Positions 1 to 64,000 of a stretch of 64,000 bases of DNA are shown piece by piece (within the stretch, counting starts at the first letter, position 1; each line of letters starts with the position of its first letter). The DNA comes from Pseudoxanthomonas sp. PXM01 (GTDB taxonomy: Bacteria > Pseudomonadota > Gammaproteobacteria > Xanthomonadales > Xanthomonadaceae), in NCBI RefSeq assembly GCF_014851815.1, contig NZ_JACVAJ010000001.1, positions 1,488,001-1,552,000 on the forward strand. The letters are read 5' to 3'. A model generated the notes under the pieces. It made no database searches, was not told the DNA's origin, and worked only from the letters and a program-made list of their open reading frames with translations. The translations under genes and the position numbers were made by a program.

Positions 1-432
1 AGAGAAAGGCCGGGAGATCGCGCCCGGAAGGCCATGGATGGGCCTCTGAGCGCCATCGATCGGGCTCCGAAGGCCATCCATGGGGCTCTGAGCTCCAGGG
101 ATCGGGCCCGGAAAGCCATCGACGGGCCTTTGAGCGCCATGGCTAGGGCTCGGAGGGCCATCGATGGGGTCCAGAATGCCAACCGCCGGGGCTTTTCGTG
201 CCATCGGTGGCTTTCCGGGCGCCATCGATCGAGCGCCGAGCCTCGTTGATCGGGCTTGGGAGGCCATCGATGGTGCTCGAAGGCCCATCAATGGGGCTCA
301 AAGAGCCAGGAAGATGGGGCTCGGAGGGCGATCGATGGGGCCCGGAGCCCCATCGCTGGCATTCCCAGCGCCATCGATGGCATTACGGGCTCCGACGATG
401 GCTTTCGGAGCGCCATCGTCGGCACTCCGGAC
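1..432. repeat. Degenerate 21-bp tandem repeat array
   Basis: About 20 imperfect copies of a 21-bp unit run from the left window edge to roughly 432, so the array may continue outside. The best copies carry the 10-bp palindrome CCATCGATGG followed by a G/C-rich half of the form GGCTC-GAG. Spacing is almost strictly 21 bp, with one or two copies of 22-23 bp. Because 21 is a multiple of three, most frames stay open on both strands and read as heptapeptide repeats, but no frame has a convincing start or ribosome site. The array ends about 20 bp past the stop codon of the regulator gene that points towards it. I see no gene in it. Confidence 0.75.
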
Positions 433-451
433 TCGATCTCCGCCGTGGCCG

Positions 452-1195
452 CTACACCTCGCGCGAGCGCCGGTACGGATTGAACAGCTGCAGCAGCCAC
501 GGCTTCTGCGCCAGCACCAGGCTGACGCCCACGCGGTCTTCCGCCGGCAGTGTGGCGTCGCGGGCGAGCAGCGCGTCGAACTCGCGCGCGACTTCCTCCA
601 GCCGCTGCCGCAGCTGCTTCACCCCGTCGATGCTCAGGCTGCCGCTGAGCAGCAGCAGCGCGTCCTGTTCGCCATCGAAGGGATCGGCGAAGTAGTCGGT
701 CAGCAGGGTGTGGCGGAAATAGCGCTCCATCGGCCCGTCGGCGCGCCAGCGAAAATTGCGTGCTGTCAGCGCGCGGCCGCGGTTGCCCGGCATCAGCTCG
801 ATGATGCCCAGCCGGTCCAGCTTCACCAGCAGCCCGGTCCACTGCGCCGGGGTGAAGCCGAAGTGGCCCAGCACATCGTCCTGCCGCCAGCGGTTGAGGG
901 TGAGGAACAGCGCCAGCAGCAGCGTGGGCTCGTCGACCAGCGCCTGTTCCTGCGCCTCACTGAGCAGCGCCATCGCCTTGCGCCCGCGCGAGGCCTCTGC
1001 ACTGAGTTCGGCCAGGCCGACGTCGAGCACGTCGCAGATCTGTTCCAGCCGCTGCAGGCTCATGGCCCGGCGGGAGAACATGCGCTTCACCGCCGCCTCG
1101 CTCATGCGGATGCGCGCGGCGAGCTCACGGTAGGTCAGGTTCTGCGCGCGCAGGCAGCGCTTCAGGGCATCGACCAGGTCGACCGAGACGGCCAT
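452..1195 (-). CDS. XRE-family helix-turn-helix regulator
   Basis: A 247-residue cytoplasmic DNA-binding protein. Residues 5-60 form an XRE/Cro-type helix-turn-helix (LTYRELAARIRMSEAAVKRM followed by a second amphipathic helix, then ICDVLDVGLAEL). The remaining ~185 residues are a conserved-looking helical effector or dimerisation part that I cannot assign. The ATG at 1195 is chosen because the domain begins directly there; the upstream in-frame extension is arginine-rich and unlike the family. The gene is divergent from the 1306 gene, with a 110-bp shared promoter region, and its stop abuts the 21-bp repeat array. Target genes are unknown; autoregulation or control of the divergent gene is an inference. 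Confidence 0.8.
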   Translation of the reverse strand: MAVSVDLVDALKRCLRAQNLTYRELAARIRMSEAAVKRMFSRRAMSLQRLEQICDVLDVGLAELSAEASRGRKAMALLSEAQEQALVDEPTLLLALFLTLNRWRQDDVLGHFGFTPAQWTGLLVKLDRLGIIELMPGNRGRALTARNFRWRADGPMERYFRHTLLTDYFADPFDGEQDALLLLSGSLSIDGVKQLRQRLEEVAREFDALLARDATLPAEDRVGVSLVLAQKPWLLQLFNPYRRSREV

Positions 1196-1305
1196 CGGTA
1201 GCGGATTCCTATACCGGTTGTTGCGCCGGAGCTTACCTCGTCGATGCGGGTTGAACACCGGTCGCCGCCGCGCCCATGGTCCGGCCCATGCCGGAGACAC
1301 CTGCC

Positions 1306-1752
1306 ATGACCCGCCTGATCGCCCGCTCGCTGACGCTTGCCCTGACCACCGCGCTGTCCGGCGGCCTCACCCTGCCCGCCCAGGCCGCACCGCAATCCGA
1401 TGGCGCCAGCCGGATGTCGCAGGCCAGCCTGGAAGCCTCCATCGAGGTACCCGTCGCGGTAATCCACGCGCTGGGCCACGGCGCCTCGGCGGTGGTGACC
1501 GGCGTGGCGGTCGTCGCCGGCAGCGTGGCAGTGACGGTATCCGTCGCGGCGGCGGGCGTGGTGGCGGGTGCGTCGTTCGTGGTCTACCTGAGTGCGGAAG
1601 CGATCAAGCGCCTCGGCATCGCGGTGGGCACGGCGATCAGCGTGGCCGCGGTGTCGACGGGCTGGATCCTCAGCGCGGCCGGCGAGGCGCTGTGCTTCAT
1701 CGCCAACGATGCCGCGCGCCCACACATCCACAGCCATCGCTACGGCGGGTGA
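1306..1752 (+). CDS. Small secreted/membrane protein of unknown function
   Basis: 148 residues. The N-terminus (MTRLIARSLTLALTTALSGG then LTLPAQAA) is a Sec signal peptide with an A-Q-A-A cleavage site. The mature part is a long glycine/alanine/valine-rich hydrophobic stretch (roughly residues 50-125) that could form two or three membrane helices, ending in a His-rich tail (HIHSHRYGG). The ATG at 1306 has a GGAGA-type ribosome site about 7 nt upstream. The stop at 1752 overlaps a GTG that is in frame with the next gene, so the two are very probably translationally coupled. No function recognised. Confidence 0.65.
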   Translation: MTRLIARSLTLALTTALSGGLTLPAQAAPQSDGASRMSQASLEASIEVPVAVIHALGHGASAVVTGVAVVAGSVAVTVSVAAAGVVAGASFVVYLSAEAIKRLGIAVGTAISVAAVSTGWILSAAGEALCFIANDAARPHIHSHRYGG

Positions 1753-1757
1753 GCGCG

Positions 1758-2573
1758 ATGCGTACGCTCGCGGCGCTGTGTCTCGTCTTCGCCCTCGCGC
1801 TGCCAGGGACGGCACGCGGGGGCGATGCCTGCCGGCAGATGGAGATGCCGCCGTACAAGGTCGCCGAGGCCGCGCGCACCGCCCTGCTCGCCGCGCAGCA
1901 GCTCGACGAAGTGGATGCACCGGTCGCGCTGCTCGCCCGCGTCGGCACCGACCTGTCGAAGCAGGGACTGGTCTACAGCCACGCCGGCTTCGCGGTGCGC
2001 GACCACGCGCAGGGACGCTGGACGGTGGTGCACCTGCTCAACGAGTGCGGCAGCGATCGTTCGGGCCTGTATGCGCAGGGGCTGGTGAATTTCTTCGCCG
2101 ACGACCTGGTGAACCAGGACCTGCGCATCGCGTGGTTCCCGCCGGACGTCGCCGACCGGCTGGCCGCGCGCCTGCAGCAGATGCCGCACCACAGCCTGCA
2201 TCACCCGCGCTACAACCTGATCGCGCGTCCGGGCAGTGAGGACTACCAGAACTCCACCGCATGGCTGGTGGAAGTGATGGCCGCCGCCCTCGCCGACCGC
2301 GGCATCTACGACCGCCGCAGCGCGTATGCGTTCGCGCGCGGTGATGGCTTCGTGCCGGACACGGTGCATATCGCGTACTCCAAGCGTGTGCTCGGCGGCC
2401 TGTTCTCCGCCAACACCGACTTCACCGACCATTCCGTCGGCACGCGACTGTCCGGCGACTATCCGGTCGTCACCGTGCGCTCGATCTTCCGCTGGCTGGA
2501 GCGCAGCGGGTATGTGCGCGAGCAGCGGGAATGGCGGAGTGGTGTAAGGCAGCGGGCGATGGGGCCGGCGTGA
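1758..2573 (+). CDS. DUF2145-family secreted protein
   Basis: 271 residues with a signal peptide (MRTLAALCLVFALALPGTARGG). The body contains GLVYSHAGFAVRD, VVHLLNECG and a long C-terminal domain with conserved Tyr/Trp/His, matching my recollection of the DUF2145 family, whose function is unknown; the SHAGF...H pattern suggests an NlpC/P60-like papain fold but that is an inference. The start may be ATG 1758 or the in-frame GTG at 1749, which overlaps the previous stop. The C-terminus overlaps the next gene by 4 bp, consistent with one operon from 1306 to 2977. Confidence 0.7.
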   Translation: MRTLAALCLVFALALPGTARGGDACRQMEMPPYKVAEAARTALLAAQQLDEVDAPVALLARVGTDLSKQGLVYSHAGFAVRDHAQGRWTVVHLLNECGSDRSGLYAQGLVNFFADDLVNQDLRIAWFPPDVADRLAARLQQMPHHSLHHPRYNLIARPGSEDYQNSTAWLVEVMAAALADRGIYDRRSAYAFARGDGFVPDTVHIAYSKRVLGGLFSANTDFTDHSVGTRLSGDYPVVTVRSIFRWLERSGYVREQREWRSGVRQRAMGPA

Positions 2574-2977
2574 GGGACGCCGCGCAAGCCGGTACGTCAC
2601 AGGTGCCTGCCAGCGTGCGGGCTTTCCGCGTGCTCTCGCGGCTACTGGTCGCCTGCGTGCTGACGTCGATCCCGATGCATCTCGCGCTGCTCATGTCCGA
2701 CAGCGCCATGTATCGCGGCTGGGTCTACCTGCAGATGGCGCTGCTGACGGCATCCGCCTGGCTGCTCTGGCGCGCACGCAAGCTCGATGGTCGTGCGGTT
2801 ATCGCCCTCCCGCTGACGACGATCCCCGCGATCCACATCAACGCCACCTATCTGAACTACGGCAATGGCCCGCTTGCCTGGTCGCTGCCACTTGCACTCG
2901 GCCTTTGCTACGTCGCGCTCTACGTGACCGCCCGCGCTGGCACGACGCGACAACCCGGCGCGAGCGCCGCGGAATGA
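2570..2977 (+). CDS. Four-helix membrane protein, unknown
   Basis: The GTG at 2570 overlaps the previous stop as GTGA, giving 135 residues; an upstream ATG at 2531 in the same frame is possible but would overlap by 43 bp. Four hydrophobic segments are visible (about residues 19-40, 48-64, 73-92, 101-122), so this is an inner-membrane protein. Charged residues between segments 2 and 3 (RARKLDGR) predict a cytoplasmic loop. No domain recognised. It is the last gene of the 1306-2977 group of exported or membrane proteins. Confidence 0.6.
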   Translation: MRDAAQAGTSQVPASVRAFRVLSRLLVACVLTSIPMHLALLMSDSAMYRGWVYLQMALLTASAWLLWRARKLDGRAVIALPLTTIPAIHINATYLNYGNGPLAWSLPLALGLCYVALYVTARAGTTRQPGASAAE

Positions 2978-3031
2978 CGTGCCGCGGCCAACGATGAGAT
3001 CGGCGCACCCCGCTTCCCCGAGGAGATCGAT

Positions 3032-3445
3032 ATGTTCCTGACCCTGCTTGTCGTCACCTTGCTGCTTTCCGCCTCAGTAGCGTGGGGCGTGACCTGGATG
3101 TTCTCGAAACCGATCGAACGCATCCTCACCCGCATCATCGCCGACGACATCAGCAAGGCGCGGCTGCGCTACATGCAGTTCGCCGTCCTCGTGGTCGGCG
3201 TGTCGTCCGGCGTACGCATCCACGAACTGGAGCGCTACATCACCGCGCCGCAGTGGATGGAGAAAGACAAGGCGCAGATCATCGCGCTGACCACCGAGCG
3301 CTGGGTACTGGAGGTCTACCGCACTGTCATCGAGACATTGCAGGGCATCGCCTGGATGTTGCTGGCGTTCTTCGCCGCGGCGCTGCTGGCGTATGTGGTG
3401 GTGAGGTTGTCGGAGTTGAAGCGGGCGGCATCCGCGGCTCCGTAG
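3032..3445 (+). CDS. Two-helix membrane protein, unknown
   Basis: 137 residues. Hydrophobic helices at residues 1-22 (MFLTLLVVTLLLSASVAWGV) and about 104-128 flank an amphipathic central region with the strings ADDISKARLRYMQF and AQIIALTTERWVLEVYRT. The start is supported by GAGGAG eight bases upstream of ATG 3032. Similar short proteins are common hypotheticals in Xanthomonadaceae; I recognise no family. Confidence 0.6.
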   Translation: MFLTLLVVTLLLSASVAWGVTWMFSKPIERILTRIIADDISKARLRYMQFAVLVVGVSSGVRIHELERYITAPQWMEKDKAQIIALTTERWVLEVYRTVIETLQGIAWMLLAFFAAALLAYVVVRLSELKRAASAAP

Positions 3446-3496
3446 GGCGGGCCTAGGCTCGCCATCGACATGTCAGGCCCGCATGGAGGGTTGTCT

Positions 3497-3898
3497 GTGA
3501 CTTGGCGCAATGCAATAGCTTCGTTTTTGCTGATTCCAGTAGTTCTGGTTGCTGGATACATCTTTTTCCTGTGGGCAAGTTACACCAGCGAAACTACTAG
3601 CTCCGGTTCTGCCTATGGCTTCAGCATTGATAGTTCAAAGGCCGAGTCGGCCGCTGCTTTGGAAAATTTCCGCCAAACGCACCCCAAAGCCGTCGTGCAT
3701 GTAAGGTCTGGGCATCGCGCCGGCGACCACTTCTCTGTCTCTGCCTCACAGGACCAGTTGCACCTGCTAAAACCGCATGATCAATGGGACATTCTGCTTA
3801 ACGGCGCAGGAGAGTTCAGCAACTCGGTACGATTGACGTTCAAAGGCGACAGGCTCGTGGCCATCTACCGGCACAGACAGTACTTTGAGCTGCCGTAG
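3497..3898 (+). CDS. Low-GC hypothetical membrane-anchored protein
   Basis: 133 residues from GTG 3497, chosen because GGAGGG at 3485-3490 sits 6 nt before it; ATG 3470 in the same frame has no such site. One N-terminal membrane helix (SFLLIPVVLVAGYIFFLWAS) is followed by a soluble ~105-residue extracytoplasmic domain containing FRQTHPKAVVHVRSG and ending LVAIYRHRQYFELP. Base composition is visibly more A/T-rich than all neighbours and codon choice is less biased, which suggests recent acquisition. A folded 3' inverted repeat follows directly. Function unknown. Confidence 0.6.
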   Translation: MTWRNAIASFLLIPVVLVAGYIFFLWASYTSETTSSGSAYGFSIDSSKAESAAALENFRQTHPKAVVHVRSGHRAGDHFSVSASQDQLHLLKPHDQWDILLNGAGEFSNSVRLTFKGDRLVAIYRHRQYFELP

Positions 3899-3920
3899 CC
3901 GCAGGCTCGACCATTCATTT

Positions 3921-3988
3921 AAGCCGAACCCGCTTCGCGAATCGGCTTAGTTCAGGCGATGGATCGTGCGGGTGGGCCAAGGCCCACC
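3921..3988. terminator. Two hairpins between convergent genes
   Basis: AAGCCGA at 3921-3927 pairs with TCGGCTT at 3942-3948 around a 14-nt loop. Then GGTGGGCC at 3971-3978 pairs with GGCCCACC at 3981-3988 with a 2-nt centre, a palindrome type that is frequent in intergenic DNA of this family. They lie between the converging genes ending at 3898 and 3998 and probably serve as bidirectional, T-tract-poor terminators. Confidence 0.5.
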
Positions 3989-3997
3989 CCACGACAC

Positions 3998-4606
3998 TCA
4001 GGTCGGAATCAACGTCGAGATGACGTGCTCCAGATAGGTCTCGAACTCTTCCGAGGTCATGCGCGGCTGCTGCAACTGCAGCGACAACTGCAGGAAGCCG
4101 ACATAGGCCGCGTAGGCCAGGCGCGCACGATGCGTGGCGTCGGTGCGCTGCAGGCCCGCCTGGCGGAACATCGCCACCAGATAATCGAGGCGGCGCTGGG
4201 AGATGCGGTCGATCACCGGCTGCACAGCGGGGTGGTCCAGCGCCTTCAGCAACTCGCTGTAGATGATGTGCGGTTTGACCTCATGGCCAACCAGCTGGAA
4301 CAGCGCACGCAGGCGCTCGCGCGGATCGGCGACCTTCTCCAGGCTGCCGAAGATGTTTTCCTGCTCGCCGACTTCCCAGCGCTCCAGCGCCGCCTGCAAC
4401 AGCGCGTCGCGTGACGGGAAGTGCCAGTAGAAGCTGCCCTTGGTGACACCCAGCCGGCGCGCCAGCGGTTCCACCGCCACCGCCGACACGCCCTGCTCCG
4501 CGATCAGGTCGAGGGCCGCCTGTGCCCAGTCGTCCGCACTCAGGCGGGCGTTGCGGGTGGGCGTGCTGGCGGGTGTTTCCGGGCTGGGTGTGCTCATGTT
4601 CCGCAT
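3998..4606 (-). CDS. TetR-family repressor
   Basis: 202 residues. The N-terminal TetR helix-turn-helix spans about residues 25-72 (AALDLIAEQGVSAVAVEPLA then RRLGVTKGSFYWHFPSRDAL), the classic motif with GSFYWHF in the recognition helix. The C-terminal ~125 residues form the helical ligand and dimer domain. ATG 4597 three codons on is an alternative start. It diverges from the hydrolase/acyl-CoA dehydrogenase operon and a 10-bp inverted repeat lies in the shared promoter, so it likely represses that operon and itself. Acyl-CoA or a fatty acid as the ligand is an inference from the neighbours. Confidence 0.88.
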   Translation of the reverse strand: MRNMSTPSPETPASTPTRNARLSADDWAQAALDLIAEQGVSAVAVEPLARRLGVTKGSFYWHFPSRDALLQAALERWEVGEQENIFGSLEKVADPRERLRALFQLVGHEVKPHIIYSELLKALDHPAVQPVIDRISQRRLDYLVAMFRQAGLQRTDATHRARLAYAAYVGFLQLSLQLQQPRMTSEEFETYLEHVISTLIPT

Positions 4607-4668
4607 TTAACCATACGCCGAGGTGTGTAGCGGTATGTATGTTGCGCCGCACAACAAATAAAGACAAA

Positions 4669-4710
4669 TCAATCGGTTGCATGTGAAACGCGAATGCCCA
4701 AACCGATTGA
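4669..4710. promoter_or_regulatory. Candidate TetR operator (inverted repeat)
   Basis: TCAATCGGTT at 4669-4678 and AACCGATTGA at 4701-4710 are perfect 10-bp inverted arms separated by 22 bp. They sit in the 137-bp divergent region between the TetR gene (start 4606) and the hydrolase start (4744), in the most A/T-rich stretch of that region. The spacing is wide for one TetR dimer, so two half-occupied sites or looping are possible. Confidence 0.5.
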
Positions 4711-4743
4711 CTGCTCTAAATGCGACAACCCATACTAGCCCGT

Positions 4744-5703
4744 ATGGTGACACGTACCTCTCCTGCCTTCACGCCCTCACCCAACGTCATCGGCGCGGGA
4801 TCGGATCGTGCATTGAAGGGACAGGGAGACGTCGCGCTGGCGATCCGCCGCTTCGCGTCGCCAGGCGCCCTGCAGGGGCACCCCGCACTTATCTATGCGC
4901 ATGGCTTCGGTCAGACCGGCGGCGCATGGAACCGCACCGGCGAGCTGATGGCCGCGCAGGGCTACACCGGCCTCGCCTACGACGCACGCGGCCATGGCGG
5001 GTCCGGTCGCAACGCCGCCGACCAGCCTTACACCGGTGACCAGTTCGCCGACGACCTGATCGTCGTGGCAGGCGAACAACCCGAGCCGCCCGTGCTGGTC
5101 GGCGCCTCGATGGGCGGACTGTTCGGCCTGATCGCCGAGTCGCGCTGGCCGGGCCTGTTCCGCGCGATGGTGCTGGTCGACATCACCCCGCGCTGGGAGC
5201 ATGCCGGCCTGCAGCGCATCCTCGCCTTCATGACCGCGTTCCCGGACGGTTTCGACTCGCTCGAACACGCGGCCGACACCATCGCCGCGTACCAGCCGCA
5301 ACGCCGCACCCGCAAATCCGCCGACGAGCTGCGCGAACTGCTGCGCGAAGGCGACGACGGGCGCTGGCGCTGGCACTGGGATCCGCGTCTGGTCGACGAA
5401 TTGGCGCGCGACAGTGCGCAGCATCAGGACGCCATCGCCGACGCGGCGCGCCAGGTGCAGTGCCCGGTGCTGCTGATCAGCGGCGGCCGCAGCGACCTGG
5501 TCTCCGAGAAGACTGTGGAAGAGTTCAAGGCGCTGGTGCCGCATGCGCGCCACGTGCACCTGCCGCAGGCCACCCACATGGTGGCCGGCGACGACAACGA
5601 CGCATTTACCGCCACCGTGCTGGAATACCTGGCGAGCCTGTCGGCCGCGCCGGGTAGTACCGAATCCGATGTAACCGAATCCGTGTCCGGAGCAACCCCA
5701 TGA
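4744..5703 (+). CDS. Alpha/beta hydrolase
   Basis: 319-residue serine hydrolase. HGFGQTGG at residues 53-60 is the oxyanion loop, GASMGG (Ser122) the nucleophile elbow, RSDLVSE near 250 supplies the likely acid, and His278 (QATHMV) the base. ATG 4744 is preferred; ATG 4720 would add 8 residues. Substrate cannot be read from sequence. It is the first gene of an operon with an acyl-CoA dehydrogenase (ATGA overlap at 5700) and a hotdog protein, so an acyl ester or acyl-CoA-related substrate is likely. Probably controlled by the divergent TetR. Confidence 0.85.
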   Translation: MVTRTSPAFTPSPNVIGAGSDRALKGQGDVALAIRRFASPGALQGHPALIYAHGFGQTGGAWNRTGELMAAQGYTGLAYDARGHGGSGRNAADQPYTGDQFADDLIVVAGEQPEPPVLVGASMGGLFGLIAESRWPGLFRAMVLVDITPRWEHAGLQRILAFMTAFPDGFDSLEHAADTIAAYQPQRRTRKSADELRELLREGDDGRWRWHWDPRLVDELARDSAQHQDAIADAARQVQCPVLLISGGRSDLVSEKTVEEFKALVPHARHVHLPQATHMVAGDDNDAFTATVLEYLASLSAAPGSTESDVTESVSGATP

Positions 5704-8177
5704 GCATTGCCATCCCCTTCCTCGCCTTCCTGCTGGCGGGCGCGTTCGCCGCCTACCACCGGCTGAGGCTCGCCTACTGGGCGGCGATCACCGCTAGCCT
5801 GCTGGTGGCGTGCTGGCTGCTGGGCGCCAACCCCACCGCGACCCTCGTCGCGGCGCTGGTTGTGGTGGCCATCGCGGTGCCGCTGCTGATTCCGGCGATC
5901 CGCAAGCCGCTGATCACCGCACCGGCGCTGGGCTTCCTGCGCCGCGCACTGCCGCCGCTGTCGCAGACCGAGCGCATCGCGCTGGAAACCGGCTCGGTGG
6001 GCTTCGAAGGCGACCTGTTCACCGGCGACCCGGACTGGAACAAGCTGCTGGCCTACCCCAAGCCGCAGCTCAGCGCCGAAGAGCAGGCCTTCCTCGACGG
6101 CCCGGTGGAAGAGCTGTGCAGGATGACCAACGACTGGGAGATCACCCACGTCCACGCCGACCTGCCGCCGGAGCTGTGGGACTACATCAAGAAGAACAAG
6201 TTCTTCGGCATGATCATCCCGAAGCAGTACGGTGGTCTCGGCTTCTCCGCGCTGGCGCACCACAAGGTGATCCAGAAGATCGCCTCGGTCAGCAGCGTGG
6301 TCAGCTCCACCGTCGGCGTGCCCAACTCGCTGGGCCCGGGTGAACTGCTCAACCACTACGGCACGCAGGAGCAGAAGGACTACTACCTGCCGCGCCTGGC
6401 GATCGGCCAGGAAGTGCCCTGCTTCGGCCTGACCGGCCCGTTCGCCGGCTCCGACGCCACCTCGATCCCGGACTACGGCATCGTCTGCAAGGGCGAATGG
6501 AACGGCGCGAACGTGCTGGGCATCCGCCTGACCTTCGACAAGCGCTACATCACGCTGGCGCCGGTCGCTACGATCATCGGCCTCGCCTTCCGCATGTACG
6601 ACCCGGACGGCCTGATCGGCGACACGCGCGACATCGGCATCACCCTGGCGCTGCTGCCGCGCGACACCGACGGTGTCGAGGTCGGCCCGCGCCACTTCCC
6701 GCTCAACTCGCCGTTCCAGAACGGCCCGGTGCGCGGCAAGGACGTCTTCATCCCGCTCAGCCAGCTGATCGGTGGCGTGGAGATGGCCGGCAAGGGCTGG
6801 AACATGCTCAACGAATGCCTGGCCGTGGGCCGCTCGATCACCCTGCCCTCCACCGCCAGCGGCGGCGCCAAGGCCGGCGCGCGTGTCACCGGCGCCTATG
6901 CGCGCATCCGCAAGCAGTTCGGCCTGTCGGTCGGCCGCTTCGAAGGCGTGGAAGAAGCGCTGGCCCGCATCGGCGGCAAGGCGTACGCGATCAGCGCGCT
7001 GTCGCAGGCGACCGCCGCGGCCGTGGATCGCGGCGACGTGCCGTCGGTGCCGTCGGCGATCGCCAAGTACCACTGCACGAACATGGGCCGCGACGTCGCC
7101 AAGGACGTGATGGACATCGTCGGCGGCAAGGGCATCATCCTGGGCCCGCGCAACTTCGCCGGCCGCGCATGGCAGGCCTCGCCGATCGCCATCACGGTGG
7201 AAGGCGCGAACATCATGACGCGCAGCCTGCTGATCTTCGGCCAGGGCTCGATCCTGTGCCATCCGTACATCATGAAGGAGATGCGCGCGGCGACCGACCC
7301 GGACACCAAGGCCGGCGTCAACGCGCTCGACGCCGCGCTGTACCCGCACATCGGCGGCGCGATCTCCAACGCCGTGCGCTCGTTCTGGTTCGGCATCACC
7401 GGCTCGAAGATCGGCTCGGTGCCCGGCGACGCGTACACGAAGAAGTTCTTCCGCAAGCTCGACCGCTATGCGGCCAACCTGGCGCTGCTGACCGACATCT
7501 CGCTGGGTGCGCTGGGCGGCAAGCTGAAGTTCAAGGAATCGCTGTCCGGTCGCCTCGGCGACGTGCTGAGCCACCTGTACATGATGGGGGCGGTGCTGAA
7601 GCGCCATCACGACGAAGGCACACCGGAAGCCGACAAGCCGTTGCTGGCGTGGGCCTTCCACAACAGCGCCTACGAGATCGAACTGGCGTTGTCGCAGGCG
7701 CTGCGCAACTTCCCGATCAAGCCGCTGGGCTGGCTGCTGTGGCCGATCGTGTTCCCGTTCGGCCGTCGTGCCGTGGCCCCGGGCGACCGCCTGAGCCATC
7801 GCGTCGCCATGCTGCTGATGGCGCCGAACGAAGCGCGCGACCGTATCGGCCAGGGCGTGTTCCTCACCCCGTGCGAGAACAACCCCGGCGGCCGCATCGA
7901 CAGCTACCTGGCCGCGGCCGTGGCGGCCGAGCCGGTGGAGCGCAAGTTCCTGAAGGCGCTGAAGACCAAGGACATCGAGGCGCTGGACTACAGCGCGCAG
8001 TTGGACGAGGGCGTGCGCGAAGGCTGGATCACCGCCGACGAGCGCAAGCAGCTGGAAGAGCTGCGCGCGATCACGCTGGACACGATCACCGTGGACGAGT
8101 TCGAAACCCACGAACTGCGCGCAGCCAGCTACTACGACCTGCCGCAGCACAAGCGCCAGCCACGCGAAGCGGCCTGA
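5700..8177 (+). CDS. fadE: Acyl-CoA dehydrogenase, FadE type
   Basis: 825 residues, the usual length of the large gammaproteobacterial FadE rather than the ~380-residue short-type enzymes. It performs the first FAD-dependent step of beta-oxidation, acyl-CoA to trans-2-enoyl-CoA. Residues 1-66 contain hydrophobic membrane-association segments; the ACAD N-terminal helical domain follows from about 125, the middle domain has CFGLTGPFAGSDATS (241-255), and GFEGDLFTGDPDW (101-113) and the long C-terminal DUF1974 part are typical of FadE. The start overlaps the hydrolase stop as ATGA. A 2769-bp antiparallel frame over this gene is a shadow. Confidence 0.93.
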   Translation: MSIAIPFLAFLLAGAFAAYHRLRLAYWAAITASLLVACWLLGANPTATLVAALVVVAIAVPLLIPAIRKPLITAPALGFLRRALPPLSQTERIALETGSVGFEGDLFTGDPDWNKLLAYPKPQLSAEEQAFLDGPVEELCRMTNDWEITHVHADLPPELWDYIKKNKFFGMIIPKQYGGLGFSALAHHKVIQKIASVSSVVSSTVGVPNSLGPGELLNHYGTQEQKDYYLPRLAIGQEVPCFGLTGPFAGSDATSIPDYGIVCKGEWNGANVLGIRLTFDKRYITLAPVATIIGLAFRMYDPDGLIGDTRDIGITLALLPRDTDGVEVGPRHFPLNSPFQNGPVRGKDVFIPLSQLIGGVEMAGKGWNMLNECLAVGRSITLPSTASGGAKAGARVTGAYARIRKQFGLSVGRFEGVEEALARIGGKAYAISALSQATAAAVDRGDVPSVPSAIAKYHCTNMGRDVAKDVMDIVGGKGIILGPRNFAGRAWQASPIAITVEGANIMTRSLLIFGQGSILCHPYIMKEMRAATDPDTKAGVNALDAALYPHIGGAISNAVRSFWFGITGSKIGSVPGDAYTKKFFRKLDRYAANLALLTDISLGALGGKLKFKESLSGRLGDVLSHLYMMGAVLKRHHDEGTPEADKPLLAWAFHNSAYEIELALSQALRNFPIKPLGWLLWPIVFPFGRRAVAPGDRLSHRVAMLLMAPNEARDRIGQGVFLTPCENNPGGRIDSYLAAAVAAEPVERKFLKALKTKDIEALDYSAQLDEGVREGWITADERKQLEELRAITLDTITVDEFETHELRAASYYDLPQHKRQPREAA

Positions 8178-8240
8178 CGCCCACCCTGGCAACGATCACG
8201 ACGGCGGGCATGTCCCGCCGTCGTCGCGAGAGGAGTTCCG

Positions 8241-8720
8241 ATGAGCGCCGATGTCCTGAAGATCTACCGCAGCCTGAGCCGCAAGCCGTTGGGGCACTGG
8301 CTGTTCTCGCGCCTGATCTGCTTCAAGGCGCCCTACTTCGGCAGCATCGGCCCGCGCATGCTGCGACTGGAACCGGGCCGCGGCGAGGCGACCATCCGGC
8401 ATCGCCGGTCGGTCACCAATCACCTCGGCACCGTGCACGCGATCGCGCTGTGCAACCTGGCCGAGTTCGTCGGTGGACTGACCACCGACGTCAGCATCCC
8501 GCGGTCGATGCGCTGGATCCCCAAGGGCATGACGGTCGAGTACCTGAAGAAGGCGGTCGGCACGATGCACGCCGTCGCCACGCCGGCGTTCGAGCCGCGC
8601 GAATCGGCAGAGGGCTATGACCTGCCGATGGAGGTGGTGGTCAGCAACGCGCAGGGCGAACCGGTGTTTCGCGCCCGCATCGGCATGTGGGTGTCGCCGA
8701 AACCGGCGAAGGGTGGCTGA
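8241..8720 (+). CDS. DUF4442 hotdog-fold protein
   Basis: 159 residues of the DUF4442 hotdog family, related to PaaI-type thioesterases. The central HLGTVHAIALCNLAEFVGG is the hotdog helix that normally lines the CoA-ester site; MRWIPKGMTVEYLKKAVGT is a core strand pair. GAGAGGAG lies about 6 nt before the ATG. It probably hydrolyses or binds acyl-CoA made available by the upstream fadE. Catalytic activity has not been shown for most DUF4442 proteins, so thioesterase is an inference. Confidence 0.8.
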   Translation: MSADVLKIYRSLSRKPLGHWLFSRLICFKAPYFGSIGPRMLRLEPGRGEATIRHRRSVTNHLGTVHAIALCNLAEFVGGLTTDVSIPRSMRWIPKGMTVEYLKKAVGTMHAVATPAFEPRESAEGYDLPMEVVVSNAQGEPVFRARIGMWVSPKPAKGG

Positions 8721-8721
8721 C

Positions 8722-9090
8722 ATGCTGCTCGCCGCCGCCGCGCTGATCTTCCTGGTGGGGCTGGCGCACTCGGTCCTGGGCGAGCGTTACATCCTTGTCC
8801 GCCTGTTCCGGCGACCCGACCTGCCGGCGCTGTTCGGCGGCACCTGGTTCACCGTGCGCACGCTGCGCTTCGCGTGGCACCTGACCACGGTGATCGCATG
8901 GGGCCTTGCCGTCGTGCTACTGCAGCTGGATGGTCTACCCGACGCGGCGGGCCGTGGTATCGCCATCACGCTCGCGATCACGCTGTTCCTGTCGGGCCTG
9001 CTGCCGTTGCTGTTCACCCGTGGCCGCCATCTGGCGTGGGTGGTGCTGTTTGCGGCAGGCGTGCTGGTGCTCAGTTGGGCGCTGCGCTGA
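8722..9090 (+). CDS. Small four-helix membrane protein
   Basis: 122 residues starting one base after the previous stop, so co-translated with the DUF4442 gene. Hydrophobic segments at about 1-19, 46-66, 74-92 and 100-120 indicate an integral inner-membrane protein. The loop RYILVRLFRRPDLPALFGGT and the following WFTVRTLRFAWH recur in a family of short hypothetical membrane proteins. No function assigned; the position suggests a role with lipid metabolism. Confidence 0.65.
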   Translation: MLLAAAALIFLVGLAHSVLGERYILVRLFRRPDLPALFGGTWFTVRTLRFAWHLTTVIAWGLAVVLLQLDGLPDAAGRGIAITLAITLFLSGLLPLLFTRGRHLAWVVLFAAGVLVLSWALR

Positions 9091-9114
9091 CGCAGCACCT
9101 CATTCCTGCGGGCA

Positions 9115-9489
9115 TCAGCGCGAAATCGCGCCCATCATCGACACGAACAGCACCGCCGCCAGCGCGGCGATCGCCGGCAATCCCTGCACGAAGAAGATGC
9201 GCTTGTTGACGCTCCACGCGCCGTACAGCGCCGCCACGATCACGCACAGCAGGAAGAAGACGACCACGTTCCACTGCCCCGTGCAGAGGCCCCACAGCAG
9301 GCCGGCGGCGAGGAAACCGTTGTAGAGCCCCTGGTTGGCGGCCAGCACGCGCGTGGTCTCGGCCTTCTCGGGTGTGTTGCGGAAGGTCTTCAGGCCCAGT
9401 GGCCTGGTCCAGAGGAACATCTCAAGTACCAGGAAGTACACGTGCAGCAATGCCACCAGCACGACCAACACCGCTGCGATCACGTCCAT
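9115..9489 (-). CDS. DUF1304 membrane protein
   Basis: 124 residues with four membrane helices. The family hallmark is the N-terminal helix with HVYFLVLEMFLWTRP, then FRNTPEKAETTRVLAANQGLYNGFLAAGL, then the C-terminal FVQGLPAIAALAAVL. ATG 9489 is chosen over 9531 because the family begins at this hydrophobic segment. Function unknown. It converges with the 8722-9090 gene, leaving only 24 bp between stops. Confidence 0.8.
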   Translation of the reverse strand: MDVIAAVLVVLVALLHVYFLVLEMFLWTRPLGLKTFRNTPEKAETTRVLAANQGLYNGFLAAGLLWGLCTGQWNVVVFFLLCVIVAALYGAWSVNKRIFFVQGLPAIAALAAVLFVSMMGAISR

Positions 9490-9555
9490 TCCCGTCTCTC
9501 CCCTTGTCTGTGCGCAGCATAGCGGCGGCACGCGCCAGCGTCTGCCCCGGCCGGA

Positions 9556-10911
9556 TCAGTCTTGCCTGACCGGGACATCCCCTGCGCCCGCGGACGGCAG
9601 CTTCTTCTCTTCGCGCAGCAAGCGCCATGCGCTGGCGGTCATCACACCGGCGATCAGCAGGCCGGCACCGAACACCACCTGCGAGCCGAAGGCCGACAGT
9701 GCCTTGTAGGTCCACGAGAACGTGATCTCGCCGCCACGGAAGAACGCCGTGTCGATCGCCGCGCCGGCCTTGTAGCGCCACTGCCGGTCGACGCGGGTAT
9801 AGATGGTTTCGCGTCCCGGCTTCATCAGCGAGAACTCGTTGGAACGCGTGACCACCTGGACGATGCCGACCACGATCGGCAGCGGCGACGCGGTCAGCAC
9901 CGCGAAGCCGAGCAGCAGCGCCGCCATCGGGATCAGCAGCACCGGCGCCAGCCCGAAACGCGACAGCAGCCAGCGGGTGGCGAACAGCTGCACGATCAGC
10001 GTCAGCACGTTCACCGCGATGTCGATGCCGGCGTAGTAGGCGGTGCGGGCCTCGGCGGTGGCGAAGGCCTCGCGCGCGATCGCCGCCTGCTGGTTGTAGA
10101 GCAACTGGCCGATGCCGACACCAAGGAACACCAGCGCCGCCAGCCAGCGCAGCAGCGGCTCCTTGGCGATCAGCTTCAGGCCGGCCAGCACATCGCCGCC
10201 CATCGCGCTTTCGTTGTCGCGACCCACCTTCGCCTCGCGCTGCAACGCCCAGCGACGCAGGCGCCAGATGCAGACGACGCACGCGGCCAGGAACGCGGCG
10301 GACACCAGCATCAGGTTGGCCAGGCCGACCTTCTCGGCCAGCGTACGGGTGATCAGTGGACCGGTGAACGCGCCGATGGTGCCGGCGGCGCCGATGTAGC
10401 CGTAATACTTCTTCGCCTCGTCGTGCGAGAACACGTCGGCCATGAAACTCCAGAACACGGCCACCGAGAACACGTTAAACACCGTGACCCACAGGAAGAA
10501 CGCCAGCCCGCGCCCGGCGACCTGGCTGTCGAACAGCAGGTGGAAGCCGAGCAGGCACAGGATGAAGAAACCGAACAGCACCGGCAGGAACACGCGGCGC
10601 GGGAAGCGGCTGACCAGCGTGCCGTAGATTGGCTGCGCGATCAGGATCAGGACGAAGGAACAGGTGGACAGCACCTGCAGGATCAGCTCCTTCAGCGGAA
10701 TGCCGTGCGCGGCGAAGAAGGCGATCATGTCCGGCGGGAACACGGCTTCGACGTCGCTCGATGCGCCCATCGCATCCCGCACCGGCCGCAGCACGTAGTA
10801 GCCGCTGAGCAGGCAGAAAAAATAGACGAAGGACCACAGCAGCGGCGGAGACTCGGACATCGCCGCGCGGAGTCGGCCGAACCGGGTGGTCGCGGGAGAA
10901 GACGGGTCCAT
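9556..10911 (-). CDS. MFS-type carrier, NTP/NDP-exchanger-like
   Basis: 451 residues with about 12 hydrophobic segments. It begins SFVYFFCLLSGYYVLRPVRD, a signature of the MFS subgroup annotated as ATP:ADP-antiporter-like or COG3202 permeases, and contains FWSFMADVFSHDEAKKYYGY and the late SNEFSLMKPGRETIYTRV. These families exchange nucleotides in intracellular bacteria, but free-living relatives carry unknown substrates, so 'nucleotide exchanger' should not be assumed. The gene stands alone, divergent from the GMC oxidoreductase. Confidence 0.75.
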   Translation of the reverse strand: MDPSSPATTRFGRLRAAMSESPPLLWSFVYFFCLLSGYYVLRPVRDAMGASSDVEAVFPPDMIAFFAAHGIPLKELILQVLSTCSFVLILIAQPIYGTLVSRFPRRVFLPVLFGFFILCLLGFHLLFDSQVAGRGLAFFLWVTVFNVFSVAVFWSFMADVFSHDEAKKYYGYIGAAGTIGAFTGPLITRTLAEKVGLANLMLVSAAFLAACVVCIWRLRRWALQREAKVGRDNESAMGGDVLAGLKLIAKEPLLRWLAALVFLGVGIGQLLYNQQAAIAREAFATAEARTAYYAGIDIAVNVLTLIVQLFATRWLLSRFGLAPVLLIPMAALLLGFAVLTASPLPIVVGIVQVVTRSNEFSLMKPGRETIYTRVDRQWRYKAGAAIDTAFFRGGEITFSWTYKALSAFGSQVVFGAGLLIAGVMTASAWRLLREEKKLPSAGAGDVPVRQD

Positions 10912-11038
10912 GGGGCGCGGTCTGCGATCGCTTCATCGGCAGCGGACAAGGCCCGCCTGTGGCGCGCAAGGTATCCGATGCACTGCAACATCGCCAGCCT
11001 TTTCCCTGTCGCCAAGCCGCAGGAATCGCATGCATCCC

Positions 11039-11065
11039 GCGGATGCGGCATTCCGTCGCATCCGC
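11039..11065. promoter_or_regulatory. Inverted repeat in divergent promoter region
   Basis: GCGGATGCG at 11039-11047 and CGCATCCGC at 11057-11065 are perfect 9-bp inverted arms with a 9-bp spacer. They lie within the 213-bp gap between the carrier gene (start 10911) and the oxidoreductase (start 11125). An operator or an RNA hairpin in the oxidoreductase leader are both possible. Confidence 0.35.
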
Positions 11066-11124
11066 AGAGCATTTGCTCTATCCCCCGCCGCTAGGTTCGG
11101 CCGGACTTCGCAACAGGGCAGCAT

Positions 11125-12768
11125 GTGTACGACTACATCATCGTGGGCGCCGGTTCCGCCGGCTGCGTGCTGGCTCACCGCCTGAGCGAAGACCCCGCGT
11201 GCCGCGTCCTGCTGCTGGAAGCCGGCCCACGCGACTGGCATCCCTTCATCCACATGCCCGCCGGCCTGGCCAAGCTGGTCGGCCAGAAGGGCGTGAACTG
11301 GAACTACGACACCGCGCCCGAACCCCACCTCGACAACCGCCGGCTGTGGTGGCCCCGCGGCAAGGTGCTGGGCGGCTCCAGTTCGATCAATGCGATGTGC
11401 TACATCCGCGGCGTGCCGCAGGACTACGACGACTGGGCGAATGCCGGCGCCGATGGCTGGGACTGGGCCAGCGACCTGCCCTACTTCCGCCGCTCGGAGC
11501 GCAACGCGCGCGGCGCGGATGCGCTGCACGGCGGCGACGGCCCGTTGTACGTCTCCGACCTGCGCTACACCAATCCGCTGTCGGCCGCCTTCATCGAAGC
11601 CGGCGTGCAGGCGGGTTTTACGCGCAATGGCGACTTCAATGGCGCCACGCAGGCCGGCTTCGGCCTGTACCAGGTCACGCAGAAGGACGGCGCACGGTGC
11701 TCGTCGGCGGTCGCCTACCTGGACCCCGCGCGCGACCGGCAGAACCTGGACATTGTCACCGGCGCGCTGGTCCGCCGCGTGTTGCTGGAGAAAGGGCGCG
11801 CGGTCGGCGTCGCGTATGCGCGTGGTGGTCATGAAGTGATCGCGCGTTGCGGCGGCGAGGTGCTGCTGAGCGGCGGCGCGATCAATTCGCCGCAGTTGCT
11901 GATGCTGTCCGGCATCGGTCCGTCGGAGCACCTGGAGCAGACCGGCGTCAGCGTGCGTCATGCGCTGCCGGGCGTGGGCCGCAACCTGCAGGATCACCTG
12001 GACATCTGCACCCTGCAGCACAGCACGCAGCGCGTCACCTACGACCGCACCAGCGAGCTGAAGACCGCCTTCGACTACTTCCTGCGCGGGCACAGCGGCC
12101 CGGGCAGCAGCAACATCGCCGAGGCCGGGGCGTTCGTGCGCTCGCCGCTGGCACCGGACGATCGGCCCGATATCCAGATGCACTTCGTGCCGGCCATGCT
12201 TGACGACCACGGCCGCAACCGCCTGCCGGGCGACGGCTACACCTTGCATGCCTGCTTCCTGCGCCCGCGCAGCCGGGGCCGCATCCAGCTCGCCAGCGCG
12301 GATCCGCGCGCCGATGCACGCATCGAGGCGAACTACCTGAGCGATCCGGAAGGCTTCGACCTGAAGATGATGGTCGAATGCGCCAAGCTGTCGCGCGAGC
12401 TGTTCGCCCAGGCCGCCTTCGACGCCTATCGCGGTGCGCCCATCCATCCTGTGCGCAGCGACCTGTCGGACGCCGACCTGGTCGCCTTCATCCGCGCCAA
12501 GGCGGAAACCGTCTACCACCCGGTCGGCACGTGCCGCATCGGCGACGACGAGGACGCCGTGGTCGATCCGCAGCTGCGTGTGCGCGGCCTCGAGGGCTTG
12601 CGGGTGATCGACGCGTCGGTGATGCCCTCGCTGATCGGCGGCAACACCAACGCCCCGACCATCATGATCGCCGAGCGCGCCTCGGACCTGATCCGCGGTG
12701 TCCCGCCGCTCTCCGGTGGCCACGCGCGCACCACGGCGACGACCCCAGCCCTAGCCACCGCGGGCTGA
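11125..12768 (+). CDS. GMC-family FAD oxidoreductase (choline/alcohol dehydrogenase-like)
   Basis: 547 residues. GAGSAG (8-13) is the FAD dinucleotide loop, [21 protein letters not shown] around 77-96 is GMC signature 1, and [20 protein letters not shown] is signature 2. His465 in [10 protein letters not shown] is the conserved active-site base, followed by [20 protein letters not shown]. It oxidises an alcohol to an aldehyde; BetA and AlkJ belong to the same clade and substrate cannot be separated by sequence alone. The start is GTG 11125; the nearby ATG at 11123 is out of frame. No bet operon partners are present. Confidence 0.9.
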
Positions 12769-12792
12769 GGCGCGGAGCCCTGATCGTCCAAG

Positions 12793-12814
12793 CATCGCCA
12801 CCGGGGTGGCGATG
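12793..12814 (+). terminator. Hairpin after GMC oxidoreductase
   Basis: CATCGCCACC (12793-12802) and GGTGGCGATG (12805-12814) form a perfect stem 25 nt after the stop codon. No T-tract follows, so termination may be inefficient or need Rho. The rest of the 367-bp gap to 13136 holds the candidate small gene below and the serine-hydrolase promoter; I see nothing else. Confidence 0.5.
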
Positions 12815-12966
12815 ACGTCGCACGACCGCGTTCAGGCAATCCACCTGAATACGCCTCAGCGCTGCTTCCGACCCCGACACGCCGCGCCACAAGCTGCGCA
12901 GCGCGCCCTTCGGCGCGGAATTTGCATGTTCCTGTGCGAATGCATTCCTGAACGCATTCGACGTGA

Positions 12967-13053
12967 TCACGGACCGATGAACGAGGTGGACATCTCACGA
13001 AATGGGACGTGCGCCACACCCGTAATCAGCAGCAGGATGAACAACATGGGCAT
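12967..13053 (-). CDS. Candidate 28-residue membrane microprotein
   Basis: A short frame reading MPMLFILLLITGVAHVPFRE and 8 further residues. It is preceded on its strand by AGGGAGA six nt before the ATG, a good ribosome site, in an otherwise gene-free region. The first 14 residues would make one membrane helix followed by a short polar tail. It is too short for database-style recognition and could be chance; conservation of the reading frame would decide. Confidence 0.35.
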   Translation of the reverse strand: MPMLFILLLITGVAHVPFREMSTSFIGP

Positions 13054-13135
13054 CGAACTTCTCCCTGTTTGTGCAATGGAAAAAAGCGGCGTTATGATCG
13101 ACCGACGGCACGAACTCACGCAGGCGTCACGCACG

Positions 13136-14548
13136 ATGAAACACAAGAAGAGCCGCCGATCGCTGCATGTCTTCCGGATCGGCCTGGTCGGCCTGCTGCT
13201 GCCGTTGACGCTGTCGTCGCCGGCACAGACGCCCTTGCGATGGACCTCGGCCAATCAGGGCGCAGAAGCGGTCGCAACCGCCAGTGCGGCACCCTACGTG
13301 TCGCCGACGCAGCCGCGCCCTTACCGCACTTCGCTGGCGGAACAGAACATCCAGCCGCTCGCGGCCGGGTTCGACGTGCGCTCGTTCGAGACCATGGCCG
13401 AGCACCTGACCGTCGGCCAGCGCGTACCCGGCCTGGCGATGGCCATCGTCCACAACGGCCGCGTGCTCAGCGCGCGGGGCTACGGCGTGACCGACGTCGT
13501 GAATCCGCAGCAGGTCGATTCGCACACCGTGTTCCGGCTGGCATCGCTGTCGAAGGCCTTCGCCAGCACGCTCACCGGCCTGATGGTGCAGGACGGCTCG
13601 CTGCGCTGGGACAGCAAGGTCAACCAGTTCGTGCCGGGCTTCCAGTTGAGCGACGCCAACGCGACCTCGCACGTGACCGTCGCCGACGTACTGAGCCACA
13701 GCGTGGGTCTGCAGGCGCACAACGCCTTCGACCGCGACATCGAGGCAAACGCCGAGTACTACGATGTCGCCCGCAAGCTCGCCTACGCGCCGCTCAAGTG
13801 CGCGCCCGGCGAGTGCTACGCCTACCAGAACGTCGCTTTCAGCCTGATCGGCGACGTGGTGTTCGCCGCCACCGGGACCTTCTACGACCAGGCCGTGGAT
13901 CGCCGCATCTTCAAGCCACTGGGCATGAACGACGCGAGCATGGGCCTGGCCGGTATCCAGGGCAGCACGCGCTGGGCACGGCCGCACGTGCGCAGCCGCA
14001 ACGGCTGGGTGTCGCTGACGCCGAAGCCGACCTACTACCGCCTGCCGCCCGCTGCCGGCGTCAACGCCAGCGCCAGTGATCTGGCGCAATGGCTGATCGC
14101 GCAGACCGGCCATCGCCCCGACGTACTGCCCGCCCCCCTGCTGGCGACGCTGCACGCGCCGGTGGTGACCACGCCGGGCGAAATGCGTGGCGGCTGGCGT
14201 CGCGAACGCATCCATTCCGCCAGCTACGCGCTGGGTTGGCGCGTGTTCGATTACGCCGGGCAACAGGTCGTCTTCCACGCCGGTGCGGTGCAGGGCTATC
14301 GCGGCCTGGTCGCGCTGGTGCCTGGGCAGGATTTCGGCGTGGCGCTGGTCTGGAACAGCGACAGTTCGCTGCCCTCGGGCCTGCTGCCGACGATCCTCGA
14401 CCGTGCGATGGGCCTGCCGGGCCAGCCGTGGGTCGAGACGCCCGCCGATTACGACCTGCTGCTGGCCGAGTCGCCCGAGGCGACGCCGGCCGACGGCAGG
14501 AAGGACAGCGGCACGTCCTCGCAGCGCGGTACCGCCTCGCCGCGCTGA
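13136..14548 (+). CDS. Serine hydrolase, class C beta-lactamase fold
   Basis: 470 residues, exported by the signal peptide VFRIGLVGLLLPLTLSSPAQ. Active-site motifs of the beta-lactamase/DD-peptidase fold are all present: S137-L-S-K140 (RLASLSKAF), Y230-Q-N232, and H381-A-G383 as the KTG equivalent. Family members include EstB esterases, D-aminopeptidases and AmpC; HAG rather than KTG argues against a true beta-lactamase and for a periplasmic esterase or peptidase. ATG 13136 begins the basic signal peptide; the frame is open far upstream without a start site. Confidence 0.85.
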   Translation: MKHKKSRRSLHVFRIGLVGLLLPLTLSSPAQTPLRWTSANQGAEAVATASAAPYVSPTQPRPYRTSLAEQNIQPLAAGFDVRSFETMAEHLTVGQRVPGLAMAIVHNGRVLSARGYGVTDVVNPQQVDSHTVFRLASLSKAFASTLTGLMVQDGSLRWDSKVNQFVPGFQLSDANATSHVTVADVLSHSVGLQAHNAFDRDIEANAEYYDVARKLAYAPLKCAPGECYAYQNVAFSLIGDVVFAATGTFYDQAVDRRIFKPLGMNDASMGLAGIQGSTRWARPHVRSRNGWVSLTPKPTYYRLPPAAGVNASASDLAQWLIAQTGHRPDVLPAPLLATLHAPVVTTPGEMRGGWRRERIHSASYALGWRVFDYAGQQVVFHAGAVQGYRGLVALVPGQDFGVALVWNSDSSLPSGLLPTILDRAMGLPGQPWVETPADYDLLLAESPEATPADGRKDSGTSSQRGTASPR

Positions 14549-14587
14549 GGCTCGCGGCGGACCATCGATCCGCCGCCTGCCACCGCA

Positions 14588-15124
14588 TCAGCCCTGTGCG
14601 TCCTGTTCGAGCATCGCCTTGAGCTTGGCCAGTCCCTTCTCGTAGTCCGCGCCGATCATCCGGTCGAACACCAGTCCGAGCCAGCGCTTGAACGGGTTGA
14701 GTCCGTGCGCGCTGTCGAACGCCCAGGTCACGCGGGTACCCTGACCCTCCGGCGCCAGCAGGTACGTCGCCTGCGATGGGCTGCCGTCGAAGTTCAGCGC
14801 CACCGCGATGCGACGGTGCGGTTCGCTGGCGGTGATCTCCTGGCTGCCGCTCCCGACCGCGCGATTGCCCACCCAGCGCATGCGTGCGCCCACGCCGCTG
14901 CCGGGCCCTTCGAAGGTGTACCGCGCCTGCGGATCGTACTCGGCCCACGGCGACCAGGCATTGAAGCGCTCGAACGAGTCGAGCGTGGCGAACACCTGCG
15001 CGGGGCTGCGCTCGATGACGATGCTGCGCTCCACGTGGGTCGTCGACGGCAGCAGCAGCCCGCCCGCCACGAAGATTCCGCCCAGCACGGCGATCGCCGC
15101 CAGCACCCACCTGATGAACTTCAT
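14588..15124 (-). CDS. SRPBCC (polyketide-cyclase-like) protein, membrane-anchored
   Basis: 178 residues. An N-terminal helix (VLAAIAVLGGIFVAGGLLLP) anchors or exports the protein, then a START/Bet v1-like domain begins VERSIVIERSPAQVFATLDS and includes FNAWSPWAEYDPQARYTFEG and GTRVTWAFD. Such proteins bind hydrophobic ligands in a helix-grip cavity; no ligand is indicated. The gene converges with the serine hydrolase. Confidence 0.8.
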   Translation of the reverse strand: MKFIRWVLAAIAVLGGIFVAGGLLLPSTTHVERSIVIERSPAQVFATLDSFERFNAWSPWAEYDPQARYTFEGPGSGVGARMRWVGNRAVGSGSQEITASEPHRRIAVALNFDGSPSQATYLLAPEGQGTRVTWAFDSAHGLNPFKRWLGLVFDRMIGADYEKGLAKLKAMLEQDAQG

Positions 15125-15173
15125 GCGCAGCCTCCTCGGCGTTCCGGAAACGGCAGCCTAGCCGTTCGCCCAT

Positions 15174-15207
15174 AAAAAAACTCTCCCCCCGCTGGGCACA
15201 GGGAGAG
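15174..15207 (-). terminator. Rho-independent terminator of the H1-like gene
   Basis: On the minus strand CTCTCCC (plus 15201-15207) pairs with GGGAGAG (plus 15181-15187), followed by a run of seven T residues (plus 15174-15180). It lies 33 nt after the stop of the histone-like gene and just before the SRPBCC start, so it separates the two units. Confidence 0.8.
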
Positions 15208-15239
15208 AGTCCATGGTGTTACGTGTAATCGGGGTTGGC

Positions 15240-15686
15240 TTAGATCAGCGGAGCCGGGGTGGCCGGCAGCGCGACGGGGGCCGCTTTCTTCTTGGACTTC
15301 TTGGCAGGCTTCTTGGCGGCCTTCTTCGCGGCCTTCTTGGCCGGCTTCTTGGCTACTTTCTTGGCAGCCTTCTTCGCGGTCTTCTTGGCAGCCTTCTTAG
15401 CCGGCTTCTTGGCGACCTTCTTGGCAGCCTTTTTCACGGACTTCTTGGCGGCCTTCTTGACGGACTTCTTGGCAGCCTTCTTCGCCGGCTTCTTGGCTAC
15501 TTTCTTGGCGGCCTTCTTGGCGACCTTCTTCACCGCCTTCTTGGCCTTGGCGACCTTCTTGGCGACCTTCTTGGCAGCCTTCTTCACTGCCTTCTTCACG
15601 GTCTTCTTCGCAGCCGCCTTCTTGGTGGCCTTCTTGGCGGCCTTCTTGGCGGCCGGTTTTTTCTTCGCAGCTTTCTTCGTTGCCAT
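15240..15686 (-). CDS. Histone-H1-like Lys/Ala-rich DNA-binding protein
   Basis: 148 residues composed almost wholly of KKAAKK, KKVAKK and KKPAKK pentads and hexads, ending in an uncharged tail (PVALPATPAPLI). It matches the HctB/AlgP-type histone-H1-like proteins that bind DNA non-specifically and compact it. GAGGAG stands 8 nt before the ATG. The nucleotide sequence is itself a string of near-identical repeats of the form CTTCTTGGC on the plus strand, so length can change by slippage. The upstream 0.9 kb carries no gene and may hold its control region. The gene has its own terminator. Confidence 0.85.
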   Translation of the reverse strand: MATKKAAKKKPAAKKAAKKATKKAAAKKTVKKAVKKAAKKVAKKVAKAKKAVKKVAKKAAKKVAKKPAKKAAKKSVKKAAKKSVKKAAKKVAKKPAKKAAKKTAKKAAKKVAKKPAKKAAKKAAKKPAKKSKKKAAPVALPATPAPLI

Positions 15687-16605
15687 GTGATGGCTCCTCG
15701 TCAGTGAACTATGGATTTTTACGTCTGGTTACAGCACATCTGCCCGGAGGCAGGCCCAGCTGCAAGAAACGCCGCGGGAGTCGGACCCGTCGGCAGCCGT
15801 CGTCGCGACACGCGCGGCGATGCGGATTCCCCAGGGGTCCGGGCGTGCGAAACCCGGCCCCCTACAAATACGAAAACACCCGCGTCGCGGAGCGACACGG
15901 GTGCGATGAAGGAGGCGCGTTGCATTTTTCCGGGGGAAGCGAGGCCTGCGTCCACCGTGATCCCGGTGCGGACGATGGGCTGTGTTGTCTCTCGCGCTGT
16001 CGTGTTGATTCGACTCACTCGCTTCCGCAGCAAACGCTGCTTGGGGCGAAACCTAATCACGGTTTTTCTAGGTGTCAACACCTTCGCGCAACTTTTTTTT
16101 CGAGGCAGGCGCCGGCGGCCGGCGGCCGGCGGCGACGCCGGCTGCAACGCCATGGCGACCGTTGAAGCATCCGGCGTTAGCGGAAGACATGCGCCTGAAA
16201 AAAAACATCGGTAAAACGCGCTTTTTTTTCTTGGCGATCGCGCGATGCATGCGCGCGTACGATCGCGCCGCGATCGCCCGGCACCCGACCAAGCGCACGC
16301 GAACGGCTTGAACCGCGCCTAAAAAAAACTTTCCGGAAGGGCGTCGGATTTCGCGTCGCACAAGCCCGAATGCGCCGATTTGCGCAAACTTTTTTTCCTC
16401 GCCGGGCGCTGCATCACCCGGCTCGATGCCGCTTCGTCGACGCGGAAGCGGGTGCTCGCCTTCCACTTCGACCGGCACGTCGCACGCGTCGCCGACGTCC
16501 GCTGCGTGTCCCGCATTCCACTTTGCCGCTCGTCGGTCGCGCCTCCGCCGCACGAGGATGCGCTTCGGGATACGGCGATGCGCGTCACGTCACGCCCGAA
16601 ACGAA
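15687..16605. other. Gene-free region rich in A/T tracts
   Basis: Over 900 bp between the H1-like gene and gcvH with no credible reading frame: all frames lack ribosome sites and family features. It holds four T7-T9 or A8 tracts (about 16087-16096, 16198-16206, 16224-16231, 16321-16328, 16389-16395) set in very G/C-rich DNA. A near-direct repeat, GCGCAACTTTTTTTT at about 16087 and GCGCAAACTTTTTTT at about 16382, is followed in both cases by a GAGGC/TCGCC-GGCGC string. A GGTGT-ACACC palindrome (16071-16082) and an imperfect CACCCG...CGGGTG hairpin (15878-15902) are also present. Its use is unknown. Confidence 0.55.
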
Positions 16606-16657
16606 GCGGGGAACCGGCAGCGGCGGAATCTTCGTTCCGCCGTCGCCGGTTCCCCGC
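16606..16657 (-). terminator. Large hairpin downstream of gcvH
   Basis: GCGGGGAACCGGC (16606-16618) pairs with GCCGGTTCCCCGC (16645-16657), and inside it CGGCGGAA (16621-16628) pairs with TTCCGCCG (16635-16642), leaving a 6-nt loop. This 52-nt nearly perfect stem lies 24 nt after the gcvH stop. No strong T-tract follows on the minus strand, but the stability suggests termination or mRNA 3'-end protection. Confidence 0.6.
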
Positions 16658-16681
16658 CAGGGGACCGCCTGTGGGAATGCC

Positions 16682-17077
16682 TCAGTGGTCTTCGTCTTCG
16701 ATCAGCTCGGCGTAGTCGTCCGGCGACAGCAGCTCGTTGAGCTGGTCCGGCTCCTCGGCTTCGATCACGAAGATCCAGCCTTCGCCGTAGGCGTCCTCAT
16801 TGATGGTCTCCGGCTTGTCGGCCAGTGCCGCGTTGACCTCGACGATCTTGCCGGTGATCGGGCTGTAGACGTCGGACGCGGCCTTGACGGACTCCACCAC
16901 CGCGCTGGCGTTGCCGGCCTCGATGCGGTCGCCGACGTTGGGCAGCTCGACATAGACCAGGTCGCCCAGCAGACCCTGCGCATGATCGGAAATGCCGACG
17001 GTGACACGACCGCCGGCTTCCACGCGGGCCCATTCGTGGGACTTGAGGAACTTCAGATCGCCAGGAATCTCACTCAT
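16682..17077 (-). CDS. gcvH: Glycine cleavage system H protein
   Basis: 131 residues, full length. Carries the lipoyl domain with the lipoylated lysine K65 in [17 protein letters not shown], flanked by the usual [20 protein letters not shown] and [14 protein letters not shown]. It shuttles the aminomethyl group between glycine dehydrogenase (P protein) and the T protein. It follows gcvT by 85 bp on the same strand, so the two form an operon; gcvP is not in the window. No glycine riboswitch is visible before gcvT. Confidence 0.97.
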
Positions 17078-17162
17078 GGGGTGCTCCGTATCGCTGTCAG
17101 GGGTCGGGTAGGGAAAGATAGTTTAGCGGAGGAACGCAAAGGTGAAGGCATGCCGTCCCAGG

Positions 17163-18284
<1,122 letters not shown>

Positions 18285-18348
18285 GGCGGCTTCCGGGACG
18301 GACAAAGAAGCGCATTATCCCAGAACGCACCAGCGCGGTGCGCCGACG

Positions 18349-18864
18349 CTACAGCCCGTAGTAGGCCTCGTTGATGCAGTCCACGGTACCCGCCTCCAGC
18401 ACATCGAAGCGGCCATCGGGCAGCTGCAGGCGGCCGGCCCAGGCGATGTCCTTCAGCCATTCGGTCGAGGTGTCGTGCTGGCGCACGATCGCGGCCACCC
18501 GTGGGTCGTCGCGTCCGTTCACGCGGCAGGTGCCGAACTGCAGGTAGTAGCCCGCGCGGTCGGTCGGGTAAGGCAGCGCATCGGTGATGCGCCATTGCGC
18601 ACGGGCGCCATCACGGCCGGCCAGCTGGCCGGCGACCACGAAACGCGGCACGGGTTCGCCCTCCGTATCGCGTGCCGGCGTGGCCAGCACGCCGATCGAG
18701 TAGTCGCAGACATGCGCCGGATCTGCGGAGTCGGACACACAACTGCCGCCCAGCTCATCGAGGCCGGCGGGATACGGCGGCATCACCTTGCCGACCAGAT
18801 CCGTCGTGGCCACCGACAACGGCGCCAGCATCGACATCGTCCACGCCAGCACCGTCGTGCCCAC
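18349..18864 (-). CDS. Secreted protein of unknown function
   Basis: 171 residues with a short hydrophobic N-terminus (TTVLAWTMSMLAPLSVATTD) that probably acts as a signal peptide. Four cysteines (CVSD, HVCDYS, GTCRVN, VDCINE) suggest disulfides in the periplasm. The ATG directly follows the nfeD stop codon, so it is the third gene of the qmcA-nfeD operon. No domain recognised. Confidence 0.65.
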   Translation of the reverse strand: MGTTVLAWTMSMLAPLSVATTDLVGKVMPPYPAGLDELGGSCVSDSADPAHVCDYSIGVLATPARDTEGEPVPRFVVAGQLAGRDGARAQWRITDALPYPTDRAGYYLQFGTCRVNGRDDPRVAAIVRQHDTSTEWLKDIAWAGRLQLPDGRFDVLEAGTVDCINEAYYGL

Positions 18865-19296
18865 CTACGCCTCCTGCACCTTCAGGGTCATGCCGTTCAC
18901 CGCGATCACCCGTACCCGCGTACCCAGCGGCAGGTCGACGCCTTCCACCGTCCAGAACGCATCGTCGATCTTGACCCGGCCGCGCCCCCCTTCGATGGGC
19001 TGGTCGAGCACGGCCACCGTGCCGACCAGTTGTTCTGCACGGCGATTGAGCAGCGGCTTGTCGCTCTGGCGGCCCTTGCCGCGGAACCACTTGCGGTAGA
19101 CCGCCACCGAGATAATCGCGAGCACGGAGAACAGCACGATCTGCGCCAGCCAGCCCAGTCCCGGTGCGGCCAGCACCACCACGGCCATCGCCACGGCGGC
19201 AAAGCCGAACCACAGCATGAAAGCGCCCGGCGCCATCGCCTCGGCGGCGAACAGCACCAGCGCCGCGATCGCCCAGAACGCGAACTTGAAACTCAT
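18865..19296 (-). CDS. NfeD-family membrane protein
   Basis: 143 residues: two or three membrane helices (residues 5-63) and a C-terminal soluble OB-fold of the NfeD type (GTVAVLDQPIEGGRGRVKID then GVDLPLGTRVRVIAVNGMTLKV). NfeD proteins pair with SPFH proteins, and here the start lies one base after the qmcA-like stop. The pair is thought to organise membrane microdomains; a precise activity is not established. Confidence 0.9.
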   Translation of the reverse strand: MSFKFAFWAIAALVLFAAEAMAPGAFMLWFGFAAVAMAVVVLAAPGLGWLAQIVLFSVLAIISVAVYRKWFRGKGRQSDKPLLNRRAEQLVGTVAVLDQPIEGGRGRVKIDDAFWTVEGVDLPLGTRVRVIAVNGMTLKVQEA

Positions 19297-19297
19297 G

Positions 19298-20263
<966 letters not shown>

Positions 20264-20396
20264 GCTGACCCCTCCCCGTGATGAGGGTCCGATTATAGGC
20301 ACGGGCCGACGGCGGCCGACGGGAACTTCACCGGCACTGCGACGGTATTGCCTTCGGCTGCATCCCTATCTTCAAACGCCCGACGAATCTCTGCGC

Positions 20397-20960
20397 TTGA
20401 GCCGATCGCAATTCGCCATCGATGTCCCCGACAGCCTGGTCGCCCGTGCGCGCGGCGGCTGCCGGGAGGCGTTCGAGCAGATCTACCGGCGCTTCGAACG
20501 TCCGGTGTTCACGCTGGCGCTGCGCATCTGCGGCGACCGCGAGGAGGCCGGCGACGTGCTGCAGGACACCATGCTGAAACTCTTCCACCACCTGCCCGAC
20601 TACCGCGCCGACTGCCCGTTCTGGGGCTGGCTGCGCCAGATCGCGGTCAACGAGGCGCTGCTGCGGCTGCGAAGGCAGAGACGGCTGGTGAGCGAAATCA
20701 CGGTGGACGAGGACGACCTGCCGGAAGACCGCGGCCTGCCACCCTGGGCCGCCGCCGATGCCGCCCTGCTGCAACGCGCACTCGACGGACTGCCGTCCGC
20801 CACCCGCAGCGTCCTGTGGCTGTATCACGCCGAGGGCTACACCCACGACGAGATCGCCGCGCTGATGCACCGCACGCCCAGCTTCTCCAAGTCGCAGCTT
20901 TCCCGCGGCACCCGCCGGTTGCGGGCGCTGCTGCAGATCGAGGAACCCGCCCATGCCTGA
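20397..20960 (+). CDS. ECF-type RNA polymerase sigma factor
   Basis: 187 residues from a TTG start. Region 2 includes FEQIYRRFERPVFTLALRIC, EEAGDVLQDTMLKLFHHLPD and FWGWLRQIAVNEALLRLRRQ; region 4 includes LLQRALDGLPSATRSVLWLY then EGYTHDEIAALMHRTPSFSK. No ATG or GTG lies between the upstream stop-free DNA and region 2 in a sensible place, so TTG 20397 (LSRSQFAIDVPDS) is the best start; the frame itself is open upstream because it runs over antisense qmcA. It overlaps the next gene by 8 bp, an arrangement typical of sigma/anti-sigma pairs. Confidence 0.88.
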   Translation: MSRSQFAIDVPDSLVARARGGCREAFEQIYRRFERPVFTLALRICGDREEAGDVLQDTMLKLFHHLPDYRADCPFWGWLRQIAVNEALLRLRRQRRLVSEITVDEDDLPEDRGLPPWAAADAALLQRALDGLPSATRSVLWLYHAEGYTHDEIAALMHRTPSFSKSQLSRGTRRLRALLQIEEPAHA

Positions 20961-21663
20961 TTCCCTTGTCCGCGATGAGGTGCCGCGCGACTGGCGCGAC
21001 GCGTTCGGCGCCCTGCCGCTGGAAGCGCCGCCTGAAGGCAGCTGGCAGCGTCTCGCCGCGACTTTGCCGCCCGCTCATGCCTCTGCCCGCCGCGCCCGCT
21101 GGCGGCGTCCTGCGCTGGCGCTGGCAGCGACCGCCTTCTTCGCTGCCGTGATCCCGCTGATGCACTGGCGGGCCGTGCAGACCACCCCGCCGCCGCTGCA
21201 ACGCGCCGTCCCCGTGACGACGATCGCGACGCCCGCACCCGCAGACGCGCCCGTGCAGACGGCGATCGATGCGATGCCTGCCGCTGCCGCCGTGCGTGAG
21301 GATGCCGCGCCGCCGACGGTCGCACGGGCACCGGCTGCGGCCCGTTCCACCGCGCGGGCCGTGCGCGACCCGGCACCCGCACGACTCGATGCGCTGTACA
21401 CCGAATCCGCGCGACTCGAAGCCGTCCTCGCCCACCTGCCCGACAGCGGTACGGGCAACGTCGCCGCGCTCGCCGTGAGCGCCGAGCTGCAGGACCAGGT
21501 CGCGCACATCGACCTGGCGCTCTCGCAACCGGCGCTGCCGGATATGGCCCGGACGGCGCTGTGGGAACAGCGCGTCGACACCTTGCGCCAGCTCACCGGT
21601 GTGGAAGCCACCCAGCGCTGGCAGGTCGCACTGAACGACGACGCCGATACCGCCATCTACTGA
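20953..21663 (+). CDS. Putative anti-sigma factor, single-pass membrane protein
   Basis: 236 residues. A ~50-residue cytoplasmic part (DWRDAFGALPLEAPPEGSWQ) is followed by one membrane helix (PALALAATAFFAAVIPLMHW) and a periplasmic Ala/Pro-rich part with a helical end (LDALYTESARLEAVLAHLPD). It overlaps the sigma gene by 8 bp. Topology and position suggest an anti-sigma factor, but no ZAS-type HxxxCxxC motif is visible, so this is an inference. Confidence 0.65.
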   Translation: MPDSLVRDEVPRDWRDAFGALPLEAPPEGSWQRLAATLPPAHASARRARWRRPALALAATAFFAAVIPLMHWRAVQTTPPPLQRAVPVTTIATPAPADAPVQTAIDAMPAAAAVREDAAPPTVARAPAAARSTARAVRDPAPARLDALYTESARLEAVLAHLPDSGTGNVAALAVSAELQDQVAHIDLALSQPALPDMARTALWEQRVDTLRQLTGVEATQRWQVALNDDADTAIY

Positions 21664-21691
21664 TCCCGAACACGCAACGAGGAGATTCCCG

Positions 21692-22873
21692 ATGCTCAAA
21701 TCCCTTTCCCGTCCGCTGCTGGTCCTCGCGCTGGTTGCGCCCGTGCCGGTCCTGGCGCAGCAGAACGAGGCGGCCGCGAAGAAAGCACTCGACGACGCAC
21801 GCGCCGACCTGCAACGCGCCGCCAAGCGCGTGGCCGAACTGTCGCGGAACGCCGGCGGGCTTCCGACGCCAGCCGACATCGACCACCTCATCGTGAGCCG
21901 CCCGCGGCTGGGTGTCCTGCTGTCCGGCGACGACGCGGCCGGGGTGCGCATCACCGGTGTGACGCCGGAGAGCGGCGCAGCCAAGGCCGGGTTGAAGGCG
22001 GGCGACCGCCTGGTGCGCGTGGCCGGCGAGCCGGTCCGCGGCGAGACCGGCGAGGCGCGCGTGGCGCACGCCCGCCAACTGCTGGCCGACCTGCAGGTCG
22101 ATACAGCCGTGCGGGTTACCTACCAGCGCGACGGCAAGGCGCACGACGCCAACGTCACACCCACACAGGTGTCGCCGCGCATCGCCTTCAGCGCCACCGG
22201 CCCCCGCAGCGTCTTCATCCGCAGCAGCGAAGGCGGCATGCCGCAGCTCGACGGCGTACCGGTGCCGCTGGACGAGATCACCCACGTCATCTCTCCCGAG
22301 GTGCAACGCGAACTCCGACAGCTCGGCAAGCTGGGCGAATGCAAGGACGGTGATTGCCGACTGCCGGCGCTGGCCGAAGCCTTCCGCTGGAGCAACCTCA
22401 ACCTGGCGACCGTCGATGCCACGCTGGGCCACTACTTCGGCACCGATGCGGGCGTGCTGGTCCTGTCGGTCGGCGATGAACTCGCGGGACTTCAGGCGGG
22501 CGATGTGATCCGCAAGGTGGATGGCACACCGGTCACGACGCCACGCGACGTCACGCAGGCGCTGCGCGGCAAGGCGGAAGACGCCAAGGTCGCGGTCGAG
22601 TACTTGCGGGACCGCCAAGTGCGGACCGACAGCGTCACGGTGCCGAAGGCGGCAGCATTCCGGTTTCCCGCGACGTCGCGGGTGACGGTCAGGCCGCGCC
22701 CCGCGGTCGCCGCCAGCCAGGCGCCGACCATCGTGGAGCGGCGGCGCGTGATGATCATCGACCAGGACGGCAAGGTGCAGACGTTCGAAGACGACGGCAC
22801 CGGTGGATCGTTGCCGCCCGTACCGCCTGCCCCGCCCGCGCCACCGGCCGGCAAGGGAAGCGCCCTGCTCTGA
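21692..22873 (+). CDS. Exported protein with two PDZ domains
   Basis: 393 residues. Signal peptide SRPLLVLALVAPVPVLAQQ; a helical segment (26-60); a first PDZ domain near 70-155 (RLGVLLSGDDAAGVRITGVT, AAKAGLKAGDRLVRVAGEPV); a second near 245-320 (GVLVLSVGDELAGLQAGDVI, RKVDGTPVTTPRDVTQAL); and a Pro-rich tail. No protease triad is present, so it is not a DegP/HtrA enzyme; it may sense or scaffold unfolded periplasmic proteins. It is third in the sigma operon, 28 bp after the anti-sigma gene, and is followed by a strong terminator. An envelope-stress role is an inference. Confidence 0.8.
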   Translation: MLKSLSRPLLVLALVAPVPVLAQQNEAAAKKALDDARADLQRAAKRVAELSRNAGGLPTPADIDHLIVSRPRLGVLLSGDDAAGVRITGVTPESGAAKAGLKAGDRLVRVAGEPVRGETGEARVAHARQLLADLQVDTAVRVTYQRDGKAHDANVTPTQVSPRIAFSATGPRSVFIRSSEGGMPQLDGVPVPLDEITHVISPEVQRELRQLGKLGECKDGDCRLPALAEAFRWSNLNLATVDATLGHYFGTDAGVLVLSVGDELAGLQAGDVIRKVDGTPVTTPRDVTQALRGKAEDAKVAVEYLRDRQVRTDSVTVPKAAAFRFPATSRVTVRPRPAVAASQAPTIVERRRVMIIDQDGKVQTFEDDGTGGSLPPVPPAPPAPPAGKGSALL

Positions 22874-22910
22874 CGCCTATTACTAGAAGAGAAACCGTGT
22901 GAATCCCCTG

Positions 22911-22936
22911 CCCCCGCCTCCGCGGGGGTCTTTTTT
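22911..22936 (+). terminator. Rho-independent terminator of sigma/PDZ operon
   Basis: CCCCCGC (22911-22917) and GCGGGGG (22922-22928) form a 7-bp stem with a CTCC loop, followed by TC and six T residues (22931-22936). It closes the plus-strand operon 38 nt after the PDZ gene stop. Confidence 0.92.
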
Positions 22937-22973
22937 AAAAAAAGTTGGCACATCCCTGTGCCGGAGAGATGGT

Positions 22974-23939
22974 TCAGCGGGACGTGCGCGTAGCGGCGGG
23001 CGCCGCCGGCTCGGACGGTGCGGTCTCCACCCAGTCCGTGAACACCTTCGCGATGTCGGCATCAGCGACCGGCTTGCCTTCCTGCACGTCGCCCGCCTGG
23101 GTGAACAGCGGGATGATCATCGCCATGCCGTCGACCTTGGTCTTCAGTCGCACGCCCGGCGCCTTCGACAGGAAGCCGCCCCAGTGCCCACGCACCTTGG
23201 CCCAGTAGCCGGCGGTGGCCTGCCAGTAGTCGCGCGCGGGCGTGAAGTCGACCTCGGTGGTCTTGAGGTAGTCGTTGAAGCCGAACTCGCGCGCCAGTTC
23301 CACCTGCGTGCCGTCGGGCTTGCGCAGCACCTTGGTGTTGAACTGCTCGTGGGTCCAGCCATTCGGCGTCAGCGTGTGCCGATTGACCACCGACAGCGCG
23401 TTGTAGTCGCTGCGCCGGGTGTACTCGCGACGCGGCAGCGGCCGCCAGCTCAGGTCGCTGGTCCAGGTGGCCACGCCATTGGTGTAGTCCCAGCGGCCGG
23501 TGCCGCAGTAGCGCGGTGCGTCGCTGACTTCGTAGACGCACTGGGTCCAGGCACCGCGCGTGGTGTCGGCGGGGATCGCCCGTACATGCCAGGTCTGGTC
23601 GGCGGTGAATTCGAAGCGCGTCGGCGCTTCGTAGAACCAGTCCTGCCGCCAGTGCTTGGTCACGTGGCCGCTCTTCGCGTCCACCAGGATGTGCTGCAGC
23701 ACGATGCGCGTGGGGGTGTCCTCGACGACGATGACCGTCTCGTCGCCGCCGCTGCGCATCGCTGCCTGCCGTTCGTAACCCGGCTGCAGCAGGACGGTTT
23801 CGTCGAACGCGAAATCGACGGTGTAGTCGCCCTGCATCGCCAGGATAGACTGGCGATCGCGGACAGGATCCGCCGCCAGGGCGGATGCGGACAGGGACAG
23901 GAGGAGGGTGGACAGCGCGATGGCGACCGGCTTCTTCAT
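22974..23939 (-). CDS. DUF6607 exported protein of the haem locus
   Basis: 321 residues with signal peptide MKKPVAIALSTLLLSLSASA followed by L and a second Ala. The mature protein is rich in Trp/Tyr and contains TKHWRQDWFYEAPTRFEF, APRYCGTGRWDYTNG and RDYWQATAGYWAKVRGHWGG, features of the family now called DUF6607. It is the last gene of the hemP, receptor and haem-protein run, 13 bp after the preceding stop. Consistent linkage to haem-uptake genes implies a periplasmic role in haem acquisition, but its biochemistry is unknown. Confidence 0.75.
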   Translation of the reverse strand: MKKPVAIALSTLLLSLSASALAADPVRDRQSILAMQGDYTVDFAFDETVLLQPGYERQAAMRSGGDETVIVVEDTPTRIVLQHILVDAKSGHVTKHWRQDWFYEAPTRFEFTADQTWHVRAIPADTTRGAWTQCVYEVSDAPRYCGTGRWDYTNGVATWTSDLSWRPLPRREYTRRSDYNALSVVNRHTLTPNGWTHEQFNTKVLRKPDGTQVELAREFGFNDYLKTTEVDFTPARDYWQATAGYWAKVRGHWGGFLSKAPGVRLKTKVDGMAMIIPLFTQAGDVQEGKPVADADIAKVFTDWVETAPSEPAAPAATRTSR

Positions 23940-23952
23940 GGTGGCTCTCTCT

Positions 23953-24579
23953 TTACTTGAGTCTGATCAGCGGCACGACGTTGTCGTCCGCCTCGTTGTT
24001 CTGTTCCAGGCGGGCGGCGGCAAGCAGCGACGCATGCTCGCAGCAGCAGTCGTGCAACCCGCTTTCCAGTTCGGCCCCCTCCGCCTGGGCAATGCGCTGG
24101 GCGGTGGCGACACCGAGCGGCGACATCAGCGACAGGCTGGCCGCGAGCACCGGCAACGATGCCGGCCGCGGCACCGCGTGCAACTGCAGGGCGCATGCGC
24201 GCCACTGGCCGCCGAGCAGACGCCCGGCGAGCCGCTGCCACAGACGATCGGCGAGGCCGGCGACTTCGCCATCGACACCTGTGGGCAGCGAGGCGACCAA
24301 GCGATCCCAGGCAACGAAGTCGCTGTCCGGCAACAGGCACAGGCGCCAGCAGCAGCGCCCCTGCGCGTCGAAGAACAGCAAGCGCTCGTCCAGCCCGTCG
24401 CTGTCCACCCCGGTGTGGGCTTCCACCCGTACCGCCTGCTGCCAGCCAGCCAGTTCGCTGCCCTGCTGCGTGCGATAGAGGCACAGCACCGGCCCCAGTG
24501 CCGCCAACTGGGTGGCGGCGGGGAACGCATCCATGGATGCGCCGGTGATCGTGCCTGGTAGCGCGCGCAGCGTCGCCAT
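23953..24579 (-). CDS. Haem-handling cytoplasmic protein (HmuS/HutX-like)
   Basis: 208 residues, no signal peptide. A strand-rich N-terminal half (ALGPVLCLYRTQQGSELAGW, ERLLFFDAQGRCCWRLCLLP) then VAWDRLVASLP resembles one half of the HmuS/ChuS haem-trafficking fold, and the C-terminal part carries a Cys cluster (LHDCCCEHASLL). Co-transcription with a haem receptor supports a role in haem transfer or release in the cytoplasm. Homology is weak, so this is partly contextual. It starts 4 nt after the receptor stop. Confidence 0.6.
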   Translation of the reverse strand: MATLRALPGTITGASMDAFPAATQLAALGPVLCLYRTQQGSELAGWQQAVRVEAHTGVDSDGLDERLLFFDAQGRCCWRLCLLPDSDFVAWDRLVASLPTGVDGEVAGLADRLWQRLAGRLLGGQWRACALQLHAVPRPASLPVLAASLSLMSPLGVATAQRIAQAEGAELESGLHDCCCEHASLLAAARLEQNNEADDNVVPLIRLK

Positions 24580-24583
24580 GGCG

Positions 24584-26833
24584 CTACCAGTTCACCGACA
24601 GGCTGGCCGAGAGCGTGCGACCGGGCCGGGTGTAACGGTCGAGCACCAAGCTGGTCGCTGCGATGCCGTTGACGTCTGCCCAGTCGGTGTACCGCTTGTC
24701 GGTCAGGTTGAGCAGGCCGAGATTGACCTTCGCGCCGGGCGCGAACTCCCAGTGCGCGAACAGGTCCAGGGCACCGTAGCCCGCGGGACGGTACTGGCTG
24801 GCCGAGGCGGTGCGCTTCTGGCGCTGCGCGAACGCGCCCGCCAGTTCCACGCCCCAGCCATCGCTGTCGTAGGCGATACCGAGCGATCCACGCAGCGGGT
24901 CGACCGAGTTCAACGGTACGTCGTCGGTCTTGTCATCGCCGCGCGACCAGGCTGCCGCACCCCGCAACGACCAGCCTTCCATCGCGTCGGACAGCGCACC
25001 GAGGTCGACGCCAGCCTTCAGCTCGACGCCGTAGATGCGCGCATCCGCCACGTTGCGTGACTGGAAGATCATCGGCATCTGGCCGGGCGGGCTCACCAGC
25101 ACCTGCGACTCGATGAAGTCGCGGTAGTCGTTGTAGTAGCCGGTCAGGCCGGCGTACACCGCCTCTCCGCCGAAGCGCAGCCCCAGCTCGAAACCATTGC
25201 TGGTCTCGGACTTCAGGTCCGGGTTGGCGATCACCATGTAGCCGCTCTGCAGGTTGATGAAACCGGCATTGACGTCGCCGTAGGGTGGCGCGCGGAAACC
25301 GCGCGCATAGTTGCCGAACAGCGACCACCGGTCGTTGAAGCGCCAGATGGCGCCGAACTTCGGCGAGATGCTGTTCTCGCTCATGTCCTCGAAGGTCACG
25401 CCGGGGTTGTCGCCGGCGTAGATGGCGTCCACGGTGGAATCGATCGCGTAGTGATCCACGCGCAGGGCGGGCACCAGGGTCAGGCGACCGTCCGCCAAGG
25501 TCATTTCGTCCTGGACGTAGAGACCGGCTTTGGTCGTTTTCGAAATCGGGAAATCGCGCACCGGGAACGCGTCCTGCCCGACGACGTTGCTGACCACGCC
25601 GGTCGCGATGTTGGTCGAGGTGCCGTCGCGCTTCTCCTTGGTATCGCTCACCGTGGCGTCGATACCGTAGGTCAGTGCGTGCTCCACCGATCCTGTCGTG
25701 AATCCCTTGTGGAATGCCGCCTGGAGACCGTAAACGCGCTGGTCGAAGTTGTGCTCCATCTGCCGGCGGCTGTTGTTGCTGCGCAGCTCATCGGTGCGTT
25801 GCGTCGATTCGCTGTCCTGGCGATACAGCTTCCACGACAGTGCATCGGCGAAGCCGGCCTGCAGCGCATCGATCTCGTGCTCGAACGACACCCGTGCGCG
25901 CGTCTGGTGGTCGCGACCCTTCATGTCGAGGATGCCGGTGGCGAACATGGAGGGCAGCGTACCGGCCGTGTAGGCCTCGATCCGGCTGTAGTCTTCGTTC
26001 GCATCCACCACCAGCCGGAAGCGCTGGTTGTCGTCCGGCGCATACACCAGCTTTCCGAGCAAGCTGCGGCCACTGCGCTCCTGCGGATTGGGTGCGGTCC
26101 TCAGATGGGTGCGCAGCACGGGATCGATATCGGTGCTGGCGTTGTCGCCCTGGTTGTCGGTCTCCTGGCCCTGTCGCTGGCCGTAGGCCAGCAGGCCGCT
26201 CCAGCGCTGCCCACCCAGGGCGAGCGTCGCGCCACCGAACAGGCCGTTCCAATCGCCTTCGTAACCCACCTTGAACCCGGCATAGGTGGTCTTCCCGTCG
26301 ACCAGATAGTCGGAAGGATCCTTGGTGACATAAGCCACCACGCCGCCGAGGGCATCGGAGCCGTACATCGAGCTGGCAGGTCCGCGCACCACTTCCACGC
26401 GCTTGAGCGTGTCCAGATCGACGAAGTTGCGGTTCGTATTGAGATAGCTGCCGAAACTGAAGCTGTCCGAGACGGCGATGCCGTCGGTCAGGATCAGCAC
26501 CCGGTTCGCCTCGAGGCCGCGGATGCGGATGCTCCCCAGCCCGCTGAACCGCCCCGCGCCCGACGTCACCGAGATGCCCGGCTCGTAACGGAACAGATCC
26601 TTCAGGTCGCGGACGATCAGGTCATCCATGCGCTCGCGCGTGATCACATCGACCGTGTTGGGTACGTCGGAGATCTCGCGCTCGGTACGGGTGGCGGTGA
26701 CCTGGATGCGCGCGAAATCGTAGGCCGCGGCGTCGGCGGATGAAGGTGTGGAGGGATCGGCGGGGGTTTCGGCGTTGGCATGGCCGGCAAGGGCCAGCCA
26801 CACGGCCGCGGTGAGCAGCGTGGGGCGGATCAT
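24584..26833 (-). CDS. TonB-dependent haem/haemoglobin receptor
   Basis: 749 residues. Signal peptide MIRPTLLTAAVWLALAGHAN; TonB box near IQVTATRTER; plug with RDLKDLFRYEPGISVTSGAG and IRIRGLEANRVLILTDGIAV; a 22-strand barrel ending in aromatic W (SASLSVNW). The haem-receptor FRAP box (FRAPPYGDV) and NPDL box (ANPDLKSE) are both present, but the loop between them has no histidine, unlike HemR/HmuR, so haem may be bound by tyrosines there. Transports haem across the outer membrane with TonB energy. ATG 26833 starts the signal peptide. Iron control is via the Fur box upstream of hemP. Confidence 0.92.
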   Translation of the reverse strand: MIRPTLLTAAVWLALAGHANAETPADPSTPSSADAAAYDFARIQVTATRTEREISDVPNTVDVITRERMDDLIVRDLKDLFRYEPGISVTSGAGRFSGLGSIRIRGLEANRVLILTDGIAVSDSFSFGSYLNTNRNFVDLDTLKRVEVVRGPASSMYGSDALGGVVAYVTKDPSDYLVDGKTTYAGFKVGYEGDWNGLFGGATLALGGQRWSGLLAYGQRQGQETDNQGDNASTDIDPVLRTHLRTAPNPQERSGRSLLGKLVYAPDDNQRFRLVVDANEDYSRIEAYTAGTLPSMFATGILDMKGRDHQTRARVSFEHEIDALQAGFADALSWKLYRQDSESTQRTDELRSNNSRRQMEHNFDQRVYGLQAAFHKGFTTGSVEHALTYGIDATVSDTKEKRDGTSTNIATGVVSNVVGQDAFPVRDFPISKTTKAGLYVQDEMTLADGRLTLVPALRVDHYAIDSTVDAIYAGDNPGVTFEDMSENSISPKFGAIWRFNDRWSLFGNYARGFRAPPYGDVNAGFINLQSGYMVIANPDLKSETSNGFELGLRFGGEAVYAGLTGYYNDYRDFIESQVLVSPPGQMPMIFQSRNVADARIYGVELKAGVDLGALSDAMEGWSLRGAAAWSRGDDKTDDVPLNSVDPLRGSLGIAYDSDGWGVELAGAFAQRQKRTASASQYRPAGYGALDLFAHWEFAPGAKVNLGLLNLTDKRYTDWADVNGIAATSLVLDRYTRPGRTLSASLSVNW

Positions 26834-26946
26834 GGCTACAGCTTTCCTGTGGCTTGGAGTTAACCCGGAAGGCTGGCGGCCGGAAGACCCTTGGCTGGCG
26901 CCCGGAGGAGGGAATGGTCGACCGCCGGTACCCGACACCGGCGGCG

Positions 26947-26970
26947 CGCCTCGCCGGAACCGGCGAGGCG
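26947..26970 (-). terminator. Hairpin between hemP and the haem receptor
   Basis: CGCCTCGCCGG (26947-26957) and CCGGCGAGGCG (26960-26970) form a perfect palindrome just after the hemP stop and 114 bp before the receptor start. It may attenuate read-through or stabilise the hemP message. No T-tract follows on the minus strand. Confidence 0.55.
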
Positions 26971-26975
26971 GCGTA

Positions 26976-27182
26976 TTACTTGGTAAGGATCAGCTTGTCG
27001 TTGCTGGTGTGGCGCAGGCGGTAGATGCGGTCGCCATGGCGGATCAGCACCTCGCGCTGCCCCTTGAGCAGCGTGTCGCTGTCGAGGGCGTCCTCGTCGC
27101 GCGCAGCGGGAGTCGGCAGGGAAAGGCGCTCGCGCAGCGTCGGCGTGTCGGCGAGGGGCAATGCAGTGACGTTCGAGATCAT
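26976..27182 (-). CDS. hemP: Hemin-uptake protein HemP
   Basis: 68 residues from ATG 27182. The C-terminal half, LLKGQREVLIRHGDRIYRLR then HTSNDKLILTK, is the conserved HemP/HmuP domain (pfam10636). HemP proteins are small activators or accessory factors needed for expression of the haem receptor in several beta- and gammaproteobacteria. GGAG lies 8 nt before the ATG. First gene of the haem operon and directly downstream of the Fur box. Confidence 0.92.
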   Translation of the reverse strand: MISNVTALPLADTPTLRERLSLPTPAARDEDALDSDTLLKGQREVLIRHGDRIYRLRHTSNDKLILTK

Positions 27183-27213
27183 CGGAGGGCTCCACGTAAG
27201 GAACGCCATTGAT

Positions 27214-27232
27214 GATAATGATTCTTATTTGC
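27214..27232 (-). promoter_or_regulatory. Fur box upstream of hemP
   Basis: GATAATGATTCTTATTTGC at 27214-27232 matches 15 of 19 positions of the Fur consensus (GATAATGATAATCATTATC) when read on the minus strand. It lies 31 bp before the hemP ATG. Iron-replete repression of the whole haem operon is expected. Confidence 0.85.
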
Positions 27233-27319
27233 GAGTCAACACCCTACGTACTGCTTCCAGACGGCCGGTCAAATGAGAATGGCTCCACCGCCTCCCTGTT
27301 CATGTCCGTACAATGCGCG

Positions 27320-27442
27320 CACTTTCCTCCTCCGGGGAGTAGCCCACCCGTCCTGACGGGGTCCGCGCGTCAACACACTTGGTCGCCGACCATGGTGCGC
27401 GGGACGAAGCCATCCGCTTCGCCGGGCAAGACCGAAGGCAGG
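27320..27442 (+). promoter_or_regulatory. yybP-ykoY manganese riboswitch
   Basis: The aptamer signature is present in order: CUUUC at the 5' end, GGGGAGTAGC at 27334-27343, a CCCGTC/GACGGG hairpin, GTCAACACACTTGG at 27369-27382, GGTGCGCGGGACGAAGC, and GCAAGACCGAAGG at 27427-27439, whose GAAGG can pair with the initial CUUUC. A TACAAT -10-like box lies at 27309-27314. This class senses Mn2+ and switches on Mn exporters; the gene that follows is a UPF0016 exporter. The 27443-27518 stretch would be the expression platform, with G/C-rich alternative stems over the ribosome site. Confidence 0.85.
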
Positions 27443-27518
27443 CGTCGCGCTTACCCGGGCCGGGCAGTGCGTCGTTTGCCTTCGCGCTCGACGCGAATGC
27501 CTGGCCCCGGAGTTGTAG

Positions 27519-28088
27519 ATGCAATCGCTGCACGCCCTGCTGGTGTCCACCGGCACCGTCACCCTGGCTGAAATCGGCGACAAGACCCAGCTACTGGCCC
27601 TGTTGCTGGCAGCGCGCTATCGCAAGCCATGGCCGATCGCCTGGGGCATCCTGGCCGCCACACTCGTCAACCACGCCATCTCCGCCTGGCTGGGTGCGGA
27701 ACTGACCGACTGGCTGTCGCCCGAGGTGTTGCGCTGGCTGGTCGCGGCCAGCTTCCTGGCCGTGGCACTGTGGACACTGAAGCCCGACACCCTGGATGAA
27801 AACGAAAAGCTGCCGGCCCACGGCGCGTTCATCGCCACTACCATCGCCTTCTTCCTGGCCGAGATCGGCGACAAGACACAGATCGCCACCGTGCTGCTGG
27901 CCACCAAGTACGAGCCCCTGTGGCAGGTGATCGCGGGCACCACCGTCGGCATGCTGCTGGCCAACCTGCCGGTGGTCTGGCTGGGCCACCGCTTCGCCAA
28001 CAAGCTGCCACTGACGCTGGCCCGCAGCCTGGCGGCCGTGGTGTTTCTCGTCCTCGCCCTGTGGGTGGCCTGGCGCGGCGTTGGCTGA
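27519..28088 (+). CDS. UPF0016/GDT1-family manganese exporter
   Basis: 189 residues, six membrane helices in two homologous halves. Each half has the family's ion-binding motif EIGDKTQ (TLAEIGDKTQLLALLL in helix 1; FLAEIGDKTQIATVLL in helix 4). Bacterial members such as Vibrio MneA export Mn2+; the eukaryotic GDT1/TMEM165 relatives carry Mn2+/Ca2+. The preceding manganese riboswitch gives strong independent support for a Mn2+ efflux role. Single-gene unit. Confidence 0.92.
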   Translation: MQSLHALLVSTGTVTLAEIGDKTQLLALLLAARYRKPWPIAWGILAATLVNHAISAWLGAELTDWLSPEVLRWLVAASFLAVALWTLKPDTLDENEKLPAHGAFIATTIAFFLAEIGDKTQIATVLLATKYEPLWQVIAGTTVGMLLANLPVVWLGHRFANKLPLTLARSLAAVVFLVLALWVAWRGVG

Positions 28089-28157
28089 ACGGCCGGGACG
28101 GGGCCCTGCGCTGCTAGACTGCCCGGTCAGAACAACATGCAAGGTCTGGGGGAATAC

Positions 28158-29456
28158 ATGCTGGAAGTCTTGGGGCGGATCGGCTTCGGCCTGTTCGGTC
28201 TGGCGGTGCTGATCGGCATCGTCTGGCTGTTTTCCAACAACCGGAAGGCCATCGACTGGAAGCTGGTCGCCACGGGCATCACCCTGCAGATCGCCTTCGC
28301 TGCGCTGGTCCTGCTGGTACCCGGCGGACGTGAAGTGTTCGACGCGCTCGGCCACGGCTTCGTGAAGATCCTCAGCTTCGTCAACGCCGGCTCGAACTTC
28401 ATCTTCGGCGGCCTGATGAACATCGAGACCTACGGGTTCATCTTCGCGTTCCAGGTGCTGCCCACCATCATCTTCTTCGCCGCCCTGATGGGCGTGCTGT
28501 ACCACCTGGGCGTGATGCAGTTCATCGTGCGGATCATGGCGCTGGCGATCACCAAGGTGATGAAGGTGTCCGGCGCCGAGACCACCAGTGTCTGCGCCAG
28601 CGTGTTCATCGGCCAGACCGAGGCGCCGCTGACGGTGCGCCCGTACATCCCGAGGATGACCGAGTCCGAGCTGATCACGATGATGATCGGCGGCATGGCG
28701 CACATCGCCGGCGGCGTGCTGGCGGCCTACGTGGGCATGCTGGGCGGCGGCGATGCCGAGCAGCAGGCCTTTTACGCCAAGCACCTGCTGGCCGCGTCGA
28801 TCATGGCCGCACCGGCCACGCTGGTGGTGGCCAAGCTGCTGATCCCCGAGACCGGCACGCCGCTGACCCGTGGCACGGTGAAGATGGAAGTCGAGAAGAC
28901 CTCCAGCAACATCATCGACGCGGCCGCCGCGGGTGCGGGCGACGGCCTCAGGCTGGCGCTCAACATCGGCGCGATGCTGCTGGCCTTCATCGCCCTGATC
29001 GCGCTGCTGAACTGGCCGCTGACGTGGCTCGGCGAAGCGACCGGCCTGGCCGCCGTCCTCGGCAAGCCGACCGACCTGGCCACGATCTTCGGCTACGTGC
29101 TGGCACCGATCGCCTGGGTGATCGGTGTGCCGTGGCAGGACGCGACCACGGTCGGTTCGCTGATCGGCCAGAAGGTGGTGATCAACGAGTTCGTCGCCTA
29201 CCTGCAACTCGCCGACATCGTCAACGGCAAGGTCGCCGGCGTATCGCTGTCCGACGAAGGCAAGCTGATCGCCACGTACGCCCTGTGCGGCTTTGCGAAC
29301 TTCAGTTCGATCGCGATCCAGATCGGCGGTATCGGCGGCCTGGCGCCCGAGCGGCGCTCGGATCTGGCGCGCTTCGGTCTGCGCGCCGTGCTGGGCGGCA
29401 CCATCGCCACGCTGATGACAGCCACGATCGCCGGCGTGCTCTCGCACTTCGGCTGA
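28158..29456 (+). CDS. nupC: Concentrative nucleoside transporter NupC
   Basis: 432 residues from ATG 28158, preceded by GGGGGA 5 nt upstream; ATG 28137 would add seven residues. About ten membrane segments. Typical CNT strings include GFIFAFQVLPTIIFFAALMG, GAETTSVCASVFIGQTEAPL, and SVCASVFIGQTEAP, the nucleoside-binding hairpin, plus the C-terminal LCGFANFSSIAIQIGGIGGL. It co-transports nucleosides with H+ or Na+. The ribokinase-type gene follows by 96 bp, a plausible nucleoside/ribose salvage pair. Confidence 0.93.
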   Translation: MLEVLGRIGFGLFGLAVLIGIVWLFSNNRKAIDWKLVATGITLQIAFAALVLLVPGGREVFDALGHGFVKILSFVNAGSNFIFGGLMNIETYGFIFAFQVLPTIIFFAALMGVLYHLGVMQFIVRIMALAITKVMKVSGAETTSVCASVFIGQTEAPLTVRPYIPRMTESELITMMIGGMAHIAGGVLAAYVGMLGGGDAEQQAFYAKHLLAASIMAAPATLVVAKLLIPETGTPLTRGTVKMEVEKTSSNIIDAAAAGAGDGLRLALNIGAMLLAFIALIALLNWPLTWLGEATGLAAVLGKPTDLATIFGYVLAPIAWVIGVPWQDATTVGSLIGQKVVINEFVAYLQLADIVNGKVAGVSLSDEGKLIATYALCGFANFSSIAIQIGGIGGLAPERRSDLARFGLRAVLGGTIATLMTATIAGVLSHFG

Positions 29457-29552
29457 CAGGGCGAGGCGGCCGGCGGCCGCCCTGCTCCCCGTGTTTACGT
29501 TTCCCTCCCGTGACCGCGGCATCGCTGCGGTCCGGACCTCAGGTATCACCGC

Positions 29553-30539
29553 ATGAATACGCCATCCCCCGCCCTGTCCCGCGTCGTCGTCGTGGGCTCC
29601 TTCAATGTCGACCACGTGTGGCGCTGCGACGCCCTGCCCGTCGCCGGCGCGACCATCGCCGGCCGCTACGCGAGCGGACCCGGCGGCAAGGGCTTCAACC
29701 AGGCCATCGCGGCCGTGCGCGCGGGTGCCGACACGACCTTCGTCTGCGCACTGGGCGACGACGCCGGTGGCCGGCTGGCACGCGACCTGGCGGACGCCGA
29801 CGGCCTGAGCCTGCGCGTGCAGGCCAGCGAGGAGCCGACCGGCACCGCCGGCATCTACGTGGATGCGCATGGGCGCAACACCATCGTCATCGGCGCCGGC
29901 GCCAACGCGATCCTGTCGGCGGACTTCGCCACCGGCCAGGCGGACGTGCTGGCGGCGGCCGGCGTGGTGCTGGCCCAACTGGAATCGCCTGTCGATACCG
30001 TGCTGGCCGCACTGCAGGCCGGGCGCCAGTGCGGTGCCACCACGCTGCTCAACCCGGCACCGGCGAATGCCGCGACGACCACCGAACTGCTGGCGCACGC
30101 CGACGTCATCACCCCGAACGAGACCGAATTCGCCGCACTGCTCGCGCGCCATCTGGGCGAACGGATCACCGCGGACGATGTCGCCACGCTCGACGGCGTT
30201 ACCCTGCACCAGCACTGCCGGCAACTGTTCCCGCACGGCACGGTCGTGGTGACGTTGGGCGCCACCGGCGTCTATGTGTCGCATCCCGAAGACGCCTTGC
30301 GCGGCGACGCTCGCCCGCACTACCGCGTTGCGGCGGAAGCCGCGGCGGTCGTCGACACCACGGGCGCAGGCGATGCCTTCAACGGTGCGCTCGCCGCGTC
30401 GCTGGCGGGCGCCGCGCTGCCGGCTTTCGCGGACCATGTGCGCTTCGCCAACCGCTACGCCGCGCTGTCGACCGAACGGCCGGGCGCCGCACTGGCGATG
30501 CCGTCGCGCGCGGAGCTCGTCGCCCGTTTCAGCGAGTAG
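29553..30539 (+). CDS. PfkB-family sugar kinase, ribokinase-like
   Basis: 328 residues. N-terminal VVVVGSFNVDHVWRCDALPV, GGKGFNQAIAAVRAGADTTF (PfkB signature 1) and the C-terminal VDTTGAGDAFNGALAAS (signature 2 with the anion hole and catalytic Asp) are intact. N-P-A-P in LLNPAPANA and NETEF are ribokinase-type. It should phosphorylate ribose or a related sugar; placement after nupC fits use of ribose from nucleosides. I name it ribokinase-like because substrate residues were not verified. Confidence 0.85.
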   Translation: MNTPSPALSRVVVVGSFNVDHVWRCDALPVAGATIAGRYASGPGGKGFNQAIAAVRAGADTTFVCALGDDAGGRLARDLADADGLSLRVQASEEPTGTAGIYVDAHGRNTIVIGAGANAILSADFATGQADVLAAAGVVLAQLESPVDTVLAALQAGRQCGATTLLNPAPANAATTTELLAHADVITPNETEFAALLARHLGERITADDVATLDGVTLHQHCRQLFPHGTVVVTLGATGVYVSHPEDALRGDARPHYRVAAEAAAVVDTTGAGDAFNGALAASLAGAALPAFADHVRFANRYAALSTERPGAALAMPSRAELVARFSE

Positions 30540-30584
30540 CTCCTGCCGGTTTCCCCGCCGGGGCCGGCGGCGGATAATGCCGCC

Positions 30585-31583
30585 ATGCAGATCGGCCCCT
30601 ACCGCATCGACCCGCCGGTGATGCTGGCCCCCATGGCCGGTGTCACCGACAAACCGTTCCGCCTGCTGTGCAAACGGCTGGGTGCGGGCCTGGCGGTGTC
30701 GGAGATGACCATCAGCGATCCGCGCTTCTGGAACACGGCCAAGTCGCTGCACCGGATGGATCACGAGGGCGAACCCAGCCCGGTCAGCGTGCAGATCGCC
30801 GGCACCGAGCCCGAACAACTGGCGAACGCGGCGCGCTACAACGCCGACCACGGCGCGCAGATCATCGACATCAACATGGGCTGCCCGGCGAAGAAGGTCT
30901 GCAATGCCTGGGCCGGCTCGGCGCTGATGCGCGACGAGGCGCTGGTGGGCCGCATCCTGGAAGCGGTGGTGAAGGCGGTGGATGTGCCCGTCACGCTGAA
31001 GATCCGCACCGGCTGGGACTGCGATCATCGCAACGGACCGGTGATCGCACGCATCGCCCAGGAAAGCGGCATCGCCTCGCTTGCCGTGCACGGCCGCACG
31101 CGCGACCAGCATTACACCGGCACCGCCGAGTACGAGACCATCGCCGCGATCAAGGCTGCGCTGCGCATTCCCGTGGTCGCCAACGGCGATATCGATTCGC
31201 CGGACAAGGCGGCGCGGGTGCTGGCGAGCACCGGCGCGGACGCGGTGATGATCGGCCGCGCCGCGCAGGGTCGGCCGTGGATCTTCCGCGAAATCGCGCA
31301 CTTCCTCGCCACCGGCGACTACCTGCCGCCGCCCTCCGTGTCCGAAGTGCGCGACATCCTGCTGGCGCACCTGCATGCGCTCCATGCGTTCTATGGCGAA
31401 CTGCAGGGCGTGCGCATCGCGCGCAAGCACCTGGGCTGGTACGCCAAGGACCGCCCGGAGAATCTCGCCTTCCGCGCCGTGGTCAATCGCGCCGAGAGCG
31501 CGGACGAACAGGTGCGGCTGACACGCGACTATTTCGATGCCCTGATCGCCGGCGTGACGCCGGTCTTGCCCGCTGCTGCCTGA
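30585..31583 (+). CDS. dusB: tRNA-dihydrouridine synthase B
   Basis: 332 residues. FMN-dependent enzyme reducing uridines in the tRNA D-loop. Contains MLAPMAGVTDKPFRLLCKRL, the catalytic Cys loop INMGCPAKKVCN, HGRTRDQHYTGTAEY and ADAVMIGRAAQGRPWIF, all DusB/NifR3 hallmarks. In many gammaproteobacteria dusB is followed by fis; here it is followed by a methyltransferase 10 bp away and no fis gene is present. Confidence 0.95.
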   Translation: MQIGPYRIDPPVMLAPMAGVTDKPFRLLCKRLGAGLAVSEMTISDPRFWNTAKSLHRMDHEGEPSPVSVQIAGTEPEQLANAARYNADHGAQIIDINMGCPAKKVCNAWAGSALMRDEALVGRILEAVVKAVDVPVTLKIRTGWDCDHRNGPVIARIAQESGIASLAVHGRTRDQHYTGTAEYETIAAIKAALRIPVVANGDIDSPDKAARVLASTGADAVMIGRAAQGRPWIFREIAHFLATGDYLPPPSVSEVRDILLAHLHALHAFYGELQGVRIARKHLGWYAKDRPENLAFRAVVNRAESADEQVRLTRDYFDALIAGVTPVLPAAA

Positions 31584-31593
31584 GGCGCACCCC

Positions 31594-32421
31594 ATGTCCG
31601 ACACGAACGAAAGCCCCGCCTACCTCCACGGTTTTTCGCCGGTGGAGCAGGCGCGACTGATGAAGCAGGCCCGCCTGCTGGAAAGCACGATCTTCAATCA
31701 CATCGATTACACCGGCACGCGCCGGCTTCTGGAAGTCGGCAGCGGCGTCGGCGCGCAGACCGAGATCCTGCTGCGCCGCTTCCCGGACGTGCATGTCAGC
31801 TGCGTCGATCTGAGTGAGGTGCAGCTGCAGGCGGCGAAGCAGAACCTGGCGACGATGCCGTGGTGCCGCGACCGCTACAGCCTGCAGCAGGCCGACGCGA
31901 GCCGCCTGCCGTTCGGCGCACGCGATTTCGATGCCGCCTTCCTGTGCTGGATCCTGGAGCACGTCCCCAGCCCCGCGCGCGTGCTCAGCGAAGTCCGCCG
32001 GGTTCTGGCACCGGGCTCGCCGATCTACATCACCGAGGTGATGAATTCCTCTTTCCTGCTGCACCCGTACTCACCGAACACCTGGCGCTACTGGATGGCG
32101 TTCAACGACTTCCAGTACGACAGTGGCGGCGATCCGTTCATCGGCGCCAAGCTCGGCAACCTGCTGCTGGCCGGCGGCTACCGCGACGTGGTGACCGAGA
32201 TCAAGACCGTGCACTTCGACAACCGCGAGCCGGCGCGTCGCAAGGACATGATCGCGTTCTGGGAAGAGCTGCTGCTGTCGGCAGCCGATTCGCTGGTGGA
32301 CGCCGGACGCGTCACGCAGGACATCGTCGACGGCATGCGCCGCGAAATGCACGACGTGCAGAACGATCCGGACGCCGTGTTCTTCTACGCCTTCGTGCAG
32401 GCCCGCGCCACCGTCTACTGA
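31594..32421 (+). CDS. Class I SAM-dependent methyltransferase
   Basis: 275 residues. Motif I is LLEVGSGVGAQTEIL, motif II VSCVDLSEVQLQAA, post-I RYSLQQADASRLPFG and motif III FDAAFLCWILEHVPS, the usual methyltransferase-11 layout. The C-terminal part with NTWRYWMAFNDFQYDSGGDP is specific to a subgroup with unknown substrate. Its start is 10 bp after dusB, so probably co-transcribed. The stop overlaps the convergent membrane gene by 7 bp. Confidence 0.8.
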   Translation: MSDTNESPAYLHGFSPVEQARLMKQARLLESTIFNHIDYTGTRRLLEVGSGVGAQTEILLRRFPDVHVSCVDLSEVQLQAAKQNLATMPWCRDRYSLQQADASRLPFGARDFDAAFLCWILEHVPSPARVLSEVRRVLAPGSPIYITEVMNSSFLLHPYSPNTWRYWMAFNDFQYDSGGDPFIGAKLGNLLLAGGYRDVVTEIKTVHFDNREPARRKDMIAFWEELLLSAADSLVDAGRVTQDIVDGMRREMHDVQNDPDAVFFYAFVQARATVY

Positions 32422-33479
32422 GCAGCGCCCGCCGGGGCGGGCAGCCGCGCGCCGGCGACATCCTCGGGCGGCGGTTCGGTCCAGATGCGCTGCCACATCA
32501 GGCGCAGCCGTTGATCGGGCTGCGACCAGGGCCACTCCTTGCGTTGCGGCGGCACCTCGCGCCAGCCGTCCGGCGTGGCCTGGGCCACCACGAAGTTGAA
32601 ACTGTAGTCCGGCTCGACGCCCATGCGCAGATCCACCAGCACCAGTTGGCCGTCACGCTGCACGGCCTTCATGAAGCCATGGTTGAACCAGGCAAGCCGT
32701 CGCACCGCCGGCAGGTCCTGCACCTCACGGAGCACCGCTGCCTCGGAGCCATACGCCTGAAAGCGCATGGCACCATGGTCGGCGACCACGGACCGCTGCC
32801 CTTCCAGGAATCCGTCCGGCGTCATCGCCACCACGCGCCACAGCAGCGTGTTGAACGGCATCGGAACCGAGAAGTAGCGGGCATCGCCCTGCCCCATCGC
32901 AGCCAGCGCGCGCTCTGCTTCACGGTCCACCATGGCCTTGGCGACCAGCGACCAGCCCAGGTATGCCGTGCTCAATGCAAGGCCCGCCACCAGCGCGCGC
33001 CTCGCCAGCACGCGTTCGCGCGCGAACCATGCGACGCCGCACGCCACCAGCAGCCAGACCGTGTACAGCGGATCGATGATGAACACGCTGGACCACATGG
33101 TCGGCGCCGGCATCAACGGCCACCAGAGTTGCGTGCCGTAGACGGTGAACGCGTCCAGCAGCGGATGCGTGATCAGTGCCAACTGGATGGCCCAGAACCA
33201 GCGCACCGGCGATGCCGCGACGCGCCCGTCGCCGAACCGCTTGAACAGCCACCAGATCAGCCACCCCACCAGCGGCAGCACGAACAGCGAATGGCTGAAG
33301 CTGCGGTGCACGGTCATCAGCGTGACCGGATCATCCGAGACGAGCGCGATGGGCAGGCTGTCGAGGTCGGGCAGCGTGCCGAGCGCAGCGCCGGCGAGCA
33401 GCGCGGCACGACGATGCGAGGCGGGCGCGATGGCGGCGGCGATGGCGCCGCCGAGGACGATCTGGCTGAGGGAATCCAT
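32415..33479 (-). CDS. YdjM-type membrane-bound metal-dependent hydrolase
   Basis: 354 residues. The N-terminal pfam04307 (YdjM) domain has GTLPDLDSLPIAL, MTVHRSFSHSLFVLPLVGWL and ITHPLLDAFTVYGTQLWWPL, giving the His/Asp metal motifs and four or five membrane helices. The C-terminal ~150 residues are soluble and periplasmic or cytoplasmic with no assigned fold. E. coli YdjM is LexA-regulated, but I see no LexA box here. Function unknown beyond the metal site. Confidence 0.85.
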   Translation of the reverse strand: MDSLSQIVLGGAIAAAIAPASHRRAALLAGAALGTLPDLDSLPIALVSDDPVTLMTVHRSFSHSLFVLPLVGWLIWWLFKRFGDGRVAASPVRWFWAIQLALITHPLLDAFTVYGTQLWWPLMPAPTMWSSVFIIDPLYTVWLLVACGVAWFARERVLARRALVAGLALSTAYLGWSLVAKAMVDREAERALAAMGQGDARYFSVPMPFNTLLWRVVAMTPDGFLEGQRSVVADHGAMRFQAYGSEAAVLREVQDLPAVRRLAWFNHGFMKAVQRDGQLVLVDLRMGVEPDYSFNFVVAQATPDGWREVPPQRKEWPWSQPDQRLRLMWQRIWTEPPPEDVAGARLPAPAGAAQ

Positions 33480-33511
33480 GCGGCGATCCTAGCAGCCGGC
33501 AGCGGCATTCC

Positions 33512-34330
33512 TCACGCCGCGCGCGGGAAGTCCTGCGGCACCAGCCGCAACTTCGGTGCCACTTCGGCCAGCACCTTGCCGGTGTGCGACAGCAGGCACA
33601 GCGTGCCGTCAGCCTCTTCGCTGAGCGCGGTCAGGCTTTCCACCCAGTCGCCGTCATTGGCATAGACCAGGCCCTCGCGCTGGAGCAGCGAGGCGCGGTG
33701 GATATGGCCGCAGACGATGCCGTCCAACCCTCGCCGGCGCGCATCATCCAACCCGGCCTGCACGAACCGCGCGATGTAGCGCTCGGCGGCGTCGCTCTGA
33801 CGCTTGAGGTACTCGGCCAGCGACCAGTAGCGCAGGCCGAACCGACGGCGTAGCCGGTTGGTCAGGCGGTTGCCGGTGAGGATGCGGTAGTACAGCCAGT
33901 CGCCGAACTTTTCCTGCAGCCCGCCGAAATGGGTGACGCCGTCGTAGTCGTCGCCGTGGGTCACCAGCAGGCGTCGGCCGTCCAGCGTGGTGTGGATGGC
34001 ACGGCGGCGCACCTGCATCGCCGGCAGCATCAGTCCGCAGAAGCGGCGGATCGGGCGGTCGTGGTTGCCCGGGACGTAGACCAGCTCGGTGCCGTTGAGC
34101 GCCAGCGCGTGCAGCGCTTCCACCACCCGGTTGTGGGCCGCGTCCCAGGAGGCCCGTCGCTGCGCCATCCACCACAGGTCGACGATGTCGCCGACCAGGT
34201 ACAGCCGGCGGCACTGCAGTCCGGTCAGGAAGTCGGCGAACTCCGCCGCGTGGCAGTGTTTGGATCCCAGATGGACGTCGGAGACGAAGACCGCGCGCCG
34301 CATCGGGGAGGGCGCGGTCCGCGGGCTCAC
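33512..34330 (-). CDS. LpxH-like metallophosphoesterase
   Basis: 272 residues from GTG 34330, chosen because GGAGG lies 7 nt before it and it overlaps the previous stop as GTGA; ATG 34303 has no ribosome site. Calcineurin-type metal motifs are complete: SDVHLG, VGDIVDLWW, VPGNHDRP, THGDDYDG and CGHIHRA. It belongs to the UDP-2,3-diacylglucosamine diphosphatase-like group that is separate from canonical LpxH, so a lipid A role is possible but not certain. Translational coupling to the acyltransferase gene supports a membrane-lipid role. Confidence 0.8.
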   Translation of the reverse strand: MSPRTAPSPMRRAVFVSDVHLGSKHCHAAEFADFLTGLQCRRLYLVGDIVDLWWMAQRRASWDAAHNRVVEALHALALNGTELVYVPGNHDRPIRRFCGLMLPAMQVRRRAIHTTLDGRRLLVTHGDDYDGVTHFGGLQEKFGDWLYYRILTGNRLTNRLRRRFGLRYWSLAEYLKRQSDAAERYIARFVQAGLDDARRRGLDGIVCGHIHRASLLQREGLVYANDGDWVESLTALSEEADGTLCLLSHTGKVLAEVAPKLRLVPQDFPRAA

Positions 34331-36054
34331 GCCGCGGCCTCCACCGGATGCCGGCGCTCGCCCAGGTAACGCTCGCGCTTCTTCGGGCGGATGCGGTGCA
34401 GGTCCACTTCGATCAGGCCATCGATCGAGTCGCTGAAGTCCGGATCCACGCCGAACGCGAGGAAGCGCGCGCCGCCCGGCTCGCACAGATCGGTGTACTG
34501 CTTGTAGAGCATCGGCACCGTCGCCCCCAGCGTATCGAGGTTGGCCTTGAGCACGCGGAATCCGGTTTCCGCATCCAGCGCCTCGAACGACAGCGGCGTG
34601 GCGGCGTACTGGAACGGATGCCGAGGCCTGGCGTTGTTGCATGTGTCCCCGAAGTAGTGCGTGTAGTAGGCGACGATGCGCTCGCGCGCGTGCGCAGGCA
34701 GCGCAGCGCTCATCGACACGGCACCGAACAGATAGCGCACCCCCGGATGCCGGCGCAGGTAGGCGCCGATGCCCTGCCACAGATAGTCGATGCTGCGGCT
34801 GCCCCAGTACTCGGGCACCACGAAGCTGCGCCCGAGCTCCATGCCGGCGGCCAGGCGTGGCAGCGCGTCGTCGGCGTAGTCGAACAGCGACGCGGTGTAG
34901 AGGCCTTTCAGTCCCTGCGCCGCCAGCACCGGCGCACCGCGTGCGATCCGGTAGGCGCCGGCGATCTTCCGCTGCGACGCGTCCCACAGCACGATGTGCT
35001 CGTACCAGGTGTCGAAGGCATCCACGTCCATCCGCTTGCCGGTCCCCTCGCCCACGGCGCGGAACGTCAATTCGCGCAGGCGGCCGATCTCGCGCAGCAG
35101 CGGCGAACCGCCGGCGAGCCTGCCCACGCAGATGCGCTTGCCGTCGGTGGTCTGGCCCAGCACATCCAGGGCGTCGATGCAGGCTTCGAGCGCCTCGGGT
35201 GCCAACGCCTCCACCAGGGGCTCAGCGGTCTCGGCGGGTTCCGGCGACGCCGTCCTGGCGGGGCGCCCCAGCGCGTACAGCGCGGTGCGCACGCGTGCGA
35301 TCACGGAGGCCGCGTCTTCCTCGGTGTCCACGCGCAGGACCTGCCCGACATGCAGCTGCAGGCGCCGCTGGCTGCGGCGGAACATCTCGCGCGCGAGCAG
35401 CGCGGTGCCCGCGGGCTTGAACAGTGCCGATGCGCCGTAGAACAGCGTCGAGTTGCGCGCCTGTACGCGGATCGGCAGCACCGGCGCGCCGGTCGCACGG
35501 GCGAACCTGAGGAAGCCGCGCCGCCAGCGGGTATCGCGCACGCCGCGCGGACCCAGCCGGGAGACCTCCCCCGCCGGGAACACGATCACGCACTGCTCGG
35601 CCTCCAGCGCCCGCTCGACCGCGCGCACGCTGTCCGCGTTGGGCATGCCGCCCAGGATCCGCACCGGCAACAGCAGATCGGCCAGGGGCGCGATGCCGGT
35701 CAGGACGTCGTTCGCGACGATCTTCACATCCTGCCTCACGCGTCCCACGAGTTGCAGCAGCGCCAGCGCATCCAGCGCGCCGGAGGGGTGGTTGGCGACG
35801 ATCAGCAACCGGCCTTGCGCGGGGATGCGCCGCTCACCCGCGGGATCGACGTTCGTCCGCATGTTCAGGTGGTCGATGGCCGCGTCGACGAAGGCGAGGC
35901 CCTGCAGGTGGCCGTGGTCGGCCAGGAAGGCATACGCCCGGTCCAGCTTCGACCAGCGGCCCAGCGTGCGCAGCAGCGGCTGGGTCAGGCGCGCACGGCG
36001 GCCGCGGAACCAGTGGGGGTAGCGTTCGGCGATCTGGCGTTCCAGCAGATGCAT
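34327..36054 (-). CDS. Bifunctional acyltransferase, OlsF-like (ornithine lipid synthesis)
   Basis: 575 residues in two domains. Residues 30-260 are a PlsC-type lysophospholipid acyltransferase with IVANHPSGALDAL (His89, Asp95) and IVFPAGEVSRLGP. Residues 300-560 are a GNAT/hemolysin-type N-acyltransferase of the OlsB class, with KGLYTASLFDYADD, GMELGRSFVVPEYWGSRSID and YLFGAVSMSAALP. Fused proteins of this kind (OlsF in Serratia and Bacteroidetes) make ornithine lipids in both acylation steps. Specificity for ornithine is inferred from domain order. It precedes the LpxH-like gene with a 4-bp overlap. Confidence 0.75.
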   Translation of the reverse strand: MHLLERQIAERYPHWFRGRRARLTQPLLRTLGRWSKLDRAYAFLADHGHLQGLAFVDAAIDHLNMRTNVDPAGERRIPAQGRLLIVANHPSGALDALALLQLVGRVRQDVKIVANDVLTGIAPLADLLLPVRILGGMPNADSVRAVERALEAEQCVIVFPAGEVSRLGPRGVRDTRWRRGFLRFARATGAPVLPIRVQARNSTLFYGASALFKPAGTALLAREMFRRSQRRLQLHVGQVLRVDTEEDAASVIARVRTALYALGRPARTASPEPAETAEPLVEALAPEALEACIDALDVLGQTTDGKRICVGRLAGGSPLLREIGRLRELTFRAVGEGTGKRMDVDAFDTWYEHIVLWDASQRKIAGAYRIARGAPVLAAQGLKGLYTASLFDYADDALPRLAAGMELGRSFVVPEYWGSRSIDYLWQGIGAYLRRHPGVRYLFGAVSMSAALPAHARERIVAYYTHYFGDTCNNARPRHPFQYAATPLSFEALDAETGFRVLKANLDTLGATVPMLYKQYTDLCEPGGARFLAFGVDPDFSDSIDGLIEVDLHRIRPKKRERYLGERRHPVEAAA

Positions 36055-36224
36055 GGCGAGGGCCGGCGACGGGGTGTCGCCGCGCAGCCTGCGCCTGGCC
36101 AGCGACAGCCCGGTTGCGGTTTTCTGGCAATCCGGTGACAGCCGCGCTTGATCCGCGCTTAACCCCCTCCAACCCTGAACGGCGCAGAATGCACACCCTG
36201 CCCCCGGCGTGTATCATGCGCGCC

Positions 36225-36254
36225 CATCTTTTCATCCGAATCAAAGGATATAAG
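36225..36254 (+). promoter_or_regulatory. Candidate methyl-cycle operator before metK
   Basis: A 30-bp stretch with core TTTCATCCGAATCAAAGGAT that recurs with only about six differences at 46962-46991 before ahcY. Imperfect dyad: TT-ATCC and GGAT-AA arms. It lies directly downstream of an extended -10-like TGTATCAT (36210-36217) and upstream of the metK start, a repressor-type position. ArsR-family SahR/SamR regulators control these genes in related Proteobacteria; assignment to them is an inference. Confidence 0.6.
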
Positions 36255-36258
36255 CCTG

Positions 36259-37470
<1,212 letters not shown>

Positions 37471-37522
37471 GCCGCTTTTCTCCGCCCTCTTCCGCCTGCG
37501 GGAGAGGGTTGGGGCGAAGACA

Positions 37523-37555
37523 ACGGGTCGCAGCGATGCGGCCCGTGTTTTTTTT
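37523..37555 (+). terminator. Rho-independent terminator of metK
   Basis: ACGGGTCGCA (37523-37532) and TGCGGCCCGT (37537-37546) pair over 10 bp with a GCGA loop and one G-U pair, followed after one G by eight T residues (37548-37555). Starts 53 nt after the metK stop. Confidence 0.95.
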
Positions 37556-37604
37556 GCGGATCGCACGCATGCTGCACTCCGCCGCACGGACCCAGATCGA
37601 CGCC

Positions 37605-39149
37605 ATGACCACCGACACCCCGCCCCCGCACGCTGCCGACGACCCCACGCGCATGCGCGCTGCCCTCGAATGGCTCGAGTCCATCGCCGCCGACCGCACC
37701 CTGCTCGACGGCTGTCCGGAGGACGAGCGCGCACGCCTGCACCGGGCGATCGCCGCGATCTACCTGCCCGATCCCAAGCTGCGCCGGCAGAAATCCAAGC
37801 AGCGCGAACGCGAGCGCAACGTCGAGGCCATCCGCCGCGCCGAGGCCGTCCTCGACCAGACCGGTATCCGTGAGCTGCGCCGGAAGCCGGTGTTCACCAC
37901 GCCGAACTACTTCCCCCCGGCATTGCCATCGCCCGACATCGCGCCGCGCGAGTCGTCGGAGCTGCTGCACTGCTACGTGTGCAAGCAGAAATACACGCTG
38001 ATCCACCACTTCTACGATCAGATGTGCCCGACCTGCGCGGACTTCAATTTCGCCAAGCGCACCGAACTGGCCGATCTCACCGGACGGGTTGCCCTGTTGA
38101 CCGGCGGCCGGGTCAAGATCGGCTACCAGGCCGGCTTGAAGCTGCTCCGCGCAGGCGCACACCTGATCGTCACCACCCGTTTCCCGCGCGATTCCGCCGC
38201 GCGCTACGCGCAGGAACCGGACTTCGGCGACTGGGGCCACCGGTTGGAAGTGTTCGGCCTGGACCTGCGCCACACGCCCAGCGTCGAGGCGTTCTGCCAT
38301 GAGCTGGCCGGCAAGCTGCCGCGGCTGGATTTCATCATCAACAACGCGTGCCAGACCGTGCGCCGTCCGCCGGAGTTCTACGCGCACATGATGGAGGCCG
38401 AGACCGCGGCGCTGCACGACACGCCGCAGCACATCCGGAAACTGCTGGGCAGTTACGAAGGCCTGCGCAGCTACAACATGCTGCCCGGCGCCAACCCGGC
38501 GGCGGTGCAGGTCGCGATGGGCAGCATCGATGACACCGCCGGGCTGAGCCGCTCCGCCGAACTGTCGCAGGTGCCGTTGCTGCCCGAGGAACTGCTGGGC
38601 CAGAAGCACCTGTTCCCCGAGGGCCGCCTGGACCAGGATCTGCAGCAGGTCGACCTGCGCGGCCGCAATTCATGGCGCCTGCTGATGCACGAAGTGCCTT
38701 CGGTGGAGCTGCTGGAGACGCAACTGGTCAACGCCATCGCGCCCTTCATCATCAACGCGCGGCTGAAGCCGCTGATGCTGCGCACGCCCGACCGCGACAA
38801 GCACATCGTCAACGTGTCCGCGGTCGAGGGCCAGTTCTACCGCAACTTCAAGACCACCAAGCACCCGCACACCAACATGGCCAAGGCCGCGCTCAACATG
38901 ATGACGCGCACCGCGGCCGCCGATTACCACGGCGATGGCATCCACATGAACAGTGTCGACACCGGCTGGGTCACCGACGAGGATCCCGTCGAGATCGCCG
39001 CGCGCAAGGTCATCGAGGAGCGCTTCCACCCGCCGCTGGATATCGTCGACGGCGCCGCGCGCATCGTCGATCCGATCATCCACGGCCTCAACACCGGCGA
39101 GCACGTGTGGGGCCAGTTCCTGAAGGACTACAAGCCGACGGACTGGTGA
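37605..39149 (+). CDS. SDR-family oxidoreductase with Cys4 knuckle
   Basis: 514 residues, twice a normal SDR. The N-terminal ~130 residues are a helical region ending in a CYVCKQKY...MCPTCADF zinc-knuckle-like pair. The Rossmann SDR domain follows: LTGGRVKIGYQAGLKLLRAG (altered TGxxxGxG), FIINNACQTVRRPP, and the late YRNFKTTKHPHTNMAKAALN where the usual Ser-Tyr-x3-Lys motif is loosely kept. Substrate unknown. ATG 37569 is an alternative start. It sits alone after the metK terminator. Confidence 0.75.
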   Translation: MTTDTPPPHAADDPTRMRAALEWLESIAADRTLLDGCPEDERARLHRAIAAIYLPDPKLRRQKSKQRERERNVEAIRRAEAVLDQTGIRELRRKPVFTTPNYFPPALPSPDIAPRESSELLHCYVCKQKYTLIHHFYDQMCPTCADFNFAKRTELADLTGRVALLTGGRVKIGYQAGLKLLRAGAHLIVTTRFPRDSAARYAQEPDFGDWGHRLEVFGLDLRHTPSVEAFCHELAGKLPRLDFIINNACQTVRRPPEFYAHMMEAETAALHDTPQHIRKLLGSYEGLRSYNMLPGANPAAVQVAMGSIDDTAGLSRSAELSQVPLLPEELLGQKHLFPEGRLDQDLQQVDLRGRNSWRLLMHEVPSVELLETQLVNAIAPFIINARLKPLMLRTPDRDKHIVNVSAVEGQFYRNFKTTKHPHTNMAKAALNMMTRTAAADYHGDGIHMNSVDTGWVTDEDPVEIAARKVIEERFHPPLDIVDGAARIVDPIIHGLNTGEHVWGQFLKDYKPTDW

Positions 39150-39250
39150 CCTCGATACCCCGGGCCGGGAGCACACGCATCCTCCAGAGGTGGCTGACCA
39201 ACCGGTCCGGTATCGGGTAGCCTGCGTCCCTCACCCTGCGGAGCCGTGCC

Positions 39251-39751
39251 ATGGAGTCGCTGAAGAGCCACCAGCTGACGATGACGGTGCTGATGACGCC
39301 GGACATGGCCAACTTCTCCGGCAAGGTCCACGGTGGTGCGATCCTCAAACTGCTCGACCAGGTGGCCTACGCCTGCGGCAGCCGCTACGCGGGCAAGTAC
39401 GTGGTCACCCTGTCGGTGGACCAGGTGATGTTCCGCCAGGCGATCAACGTGGGCGAACTGGTGACCTTCCTGGCCTCGGTCAACCACACCGGCACGTCGT
39501 CGATGGAGATCGGCATCAAGGTCGTCGCCGAAGACATCCGCAAGCAGAGCGTGCGCCACGCCAACAGCTGCTTCTTCACGATGGTGGCAGTCGACGACGA
39601 TGGACGCCCTTCCCCGGTGCCCGCGCTGGAACCGGGTACGCCGGACGAGATCCGGCGCTTCGCCGCCGCGCGCCTGCGTCGTGAGCTGCGCGAGGAAATG
39701 GAGCAGCGCCATGCCGCGCTGCTGGGCAACCGCGAGCCCACTGCACGCTGA
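39251..39751 (+). CDS. Acyl-CoA thioesterase, hotdog fold (YciA/BACH type)
   Basis: 166 residues. The hotdog domain starts SHQLTMTVLMTPDMANFSGK then VHGGAILKLLDQVAYACGSR, where the G-G-x-I-L-K-x-x-D stretch carries the catalytic Asp, and VVTLSVDQVMFRQAINVGEL. It hydrolyses acyl-CoA. The extended C-terminal tail (EIRRFAAARLRRELREEMEQ) is a charged helix. Position before the phospholipid cassette may be coincidental. Confidence 0.88.
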   Translation: MESLKSHQLTMTVLMTPDMANFSGKVHGGAILKLLDQVAYACGSRYAGKYVVTLSVDQVMFRQAINVGELVTFLASVNHTGTSSMEIGIKVVAEDIRKQSVRHANSCFFTMVAVDDDGRPSPVPALEPGTPDEIRRFAAARLRRELREEMEQRHAALLGNREPTAR

Positions 39752-39819
39752 CGCCCGCGGCCTTGCTGGCGACGCGCCCGGCATGCCGCTAGGATCGCCC
39801 TACACGTCAGGAAGACCGC

Positions 39820-40449
39820 ATGTCGAACGACTCCAATCGTCGTCCCATCGCCGCCCGTGCCAGTGGATGGGCCCGTTCGGTCAGCGCCGCACTGGCGCGC
39901 TCGTCCGTCACTCCCAACCAGATCTCGGTACTCAGCATCGTCTTCGCGGCACTTGGCGCCTGGCTGTTGTGGCGTGCCACGCCGTGGGCACTGGTCGGTG
40001 TCGCCGTCTGCATCCAGCTGCGCCTGGTCTGCAACCTGCTGGACGGCATGGTGGCGATGGAGGGCGGCAAGAAGACACCGACCGGCGCGCTCTACAACGA
40101 GTTTCCCGACCGCATTGCCGATTCATTGCTGATTGTCGCGCTCGGCCATGCCTGCGGCGCACCGTGGCTGGGCTGGCTGGGCGCACTGGCGGCCGCGCTC
40201 ACCGCCTACGTCCGCCTGGCCGGTGGCAGCCTGGGACTGCCGCAGGATTTCCGCGGCCCGATGGCCAAGCAGCACCGCATGGCCGTTCTGACCCTCGCCT
40301 GCCTGCTGGGCGCAGCCGAGCTGGTGTTCGCGCAGACGCAGTGGGCATTGCGCATGGCCGCCTGGGTGATCGCGGTGGGCGCGCTGCTGACCTGCATCAC
40401 CCGCAGCCGCGCGATCGCGACGGCATTGCACACGCGGGACGGCGCATGA
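39820..40449 (+). CDS. CDP-alcohol phosphatidyltransferase-family protein, atypical motif
   Basis: 209 residues with about six membrane helices. The family motif DxxDGxxAR...GxxxDxxxD is recognisable but altered: N72-L-L-D75-G76, A79-M80 instead of Ala-Arg, and G89-A-L-Y-N93-E-F-P-D97. Two of the four metal-binding aspartates are thus Asn. This variant resembles the YnbA/PgsA-like group found with an acyltransferase and a CdsA homologue. It overlaps the acyltransferase by ATGA. Head-group and activity unknown. Confidence 0.8.
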   Translation: MSNDSNRRPIAARASGWARSVSAALARSSVTPNQISVLSIVFAALGAWLLWRATPWALVGVAVCIQLRLVCNLLDGMVAMEGGKKTPTGALYNEFPDRIADSLLIVALGHACGAPWLGWLGALAAALTAYVRLAGGSLGLPQDFRGPMAKQHRMAVLTLACLLGAAELVFAQTQWALRMAAWVIAVGALLTCITRSRAIATALHTRDGA

Positions 40450-41045
40450 TCAGCCGCCTGCTGGCCGCCCTCAGCAAGGCCCTGATCGGCGCCTATCCGC
40501 GCTGGATCGGCAGCCAGCCCGAACCCCGCCAACGCATCTACTTCGCCAACCACGCCAGTCATCTCGATACCGTCGCGCTGTGGTCGGCGCTACCGCCTTT
40601 CCTGCGCCGCCGCACCCGTCCGGTGGCCGCGCGCGACTACTGGGGCGGTGGCGGGCTCAAGGGCCTGATCGCCGGACCCGGCCTCAACGTGGTGCTGATC
40701 GACCGGCAGCGCGAACAGGCCGATGCCGACCCGCTGCAACCGCTGTGCGACGCGCTGGCGGCGGGCGAGTCGCTGATCCTGTTCCCGGAGGGCACGCGCA
40801 ATCCCGAACCCGCGATGCTGCCGTTCAAGTCCGGGCTGTTTCACCTGGCGCAGCGCCATCCGCAGGTGGAAATGATCCCGGTCTATCTCGACAACGCGCG
40901 ACGCAGCATGCCCAAGGGCAGCCTGCTGCCGGTGCCGCTGATCTGCACCGTGCGTTTCGGGGCGCCGCTGGTGGCGCTGCCGGGCGAAGACAAGGCCGCT
41001 TTCCTGCAGCGCGCACGTGATGCGGTGCAGGCCCTGGCCCCCTGA
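40446..41045 (+). CDS. Lysophospholipid acyltransferase (PlsC family)
   Basis: 199 residues. FANHASHLDTVALW has the HX4D catalytic pair, and LILFPEGTRNPEPAMLPFKSG is the FPEGTR acceptor-binding block. No clear membrane helix, so peripheral. Start overlaps the upstream stop as ATGA. Together with its neighbours it forms a CDP-alcohol transferase / acyltransferase / CDP-diglyceride synthase cassette. Confidence 0.88.
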   Translation: MISRLLAALSKALIGAYPRWIGSQPEPRQRIYFANHASHLDTVALWSALPPFLRRRTRPVAARDYWGGGGLKGLIAGPGLNVVLIDRQREQADADPLQPLCDALAAGESLILFPEGTRNPEPAMLPFKSGLFHLAQRHPQVEMIPVYLDNARRSMPKGSLLPVPLICTVRFGAPLVALPGEDKAAFLQRARDAVQALAP

Positions 41046-41066
41046 CCCAAGGACGCGATCCGACGC

Positions 41067-42038
41067 ATGGACACCCTGCCCTTCAACGGCTTCATCCGCA
41101 CCGCCATCGCGCAGGCGCCGGGCAAGTTCTGGTGGGTGATCGGCGGCGTGATCGCGCTGCTGGTGCTGGCGTCGACCATCGGCTGGGTGCTCGGCAGGCG
41201 CAAGCCGTCGGCGGTGATCGACAACCTCAACGCCCGCATCAACGCGTGGTGGGTGATGGTCGGCGTGCTGCTGGTCTGCTTCCTGATCGGCAAGGTCGCC
41301 ACACTGGTGCTGTATGCGCTGCTGTCGTTCTTCGCGCTGCGCGAGTTCCTGACGCTCACGCCCACGCGCCGCGGTGACCATCTCGCGCTGTGCCTGTGCT
41401 TCTACGTGGCGATCCCGCTGCAGTACTGGCTGATCGGCGTGGACTGGTATGGGCTGTTCGTCATGTGCATTCCGGTTTACGGCTTCCTGCTGCTGCCGGC
41501 GGTGACTGCGCTGCAGGGCGACACCGAGAATTTCCTGGAGCGCAACACCAAGGTGCAGTGGGGGCTGATGCTCACCGTCTACTGCCTGAGCCACGCGCCG
41601 GCGCTGATGCTGCTGGACATCCCCGGCTACGAGGGGCAGAACCTGATGCTGCTGTTCTACCTGCTGCTGGTGGTGCAGTTGAGCGATGTCCTGCAGTACG
41701 TGTTCGGCAAGCTGTTCGGCAAGCATCTGCTGGCCCCCAAGGTCAGTCCGTCCAAGACCGTCGAAGGTCTGGTCGGCGGCGGCCTGTCCGCGGCCGCCAT
41801 CGGCGCCGCGCTGTGGTGGGTCACCCCGTTCACGCCCATGCAGTCGGCGCTGCTGTCGCTGCTGATCGTGCTGTGCGGCTTCCTGGGCGGGCTGGCGCTG
41901 TCGGCGACCAAGCGCAGCCTGGGCGCCAAGGACTGGGGCGAGATGATCGAGGGTCACGGTGGCGCCCTCGACCGGCTGGATTCGGTGGTGTTCGCCGCCC
42001 CGGTGTTCTTCCACGTGGTGCGCTACAACTTCCAGTAG
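41067..42038 (+). CDS. Phosphatidate cytidylyltransferase (CdsA family)
   Basis: 323 residues, about eight membrane helices. The C-terminal signature SATKRSLGAKDWGEMIEGHG followed by GALDRLDS is the complete CdsA motif with K-D and H-G-G-x-x-D-R. It makes CDP-diacylglycerol from phosphatidate and CTP. A housekeeping cdsA near the lipid A/Bam genes would be expected elsewhere, so this is probably a second, YnbB-like copy linked to the cassette. Confidence 0.9.
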   Translation: MDTLPFNGFIRTAIAQAPGKFWWVIGGVIALLVLASTIGWVLGRRKPSAVIDNLNARINAWWVMVGVLLVCFLIGKVATLVLYALLSFFALREFLTLTPTRRGDHLALCLCFYVAIPLQYWLIGVDWYGLFVMCIPVYGFLLLPAVTALQGDTENFLERNTKVQWGLMLTVYCLSHAPALMLLDIPGYEGQNLMLLFYLLLVVQLSDVLQYVFGKLFGKHLLAPKVSPSKTVEGLVGGGLSAAAIGAALWWVTPFTPMQSALLSLLIVLCGFLGGLALSATKRSLGAKDWGEMIEGHGGALDRLDSVVFAAPVFFHVVRYNFQ

Positions 42039-42086
42039 CGCGCTACGGCAGCGCGGGAACGCCGCCGCGCCGGCTACAATGGGCGC

Positions 42087-43952
<1,866 letters not shown>

Positions 43953-43966
43953 GCAACGGGATCGAC

Positions 43967-44109
43967 TGTAGGAGCGACGTGAGTCGCGACCGCACGCGTT
44001 CAAGTCCGGCGAACTTCAATGCATCCGCCGACCCGTCCGTCCTGCCTTTCCGACACTTCAATACATCGCGACCGGACGACGTGCGGTCGCGACTCACGTC
44101 GCTCCTACA
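43967..44109. repeat. REPIN: paired inverted GTAG-headed REP elements
   Basis: The 30-bp arms at 43967-43996 and 44080-44109 are perfect inverted copies starting TGTAGGAGCGACGTGAGTCG. Each has the REP architecture: a GTAG head followed by a small palindrome GCGAC-GTGA-GTCGC. They face outward around an 83-bp spacer of different sequence. This is the composite REPIN form mobilised by RAYT (TnpA-REP) transposases, none of which is in the window. It occupies the gap between convergent uup and ppc, so it can also act as a bidirectional terminator. Confidence 0.88.
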
Positions 44110-44122
44110 ACGGCGGGTCCAC

Positions 44123-46846
44123 TCACCCGGTATTCTGCACGCCCTGCGACACGCCGTTGATGCTGGCGACCAGCGCATGCAGCAGCGCGTCGTCCTCGCG
44201 GTCGCTGTCGCGCCAGCGCTTCAGCAGGTCGGCCTGCATCACACTGATCGGGTCGATGTAGGGATTGCGCAACCGGATCGACAGCGCCAGCCGCTGGTCG
44301 TGCTGGAGCAGCCAGTCGTTGCCATTGAGCGCCAGAACCCAGCGCAGCACCGACGCATGCTCGCGCTGCACGCGCGGGAAGAACTCGCCGTGCAGATCGC
44401 CGGACATCTTCGAGTACATCTCGGCGATGCTCAGGTCGCCTTTCGCCAGCACCATCGACACGTCGTCGAGGAAGGTCTTGAAGAACGGCCAGTCGCGGGC
44501 CATTTCCTTCAGCGCGTCCTCGCCGTACGTGTCCACCGCCGCCTGCAGGCCGGTGCCGACGCCGTACCAGCCCGGAATCACCGCGCGCGCCTGGCTCCAC
44601 GCGAACACCCAGGGAATCGCGCGCAGGTTGCCCAGCGCCGCGTCCTGTCCCAGCCGACGCGACGGGCGTGAGCCCAGCGTCATCCGCTCGATCACGTCGA
44701 TCGGCGTGGCCGTGCGGAAGTAGTCCATGAAGCGCGGCGACTGCACGAAGGCGCGGTATGCCTGCGAACTTTCGTCGGCGACGAGCGCCATGATGTCGCG
44801 CCAGCGCGCTTCGCGCGGTTCCGGCGAACGCGGGCGCACGCTGGACAGCAGCACGGCGCCGACCGCCTGCTCCAACGAACGCAGCGCGAGCGCACGGATG
44901 CCGTACTTGCGGTGGATCACCTCGCCCTGTTCGGTCACCCGCAGGCGTCCGTCGACACTGCCGCGCGGCGCCGCTTCCAGCGCACGCGTGGTCTTGCCGC
45001 CACCGCGGATGATCGAACCGCCGCGGCCGTGGAAGAAGGTCAGCCTGATGCCCAGTTCCTGCGCGGCATCGACCAGTTCCACCTGCGCCCGCTGCAGCCC
45101 CCAGCGCGAGGCCGCGATGCCGCCGTCCTTGCCGCTGTCGGAATAGCCCAGCATCACCATCTGCACGTTGCCGCGCGCGGCGAGATGGGCGCGGTAGACC
45201 GGATCGGCCAGCAGGTCCCGCAGCACCCCGGTGCCATGGCCCAGGTCGTCGATGGTTTCGAACAGCGGCGCGATATCCAGCGGCACCTGCCCTGCGTCGT
45301 CGACCAGGCCACCACGCCGCGCGAGCGCCAGCACCGTCAGCACATCGGCGCGACTGTGCGCCATGCTGATGATGTAGGTGCCCAAGGCATCGGTACCATG
45401 CCGCGCGCGTGCATCGGCCAGCGCGCGGAAGACCGCATCGAGGCGTTCGTTGCCCTCCTGGTCAGACGCCGGCAGCGCGGTCTCGCCACTGGCGTAGGGG
45501 CCGAGCAGCGCCGCACGCTCGACGGCATCGCGTTCCTCCCAGTCGGCATCGCCGAGCGCGGCCGCGACCGCACGCGCGTGCACGCTGGACTCCTGGCGCA
45601 CGTCCAGCCGCGCCAGATGGAAGCCGAACGTCCGCACCCGCCAGGCCAGCCGCCGGATCGCGAACCAGCCCGCATGGATGCCGCGGTTCGCTTCGAGACT
45701 ATGAAGGATCAGATCGACGTCGCCCGCGAGTTCCTCTGGCGACGCATAGGCCGCCGGCTTGTCCTCCAGCGTGGCCTGCAGGCGCGCACGCATCAGGTCG
45801 TTGAGCAGACGGTATGGCATGTCGCCGTGGCGCGGACGCGACTTCTTCGCGGCCTCCGGCAGCAGCGCACGGTACTCATCCACCCGTGCCAGCACCTCCG
45901 GCGACACCCCGATGACGGAGGTGGACTGGCTGAGCAGCGTGGTGAGCTGGCGCAGTTCCTTCAGGTACCGCGTCAGGATCATGCGGCGCTGGGCATCCAG
46001 CGTGGCGGTGATCGTGCCGGCATCGACGTTCGGATTGCCGTCCATGTCGCCGCCGACCCAGGTGCCGAACCGCAGCACGCGCGGCAGATGCGCGGTGACC
46101 TGCGGCGCCGCACCGTAAACGTCGGTGATCGCGTTCTCGAAGGTCTCGTACAGCACTGGGATGACGCGGTAGAGCACTTCGACCAGGTAGAAACCGACGT
46201 GTTCGCGTTCGTCCTCGACGCCGGGGCGGACCGGTGAGGAATCCGAGGTCTGCCACGCCGACGTCAGCGCCATGCGGAAACGCGCGATATCGGTGGCCAG
46301 TTCGCCGGGCGTGCGCGTGCCATCCAGCCCGTTGATCAGGCTGGCGACCATCAACTGCTCCTTCTCGAGCAGCGCGCGGCGTACGGCTTCAGTCGGATGC
46401 GCAGTGAACACGGGCTCCACGTCGATCCGCGGCAGCCAGTCGGCCAGTTCCTCCAGGGTCACGCCCTGCGCCTTGAGCTTGGCCAGCGTGTCGTGCAGGC
46501 CGTCCGGCTGCGGCCGTGCGCTGCCGGCGCGCTGGTAGTCGCGGCGGCGACGGATGCGGTGCACGCGCTCGGCGATGTTCACCACTTGGAAGTAGGTACT
46601 GAACGCACGGATCAGCGACTCCGCCTGCTCCGGCGCCTGGCCCTCAAGCAGTCCGGCCAGCGATTGCGGCGGCTCACCCGCCTGGCGGCGCGCGATCGCG
46701 GTGGTGCGCACCCGTTCCACCTCGACCAGGAATTCGGGCGATACCTGTTCGGCCAGCATGTCGCCGACCAGCGCGCCCAGCCGGCGCACGTCCTCACGCA
46801 GGGGAACATCGGGCGGGGCGAATTCGAGACTGCGGGGGCTGTTCAT
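44123..46846 (-). CDS. ppc: Phosphoenolpyruvate carboxylase
   Basis: 907 residues. Carboxylates PEP to oxaloacetate to refill the TCA cycle. Catalytic blocks are intact: [63 protein letters not shown], and the QNTG C-terminus. ATG 46846 is chosen, since the long upstream open frame runs through the divergent regulatory region. Divergent from ahcY with 313 bp between starts. Confidence 0.97.
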
Positions 46847-46961
46847 GCGCGCGGCGTGGTTCCCGTCGTTCGTTTGGTCGTGATTGGTATTGTCCCGATG
46901 GACAACTGGTCTGCTGCAAGGCAGCAATCCGAAGCCTAACCGATCACATGGAGCCGTGCGC

Positions 46962-46991
46962 CATCGTTTCATCCGGAACAAGAGATATAAT
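46962..46991 (+). promoter_or_regulatory. Candidate methyl-cycle operator before ahcY
   Basis: Core TTTCATCCGGAACAAGAGAT followed by ATAA, the second copy of the 30-bp element found before metK at 36225. Here it is 169 bp from the start codon and just upstream of the SAH riboswitch, so its conservation cannot be due to translation signals. It is likely bound by a transcription factor; see the metK copy. Confidence 0.6.
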
Positions 46992-47000
46992 GGGCGCCCT

Positions 47001-47120
47001 TCGCCGAGGGGCGCTGCGACCGTGACATGTGCGGATCCTTCCGCGAGCCTGCATATCCCTGTGCAGACTTTCCACATAGTCCGGCCAGGCTCGGTGGAAT
47101 GAACCTGCAACGGCGCCCGG
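47001..47120 (+). promoter_or_regulatory. S-adenosylhomocysteine (SAH) riboswitch
   Basis: Consensus blocks: CCGAGGGGCGCTGCGACCG (47004-47022), GCTCGG (47089-47094) and AACGGCGCCC (47109-47118). CCGAG pairs with CTCGG for P1, and GGGCGC (47009-47014) pairs with GCGCCC (47113-47118) for the pseudoknot-type helix. The variable P2 region contains extra hairpins (GCGGA/TCCGC and CTGCA/TGCAG). SAH binding turns on expression; the gene after it is SAH hydrolase, as expected. Confidence 0.93.
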
Positions 47121-47159
47121 CTAACCTGCGACACAGATCGCACAGACCGGAGCAATGCC

Positions 47160-48602
<1,443 letters not shown>

Positions 48603-48618
48603 TCGACGCAGTGCACGG

Positions 48619-48672
48619 GGGCGGCGCCACGCCGCCCTCTCGATCCACGGCAGGCGCGGGGATGCGCCTGCC
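48619..48672 (+). terminator. Two hairpins between ahcY and metF
   Basis: GGGCGGC (48619-48625) pairs with GCCGCCC (48631-48637), and GGCAGGCGC (48649-48657) pairs with GCGCCTGCC (48664-48672). Neither has a T-tract; they may set the ahcY:metF expression ratio by pausing or mRNA stabilisation rather than full termination. Confidence 0.45.
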
Positions 48673-48687
48673 CCTCGGGGCCTCTCC

Positions 48688-49524
48688 ATGCCGATCCCGG
48701 TTTCGTTCGAGTTCTACCCTCCCAAGACCGATGAGCAGCGCGCGCAGCTCGACCGCACCGCGGACAAGCTGAAGGCGCATGCGCCCGAGTACGTGTCGTG
48801 CACGTTCGGCGCGGGCGGCTCCACGCTCAGTTACACCTCCGAGACGGTCCGCCACCTCAACCAGCACCACGGCTTCGATGCCGCGCCGCACCTGTCCTGC
48901 GTGGGCGGCAGCCGCGAGGAGATCCGCGAACTGCTGCGGCTGTACCGCGCGCTCGGCTGCAAGCGCATCGTCGCGCTGCGCGGCGACCTGCCGTCCGGTA
49001 TGGGTCATCCCGGCGACCTGCGCTATGCCTCGGAACTGATCGAGTTCATCCGCGCCGAACACGGCGACACGTTCCATATCGAAGTCGGCGCCTATCCCGA
49101 GACGCATCCGCAAGCGGAAGACGCACTCACCGACCTGCGCCATTTCAAGGCCAAGGTCGACGCGGGTGCCGATGGCGCGATCACGCAGTATTTCTACAAC
49201 CCCGACGCGTATTTCCATTTCGTCGAGGCGGTGCGCAAGCTCGGCGTGGAGATCCCGATCATCCCCGGCATCATGCCGATCTCGAACTTCGCGCAGCTGC
49301 GCCGCTTCTCCGAAGCCTGCGGTGCGGAAATCCCGCGCTGGGTCGGCAAGCGCATGCAGGCGCTGGGCGACGACGCCGACGCGATCCGCGATTTCGGTGC
49401 CGACGTGGTGGCCAACCTGTGCGAACGGCTTGTGGCCGGCGGCGCGCCGTCGCTGCATTTCTACACGCTCAATCTCGCCAAGCCCACGCAGACCGTACTG
49501 TCGCGACTGGGCTGGTCCGCCTGA
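48688..49524 (+). CDS. metF: 5,10-methylenetetrahydrofolate reductase
   Basis: 278 residues. FAD enzyme that makes 5-methyl-THF for homocysteine methylation. SFEFYPPKTDEQRAQLDRTA, EYVSCTFGAGGSTLSYT, RIVALRGDLPSGMGHPGDL and ITQYFYNPDAYFHFVEAVRK are family hallmarks. It uses methylene-THF from the glycine cleavage system (gcvT/gcvH at 17-18 kb). Likely co-transcribed with ahcY and therefore under the SAH riboswitch. Confidence 0.97.
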   Translation: MPIPVSFEFYPPKTDEQRAQLDRTADKLKAHAPEYVSCTFGAGGSTLSYTSETVRHLNQHHGFDAAPHLSCVGGSREEIRELLRLYRALGCKRIVALRGDLPSGMGHPGDLRYASELIEFIRAEHGDTFHIEVGAYPETHPQAEDALTDLRHFKAKVDAGADGAITQYFYNPDAYFHFVEAVRKLGVEIPIIPGIMPISNFAQLRRFSEACGAEIPRWVGKRMQALGDDADAIRDFGADVVANLCERLVAGGAPSLHFYTLNLAKPTQTVLSRLGWSA

Positions 49525-49617
49525 CACCCCGCCGGTCATCCGACCGGCAGGTGAACGACAACGCCAATCCGTGCGCGCCAGCCATGACCGGATCCGCGTA
49601 GCGGATTAGTCTGCGCC

Positions 49618-50211
49618 ATGCGTTCCGTTCCCTTCCTTGCCATGGTCTGCCTGCTCGCGCCCGCGTGGCTCGGCGCACCCGGGGCAAAAGCACAGCAGCA
49701 AGGCGTGCACCGCTGCACCACGATGTCCGGCGAGACGGTCTACACCGACAAGCGCTGCGAGGATGTCGGCGCCATGGATCGCTTACCTACGACCACCAGC
49801 ACGGTCGCCACTGGCGCGCTTTATCGCGGCGGCTGCTCGCGGACGCTCAGCGATCTGGTGATGCAGGTGTCGTCCGCCATCCAGGCGCAGGACGTGAACC
49901 GCCTTGCCGGGATCTACCACTGGACCGGCACCTCGGACGCCGGTGCGCTGCGCATCCTCGATCGGCTGGACGTGGTCGCGCAACGCCCGCTGGTCGACAT
50001 CGTCCCCATCCGTCCCGCCCCCGCGCCGGTGCTCGATACCGACGGCGCGGTGGTCGATGCCAACCGGGATGGCTACTACCCGCAGACCACCACCCAACGG
50101 CAACGTCCTGTCGGACTGCGCGTGGTGCAGACGCTGAAGAACAGCGCGACGCCTGCCGACACGACCTTCGGGCTGCGACGCGCCTACAACTGTTTCTGGA
50201 TCACCCTGTAA
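49618..50211 (+). CDS. Secreted protein with DUF4124-like N-terminus
   Basis: 197 residues; signal peptide FLAMVCLLAPAWLGAPGAKA. The first mature segment VHRCTTMSGETVYTDKRCED resembles the DUF4124 motif (Y-R-C...G-x-x-x-Y-S-D-x-x-C), with two cysteines likely to form a disulfide. The rest (GGCSRTLSDLVMQVSSAIQA, AGIYHWTGTSDAGALRILDR) is unassigned. It converges with the sensor kinase. Confidence 0.65.
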   Translation: MRSVPFLAMVCLLAPAWLGAPGAKAQQQGVHRCTTMSGETVYTDKRCEDVGAMDRLPTTTSTVATGALYRGGCSRTLSDLVMQVSSAIQAQDVNRLAGIYHWTGTSDAGALRILDRLDVVAQRPLVDIVPIRPAPAPVLDTDGAVVDANRDGYYPQTTTQRQRPVGLRVVQTLKNSATPADTTFGLRRAYNCFWITL

Positions 50212-50223
50212 CGACGTCCGCCG

Positions 50224-51588
50224 TCAGGCGTCGCGCGGCTGTTCGTCGGGCGTCGCACCACGATCCGGCGAGAACCGCAACGTGGCCACCACGCCCTTCG
50301 GTTCTCCCGGGCGCACGCCCACCTGCCATCCGTACAACGCGCACAGGCGACTGACGATGGACAGGCCGATGCCACCGCCCTGCGAATGGCCGGCATGGGT
50401 ACCGCGGTACCCGCGCTCGAACAGGCGCGCCGCATCTTCCTTGCTCAGGCCGGGGCCGGAGTCGATGACTTCCACGGCATCCGGCAACAGGCGCACGACC
50501 ACCTCGCCTTCCTTGGTGTATTTCACCGCGTTGCCGATCAGGTTGCCCAGTGCGACCGACAGCGCGGCCTCGGGCGAGTCGACGGTCACGCCGCCCTCGC
50601 CTTCGACACGCAGCACCAGCGGCTTGCCACCCAATGTCGCGCGATGCGCGTCCAGCAACTGGTCGACGACGCGCGCGACATCGGTGTTGCCATGGCCGCG
50701 CTCGTTGCGGGACAGCAGCAGCAGCGCACTGATCAAGTCCGTGCATTGCTGTTCGGCGCGCTGGATGCGCTGGATGCGGATGCGCGTCTTCTCGTCCATG
50801 TCCGGCCGCGACAGCATCAGCTCGACCGAGCCACGGATGATGGCCAGCGGCGTACGCAGTTCGTGGCTGACGTCGGCGTTGAACTCGCGGTCGCGCTGCA
50901 CCACCTCGGTCAGGCGCCCGGAATAGTCGTCCAGCGCCTTCGCCAGCTCGCCTACTTCGTCCTGCGGAAAGTGCGGCGCGAGCGGCCGGGGATTGCTGCT
51001 GCCGCGGTAAGCGCGGAGCCGCGCCGCCAGCTCGGAGACCGGACTCATCACGCGGGAGGCCGACCACCACCCCACGACCAGCGAGAACGCCGTGAACAGG
51101 AGGATCGAGCCGTACACCGTCCGCTTGAACTGCACCTCGGCACGCGCGGTCTGGCCCATGTCGTAAGCGATGAAGAACCATACCTGCGGCGTCTTCCGGA
51201 CGCCGAGCTTGTACAGCGACGGCCGTCCGTCGTCGCCCATGGCGGTGATGCTGTGGATGCCATCCGGCAACGCATACCACTCGGGCCGATTGACCCGGAC
51301 ACTCTCGAACTTGTCCGGGAGGTAGTAGTACGCCTTGATCTGCTCGACGGGCGCGCCGACGACCCTGCCATTGGTCTGGATGAATCTTCGCCAGGACTCG
51401 TCGAGGTTGCGATTCATCACGTCTTCGACGAGCTGGTCCTCCACGCGCTGCCGCGCGAGGATCGTCGCGTAGGCGAACAGGACCGTCAGGCCGAAGCCCA
51501 ACAGCACGAACGACAGGATGATGCGGGTGCGCAGCCGCCGCCGGAAGCGGCGGTGGCGGCGGGGTTTCGACGACTCAGTTGTTGGCAT
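50224..51588 (-). CDS. Sensor histidine kinase
   Basis: 454 residues. Helix 1 at about 22-43, periplasmic sensor of ~115 residues (45-158), helix 2 at about 159-176, HAMP domain, HisKA with phospho-acceptor His242 (FNADVSHELRTPLAIIRGS), and HATPase with NLIGNAVKYT, VIDSGPGLS and GGGIGLSIVSRL. It overlaps the response regulator by 14 bp. Layout resembles the VgrS/ColS kinases of xanthomonads, which respond to iron or metals, but the ExxE iron motif of VgrS is not evident in the periplasmic part, so I leave it unnamed. Confidence 0.9.
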   Translation of the reverse strand: MPTTESSKPRRHRRFRRRLRTRIILSFVLLGFGLTVLFAYATILARQRVEDQLVEDVMNRNLDESWRRFIQTNGRVVGAPVEQIKAYYYLPDKFESVRVNRPEWYALPDGIHSITAMGDDGRPSLYKLGVRKTPQVWFFIAYDMGQTARAEVQFKRTVYGSILLFTAFSLVVGWWSASRVMSPVSELAARLRAYRGSSNPRPLAPHFPQDEVGELAKALDDYSGRLTEVVQRDREFNADVSHELRTPLAIIRGSVELMLSRPDMDEKTRIRIQRIQRAEQQCTDLISALLLLSRNERGHGNTDVARVVDQLLDAHRATLGGKPLVLRVEGEGGVTVDSPEAALSVALGNLIGNAVKYTKEGEVVVRLLPDAVEVIDSGPGLSKEDAARLFERGYRGTHAGHSQGGGIGLSIVSRLCALYGWQVGVRPGEPKGVVATLRFSPDRGATPDEQPRDA

Positions 51589-52258
51589 CGGGCGCGGCGA
51601 TGCGGTATCCGATGCCGTGGCGCGTCTGGATGTAGGGCGAGTCGAACGGCTTGTCCACCACGGCGCGCAGGCCGTGGATGTGCACGCGCAGGGAGTCCGA
51701 ATCCGGCAGCTCTTCGCCCCAGACGCGCGTTTCCAGTTCCTGGCGCGTCACCACGGCGGGCGAGGCTTCCATCAGCGCCTGCAGGATTTTCAGCGCCGTC
51801 GGGTTCAGCTGCAGCAGCTTGGCCTGGCGACGCACTTCCAGCGTGTCGAGGTTGTACTCCAGCTCGCCGACTTCCAGCACGCGCGTCTGCACGCCCTTGC
51901 CGCGGCGCGACAGCGCATTGAGGCGGACTTCGACTTCCTGCAGCGCGAACGGCTTGATCAGGTAGTCGTCGGCGCCGGAATCGAAGCCTGCCAGCTTGTT
52001 GTCCAGCGAATCGCGCGCGGTCAGCATCAGCACGGGCGTCTGCTTGCGCGCTTCGTTGCGGAGCTTGCGGCAGACTTCCAGGCCATCCATGCCCGGCAGG
52101 TTGAGGTCGAGGACGATCGCATCGAACTCATGCACCACCGCCAGGTGCAGACCGGTCACGCCGTCGGCCGCGAAGTCGACGGTATGCCCCCGCTCCTCCA
52201 GGTAGTCGCCGAGATTGGCGGCGATGTCGCTGTTGTCTTCGATGACGAGGATGCGCAC
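51575..52258 (-). CDS. OmpR/PhoB-type response regulator
   Basis: 227 residues from GTG 52258, which has GGGGAG 9 nt upstream. Receiver domain with acidic pocket E7-D8, phospho-acceptor D51 (AIVLDLNLPGMDGLEVC) and K in LIKPFAL; C-terminal winged helix with LNPTALKILQALMEASPAVV and SLRVHIHGLRAVVDKPFDSP, GIGYRI. Cognate partner of the overlapping kinase. The small secreted protein gene ends 5 bp before its start, so the three genes form an operon. Confidence 0.92.
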   Translation of the reverse strand: MRILVIEDNSDIAANLGDYLEERGHTVDFAADGVTGLHLAVVHEFDAIVLDLNLPGMDGLEVCRKLRNEARKQTPVLMLTARDSLDNKLAGFDSGADDYLIKPFALQEVEVRLNALSRRGKGVQTRVLEVGELEYNLDTLEVRRQAKLLQLNPTALKILQALMEASPAVVTRQELETRVWGEELPDSDSLRVHIHGLRAVVDKPFDSPYIQTRHGIGYRIAAPDANN

Positions 52259-52263
52259 CGGGC

Positions 52264-52743
52264 TCAGCTCCCCTTGTTGAAAGTGCCCGACGGATTGCGG
52301 CGCATGGTTTCCTGCGCTTCCTGGGCGTCGCGGCGGCGCTCGGCCACCGTCTTGCACTGCGTGGTGGTACGCAGCGAACCGATCTGCGCTTCACGACGGC
52401 ACACGAGCCGGCTGTCGGCGGCAGCCTGCGACAGGATCTGGTTGATGGTGTTCTGCTCGTTCAGCAGCTGCGTCTTCTGCTGCGGGTTGAGCGAACCGCC
52501 GTTCTCGTTGACGATCGCCGCGAGCCTGCCGAGCGACTCCTTGACGCTGGCGCGATCCGCGGCCGCGATCTCGGCGTAGGTCTCGCCGTCGTCGAGTTGC
52601 TTCTGGATCAGTTCGACCTGCTCGGGCAGCGGCTTGTTGAGATCAAGCGCCTGCGCCTTCTGGGGTTTGTCGCGGGGGGCGGCATGGGCGGCGGCCACGA
52701 AAGCCAGTGCCACCAATGCAGCGAGAATCGAGCGGCGCATCAT
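52264..52743 (-). CDS. Small periplasmic protein preceding the two-component genes
   Basis: 159 residues; signal peptide MMRRSILAALVALAFVAAAH then AA. The mature protein is helical and charged (LPEQVELIQKQLDDGETYAE, SVKESLGRLAAIVNENGGSL, KTQLLNEQNTINQILSQAAA) with two Cys near the C-terminus (RLVCRREAQ, TTQCKTV). AAGGA lies before the ATG. Being first in the operon with the kinase and regulator, it could modulate the sensor in the periplasm; that is an inference. Confidence 0.7.
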   Translation of the reverse strand: MMRRSILAALVALAFVAAAHAAPRDKPQKAQALDLNKPLPEQVELIQKQLDDGETYAEIAAADRASVKESLGRLAAIVNENGGSLNPQQKTQLLNEQNTINQILSQAAADSRLVCRREAQIGSLRTTTQCKTVAERRRDAQEAQETMRRNPSGTFNKGS

Positions 52744-52824
52744 GCGTCCTTTCCGTAGTGAGAGTTACCGAATTTATCCAGCGCGAGACGGGGCGGCAAG
52801 TGGCATCGGCGTCACGGCACCCGG

Positions 52825-52953
52825 ATAAAACAAGGCCCAGGCGGGTGGTCGCCCGCCTGGGCCAAACAATTGCCCCGATTACCGTAATCCTGTGCTTTCC
52901 AGATGTATCCACCGGGAGGAACGCAGAGCTTCGGTCCGGACAAGGCTACGCGG
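52825..52953 (-). ncRNA. Candidate small RNA or attenuated leader
   Basis: On the minus strand TTAACG (plus 52982-52987) and TTTAAT (plus 52960-52965) are separated by 16 bp, a good -35/-10 pair in an A/T-rich patch. Transcription from about 52953 would meet the strong terminator-like hairpin at 52863-52834, giving an RNA of ~125 nt. No reading frame is apparent in it. Alternatively it is the 5' leader of the 52743-50224 operon. Confidence 0.4.
52834..52863 (-). terminator. Strong hairpin with minus-strand T-rich tail
   Basis: GGCCCAGGCGGG (52834-52845) and CCCGCCTGGGCC (52852-52863) make a perfect 12-bp stem with a 6-nt loop. On the minus strand it is followed by TTGTTTTATCC. It can end a short transcript made from the promoter at 52960-52987, the rimK transcript, or act as an attenuator in the leader of the 52743 gene. 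Confidence 0.75.
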
Positions 52954-53034
52954 TTTTCGATTAAACCACCGTTAAAGAGCGCGTTAATTCTGCGTGAAAT
53001 ATCGATTCGAGGTCACGCGAAGCAGTCGCGAGCC

Positions 53035-53910
53035 CTATTCAGCCCGGGCAGCGAGGTAATCGACAATGCGCCCGGCGACATCCACGCCGCAAACCCCCTC
53101 GATGCCTTCCAGGCCGGGGGTCGAATTCACCTCCAGCACCAGCGGCCCTCGCTGGGCGCGGATCAGGTCCACCCCCGCGACGCCGAGCCCCAGCACTCTC
53201 GCCGCCCGGATGGCCACCGCACGCTCTTCCTCCGTGGCCTCGGCAAGCAGTGCCGTTCCGCCGCGATGGAGGTTGGAGCGGAAATCGCCCTCCGGCGCCT
53301 GCCGGCGCATCGACGCCACCACCTCGTCGCCCACCACCAAACAGCGCAGGTCAGCGCCTTCGGCCTCGCCGATGAACTCCTGCACCACGAAGCTGGCGTA
53401 CAGGCCCCGCAGGGCTTCCACGACGCTGCGGGAGGCGGAGGGCTTCTCGGTCAGCATCACGCCGGCACCCTGCGCGCCCTCGTTCAACTTGATCACGTGC
53501 GGGGGCGGCCCCAGCATCGACAGCAGGTCGGCCGTGTCGTCCGGGTTGTCGCCGAAGACGGTGACCGGCAGATCGATGCCTTGCGCGGCCAGCAACTGGT
53601 GGGCGCGCAGCTTGTCGCGCGCCCGCAGGATCGCGTCGGAAGGATTGGGGCTGTAGGTGCCCATCAGTTCGAACTGGCGCAGCACCGCGGTGCCGTAACG
53701 CGTGATCGACGCACCGATACGGGGAATGACGGCGTCGTAGCCCGCGAGCGATCGCCCCTTGTAACGCAGCTGGAATCCGCCGGACGAGATGCGCATGTAG
53801 CAGCGCAGCGGATCCAGCACGCGCACCGTGTGCCCGCGCTGCCGCGCCGCTTCGACCAGGCGACGCGTCGAGTACAGCTTGCCGTTGCGCGACAGGATGG
53901 CGAGCTTCAT
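53035..53910 (-). CDS. rimK: ATP-grasp ligase, RimK family
   Basis: 291 residues. [20 protein letters not shown] at the N-terminus, [20 protein letters not shown], then the ATP-grasp core [37 protein letters not shown] and [17 protein letters not shown] match RimK. In E. coli RimK adds glutamates to ribosomal protein S6; homologues modify other targets. ATG 53910 fits the family start; the nine upstream codons do not. Located just downstream of tRNA-Gly on the same strand. Confidence 0.9.
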
Positions 53911-53986
53911 GGGGAGTCGGTCACGAGAGTCCCGCACAGCATGCCACGCCCGGAAGCGGGGACGATGACAGGAGAAGGGGGCGGGA

Positions 53987-54060
53987 TGGAGCGGGTGATG
54001 GGAATCGAACCCACGCTAGCAGCTTGGGAAGCTGCAGTTCTACCATTGAACTACACCCGC
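53987..54060 (-). tRNA. tRNA-Gly(CCC)
   Basis: 74-nt cloverleaf on the minus strand. Acceptor stem GCGGGTG with CACCCGC, discriminator T and encoded CCA (plus 53987-53989). Anticodon loop TTCCCAA in the stem GCAGC/GCTGC gives anticodon CCC; the T-arm is GTGGG-TTCGATT-CCCAT. Single tRNA, upstream of rimK. Confidence 0.97.
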
Positions 54061-54139
54061 ACGATGGCGCGAGTCTATGCCGCGGCGCGCGGCAAGGCAA
54101 TGCGGCGCCCGTGGCGGGCACCGCATTGCCCGGCGTGCA

Positions 54140-55972
54140 TCAGAAGCCGCCGCTCAAGGTCATGAAGGCGGTGGTGTTGGTGCCGCCGCCCTGGTTGACC
54201 GTGGTGTTGACGCCCAGATTGGCGTCGAACCCGAACAGCCTGGTGCGCGCACCCAGCAGCAGCGTGCCGTAGCTGTCGTCGGTATCCAGGCCCGGCACCG
54301 CGTAGGGTGCCGTGCCCGGCATCGACAGCGACTGGGCGAACACTTCCGCGGCCGGATCCTCGAACTCGCGATCCACCGTCAGGCGGGCGTATGGCTGCAG
54401 GTGATCGTTGATCGCATAGCTGACCTGCCAGCCGGCGCTGCCGATCAGCGAATCGAAGTCCTGGTCCGGGTACGCCAGCGCGGTCGAGTTGATGTTGCTC
54501 TCGCTGTAGCCGTCCATCTCGATGGTCTGCGACACCACGCTCACCACCGGGCCATGGCGGAACGCGCCATCGCCGAACTCGTAGCCGGCGCTCGCGCCAA
54601 CGGTCAGGTTGGTGCCATCCGGCGAACCGCTGTGGCGACGCGTCACCCCACCGAGCTGCACTTCGCGGTCGATGTCGTAGGAGATCCAGCTGTAGCTGAC
54701 CTGCGCGTTCGCCCACAGGTGGTCGCCGTACCAGCCGGCGAAGCCGCCGATCGTGGCATCGGACTCATCGAAGCTGCCACGGCGCAGGCCGAAGTCGTAC
54801 TTCGCCCGGCCGTAGCCGGCGAAGGCGCCATACACCCAGGACCCGCTCGACCAGTCCACGCCGAACGTACCCATCGGGCCCGCACCGTCGTACAGGTTGC
54901 CGTCGTCGTAGCGCAGGAAGTCGCCACGCACGTCGCCCCACCAGCGCATGCCATCGGCTTCCGGCTTGCCGGCGACATGGGATGCCACGCGATCGGCACG
55001 AGCGCGGCCATGCACCGACGCGGTGTAAGGCAGCAGTGCGATCTGGCGCGGACCTTCCAGCACCGACACCGCGTACTGCGACAGGATCTCGTGCGCCTTG
55101 GACGACGGGTGCACGCCGTCGGCGAAGGCGTAGACATCGGCCGCATTCGGGGTGGCGTAGTTCAGCGGACTGCAGGTGACCGACGAGGCGGTGATCTGCG
55201 GGTTGCAGGCGGTACCGGTGACGTTGCCGAAGCCGTATTCCGCCGGGCTCGCCACGATCTCGCGCAGCAGCGTGAAGGTATCCAGCGGAATGATGCGCAG
55301 GCCGGCGGTGTTGAGGGCACCAAACAGCGCGGTGTTGTAGGTGGTGGCCAGCTGCGTGCCGGTGGCCTGCGCCGTCGGCCCGCCCGCGCGGAACTGCGGC
55401 GTCACGCCGAGGTCGGGGATCGTCGGCACCAGGATGTAGCGGGCACCGGCGTTCTGCAGCGTACCGATGATGCCGACCTGCGCGGTGACGGCACCGCCGA
55501 TCGTGGTCTGGGCCGGTGCGCCCCCCACGACGGCGAACAGGTCGTTGGCGCCACCCCAGATGGTGTACAGCGCATTGGGATCGGCGCGGCCGCCATTGGC
55601 GGACAGGTAGCTGGTCAGCTGCGAGGTCATCGACGGGATCGGACCCAGCGCGCCCGAAGTATTGGTGCCCACGCGCGCGCCACCGACGGCGTAGTTGGTG
55701 CCGCCCTGGTTGGCGCTGCCGGCACCGGTACCGTAGTACTCGGCCATGTACTCGGACCAGACCTGGCCGGGGTTGGTGGTGAAGCGGCCGAGGATGGCAC
55801 CGTTCGGGCCGATCGCTTGGATCAGCGCCGGGCGGAAGTGGCCCGAGTCGGTGAGGCTGTCGCCGAAGAAGATGGTCTGGGAATACGGGCTGTCGCCTGC
55901 CAGGACAGGGGCGGCCGCCACCGCCAGCGCGACGGCCAGCAGGGAGCGGACGGGCGAGAAGGAACGCTTCAT
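54140..55972 (-). CDS. GDSL esterase autotransporter (EstA/EstP-like)
   Basis: 610 residues from ATG 55972. Signal peptide ([19 protein letters not shown]), a GDSL hydrolase passenger (block [17 protein letters not shown] with Ser39; IWGGANDLF for block III; D285-x-x-H288 in [12 protein letters not shown]), and a C-terminal ~270-residue autotransporter beta-barrel ending TLSGGF. The passenger remains attached at the cell surface in Pseudomonas EstA and hydrolyses acyl esters, with effects on motility and biofilm there. Monocistronic; divergent from thiS. Confidence 0.93.
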
Positions 55973-56112
55973 GGAATCTCCGGGGCAAGGAATGGACGGG
56001 CTGCGCGCCGGCTCTGCCGTACGGCTGCGCATGGCGCGCATCGTTCCACCAAGCCCGTCGGGGTACACGCTGCAATGCGGCAAGCCGCCGCACCATCGGC
56101 GACAATACCGGC

Positions 56113-56313
56113 ATGGACATCCAGTTGAATGGGCAGCCGCAGGCGCTGCCCGAGCAGAGCACCATCGCCACCCTTCTCCACTCGCAGGGCCTGGCCGAGC
56201 GCCGCGTGGCCATCGAGGTCAATGGCGAGATCATCCCGCGCGGCCAGCACGCGCAGCACCTGCTGCAGGCCGGCGACCGCGTCGAGATCGTGCACGCGCT
56301 CGGCGGCGGCTGA
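56113..56313 (+). CDS. thiS: Thiazole biosynthesis sulfur carrier ThiS
   Basis: 66 residues, ubiquitin-like fold, ending in the required di-Gly (HALGGG) that is adenylated and thiocarboxylated. [10 protein letters not shown] and the [20 protein letters not shown] stretch are typical. 56 bp before thiG. No TPP riboswitch (THI box) is visible in the 140 bp upstream, so feedback control must lie elsewhere. Confidence 0.95.
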
Positions 56314-56369
56314 GCGCCAGGGTCGCCGTCGACGGGACGCATCGGCGTCACATGGGCGATAATCGCCGC

Positions 56370-57164
56370 ATGTCGAACACCGCCCCCCATGACCCGCTGG
56401 TGATCGCGGGCAAGACCTACCGTTCCCGCCTGCTGACCGGCACCGGCAAGTTCAAGGATTTCGAGGAAACCCGCCTGGCCACCGAGGCCGCGGGCGCCGA
56501 GATCGTCACCGTCGCCATCCGCCGCACCAACCTCGGCCAGTCACCCAACGAGCCCAACCTGCTCGACGTGCTGCCGCCGGACAAGTACACGATCCTGCCC
56601 AACACCGCCGGCTGCTACACAGCGGCCGATGCGGTGCGCACCTGCCGGCTGGCGCGCGAACTGCTCGACGGCCACACCCTGGTGAAGCTGGAAGTGCTGG
56701 GCGACGAGAAGACCCTCTATCCCGATGTCGTGCAGACGCTGGCTGCCGCCGAGACGCTGGTCGCCGACGGGTTCCAGGTGATGGTCTACACCAGCGACGA
56801 CCCCATCCTCGCCCGCCGCCTGGAAGAGCTCGGCTGCGTGGCGGTGATGCCGCTGGCCGCGCCGATCGGCTCCGGCCTGGGCGTACAGAACAAGTACAAC
56901 CTGCTGGAAATCATCGAGAACGCCAAGGTACCCGTGCTGGTCGATGCCGGCGTCGGCACCGCGTCCGATGCTGCCATCGCCATGGAACTGGGCTGTGATG
57001 GTGTACTGATGAACACTGCCATCGCCGGCGCGAAGCATCCCGTGCTGATGGCCAGCGCCATGCGCAAGGCCGTCGAAGCCGGCCGCGAAGCCTTCCTGGC
57101 CGGCCGCATTCCGCGCAAGCGCAACGCCTCGGCCTCCAGCCCGATCGACGGCCTGATCGGCTGA
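56370..57164 (+). CDS. thiG: Thiazole synthase ThiG
   Basis: 264 residues, TIM barrel. Lys106 ([16 protein letters not shown]) forms the imine with deoxyxylulose 5-phosphate. [55 protein letters not shown] and [20 protein letters not shown] are family blocks. Uses ThiS thiocarboxylate as sulfur donor. Its stop shares one base with the trmB ATG (TGATG). Confidence 0.97.
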
Positions 57165-57898
57165 TGACGGATCCGTTTTCCAGCCCTGGCGCGAAGACGC
57201 CGCCCAAGCCGTTCACCCCGACCGAGGGCCGGCGTGAAATCCGCAGCTTCGTACTGCGCCAGGGCCGCTTCACCGATGCGCAGCAGCGGGCTTTCGACAC
57301 GCAATGGCCACGCTTCGGGCTGGAGTACACCGGCGCACCGCGCGATTACGACGCGGCGTTCGGACGTTCCGCGCTGCGCGTGCTGGAGATCGGCTTCGGC
57401 AACGGCGAGGCGCTGCGCTTCGCCGCCGCCCACGACAAGGCGCGCGACTACATCGGCCTGGAAGTGCATGCGCCCGGCGTCGGCCGGCTGTTGAACGCGC
57501 TGGCCGAGGACGGCAGCGACCACGTGCGCATTTACCACCACGATGCGGTGGAAGTGCTGCAGCACGAAGTCGCCGACGGCTCGCTGGACGAAGTGCGCAT
57601 CTATTTTCCCGATCCGTGGCACAAGAAGCGCCACAACAAGCGCCGCCTGGTGCAGCCCGCGTTCGCGGCGCTCATCACGCGCAAGCTGCGCTCCGGCGGC
57701 CGCTTGCATTGCGCCACCGACTGGGAAGCCTACGCCGAGCACATGTGGGACGTGCTGGACGCGACCCCGGGTCTGAGCAACCGCGCCGGCCTGCGCGGCA
57801 GCGTGCCGCGCCCCGACTGGCGACCCCAGACGCATTTCGAGACCCGCGGCCAGAAGCTCGGCCACGGCGTGTGGGATCTTCTGTACGACCGCGAGTAA
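57164..57898 (+). CDS. trmB: tRNA (guanine-N7)-methyltransferase TrmB
   Basis: 244 residues. Makes m7G46 in tRNA using [23 protein letters not shown] is motif [19 protein letters not shown] follows, [20 protein letters not shown] is the signature catalytic block, and [20 protein letters not shown] is standard. Start overlaps the thiG stop (TGATG), a thiG-trmB arrangement common in xanthomonads. Confidence 0.96.
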
Positions 57899-57931
57899 CA
57901 CCGCAGCACGCACCAGGAAACCGACCGCGAC

Positions 57932-59800
57932 ATGGAAAACGCGCTGACGCTGACCAACGACATGAAGCTCGTCCTCGGGCTGGTCGGCTTCACGATGGCG
58001 ATGTTCCTGTTCGAGCGCATCCGCGCCGACCTGGTGGCGCTGGTGGTGCTGGTGGTGCTGGGCATCACCGGCCTGATCGCGCCGGAGGAGATCTTCGGCG
58101 GCTTTTCCGGCAACGCGGTGATGAGCATCATCGCCACCATGATCCTCGGCGCCGGCCTGGACCGCACCGGTGCGCTGAACCGGCTGGCATCCTGGCTGCT
58201 GCGCCGCGGGCATGGCATCGAGCAGCGCCTGCTGCTGATGACCACCGCCATCGCCAGCCTCAACTCGTCCTTCATGCAGAACCCGTCGGTGATGGCCCTG
58301 TTCATGCCGGTCGCCTCGCGCCTGTCCTCGCGGACCGGCCTGTCGATGCAGCGGCTGCTGCTGCCGATCGCCGCGGCCATCGTCATGGGCGGCGCGTTCA
58401 CCATGGTCGGCAACTCGCCGCTGATCCTGCTCAACGACTTGCTGGTCTCGGCGAACAACAACCTGCCCTCGGGCATGGCCACGCTGGAGCCGCTGCGCAT
58501 GTTCGCGCCGTGGCCGATCGGCCTGGCGCTGGTGATCGCCTCGCTGGTGTACTTCCGCTACTACGGCGACCGCAAACTCAAGGAAGAAACGCAGGACAGC
58601 GACGGCGCGGTGACGCCGGCGCGCACCGAGAGCTACTTCGCCAACACCTACGGCATCGAAGGCGACGTGTTCGAACTGGTGGTCAGCGCGGAGAGCCCGC
58701 TGGTCGGCATGTCGCTGGGCGAGGCCGAAGCCCTGCACGATGCGCCGCTGATGCTCGCGCTGCAGACCGGCAACGACACGCGCCTGTCGCCGCCGGCGGA
58801 CATGCGCATCTGGGTGGGCAGCGTGCTGGGCGTGATGGGCGCGCGGCAGGACATCAGCGACTTCGCGCAGAACCAGTTCCTGCGCATGTCCTCGCGGCTG
58901 CGCCACTTCGGCGACCTGTTCAATCCCAGCCGCGCCGGCATCTCCGAGGCGGTGGTGCCGCCCACCTCGAAGTTCATCGGCAAGACCGCGCGCGAGCTGC
59001 GACTGCGCAAGCAGAACGGCATCAGCCTGCTGGCGATCAACCGCGACAAGAAGGTCATCCGCGAGAACGTGCGCGACGAAAAGCTGCGCGCCGGCGACAT
59101 GCTGGTGTTCCACAGCATCTGGCAGGACCTGGGACTGGCGGCGGAGAGCCGCGACTTCGTGGTGGTGACCGACTATCCGAAGGGCGAACAGCGACCGCAC
59201 AAGTTCAAGATCGCGATGACGATCTTCGCCATCACCATCATCATCGCGCTGACCTCCAAGCTGCCGGTCGCGCTGACGCTGATGACCGGCGTGGCCGGCA
59301 TGCTGCTGACCGGCGTGCTGCGCATGGACGAAGCCTACGGCGCGATCAACTGGAAAACGGTGTTCCTGATGGCGGGCCTGATCCCGCTCGGCTGGGCGAT
59401 GGACAGCAGTGGCGCGGCCGCGTGGGTGGCCGGGCATACGGTCGAGCGGCTGCCGGAGGGCATCCCCGTGTGGGTGCTGGAGATCGCCATCGCGCTGCTG
59501 ACCACCGCGTTCTCGCTGGTCATCAGCCATGTCGGCGCCACCATCGTGATGGTGCCCATGGCGATCAACCTCGCGCTCGCGGCGGGCGGCAACCCCACGG
59601 CCTTCGCGCTGATCGTGGCGTTGTCGGCATCCAACAACCTGATGACCGCGTCCAACCCGGTGATCTCGATGATCGTGGGCCCCGCCAACTACACCTCGCG
59701 CCAGCTGTGGCGTGTCGGCGGCCCGTTGTCGCTGGTCTACACCGTCGTCGTCGTGCTGACAGTCAACGCGCTGTTCTGGTGGAACGGAAGCCCAGGATGA
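57932..59800 (+). CDS. SLC13-type permease with two RCK_C (TrkA-C) domains
   Basis: 622 residues. Two groups of membrane helices (about 10-210 and 430-615) flank a cytoplasmic part with two RCK_C domains (near 225-305 and 320-405, e.g. GDVFELVVSAESPLVGMSLG and LRLRKQNGISLLAINRDKKV). Transport motifs: IASLNSSFMQNPSVMALFMP, TMVGNSPLILLND, and the paired NNLMTASNPVISMIVGPANY. These DASS-like carriers move sulfate, dicarboxylates or phosphate; RCK domains imply gating by a small ligand. Substrate unknown. Overlaps the next gene by 4 bp. Confidence 0.88.
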   Translation: MENALTLTNDMKLVLGLVGFTMAMFLFERIRADLVALVVLVVLGITGLIAPEEIFGGFSGNAVMSIIATMILGAGLDRTGALNRLASWLLRRGHGIEQRLLLMTTAIASLNSSFMQNPSVMALFMPVASRLSSRTGLSMQRLLLPIAAAIVMGGAFTMVGNSPLILLNDLLVSANNNLPSGMATLEPLRMFAPWPIGLALVIASLVYFRYYGDRKLKEETQDSDGAVTPARTESYFANTYGIEGDVFELVVSAESPLVGMSLGEAEALHDAPLMLALQTGNDTRLSPPADMRIWVGSVLGVMGARQDISDFAQNQFLRMSSRLRHFGDLFNPSRAGISEAVVPPTSKFIGKTARELRLRKQNGISLLAINRDKKVIRENVRDEKLRAGDMLVFHSIWQDLGLAAESRDFVVVTDYPKGEQRPHKFKIAMTIFAITIIIALTSKLPVALTLMTGVAGMLLTGVLRMDEAYGAINWKTVFLMAGLIPLGWAMDSSGAAAWVAGHTVERLPEGIPVWVLEIAIALLTTAFSLVISHVGATIVMVPMAINLALAAGGNPTAFALIVALSASNNLMTASNPVISMIVGPANYTSRQLWRVGGPLSLVYTVVVVLTVNALFWWNGSPG

Positions 59801-60189
59801 CGACGCCCTCACTGACCCTGCTGCTGGTGCCCGGTCGCTACGCGGTGGTGCAACTGCCCGCCGACGCGTCGCTCCCCCCCTGGTGGCCCACGACCGGCAT
59901 GCGCCATGCCGGCTGGACCGACGACGAACTGTCGCTGGTCTGCGAAGAAGCGCAGGTGCCCGGGGACGTGCGCTGCCAGCGCGGCTGGCGCATGTTCAAG
60001 CTGCAGGGGCCGTTCGACTTCGCGCTGACCGGCATCCTGAAGGCGGTGCTGGATCCGCTGGCGGCGGCCGGCGTGGGCATCTTCGCGATCTCCACCTTCG
60101 ACACCGATTACGTGCTGGTGCAGGAACCGCAGCTCGAGATGGCCCTGCAGGCATTGCGCGGACACGGTCACCGGGTATCCGGCGACTAG
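59797..60189 (+). CDS. Small ACT-like (CASTOR-type) protein
   Basis: 130 residues. Two half-domains: LTLLLVPGRYAVVQLPADAS and GWRMFKLQGPFDFALTGILK then VLDPLAAAGVGIFAISTFDT and DYVLVQ, the ACT-type ligand-binding arrangement of CASTOR/YbaK-like single proteins. The ATG overlaps the permease stop as ATGA. It may bind an amino acid and act on the permease; that is an inference from coupling only. Confidence 0.75.
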   Translation: MTTPSLTLLLVPGRYAVVQLPADASLPPWWPTTGMRHAGWTDDELSLVCEEAQVPGDVRCQRGWRMFKLQGPFDFALTGILKAVLDPLAAAGVGIFAISTFDTDYVLVQEPQLEMALQALRGHGHRVSGD

Positions 60190-60195
60190 CGTCCG

Positions 60196-61035
60196 TCAGC
60201 GCCGGCGCAGCAGGATCCGCGCCAGCACCGCACCGAAATGCATCCAGATGGCGGCGAACACGCCCATGCGCGTGACCGGGCTACGCTGCGCCGCCTCGAA
60301 CTTGCGGAAGTAGCGCCACAGGCCGCGGTGCTTGTGCCATTCCACGAACACCGGGCGTGCGCGGCTGGAGACGCCACGGAGGTGCAGGACGCGGATGTCG
60401 TTCGCGACGGCGACCACGGCCCCCGCATCCCGCGCTCGCCGGCACAGGTCCATGTCCTCGGCGTGCAGCCGGTAGCCTTCGTCGAACCCGCCGATCCGGT
60501 CGAACAGCGCACGCGGCATCAACATCAGCGCGCCCGAGATGATGTCGACCGGCTGCAGCGCCCGACCTTCATCGACGGGCGCGCCCAGCCTCGACGCCGC
60601 GCCGGGCGAATGCAGCATCGCCGCGAAGACGGGGTCCCGGCGACGTGCGGCGGCATCGCGCACGCCATCCTCGTCGACCAGGTCGACGCCGAGCACGATC
60701 TCGCCGGCGGCCGCGCATGCATGGGCGCGCAGCCGCGACAACGTGTCCGCCTCGACCATCAGGTCGGGATTCACGAACGCCAGCCAGGGGACATGCGTGT
60801 CGCGGGCGCCCTGGTTGCAGCCGACCGCGAAGCCGGGATTGTCCGGATTGGCGATGAAGCGCAGGCGCGCATCCTGCAATGCATGCCGCTGCACGATCTC
60901 CATGGTGTCGTCAGTCGACGCATTGTCGACCACGCGAATCTCGTGCACGCCATGCGCAACGCGCAGGCGCATCAAGCAGTCGTCGATGCTGGACGCGCTC
61001 TCGTGCGTCACCACTACCGCAGCGATACCGGGCAT
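60196..61035 (-). CDS. Family 2 glycosyltransferase
   Basis: 279 residues from ATG 61035. IAAVVVTHESASSIDDCLMR at the N-terminus, VVDNASTDDTMEIVQRHALQ, and FVNPDLMVEADTLSRLRAHA provide the GT-A fold with the first Asp pair and DxD equivalent (N-P-D). The acceptor-binding block GGFDEGYRLHAEDMDLCRRA is rhamnosyltransferase-like. It transfers a sugar to a surface glycan or protein. Starts one base after the upstream GT stop. Confidence 0.88.
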   Translation of the reverse strand: MPGIAAVVVTHESASSIDDCLMRLRVAHGVHEIRVVDNASTDDTMEIVQRHALQDARLRFIANPDNPGFAVGCNQGARDTHVPWLAFVNPDLMVEADTLSRLRAHACAAAGEIVLGVDLVDEDGVRDAAARRRDPVFAAMLHSPGAASRLGAPVDEGRALQPVDIISGALMLMPRALFDRIGGFDEGYRLHAEDMDLCRRARDAGAVVAVANDIRVLHLRGVSSRARPVFVEWHKHRGLWRYFRKFEAAQRSPVTRMGVFAAIWMHFGAVLARILLRRR

Positions 61036-61036
61036 T

Positions 61037-61885
61037 TCAGCCGAAGAGATCACGCTGGCGCTCCGGCAAATCCGCTTGGGCATACAGCGCATGCAGGCGC
61101 TCGCGCGGCTCTCGCAGGGGATCCTCCATCAGGAAGGTCGCCAGCCGCGGCGTGAACGTGGGCCAGCGCGCGTTCAATGCATCCATGTCGCCATCGGCGG
61201 GACCGCCTTCTCCGCCGCGCGCGACGAAGGCGGTCTCGCACAGTACGTTTCGCCAGCCCAGGCCGGAAAGGCGAAGCGACAGGTCGACCAGCGCCGCGTA
61301 CCACGAAGCGAAACTCGCGGCGTCCAGTCCGCCGACGCGCTTGCGCGCACTGCCGCGCAGCACCACCGCGTGCGCGACGGCGGCCGGCAATTCGGGATGC
61401 AGGGGCGGAAGCGCCGCGCAGGCCAGCGCCGTGCGCTCGCGGTCCTCGGGCGGCGGCATCACCTCGCCGAGCCGTGGCCATGCCGCGGTTTCGCCGGCGT
61501 TGCACCACGGCGTGGCCGTGGCGATGGCGGCATCGCGCGCCAGGCAGGCGGCCAGTTGCTGCAGCCAGCCCGGCAGCGGCTGGGCATCGGGGGCGAGCAG
61601 CACTACATCGGCGTCGCCGCAGGCGGACAGCATCTCGTCGACATGCGCCACCTCGCCGACCATGCGCGGGCGGCGCGTGTAGTCGGCCTGCAACGCGGTG
61701 CGGGCCAGCCAGCGTTCGATGATGGCCAAACCCCGCGGTCCCGCCTGCGCGTCGTCCGCCAGCCACACGCGCGTGCCGGCGGGCGTGCCGGCGTCGAGCG
61801 CGCCCAGGCAGGCATCCAGGGCATCGTCGTCCGTGCCGACCGGCAACAGGACGACAGGCAGGGGCGATGCGTTACCGGGGGTCAC
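61037..61885 (-). CDS. Family 2 glycosyltransferase-like protein (degenerate)
   Basis: 282 residues from GTG 61885, which overlaps the gspD stop as GTGA. It has a GT-A-like layout (VVLLPVGTDDDALDACLGAL, VWLADDAQAGPRGLAIIERW, ADVVLLAPDAQPLPGWLQQL) but the sugar-nucleotide residues and acceptor motif are weak, so it may be an inactive partner of the next GT. Function inferred from fold only. Confidence 0.6.
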   Translation of the reverse strand: MTPGNASPLPVVLLPVGTDDDALDACLGALDAGTPAGTRVWLADDAQAGPRGLAIIERWLARTALQADYTRRPRMVGEVAHVDEMLSACGDADVVLLAPDAQPLPGWLQQLAACLARDAAIATATPWCNAGETAAWPRLGEVMPPPEDRERTALACAALPPLHPELPAAVAHAVVLRGSARKRVGGLDAASFASWYAALVDLSLRLSGLGWRNVLCETAFVARGGEGGPADGDMDALNARWPTFTPRLATFLMEDPLREPRERLHALYAQADLPERQRDLFG

Positions 61886-64000
61886 TTCTTGGGCGGTGCG
61901 TAGAGCGGGTCCAGGGCACGGAAACGCTGGCCGTACTCGTCGGTCAGGTTGCGCGCTTCCTGCGGGTTGCGGACGATCGTCGGGGTGATCAGCACGATCA
62001 CCTCGCTACGCTCGCTGCTGGTGGACTTCCTGCCGAACAGCGCACCGATCACCGGCAAGCGACTGAGGCCGGGAATGCCGGCGGATCCTTCCGTGGCGCT
62101 GTCGCTGATGAGGCCCGCCAGCATCACCGTCTGTCCGGCTTCCACCGCGGCCTCGGTCTTCATGCGGCGCGTGTTGATGCGTACGTTGCCGTTGGCATCG
62201 GGCTCGCTGCCCGGCGAGCTGACTTCCTGCACGATGTCCAGGAACACCATGCCATCGCGGGTGACGCGCGGGCGTACCTTCAGGATCACGCCGGTGTCCA
62301 GGTACTGCACCTGGCTGAAGGTGTTGTCCGTGCCGAGCCCCGGATTGACGGTCACCGACGAGATCGGAATGCGGCTGCCGACGTTCAGGGTGGCCTCTGC
62401 GTTGTTGCGGACGAACACGGAAGGCGTCTGCAGCAGGCGCACGTCGCTGACTTCGTCCAACGCGGTGATCACCGCGGCGGCGTCGTTCTTGACCAGCGTC
62501 CAGACGGCACCGGCGCCGCTCACGCCGCCGATGCTGCCGGCGAGCGTACTCCACTTGCTGGGACCGCTCACGCCCGGCACGCCACCGGGCGCCGCGAAGT
62601 TCGGCAGCCCGTTGTCGGTCATTGCCCGCTCGAGGTACCAGTTGACGCCGTAGCTCAGGTCGCCGGTCAGCGAGACCTCTGCGATCTGCGCTTCGATGTG
62701 CACCTGCATCGGCATCACGTCGAGTTTCTCGACGACTTCGCGGATCGAGTTCCAGGCGCTGGGGCTGGCGCGCACAAGCAACGTGTTGGTTTCCTCGACG
62801 GCCGCCACGCCTACGCGGTTGCCGTCGACTTCCAGCGTTACTGCGCCGCTGCCGCTGTCCCGCTGGTTGAGCGACAGCGAACCGCTGCCCAGGCCACCGG
62901 TACCGCCGCTGCTTCCGCTGCTGCCGAAGTCCACGCTGCCGCCGTTGCCGTTGAGGCCGCCGTCGTTGATCTGCACGGGGTCGGTGCCCGGCATCAGCGA
63001 GACGTTGCCCGCGCCGCCGGTCGACCGCTCGTCGCCGGATCCGCTGCCACCGGAGGATCCGAACACTTCCGACAGCCGCTGCGCGAGTTCGCGTGCCTTG
63101 ATGTACTTCAGTTCGTAGGAGAACAGCCGACTGCCCTCGCCCGCGCCGTCGATGCGTTCGAGCCACTGCTGGATCTGGTCCAGGTAGGCGGGCTGCGGCG
63201 TGATCACCAGTACCGCATTGGCGCCTTCCAGCGGCATGAAGCGGAACATGCCGGCGCTCGGCGTCTTGCTGTCGTTGCCGAACACCTTCTCCAGGTCGGC
63301 GACCACGCGCGTCGCGCGTCCCGACTGCAGCGGGAACACGCCGACCGACATGCCGGACAGCCAGTCCACGTCGAAGATCTCGACGGTGCGCAGGTAGTTC
63401 TCCAGTTCGGTCCGCGTGCCCGCGAGGGTAATGACGTTGCGGGTGCCGTCGATGCTGACGATGGCGTTCGGACGCGCGTACGGCTCCAGCACCTTCTTCA
63501 TCTCGCTGGCGGAAATGAAGCGCAGCGGCACCACACGTACTTCATAACCGCGCGCGCTGGAGGCCGGGCCGGTACGCGGCGCCACGCTGCCTGCAAGCGC
63601 CTGGTCGGCCGGGATGATGTTGTACCGCCCGCCGCTGTAGACCAGCCGCGCGTTGTTCCAGCCGAGCACCATCTCCAGCAGGTTCAGCGCCTCGGCCGGC
63701 GATACCGGCTTCGGCGTGCCCAGCGTGACCGTGCCCTGCACGCCCGGCGCGATCACGTAGTTCTGCCCCAGCATGTCGCCGAGGATCGCCTTGACCACCG
63801 CATGCACGGATTCGCCTTCGAAGTTGAAGGTGGCCGATCCGCTGCTCGCGCCGCCCAGCGAGGGCAGCGGCGCGGCCGCCGCGCTGCGGTTGATCATCTG
63901 CCCGTTGCCGCGCCGGACCTGCGCCTGCGGACCCGTCTCCGGTGCGTCGGCCTCGGACAGCGGCGTGGTCTGCGCAGTGCCCGGCATGACACCCGTCGGC
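61882..64000 (-). CDS. gspD: Type II secretion secretin GspD (XpsD), 5' end outside
   Basis: At least 705 codons; the frame is open to the right edge, so the signal peptide lies beyond it. N0-N1 domains begin ATFNFEGESVHAVVKAILGD then TVTLGTPKPVSPAEALNLLE; N2-N3 modules include LRFISASEMKKVLEPYARPN and ELKYIKARELAQRLSEVFG, followed by a Ser/Gly-rich insert (about 340-400). The secretin domain has VHIEAQIAEVSLTGDLSYGV, QVQYLDTGVILKVRPRVT and the signature GIPGLSRLPVIGALFGRKST. It forms the outer-membrane channel of the T2SS. Remaining gsp/xps genes should lie to the right. Overlaps the GT-like gene by GTGA. Confidence 0.95.
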   Translation of the reverse strand, partial: PTGVMPGTAQTTPLSEADAPETGPQAQVRRGNGQMINRSAAAAPLPSLGGASSGSATFNFEGESVHAVVKAILGDMLGQNYVIAPGVQGTVTLGTPKPVSPAEALNLLEMVLGWNNARLVYSGGRYNIIPADQALAGSVAPRTGPASSARGYEVRVVPLRFISASEMKKVLEPYARPNAIVSIDGTRNVITLAGTRTELENYLRTVEIFDVDWLSGMSVGVFPLQSGRATRVVADLEKVFGNDSKTPSAGMFRFMPLEGANAVLVITPQPAYLDQIQQWLERIDGAGEGSRLFSYELKYIKARELAQRLSEVFGSSGGSGSGDERSTGGAGNVSLMPGTDPVQINDGGLNGNGGSVDFGSSGSSGGTGGLGSGSLSLNQRDSGSGAVTLEVDGNRVGVAAVEETNTLLVRASPSAWNSIREVVEKLDVMPMQVHIEAQIAEVSLTGDLSYGVNWYLERAMTDNGLPNFAAPGGVPGVSGPSKWSTLAGSIGGVSGAGAVWTLVKNDAAAVITALDEVSDVRLLQTPSVFVRNNAEATLNVGSRIPISSVTVNPGLGTDNTFSQVQYLDTGVILKVRPRVTRDGMVFLDIVQEVSSPGSEPDANGNVRINTRRMKTEAAVEAGQTVMLAGLISDSATEGSAGIPGLSRLPVIGALFGRKSTSSERSEVIVLITPTIVRNPQEARNLTDEYGQRFRALDPLYAPPKK

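Follow-up and report, generated by a model that had tools for sequence, protein, structure and literature searches.

Intergenic arrays of a 21-bp double-dyad unit, spaced in whole helical turns, are candidate nucleoprotein platforms in Pseudoxanthomonas

The window, as we call the whole stretch of DNA analysed here, comprises 64,000 nt (G000:C4:1488001-1552000) of the 4.18-Mb genome of Pseudoxanthomonas sp. PXM01 (G000). At its left end lies an array of degenerate tandem repeats, placed between a gene that we take from its sequence to be pckG (PEP-carboxykinase-like), on the left, and a gene for an XRE-family regulator, on the right, both on the minus strand. The features are:

16..438, no strand: the array, with 20 dyad-to-dyad units, 18 of 21 bp, one of 22 bp and one of 23 bp
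163..184, no strand: the 22-bp unit, a +1 step in the 21-bp register
290..312, no strand: the 23-bp unit, a +2 step
452..1195, minus strand: XRE-family regulator of 247 aa with a Cro/C1-type HTH (Pfam HTH_26, E 1e-8)

The limits of the array come from a periodic HMM (L009 6017-6439, that is, window 16-438). They bear out the first-pass annotation, which had described about 20 degenerate 21-bp units, but the array stops 13 bp short of the stop end of the XRE gene and not the 20 bp given there. Along the array, seven 21-bp units are followed by one of 22 bp, five more of 21 bp, one of 23 bp and a last six of 21 bp; each end of the array starts at a half-palindrome (GATCG.. and ..CGATC), and the HMM finds no unit in the 171 bp between the array and the next gene to the left. 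Allowing one mismatch, the decamer CCATCGATGG is found at 12 positions in window 1-432 and at 4 in the remaining 63.6 kb; 2000 Markov shuffles of window 1-432 contained it 0.08 times on average and never more than 2 times. Just three copies in the array are perfect, so it was right to say that the units carry the palindrome "or a close variant". Tandem Repeats Finder, the check proposed at the time, does see the 21-bp period (64-70 % matches) but on its own picks up only the parts 16-169 and 264-359. Elsewhere in the window, at 15240-15686 on the minus strand, a 12-bp tandem repeat encodes a 148-aa Lys/Ala-rich KKAAKK-repeat protein, presumably histone H1/AlgP-like by its appearance.

The genome of strain PXM01 contains at least four such arrays, all intergenic, the other three lying at C4:79 kb, C4:756 kb and C6:314 kb. 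From them we built a 52-base sequence model and searched other genomes, scoring the best 14 to 150 candidates in each. Matches were found in 16 of 38 Pseudoxanthomonas genomes (E <= 0.01). At family level 35 of 395 genomes matched (E <= 1e-3), 15 of them in Pseudoxanthomonas, and the matches in the 20 outside the genus are mostly weak. At order level 3 of 299 genomes matched (E <= 1e-4), two of them Pseudoxanthomonas and the third, L181, without a tandem array by Tandem Repeats Finder. A strict two-unit pattern has four exact matching stretches in the genomes of 84,980 species, all in Pseudoxanthomonas. A wider pattern, GCATCGATG-N(3-26)-CATCGATG, matches in 115 of 395 genomes, many of these probably chance matches in genes; it was badly chosen, because its leading G excludes the main CCATCGATGG units. 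The same pattern hints at two consecutive 21-bp steps in G083.

From the matches listed we assembled 44 array loci in 13 genomes for statistics, leaving out the array loci L123-L125. The 44 loci correspond to eight places. One is represented by a single locus and the other seven are syntenic clusters, found in 13 genomes (the window place), in 10 (the ligA place) and in 5, 4, 4, 5 and 2 (the remaining five). An array is present at the window place in 13 of the 13 genomes analysed. The genes flanking the arrays have no common theme, the ten flanking proteins scanned being LigA, NorB-like, ClpB, EAL, glyoxalase, tail-tube, OmpA, endo/exonuclease and two without a Pfam family. Genomes assembled as one contig hold five arrays (G015) and six (G061); even placement around these chromosomes (P = 0.021 and 0.068, respectively) is too weak to claim. 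LigA at least 88 % identical is encoded in 15 genomes, 14 of which have array matches. The exception is G014, a one-contig genome whose XRE protein is 96 % identical and in which the 150 best candidates scored yielded no array match; the array is therefore dispensable. Directly past the XRE stop of G014 (L139), where relatives carry the array, stands an inverted pair, GGAGCGGGCCATGCCCGCGATGC ... GCATCGCGGGCATGGCCCGCTCC, which we take to be REP-like. Upstream of ligA, five of 12 loci were read: arrays are present in G000 and G017 and absent from G027 and G028, and G020 retains about two degenerate units.

Over 640 units from the 44 loci the consensus is C-S-A-T-C-G-A-T-S-G-S-N-Y-T-C-S-G-A-R-N-S. 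Two dyads make up the unit, CATCGATG and TC-S-GA, with their centres 10.5 bp apart and both strands used equally; the former is centred between two bases (positions 5 and 6) and the latter on a single base (position 16). Mirrored columns differ in base frequency by about 0.03 or less, the spacer words at positions 11-13 match the reverse complements of those at 19-21 with r = 0.99, and the half-spacer words (GGC, CTT, AGC, CAC, CAT and a few others) are equally frequent on both strands. Summed information is about 9.9 bits over positions 1-10 and about 6.6 bits over positions 11-21, the palindrome being the better conserved part of the unit. Two alternative half-sites, TCTCA-CAT and (C/T)GCAA-GG, sometimes stand for GATSG with the register unchanged. 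Within 70 bp outside an array end, TCTCA points towards the array at 30 of 44 loci and away from it at 2 (shuffles, 2.7); examples of TCTCA(CATT) in this position are L010 (about 4302), L100 and L110, and the motif also occurs internally as an alternative half-site. In the L110 array of G017 the palindrome has drifted to different perfect palindromes, CCGACGTCGG and CCAGCGCTGG. Inner hexamers that are perfect and non-consensus number 20 over 628 units, against 6.5 by chance (sd 2.5), and 12 against 4.7 without G017, whereas perfect spacer dyads are rarer than expected by chance (18 against 31.6, sd 5.2). Array length ranges from 234 to 438 bp, with a median of about 338.

The step from dyad to dyad is exactly 21 bp in 554 of 656 cases by the HMM, longer in 98 and shorter in 4. 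The HMM penalizes deletions slightly more than insertions, and a count made without it agrees: among 289 distances from one near-perfect core to another, 208 are multiples of 21, and of the rest 78 lie above a multiple and 3 below, with a distance of 85 bp found thirteen times and 84 bp never. Mean spacing is 21.172 bp (sd 0.099 across the 44 arrays), or 10.586 bp per turn. Long steps recur, 45 of the 58 intervals between them being four to seven units (mean 4.9), and they are more even than in shuffles of step order, with a summed residual about the 21.17-bp line of 13.0 compared to 21.8. The residual is below the array's own shuffle median in 37 of the 44 arrays, among which orthologues are not independent; the evenness is clear in some arrays only, and four of the 44 are without any long step. 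Of the other 12 arrays at the window place, 8 likewise contain two long steps and the remaining 4 contain no such step. Spacing is regular also at unrelated loci. These step statistics, together with the indel counts given below, point to selection for spacing in whole helical turns, as expected of a phased protein-binding array.

Tandem arrays with the same 21-bp period and a CATCGATG-like core were also seen with different spacers, in other Xanthomonadaceae genera (L115 in G134, 3097-3335; L116 in G385, 2904-3153; L117 in G160, 2546-2773; L121 in G246, 1-304; L122 in G263, 3133-3267) and in another Pseudoxanthomonas lineage (L061 in G019, 1335-1705). The G385 array has 22-bp steps and one 20-bp step as well. 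These arrays suggest that the 21-bp phase outlives the spacer sequence.

For comparisons between species, sets of 9 and 11 close pairs were hand-picked among the most similar orthologues. The arrays of 11 orthologous pairs differ by 462 substitutions (13.0 % of sites) and 6 indels that are not multiples of 21, three of them in one pair, while the adjoining 120-bp flanks of the same pairs differ by 349 substitutions (15.3 %) and 34 indels (Fisher p = 1e-7 for indels per substitution), although some flanks align down to 62 %, which may inflate the flank gap count. When the comparison is limited to the 10 flanks of at least 88 % identity, with 7 indels per 92 substitutions, p is 0.003. Since the flanks are partly coding, the indel test is conservative. 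One 21-bp gap and one 19+2 gap were also seen in the 11 pairs, and array lengths differ between species. The substitution rate in the arrays resembles that of the flanks, and sequence constraint is therefore modest. In three pairs both the array and the adjacent XRE gene were measured: the difference was 9, 12.5 and 15 % of sites for the whole array and 23, 25 and 21 % of four-fold sites for the gene. The positions that change least are those of the core. We conclude that spacing is held more strictly than unit sequence. A C-G exchange at positions 2/9 was considered as a sign of selection and dropped, because it is also the commonest change at four-fold sites.

An eroding minisatellite was the alternative offered in the first-pass annotation. 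As a selfish or neutral repeat, it would grow by slippage and by template switching between self-complementary units and then drift without function, with strand symmetry arising through inverted copying. Traces of such copying exist: recent duplication is clear in two of the 44 arrays, L093 (29 % repeated 16-mers) and L109 (16 %), L097 (7 %) and L083 (6 %) are mildly raised, and one unit has been copied in inverted orientation between L114 and L105, as in a self-propagating satellite. Repeated 16-mers within arrays average 2.1 % direct and 0.9 % inverted, a small general excess over the 0.4 % of simulated independent arrays; without the two duplicated arrays, however, within-array sharing falls to about 1.1 %, compared to 0.8-1.5 % between different arrays. 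On a midpoint-rooted tree of LigA from 27 of the 37 genomes that encode it, array presence is clustered yet needs at least four changes, the G134 array of another genus has near-identical units (89 % matches), and the modest constraint on sequence, the missing array of G014 and the one-unit remnant of G020 all fit a drifting repeat. The units of the window array, by contrast, have no 16-mer in common, their phase and consensus persist, and most arrays lack the mark of a minisatellite or VNTR, units alike by recent copying. Nor would drift account for the depletion of indels, for long steps that are one-sided and evenly spread, or for arrays retained at the same place in 13 genomes, and a deficit of perfect spacer dyads relative to chance is not what inverted copying would yield. 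The duplications, the inverted copying and the absence from G014 show that ordinary repeat dynamics make and lose arrays; as the whole explanation, a functionless minisatellite is unlikely, although it deserves to be taken seriously. Arrays at different places might descend from one another by ancient duplication or have been assembled independently. Shared unit order is slightly in excess between non-orthologous arrays: in 220 sampled pairs it has a median z of 0.85 (7 % above 3), compared to 0.46 (2 % above 3) in 120 null pairs, and even in 60 orthologous pairs the median z of this weak test is only 1.47 (23 % above 4).

As an operator of the adjacent XRE regulator the array would control pckG or the regulator's own gene, which the adjacency kept in 13 genomes and the Cro/C1-type HTH might favour. 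Yet arrays of the same family at seven other places adjoin unrelated genes, the array lies downstream of the XRE gene and away from its promoter, and nine genomes that lack an array at the window place still encode an XRE orthologue 83-97 % identical: G020 has one unit left, GAGATCGG-GCTCCGAGC-CCCATCTC, and G012, G013, G014, G025, G026, G033, G035 and G036 have a short array-free gap between the XRE gene and pckG. We consider such an operator very improbable; the regulator is probably a neighbour and not the protein that binds the array. Of the original proposal of cooperative binding, the two-turn phasing is supported, given the indel depletion, the regular spacing and the better conserved palindrome, and the XRE protein as binder is not supported. 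If transcribed, the array could work as a structured RNA (long or serial hairpins, a terminator or a sponge), and window 1-432 indeed folds 8.8 sd better than its dinucleotide shuffles, with Watson-Crick covariation at three inner pairs of the CATCGATG dyad (z 3.4 to 6.5). Self-complementary repeats, however, fold well whatever their order, and over the 44 arrays the real unit order is no better than a shuffled one (mean z -0.27, sem 0.15; three arrays below -2 and one above +2). The spacer dyad has no excess pairing (z -3.2 to +1.2), pairs into neighbouring palindromes are mixed (z -5.0 to +4.8), Rfam has no match in four loci, and the gene settings, with ORFs chosen by a G+C rule, are both co-directional and convergent. 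Some covariation of the CATCGATG dyad remains, but a specific fold is unsupported by the unit-order shuffles and the spacer dyad, and an RNA role is improbable. Since 21 bp is seven codons, a living or decayed gene for a heptad-repeat protein was also considered: at least one frame is free of stops in 37 of 44 arrays, and a heptad can be read in one frame of the array of G160. Against this, the spacing shifts the frame in 40 of 44 arrays, the window array has stops in six frames and the constraint is symmetric on both strands, and we reject a coding sequence on its frame shifts and stops as having next to no chance of being right. Scarcely more credible is a statically curved element, the phased curved region of the first-pass annotation. 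G+C content does have a periodicity of 10.5-10.6 bp, with stronger power at 5.25 bp, but the one dinucleotide wedge model applied predicts no excess curvature, with 27.0 degrees compared to 28.8 in shuffles (mean z -0.17, sem 0.20).

It was also claimed that nothing in the known families explains the array, and this holds for the searches that we made: there was no match in Rfam for four array loci, none in plasmids and phages with one array (L010) as the query, none in viral contigs with the strict pattern, and, among the papers listed, no title on these arrays, nor any on bacterial repeats among those listed that contain CCATCGATGG. Plasmid centromeres (sopC of F, parC of R1, tubC) are tandem arrays of many protein-binding repeats, on which a protein condenses or bridges. 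The present arrays are likewise tandem and many-unit, with a putative binding protein, but they are chromosomal, four to six per genome at unrelated intergenic places, no par gene is found among the ten flanking proteins scanned, the units are strongly diverged and the register has longer steps. REP/BIME elements are noncoding intergenic palindromic repeats present several times per genome, all of which applies here too; we know of no REP or BIME forming 21-bp helix-phased tandem arrays. Titration clusters of the datA type are few in number and lie on the chromosome without an obvious target gene, as do the putative sites described here, but the DnaA boxes of datA are irregular and of known identity, unlike the strictly spaced sites of these arrays. 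VNTR loci of Xanthomonas are reportedly tandem, lineage-limited and subject to occasional copy-number change, and in this they resemble the arrays, most of which differ from those loci in being unhomogenised and depleted of indels. We regard the arrays as a variant of phased binding arrays, with binding putative, and as a family without a match in Rfam (four loci) or among the titles of the papers listed.

Our preferred reading is that each array is a helix-phased nucleoprotein platform bound by a putative symmetric protein, and we put its probability at roughly 0.55. The unit with its two dyads, the strand symmetry, the conserved position, the indel depletion, the spacing with recurrent longer steps and the independence from the XRE gene were all computed directly and support it. 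In such a platform CATCGATG would alternate with TC-S-GA to present a dyad every 10.5-10.6 bp, a period at which all dyads of an array, over some 235-440 bp, lie on one side of the helix in unbent B-DNA. Alternating an even-length with an odd-length centre is the integer way to set a dyad each 10.5 bp, and one more base at intervals of a few units brings the average to 10.59 bp. Such a pattern is what selection on helical phase would leave. A putative homodimeric or polymerising protein may coat or bridge that one face of the array; we infer both its binding and its symmetry. About four to six intergenic platforms per chromosome with unrelated neighbours suggest a chromosome-scale role, which might be nucleoid anchoring, bridging or protein titration, rather than the control of single genes.

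More speculatively, and with rather less confidence than in the platform as such, the arrays could represent a new class of chromosomal element: long nucleoprotein platforms that track the helix with dyads each 10.59 bp, in which a step longer by one or two bases every few units would hold all sites on one face of relaxed B-DNA, so that selection would act on helical phase itself while unit sequences turn over. A nucleoid protein of this Xanthomonadaceae lineage, forming filaments or bridges, might use four to six of them as chromosome anchors. Few natural DNA elements show selection on helical phase so openly, and the arrays illustrate that strong patterning in a repeat need not mean either a plain minisatellite or a local operator. 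If a protein coats the arrays, they would provide a natural measure of the helical repeat which that protein meets in the cell, a tool in the form of a long one-faced array of sites, and a handle on a new nucleoid or segregation factor.
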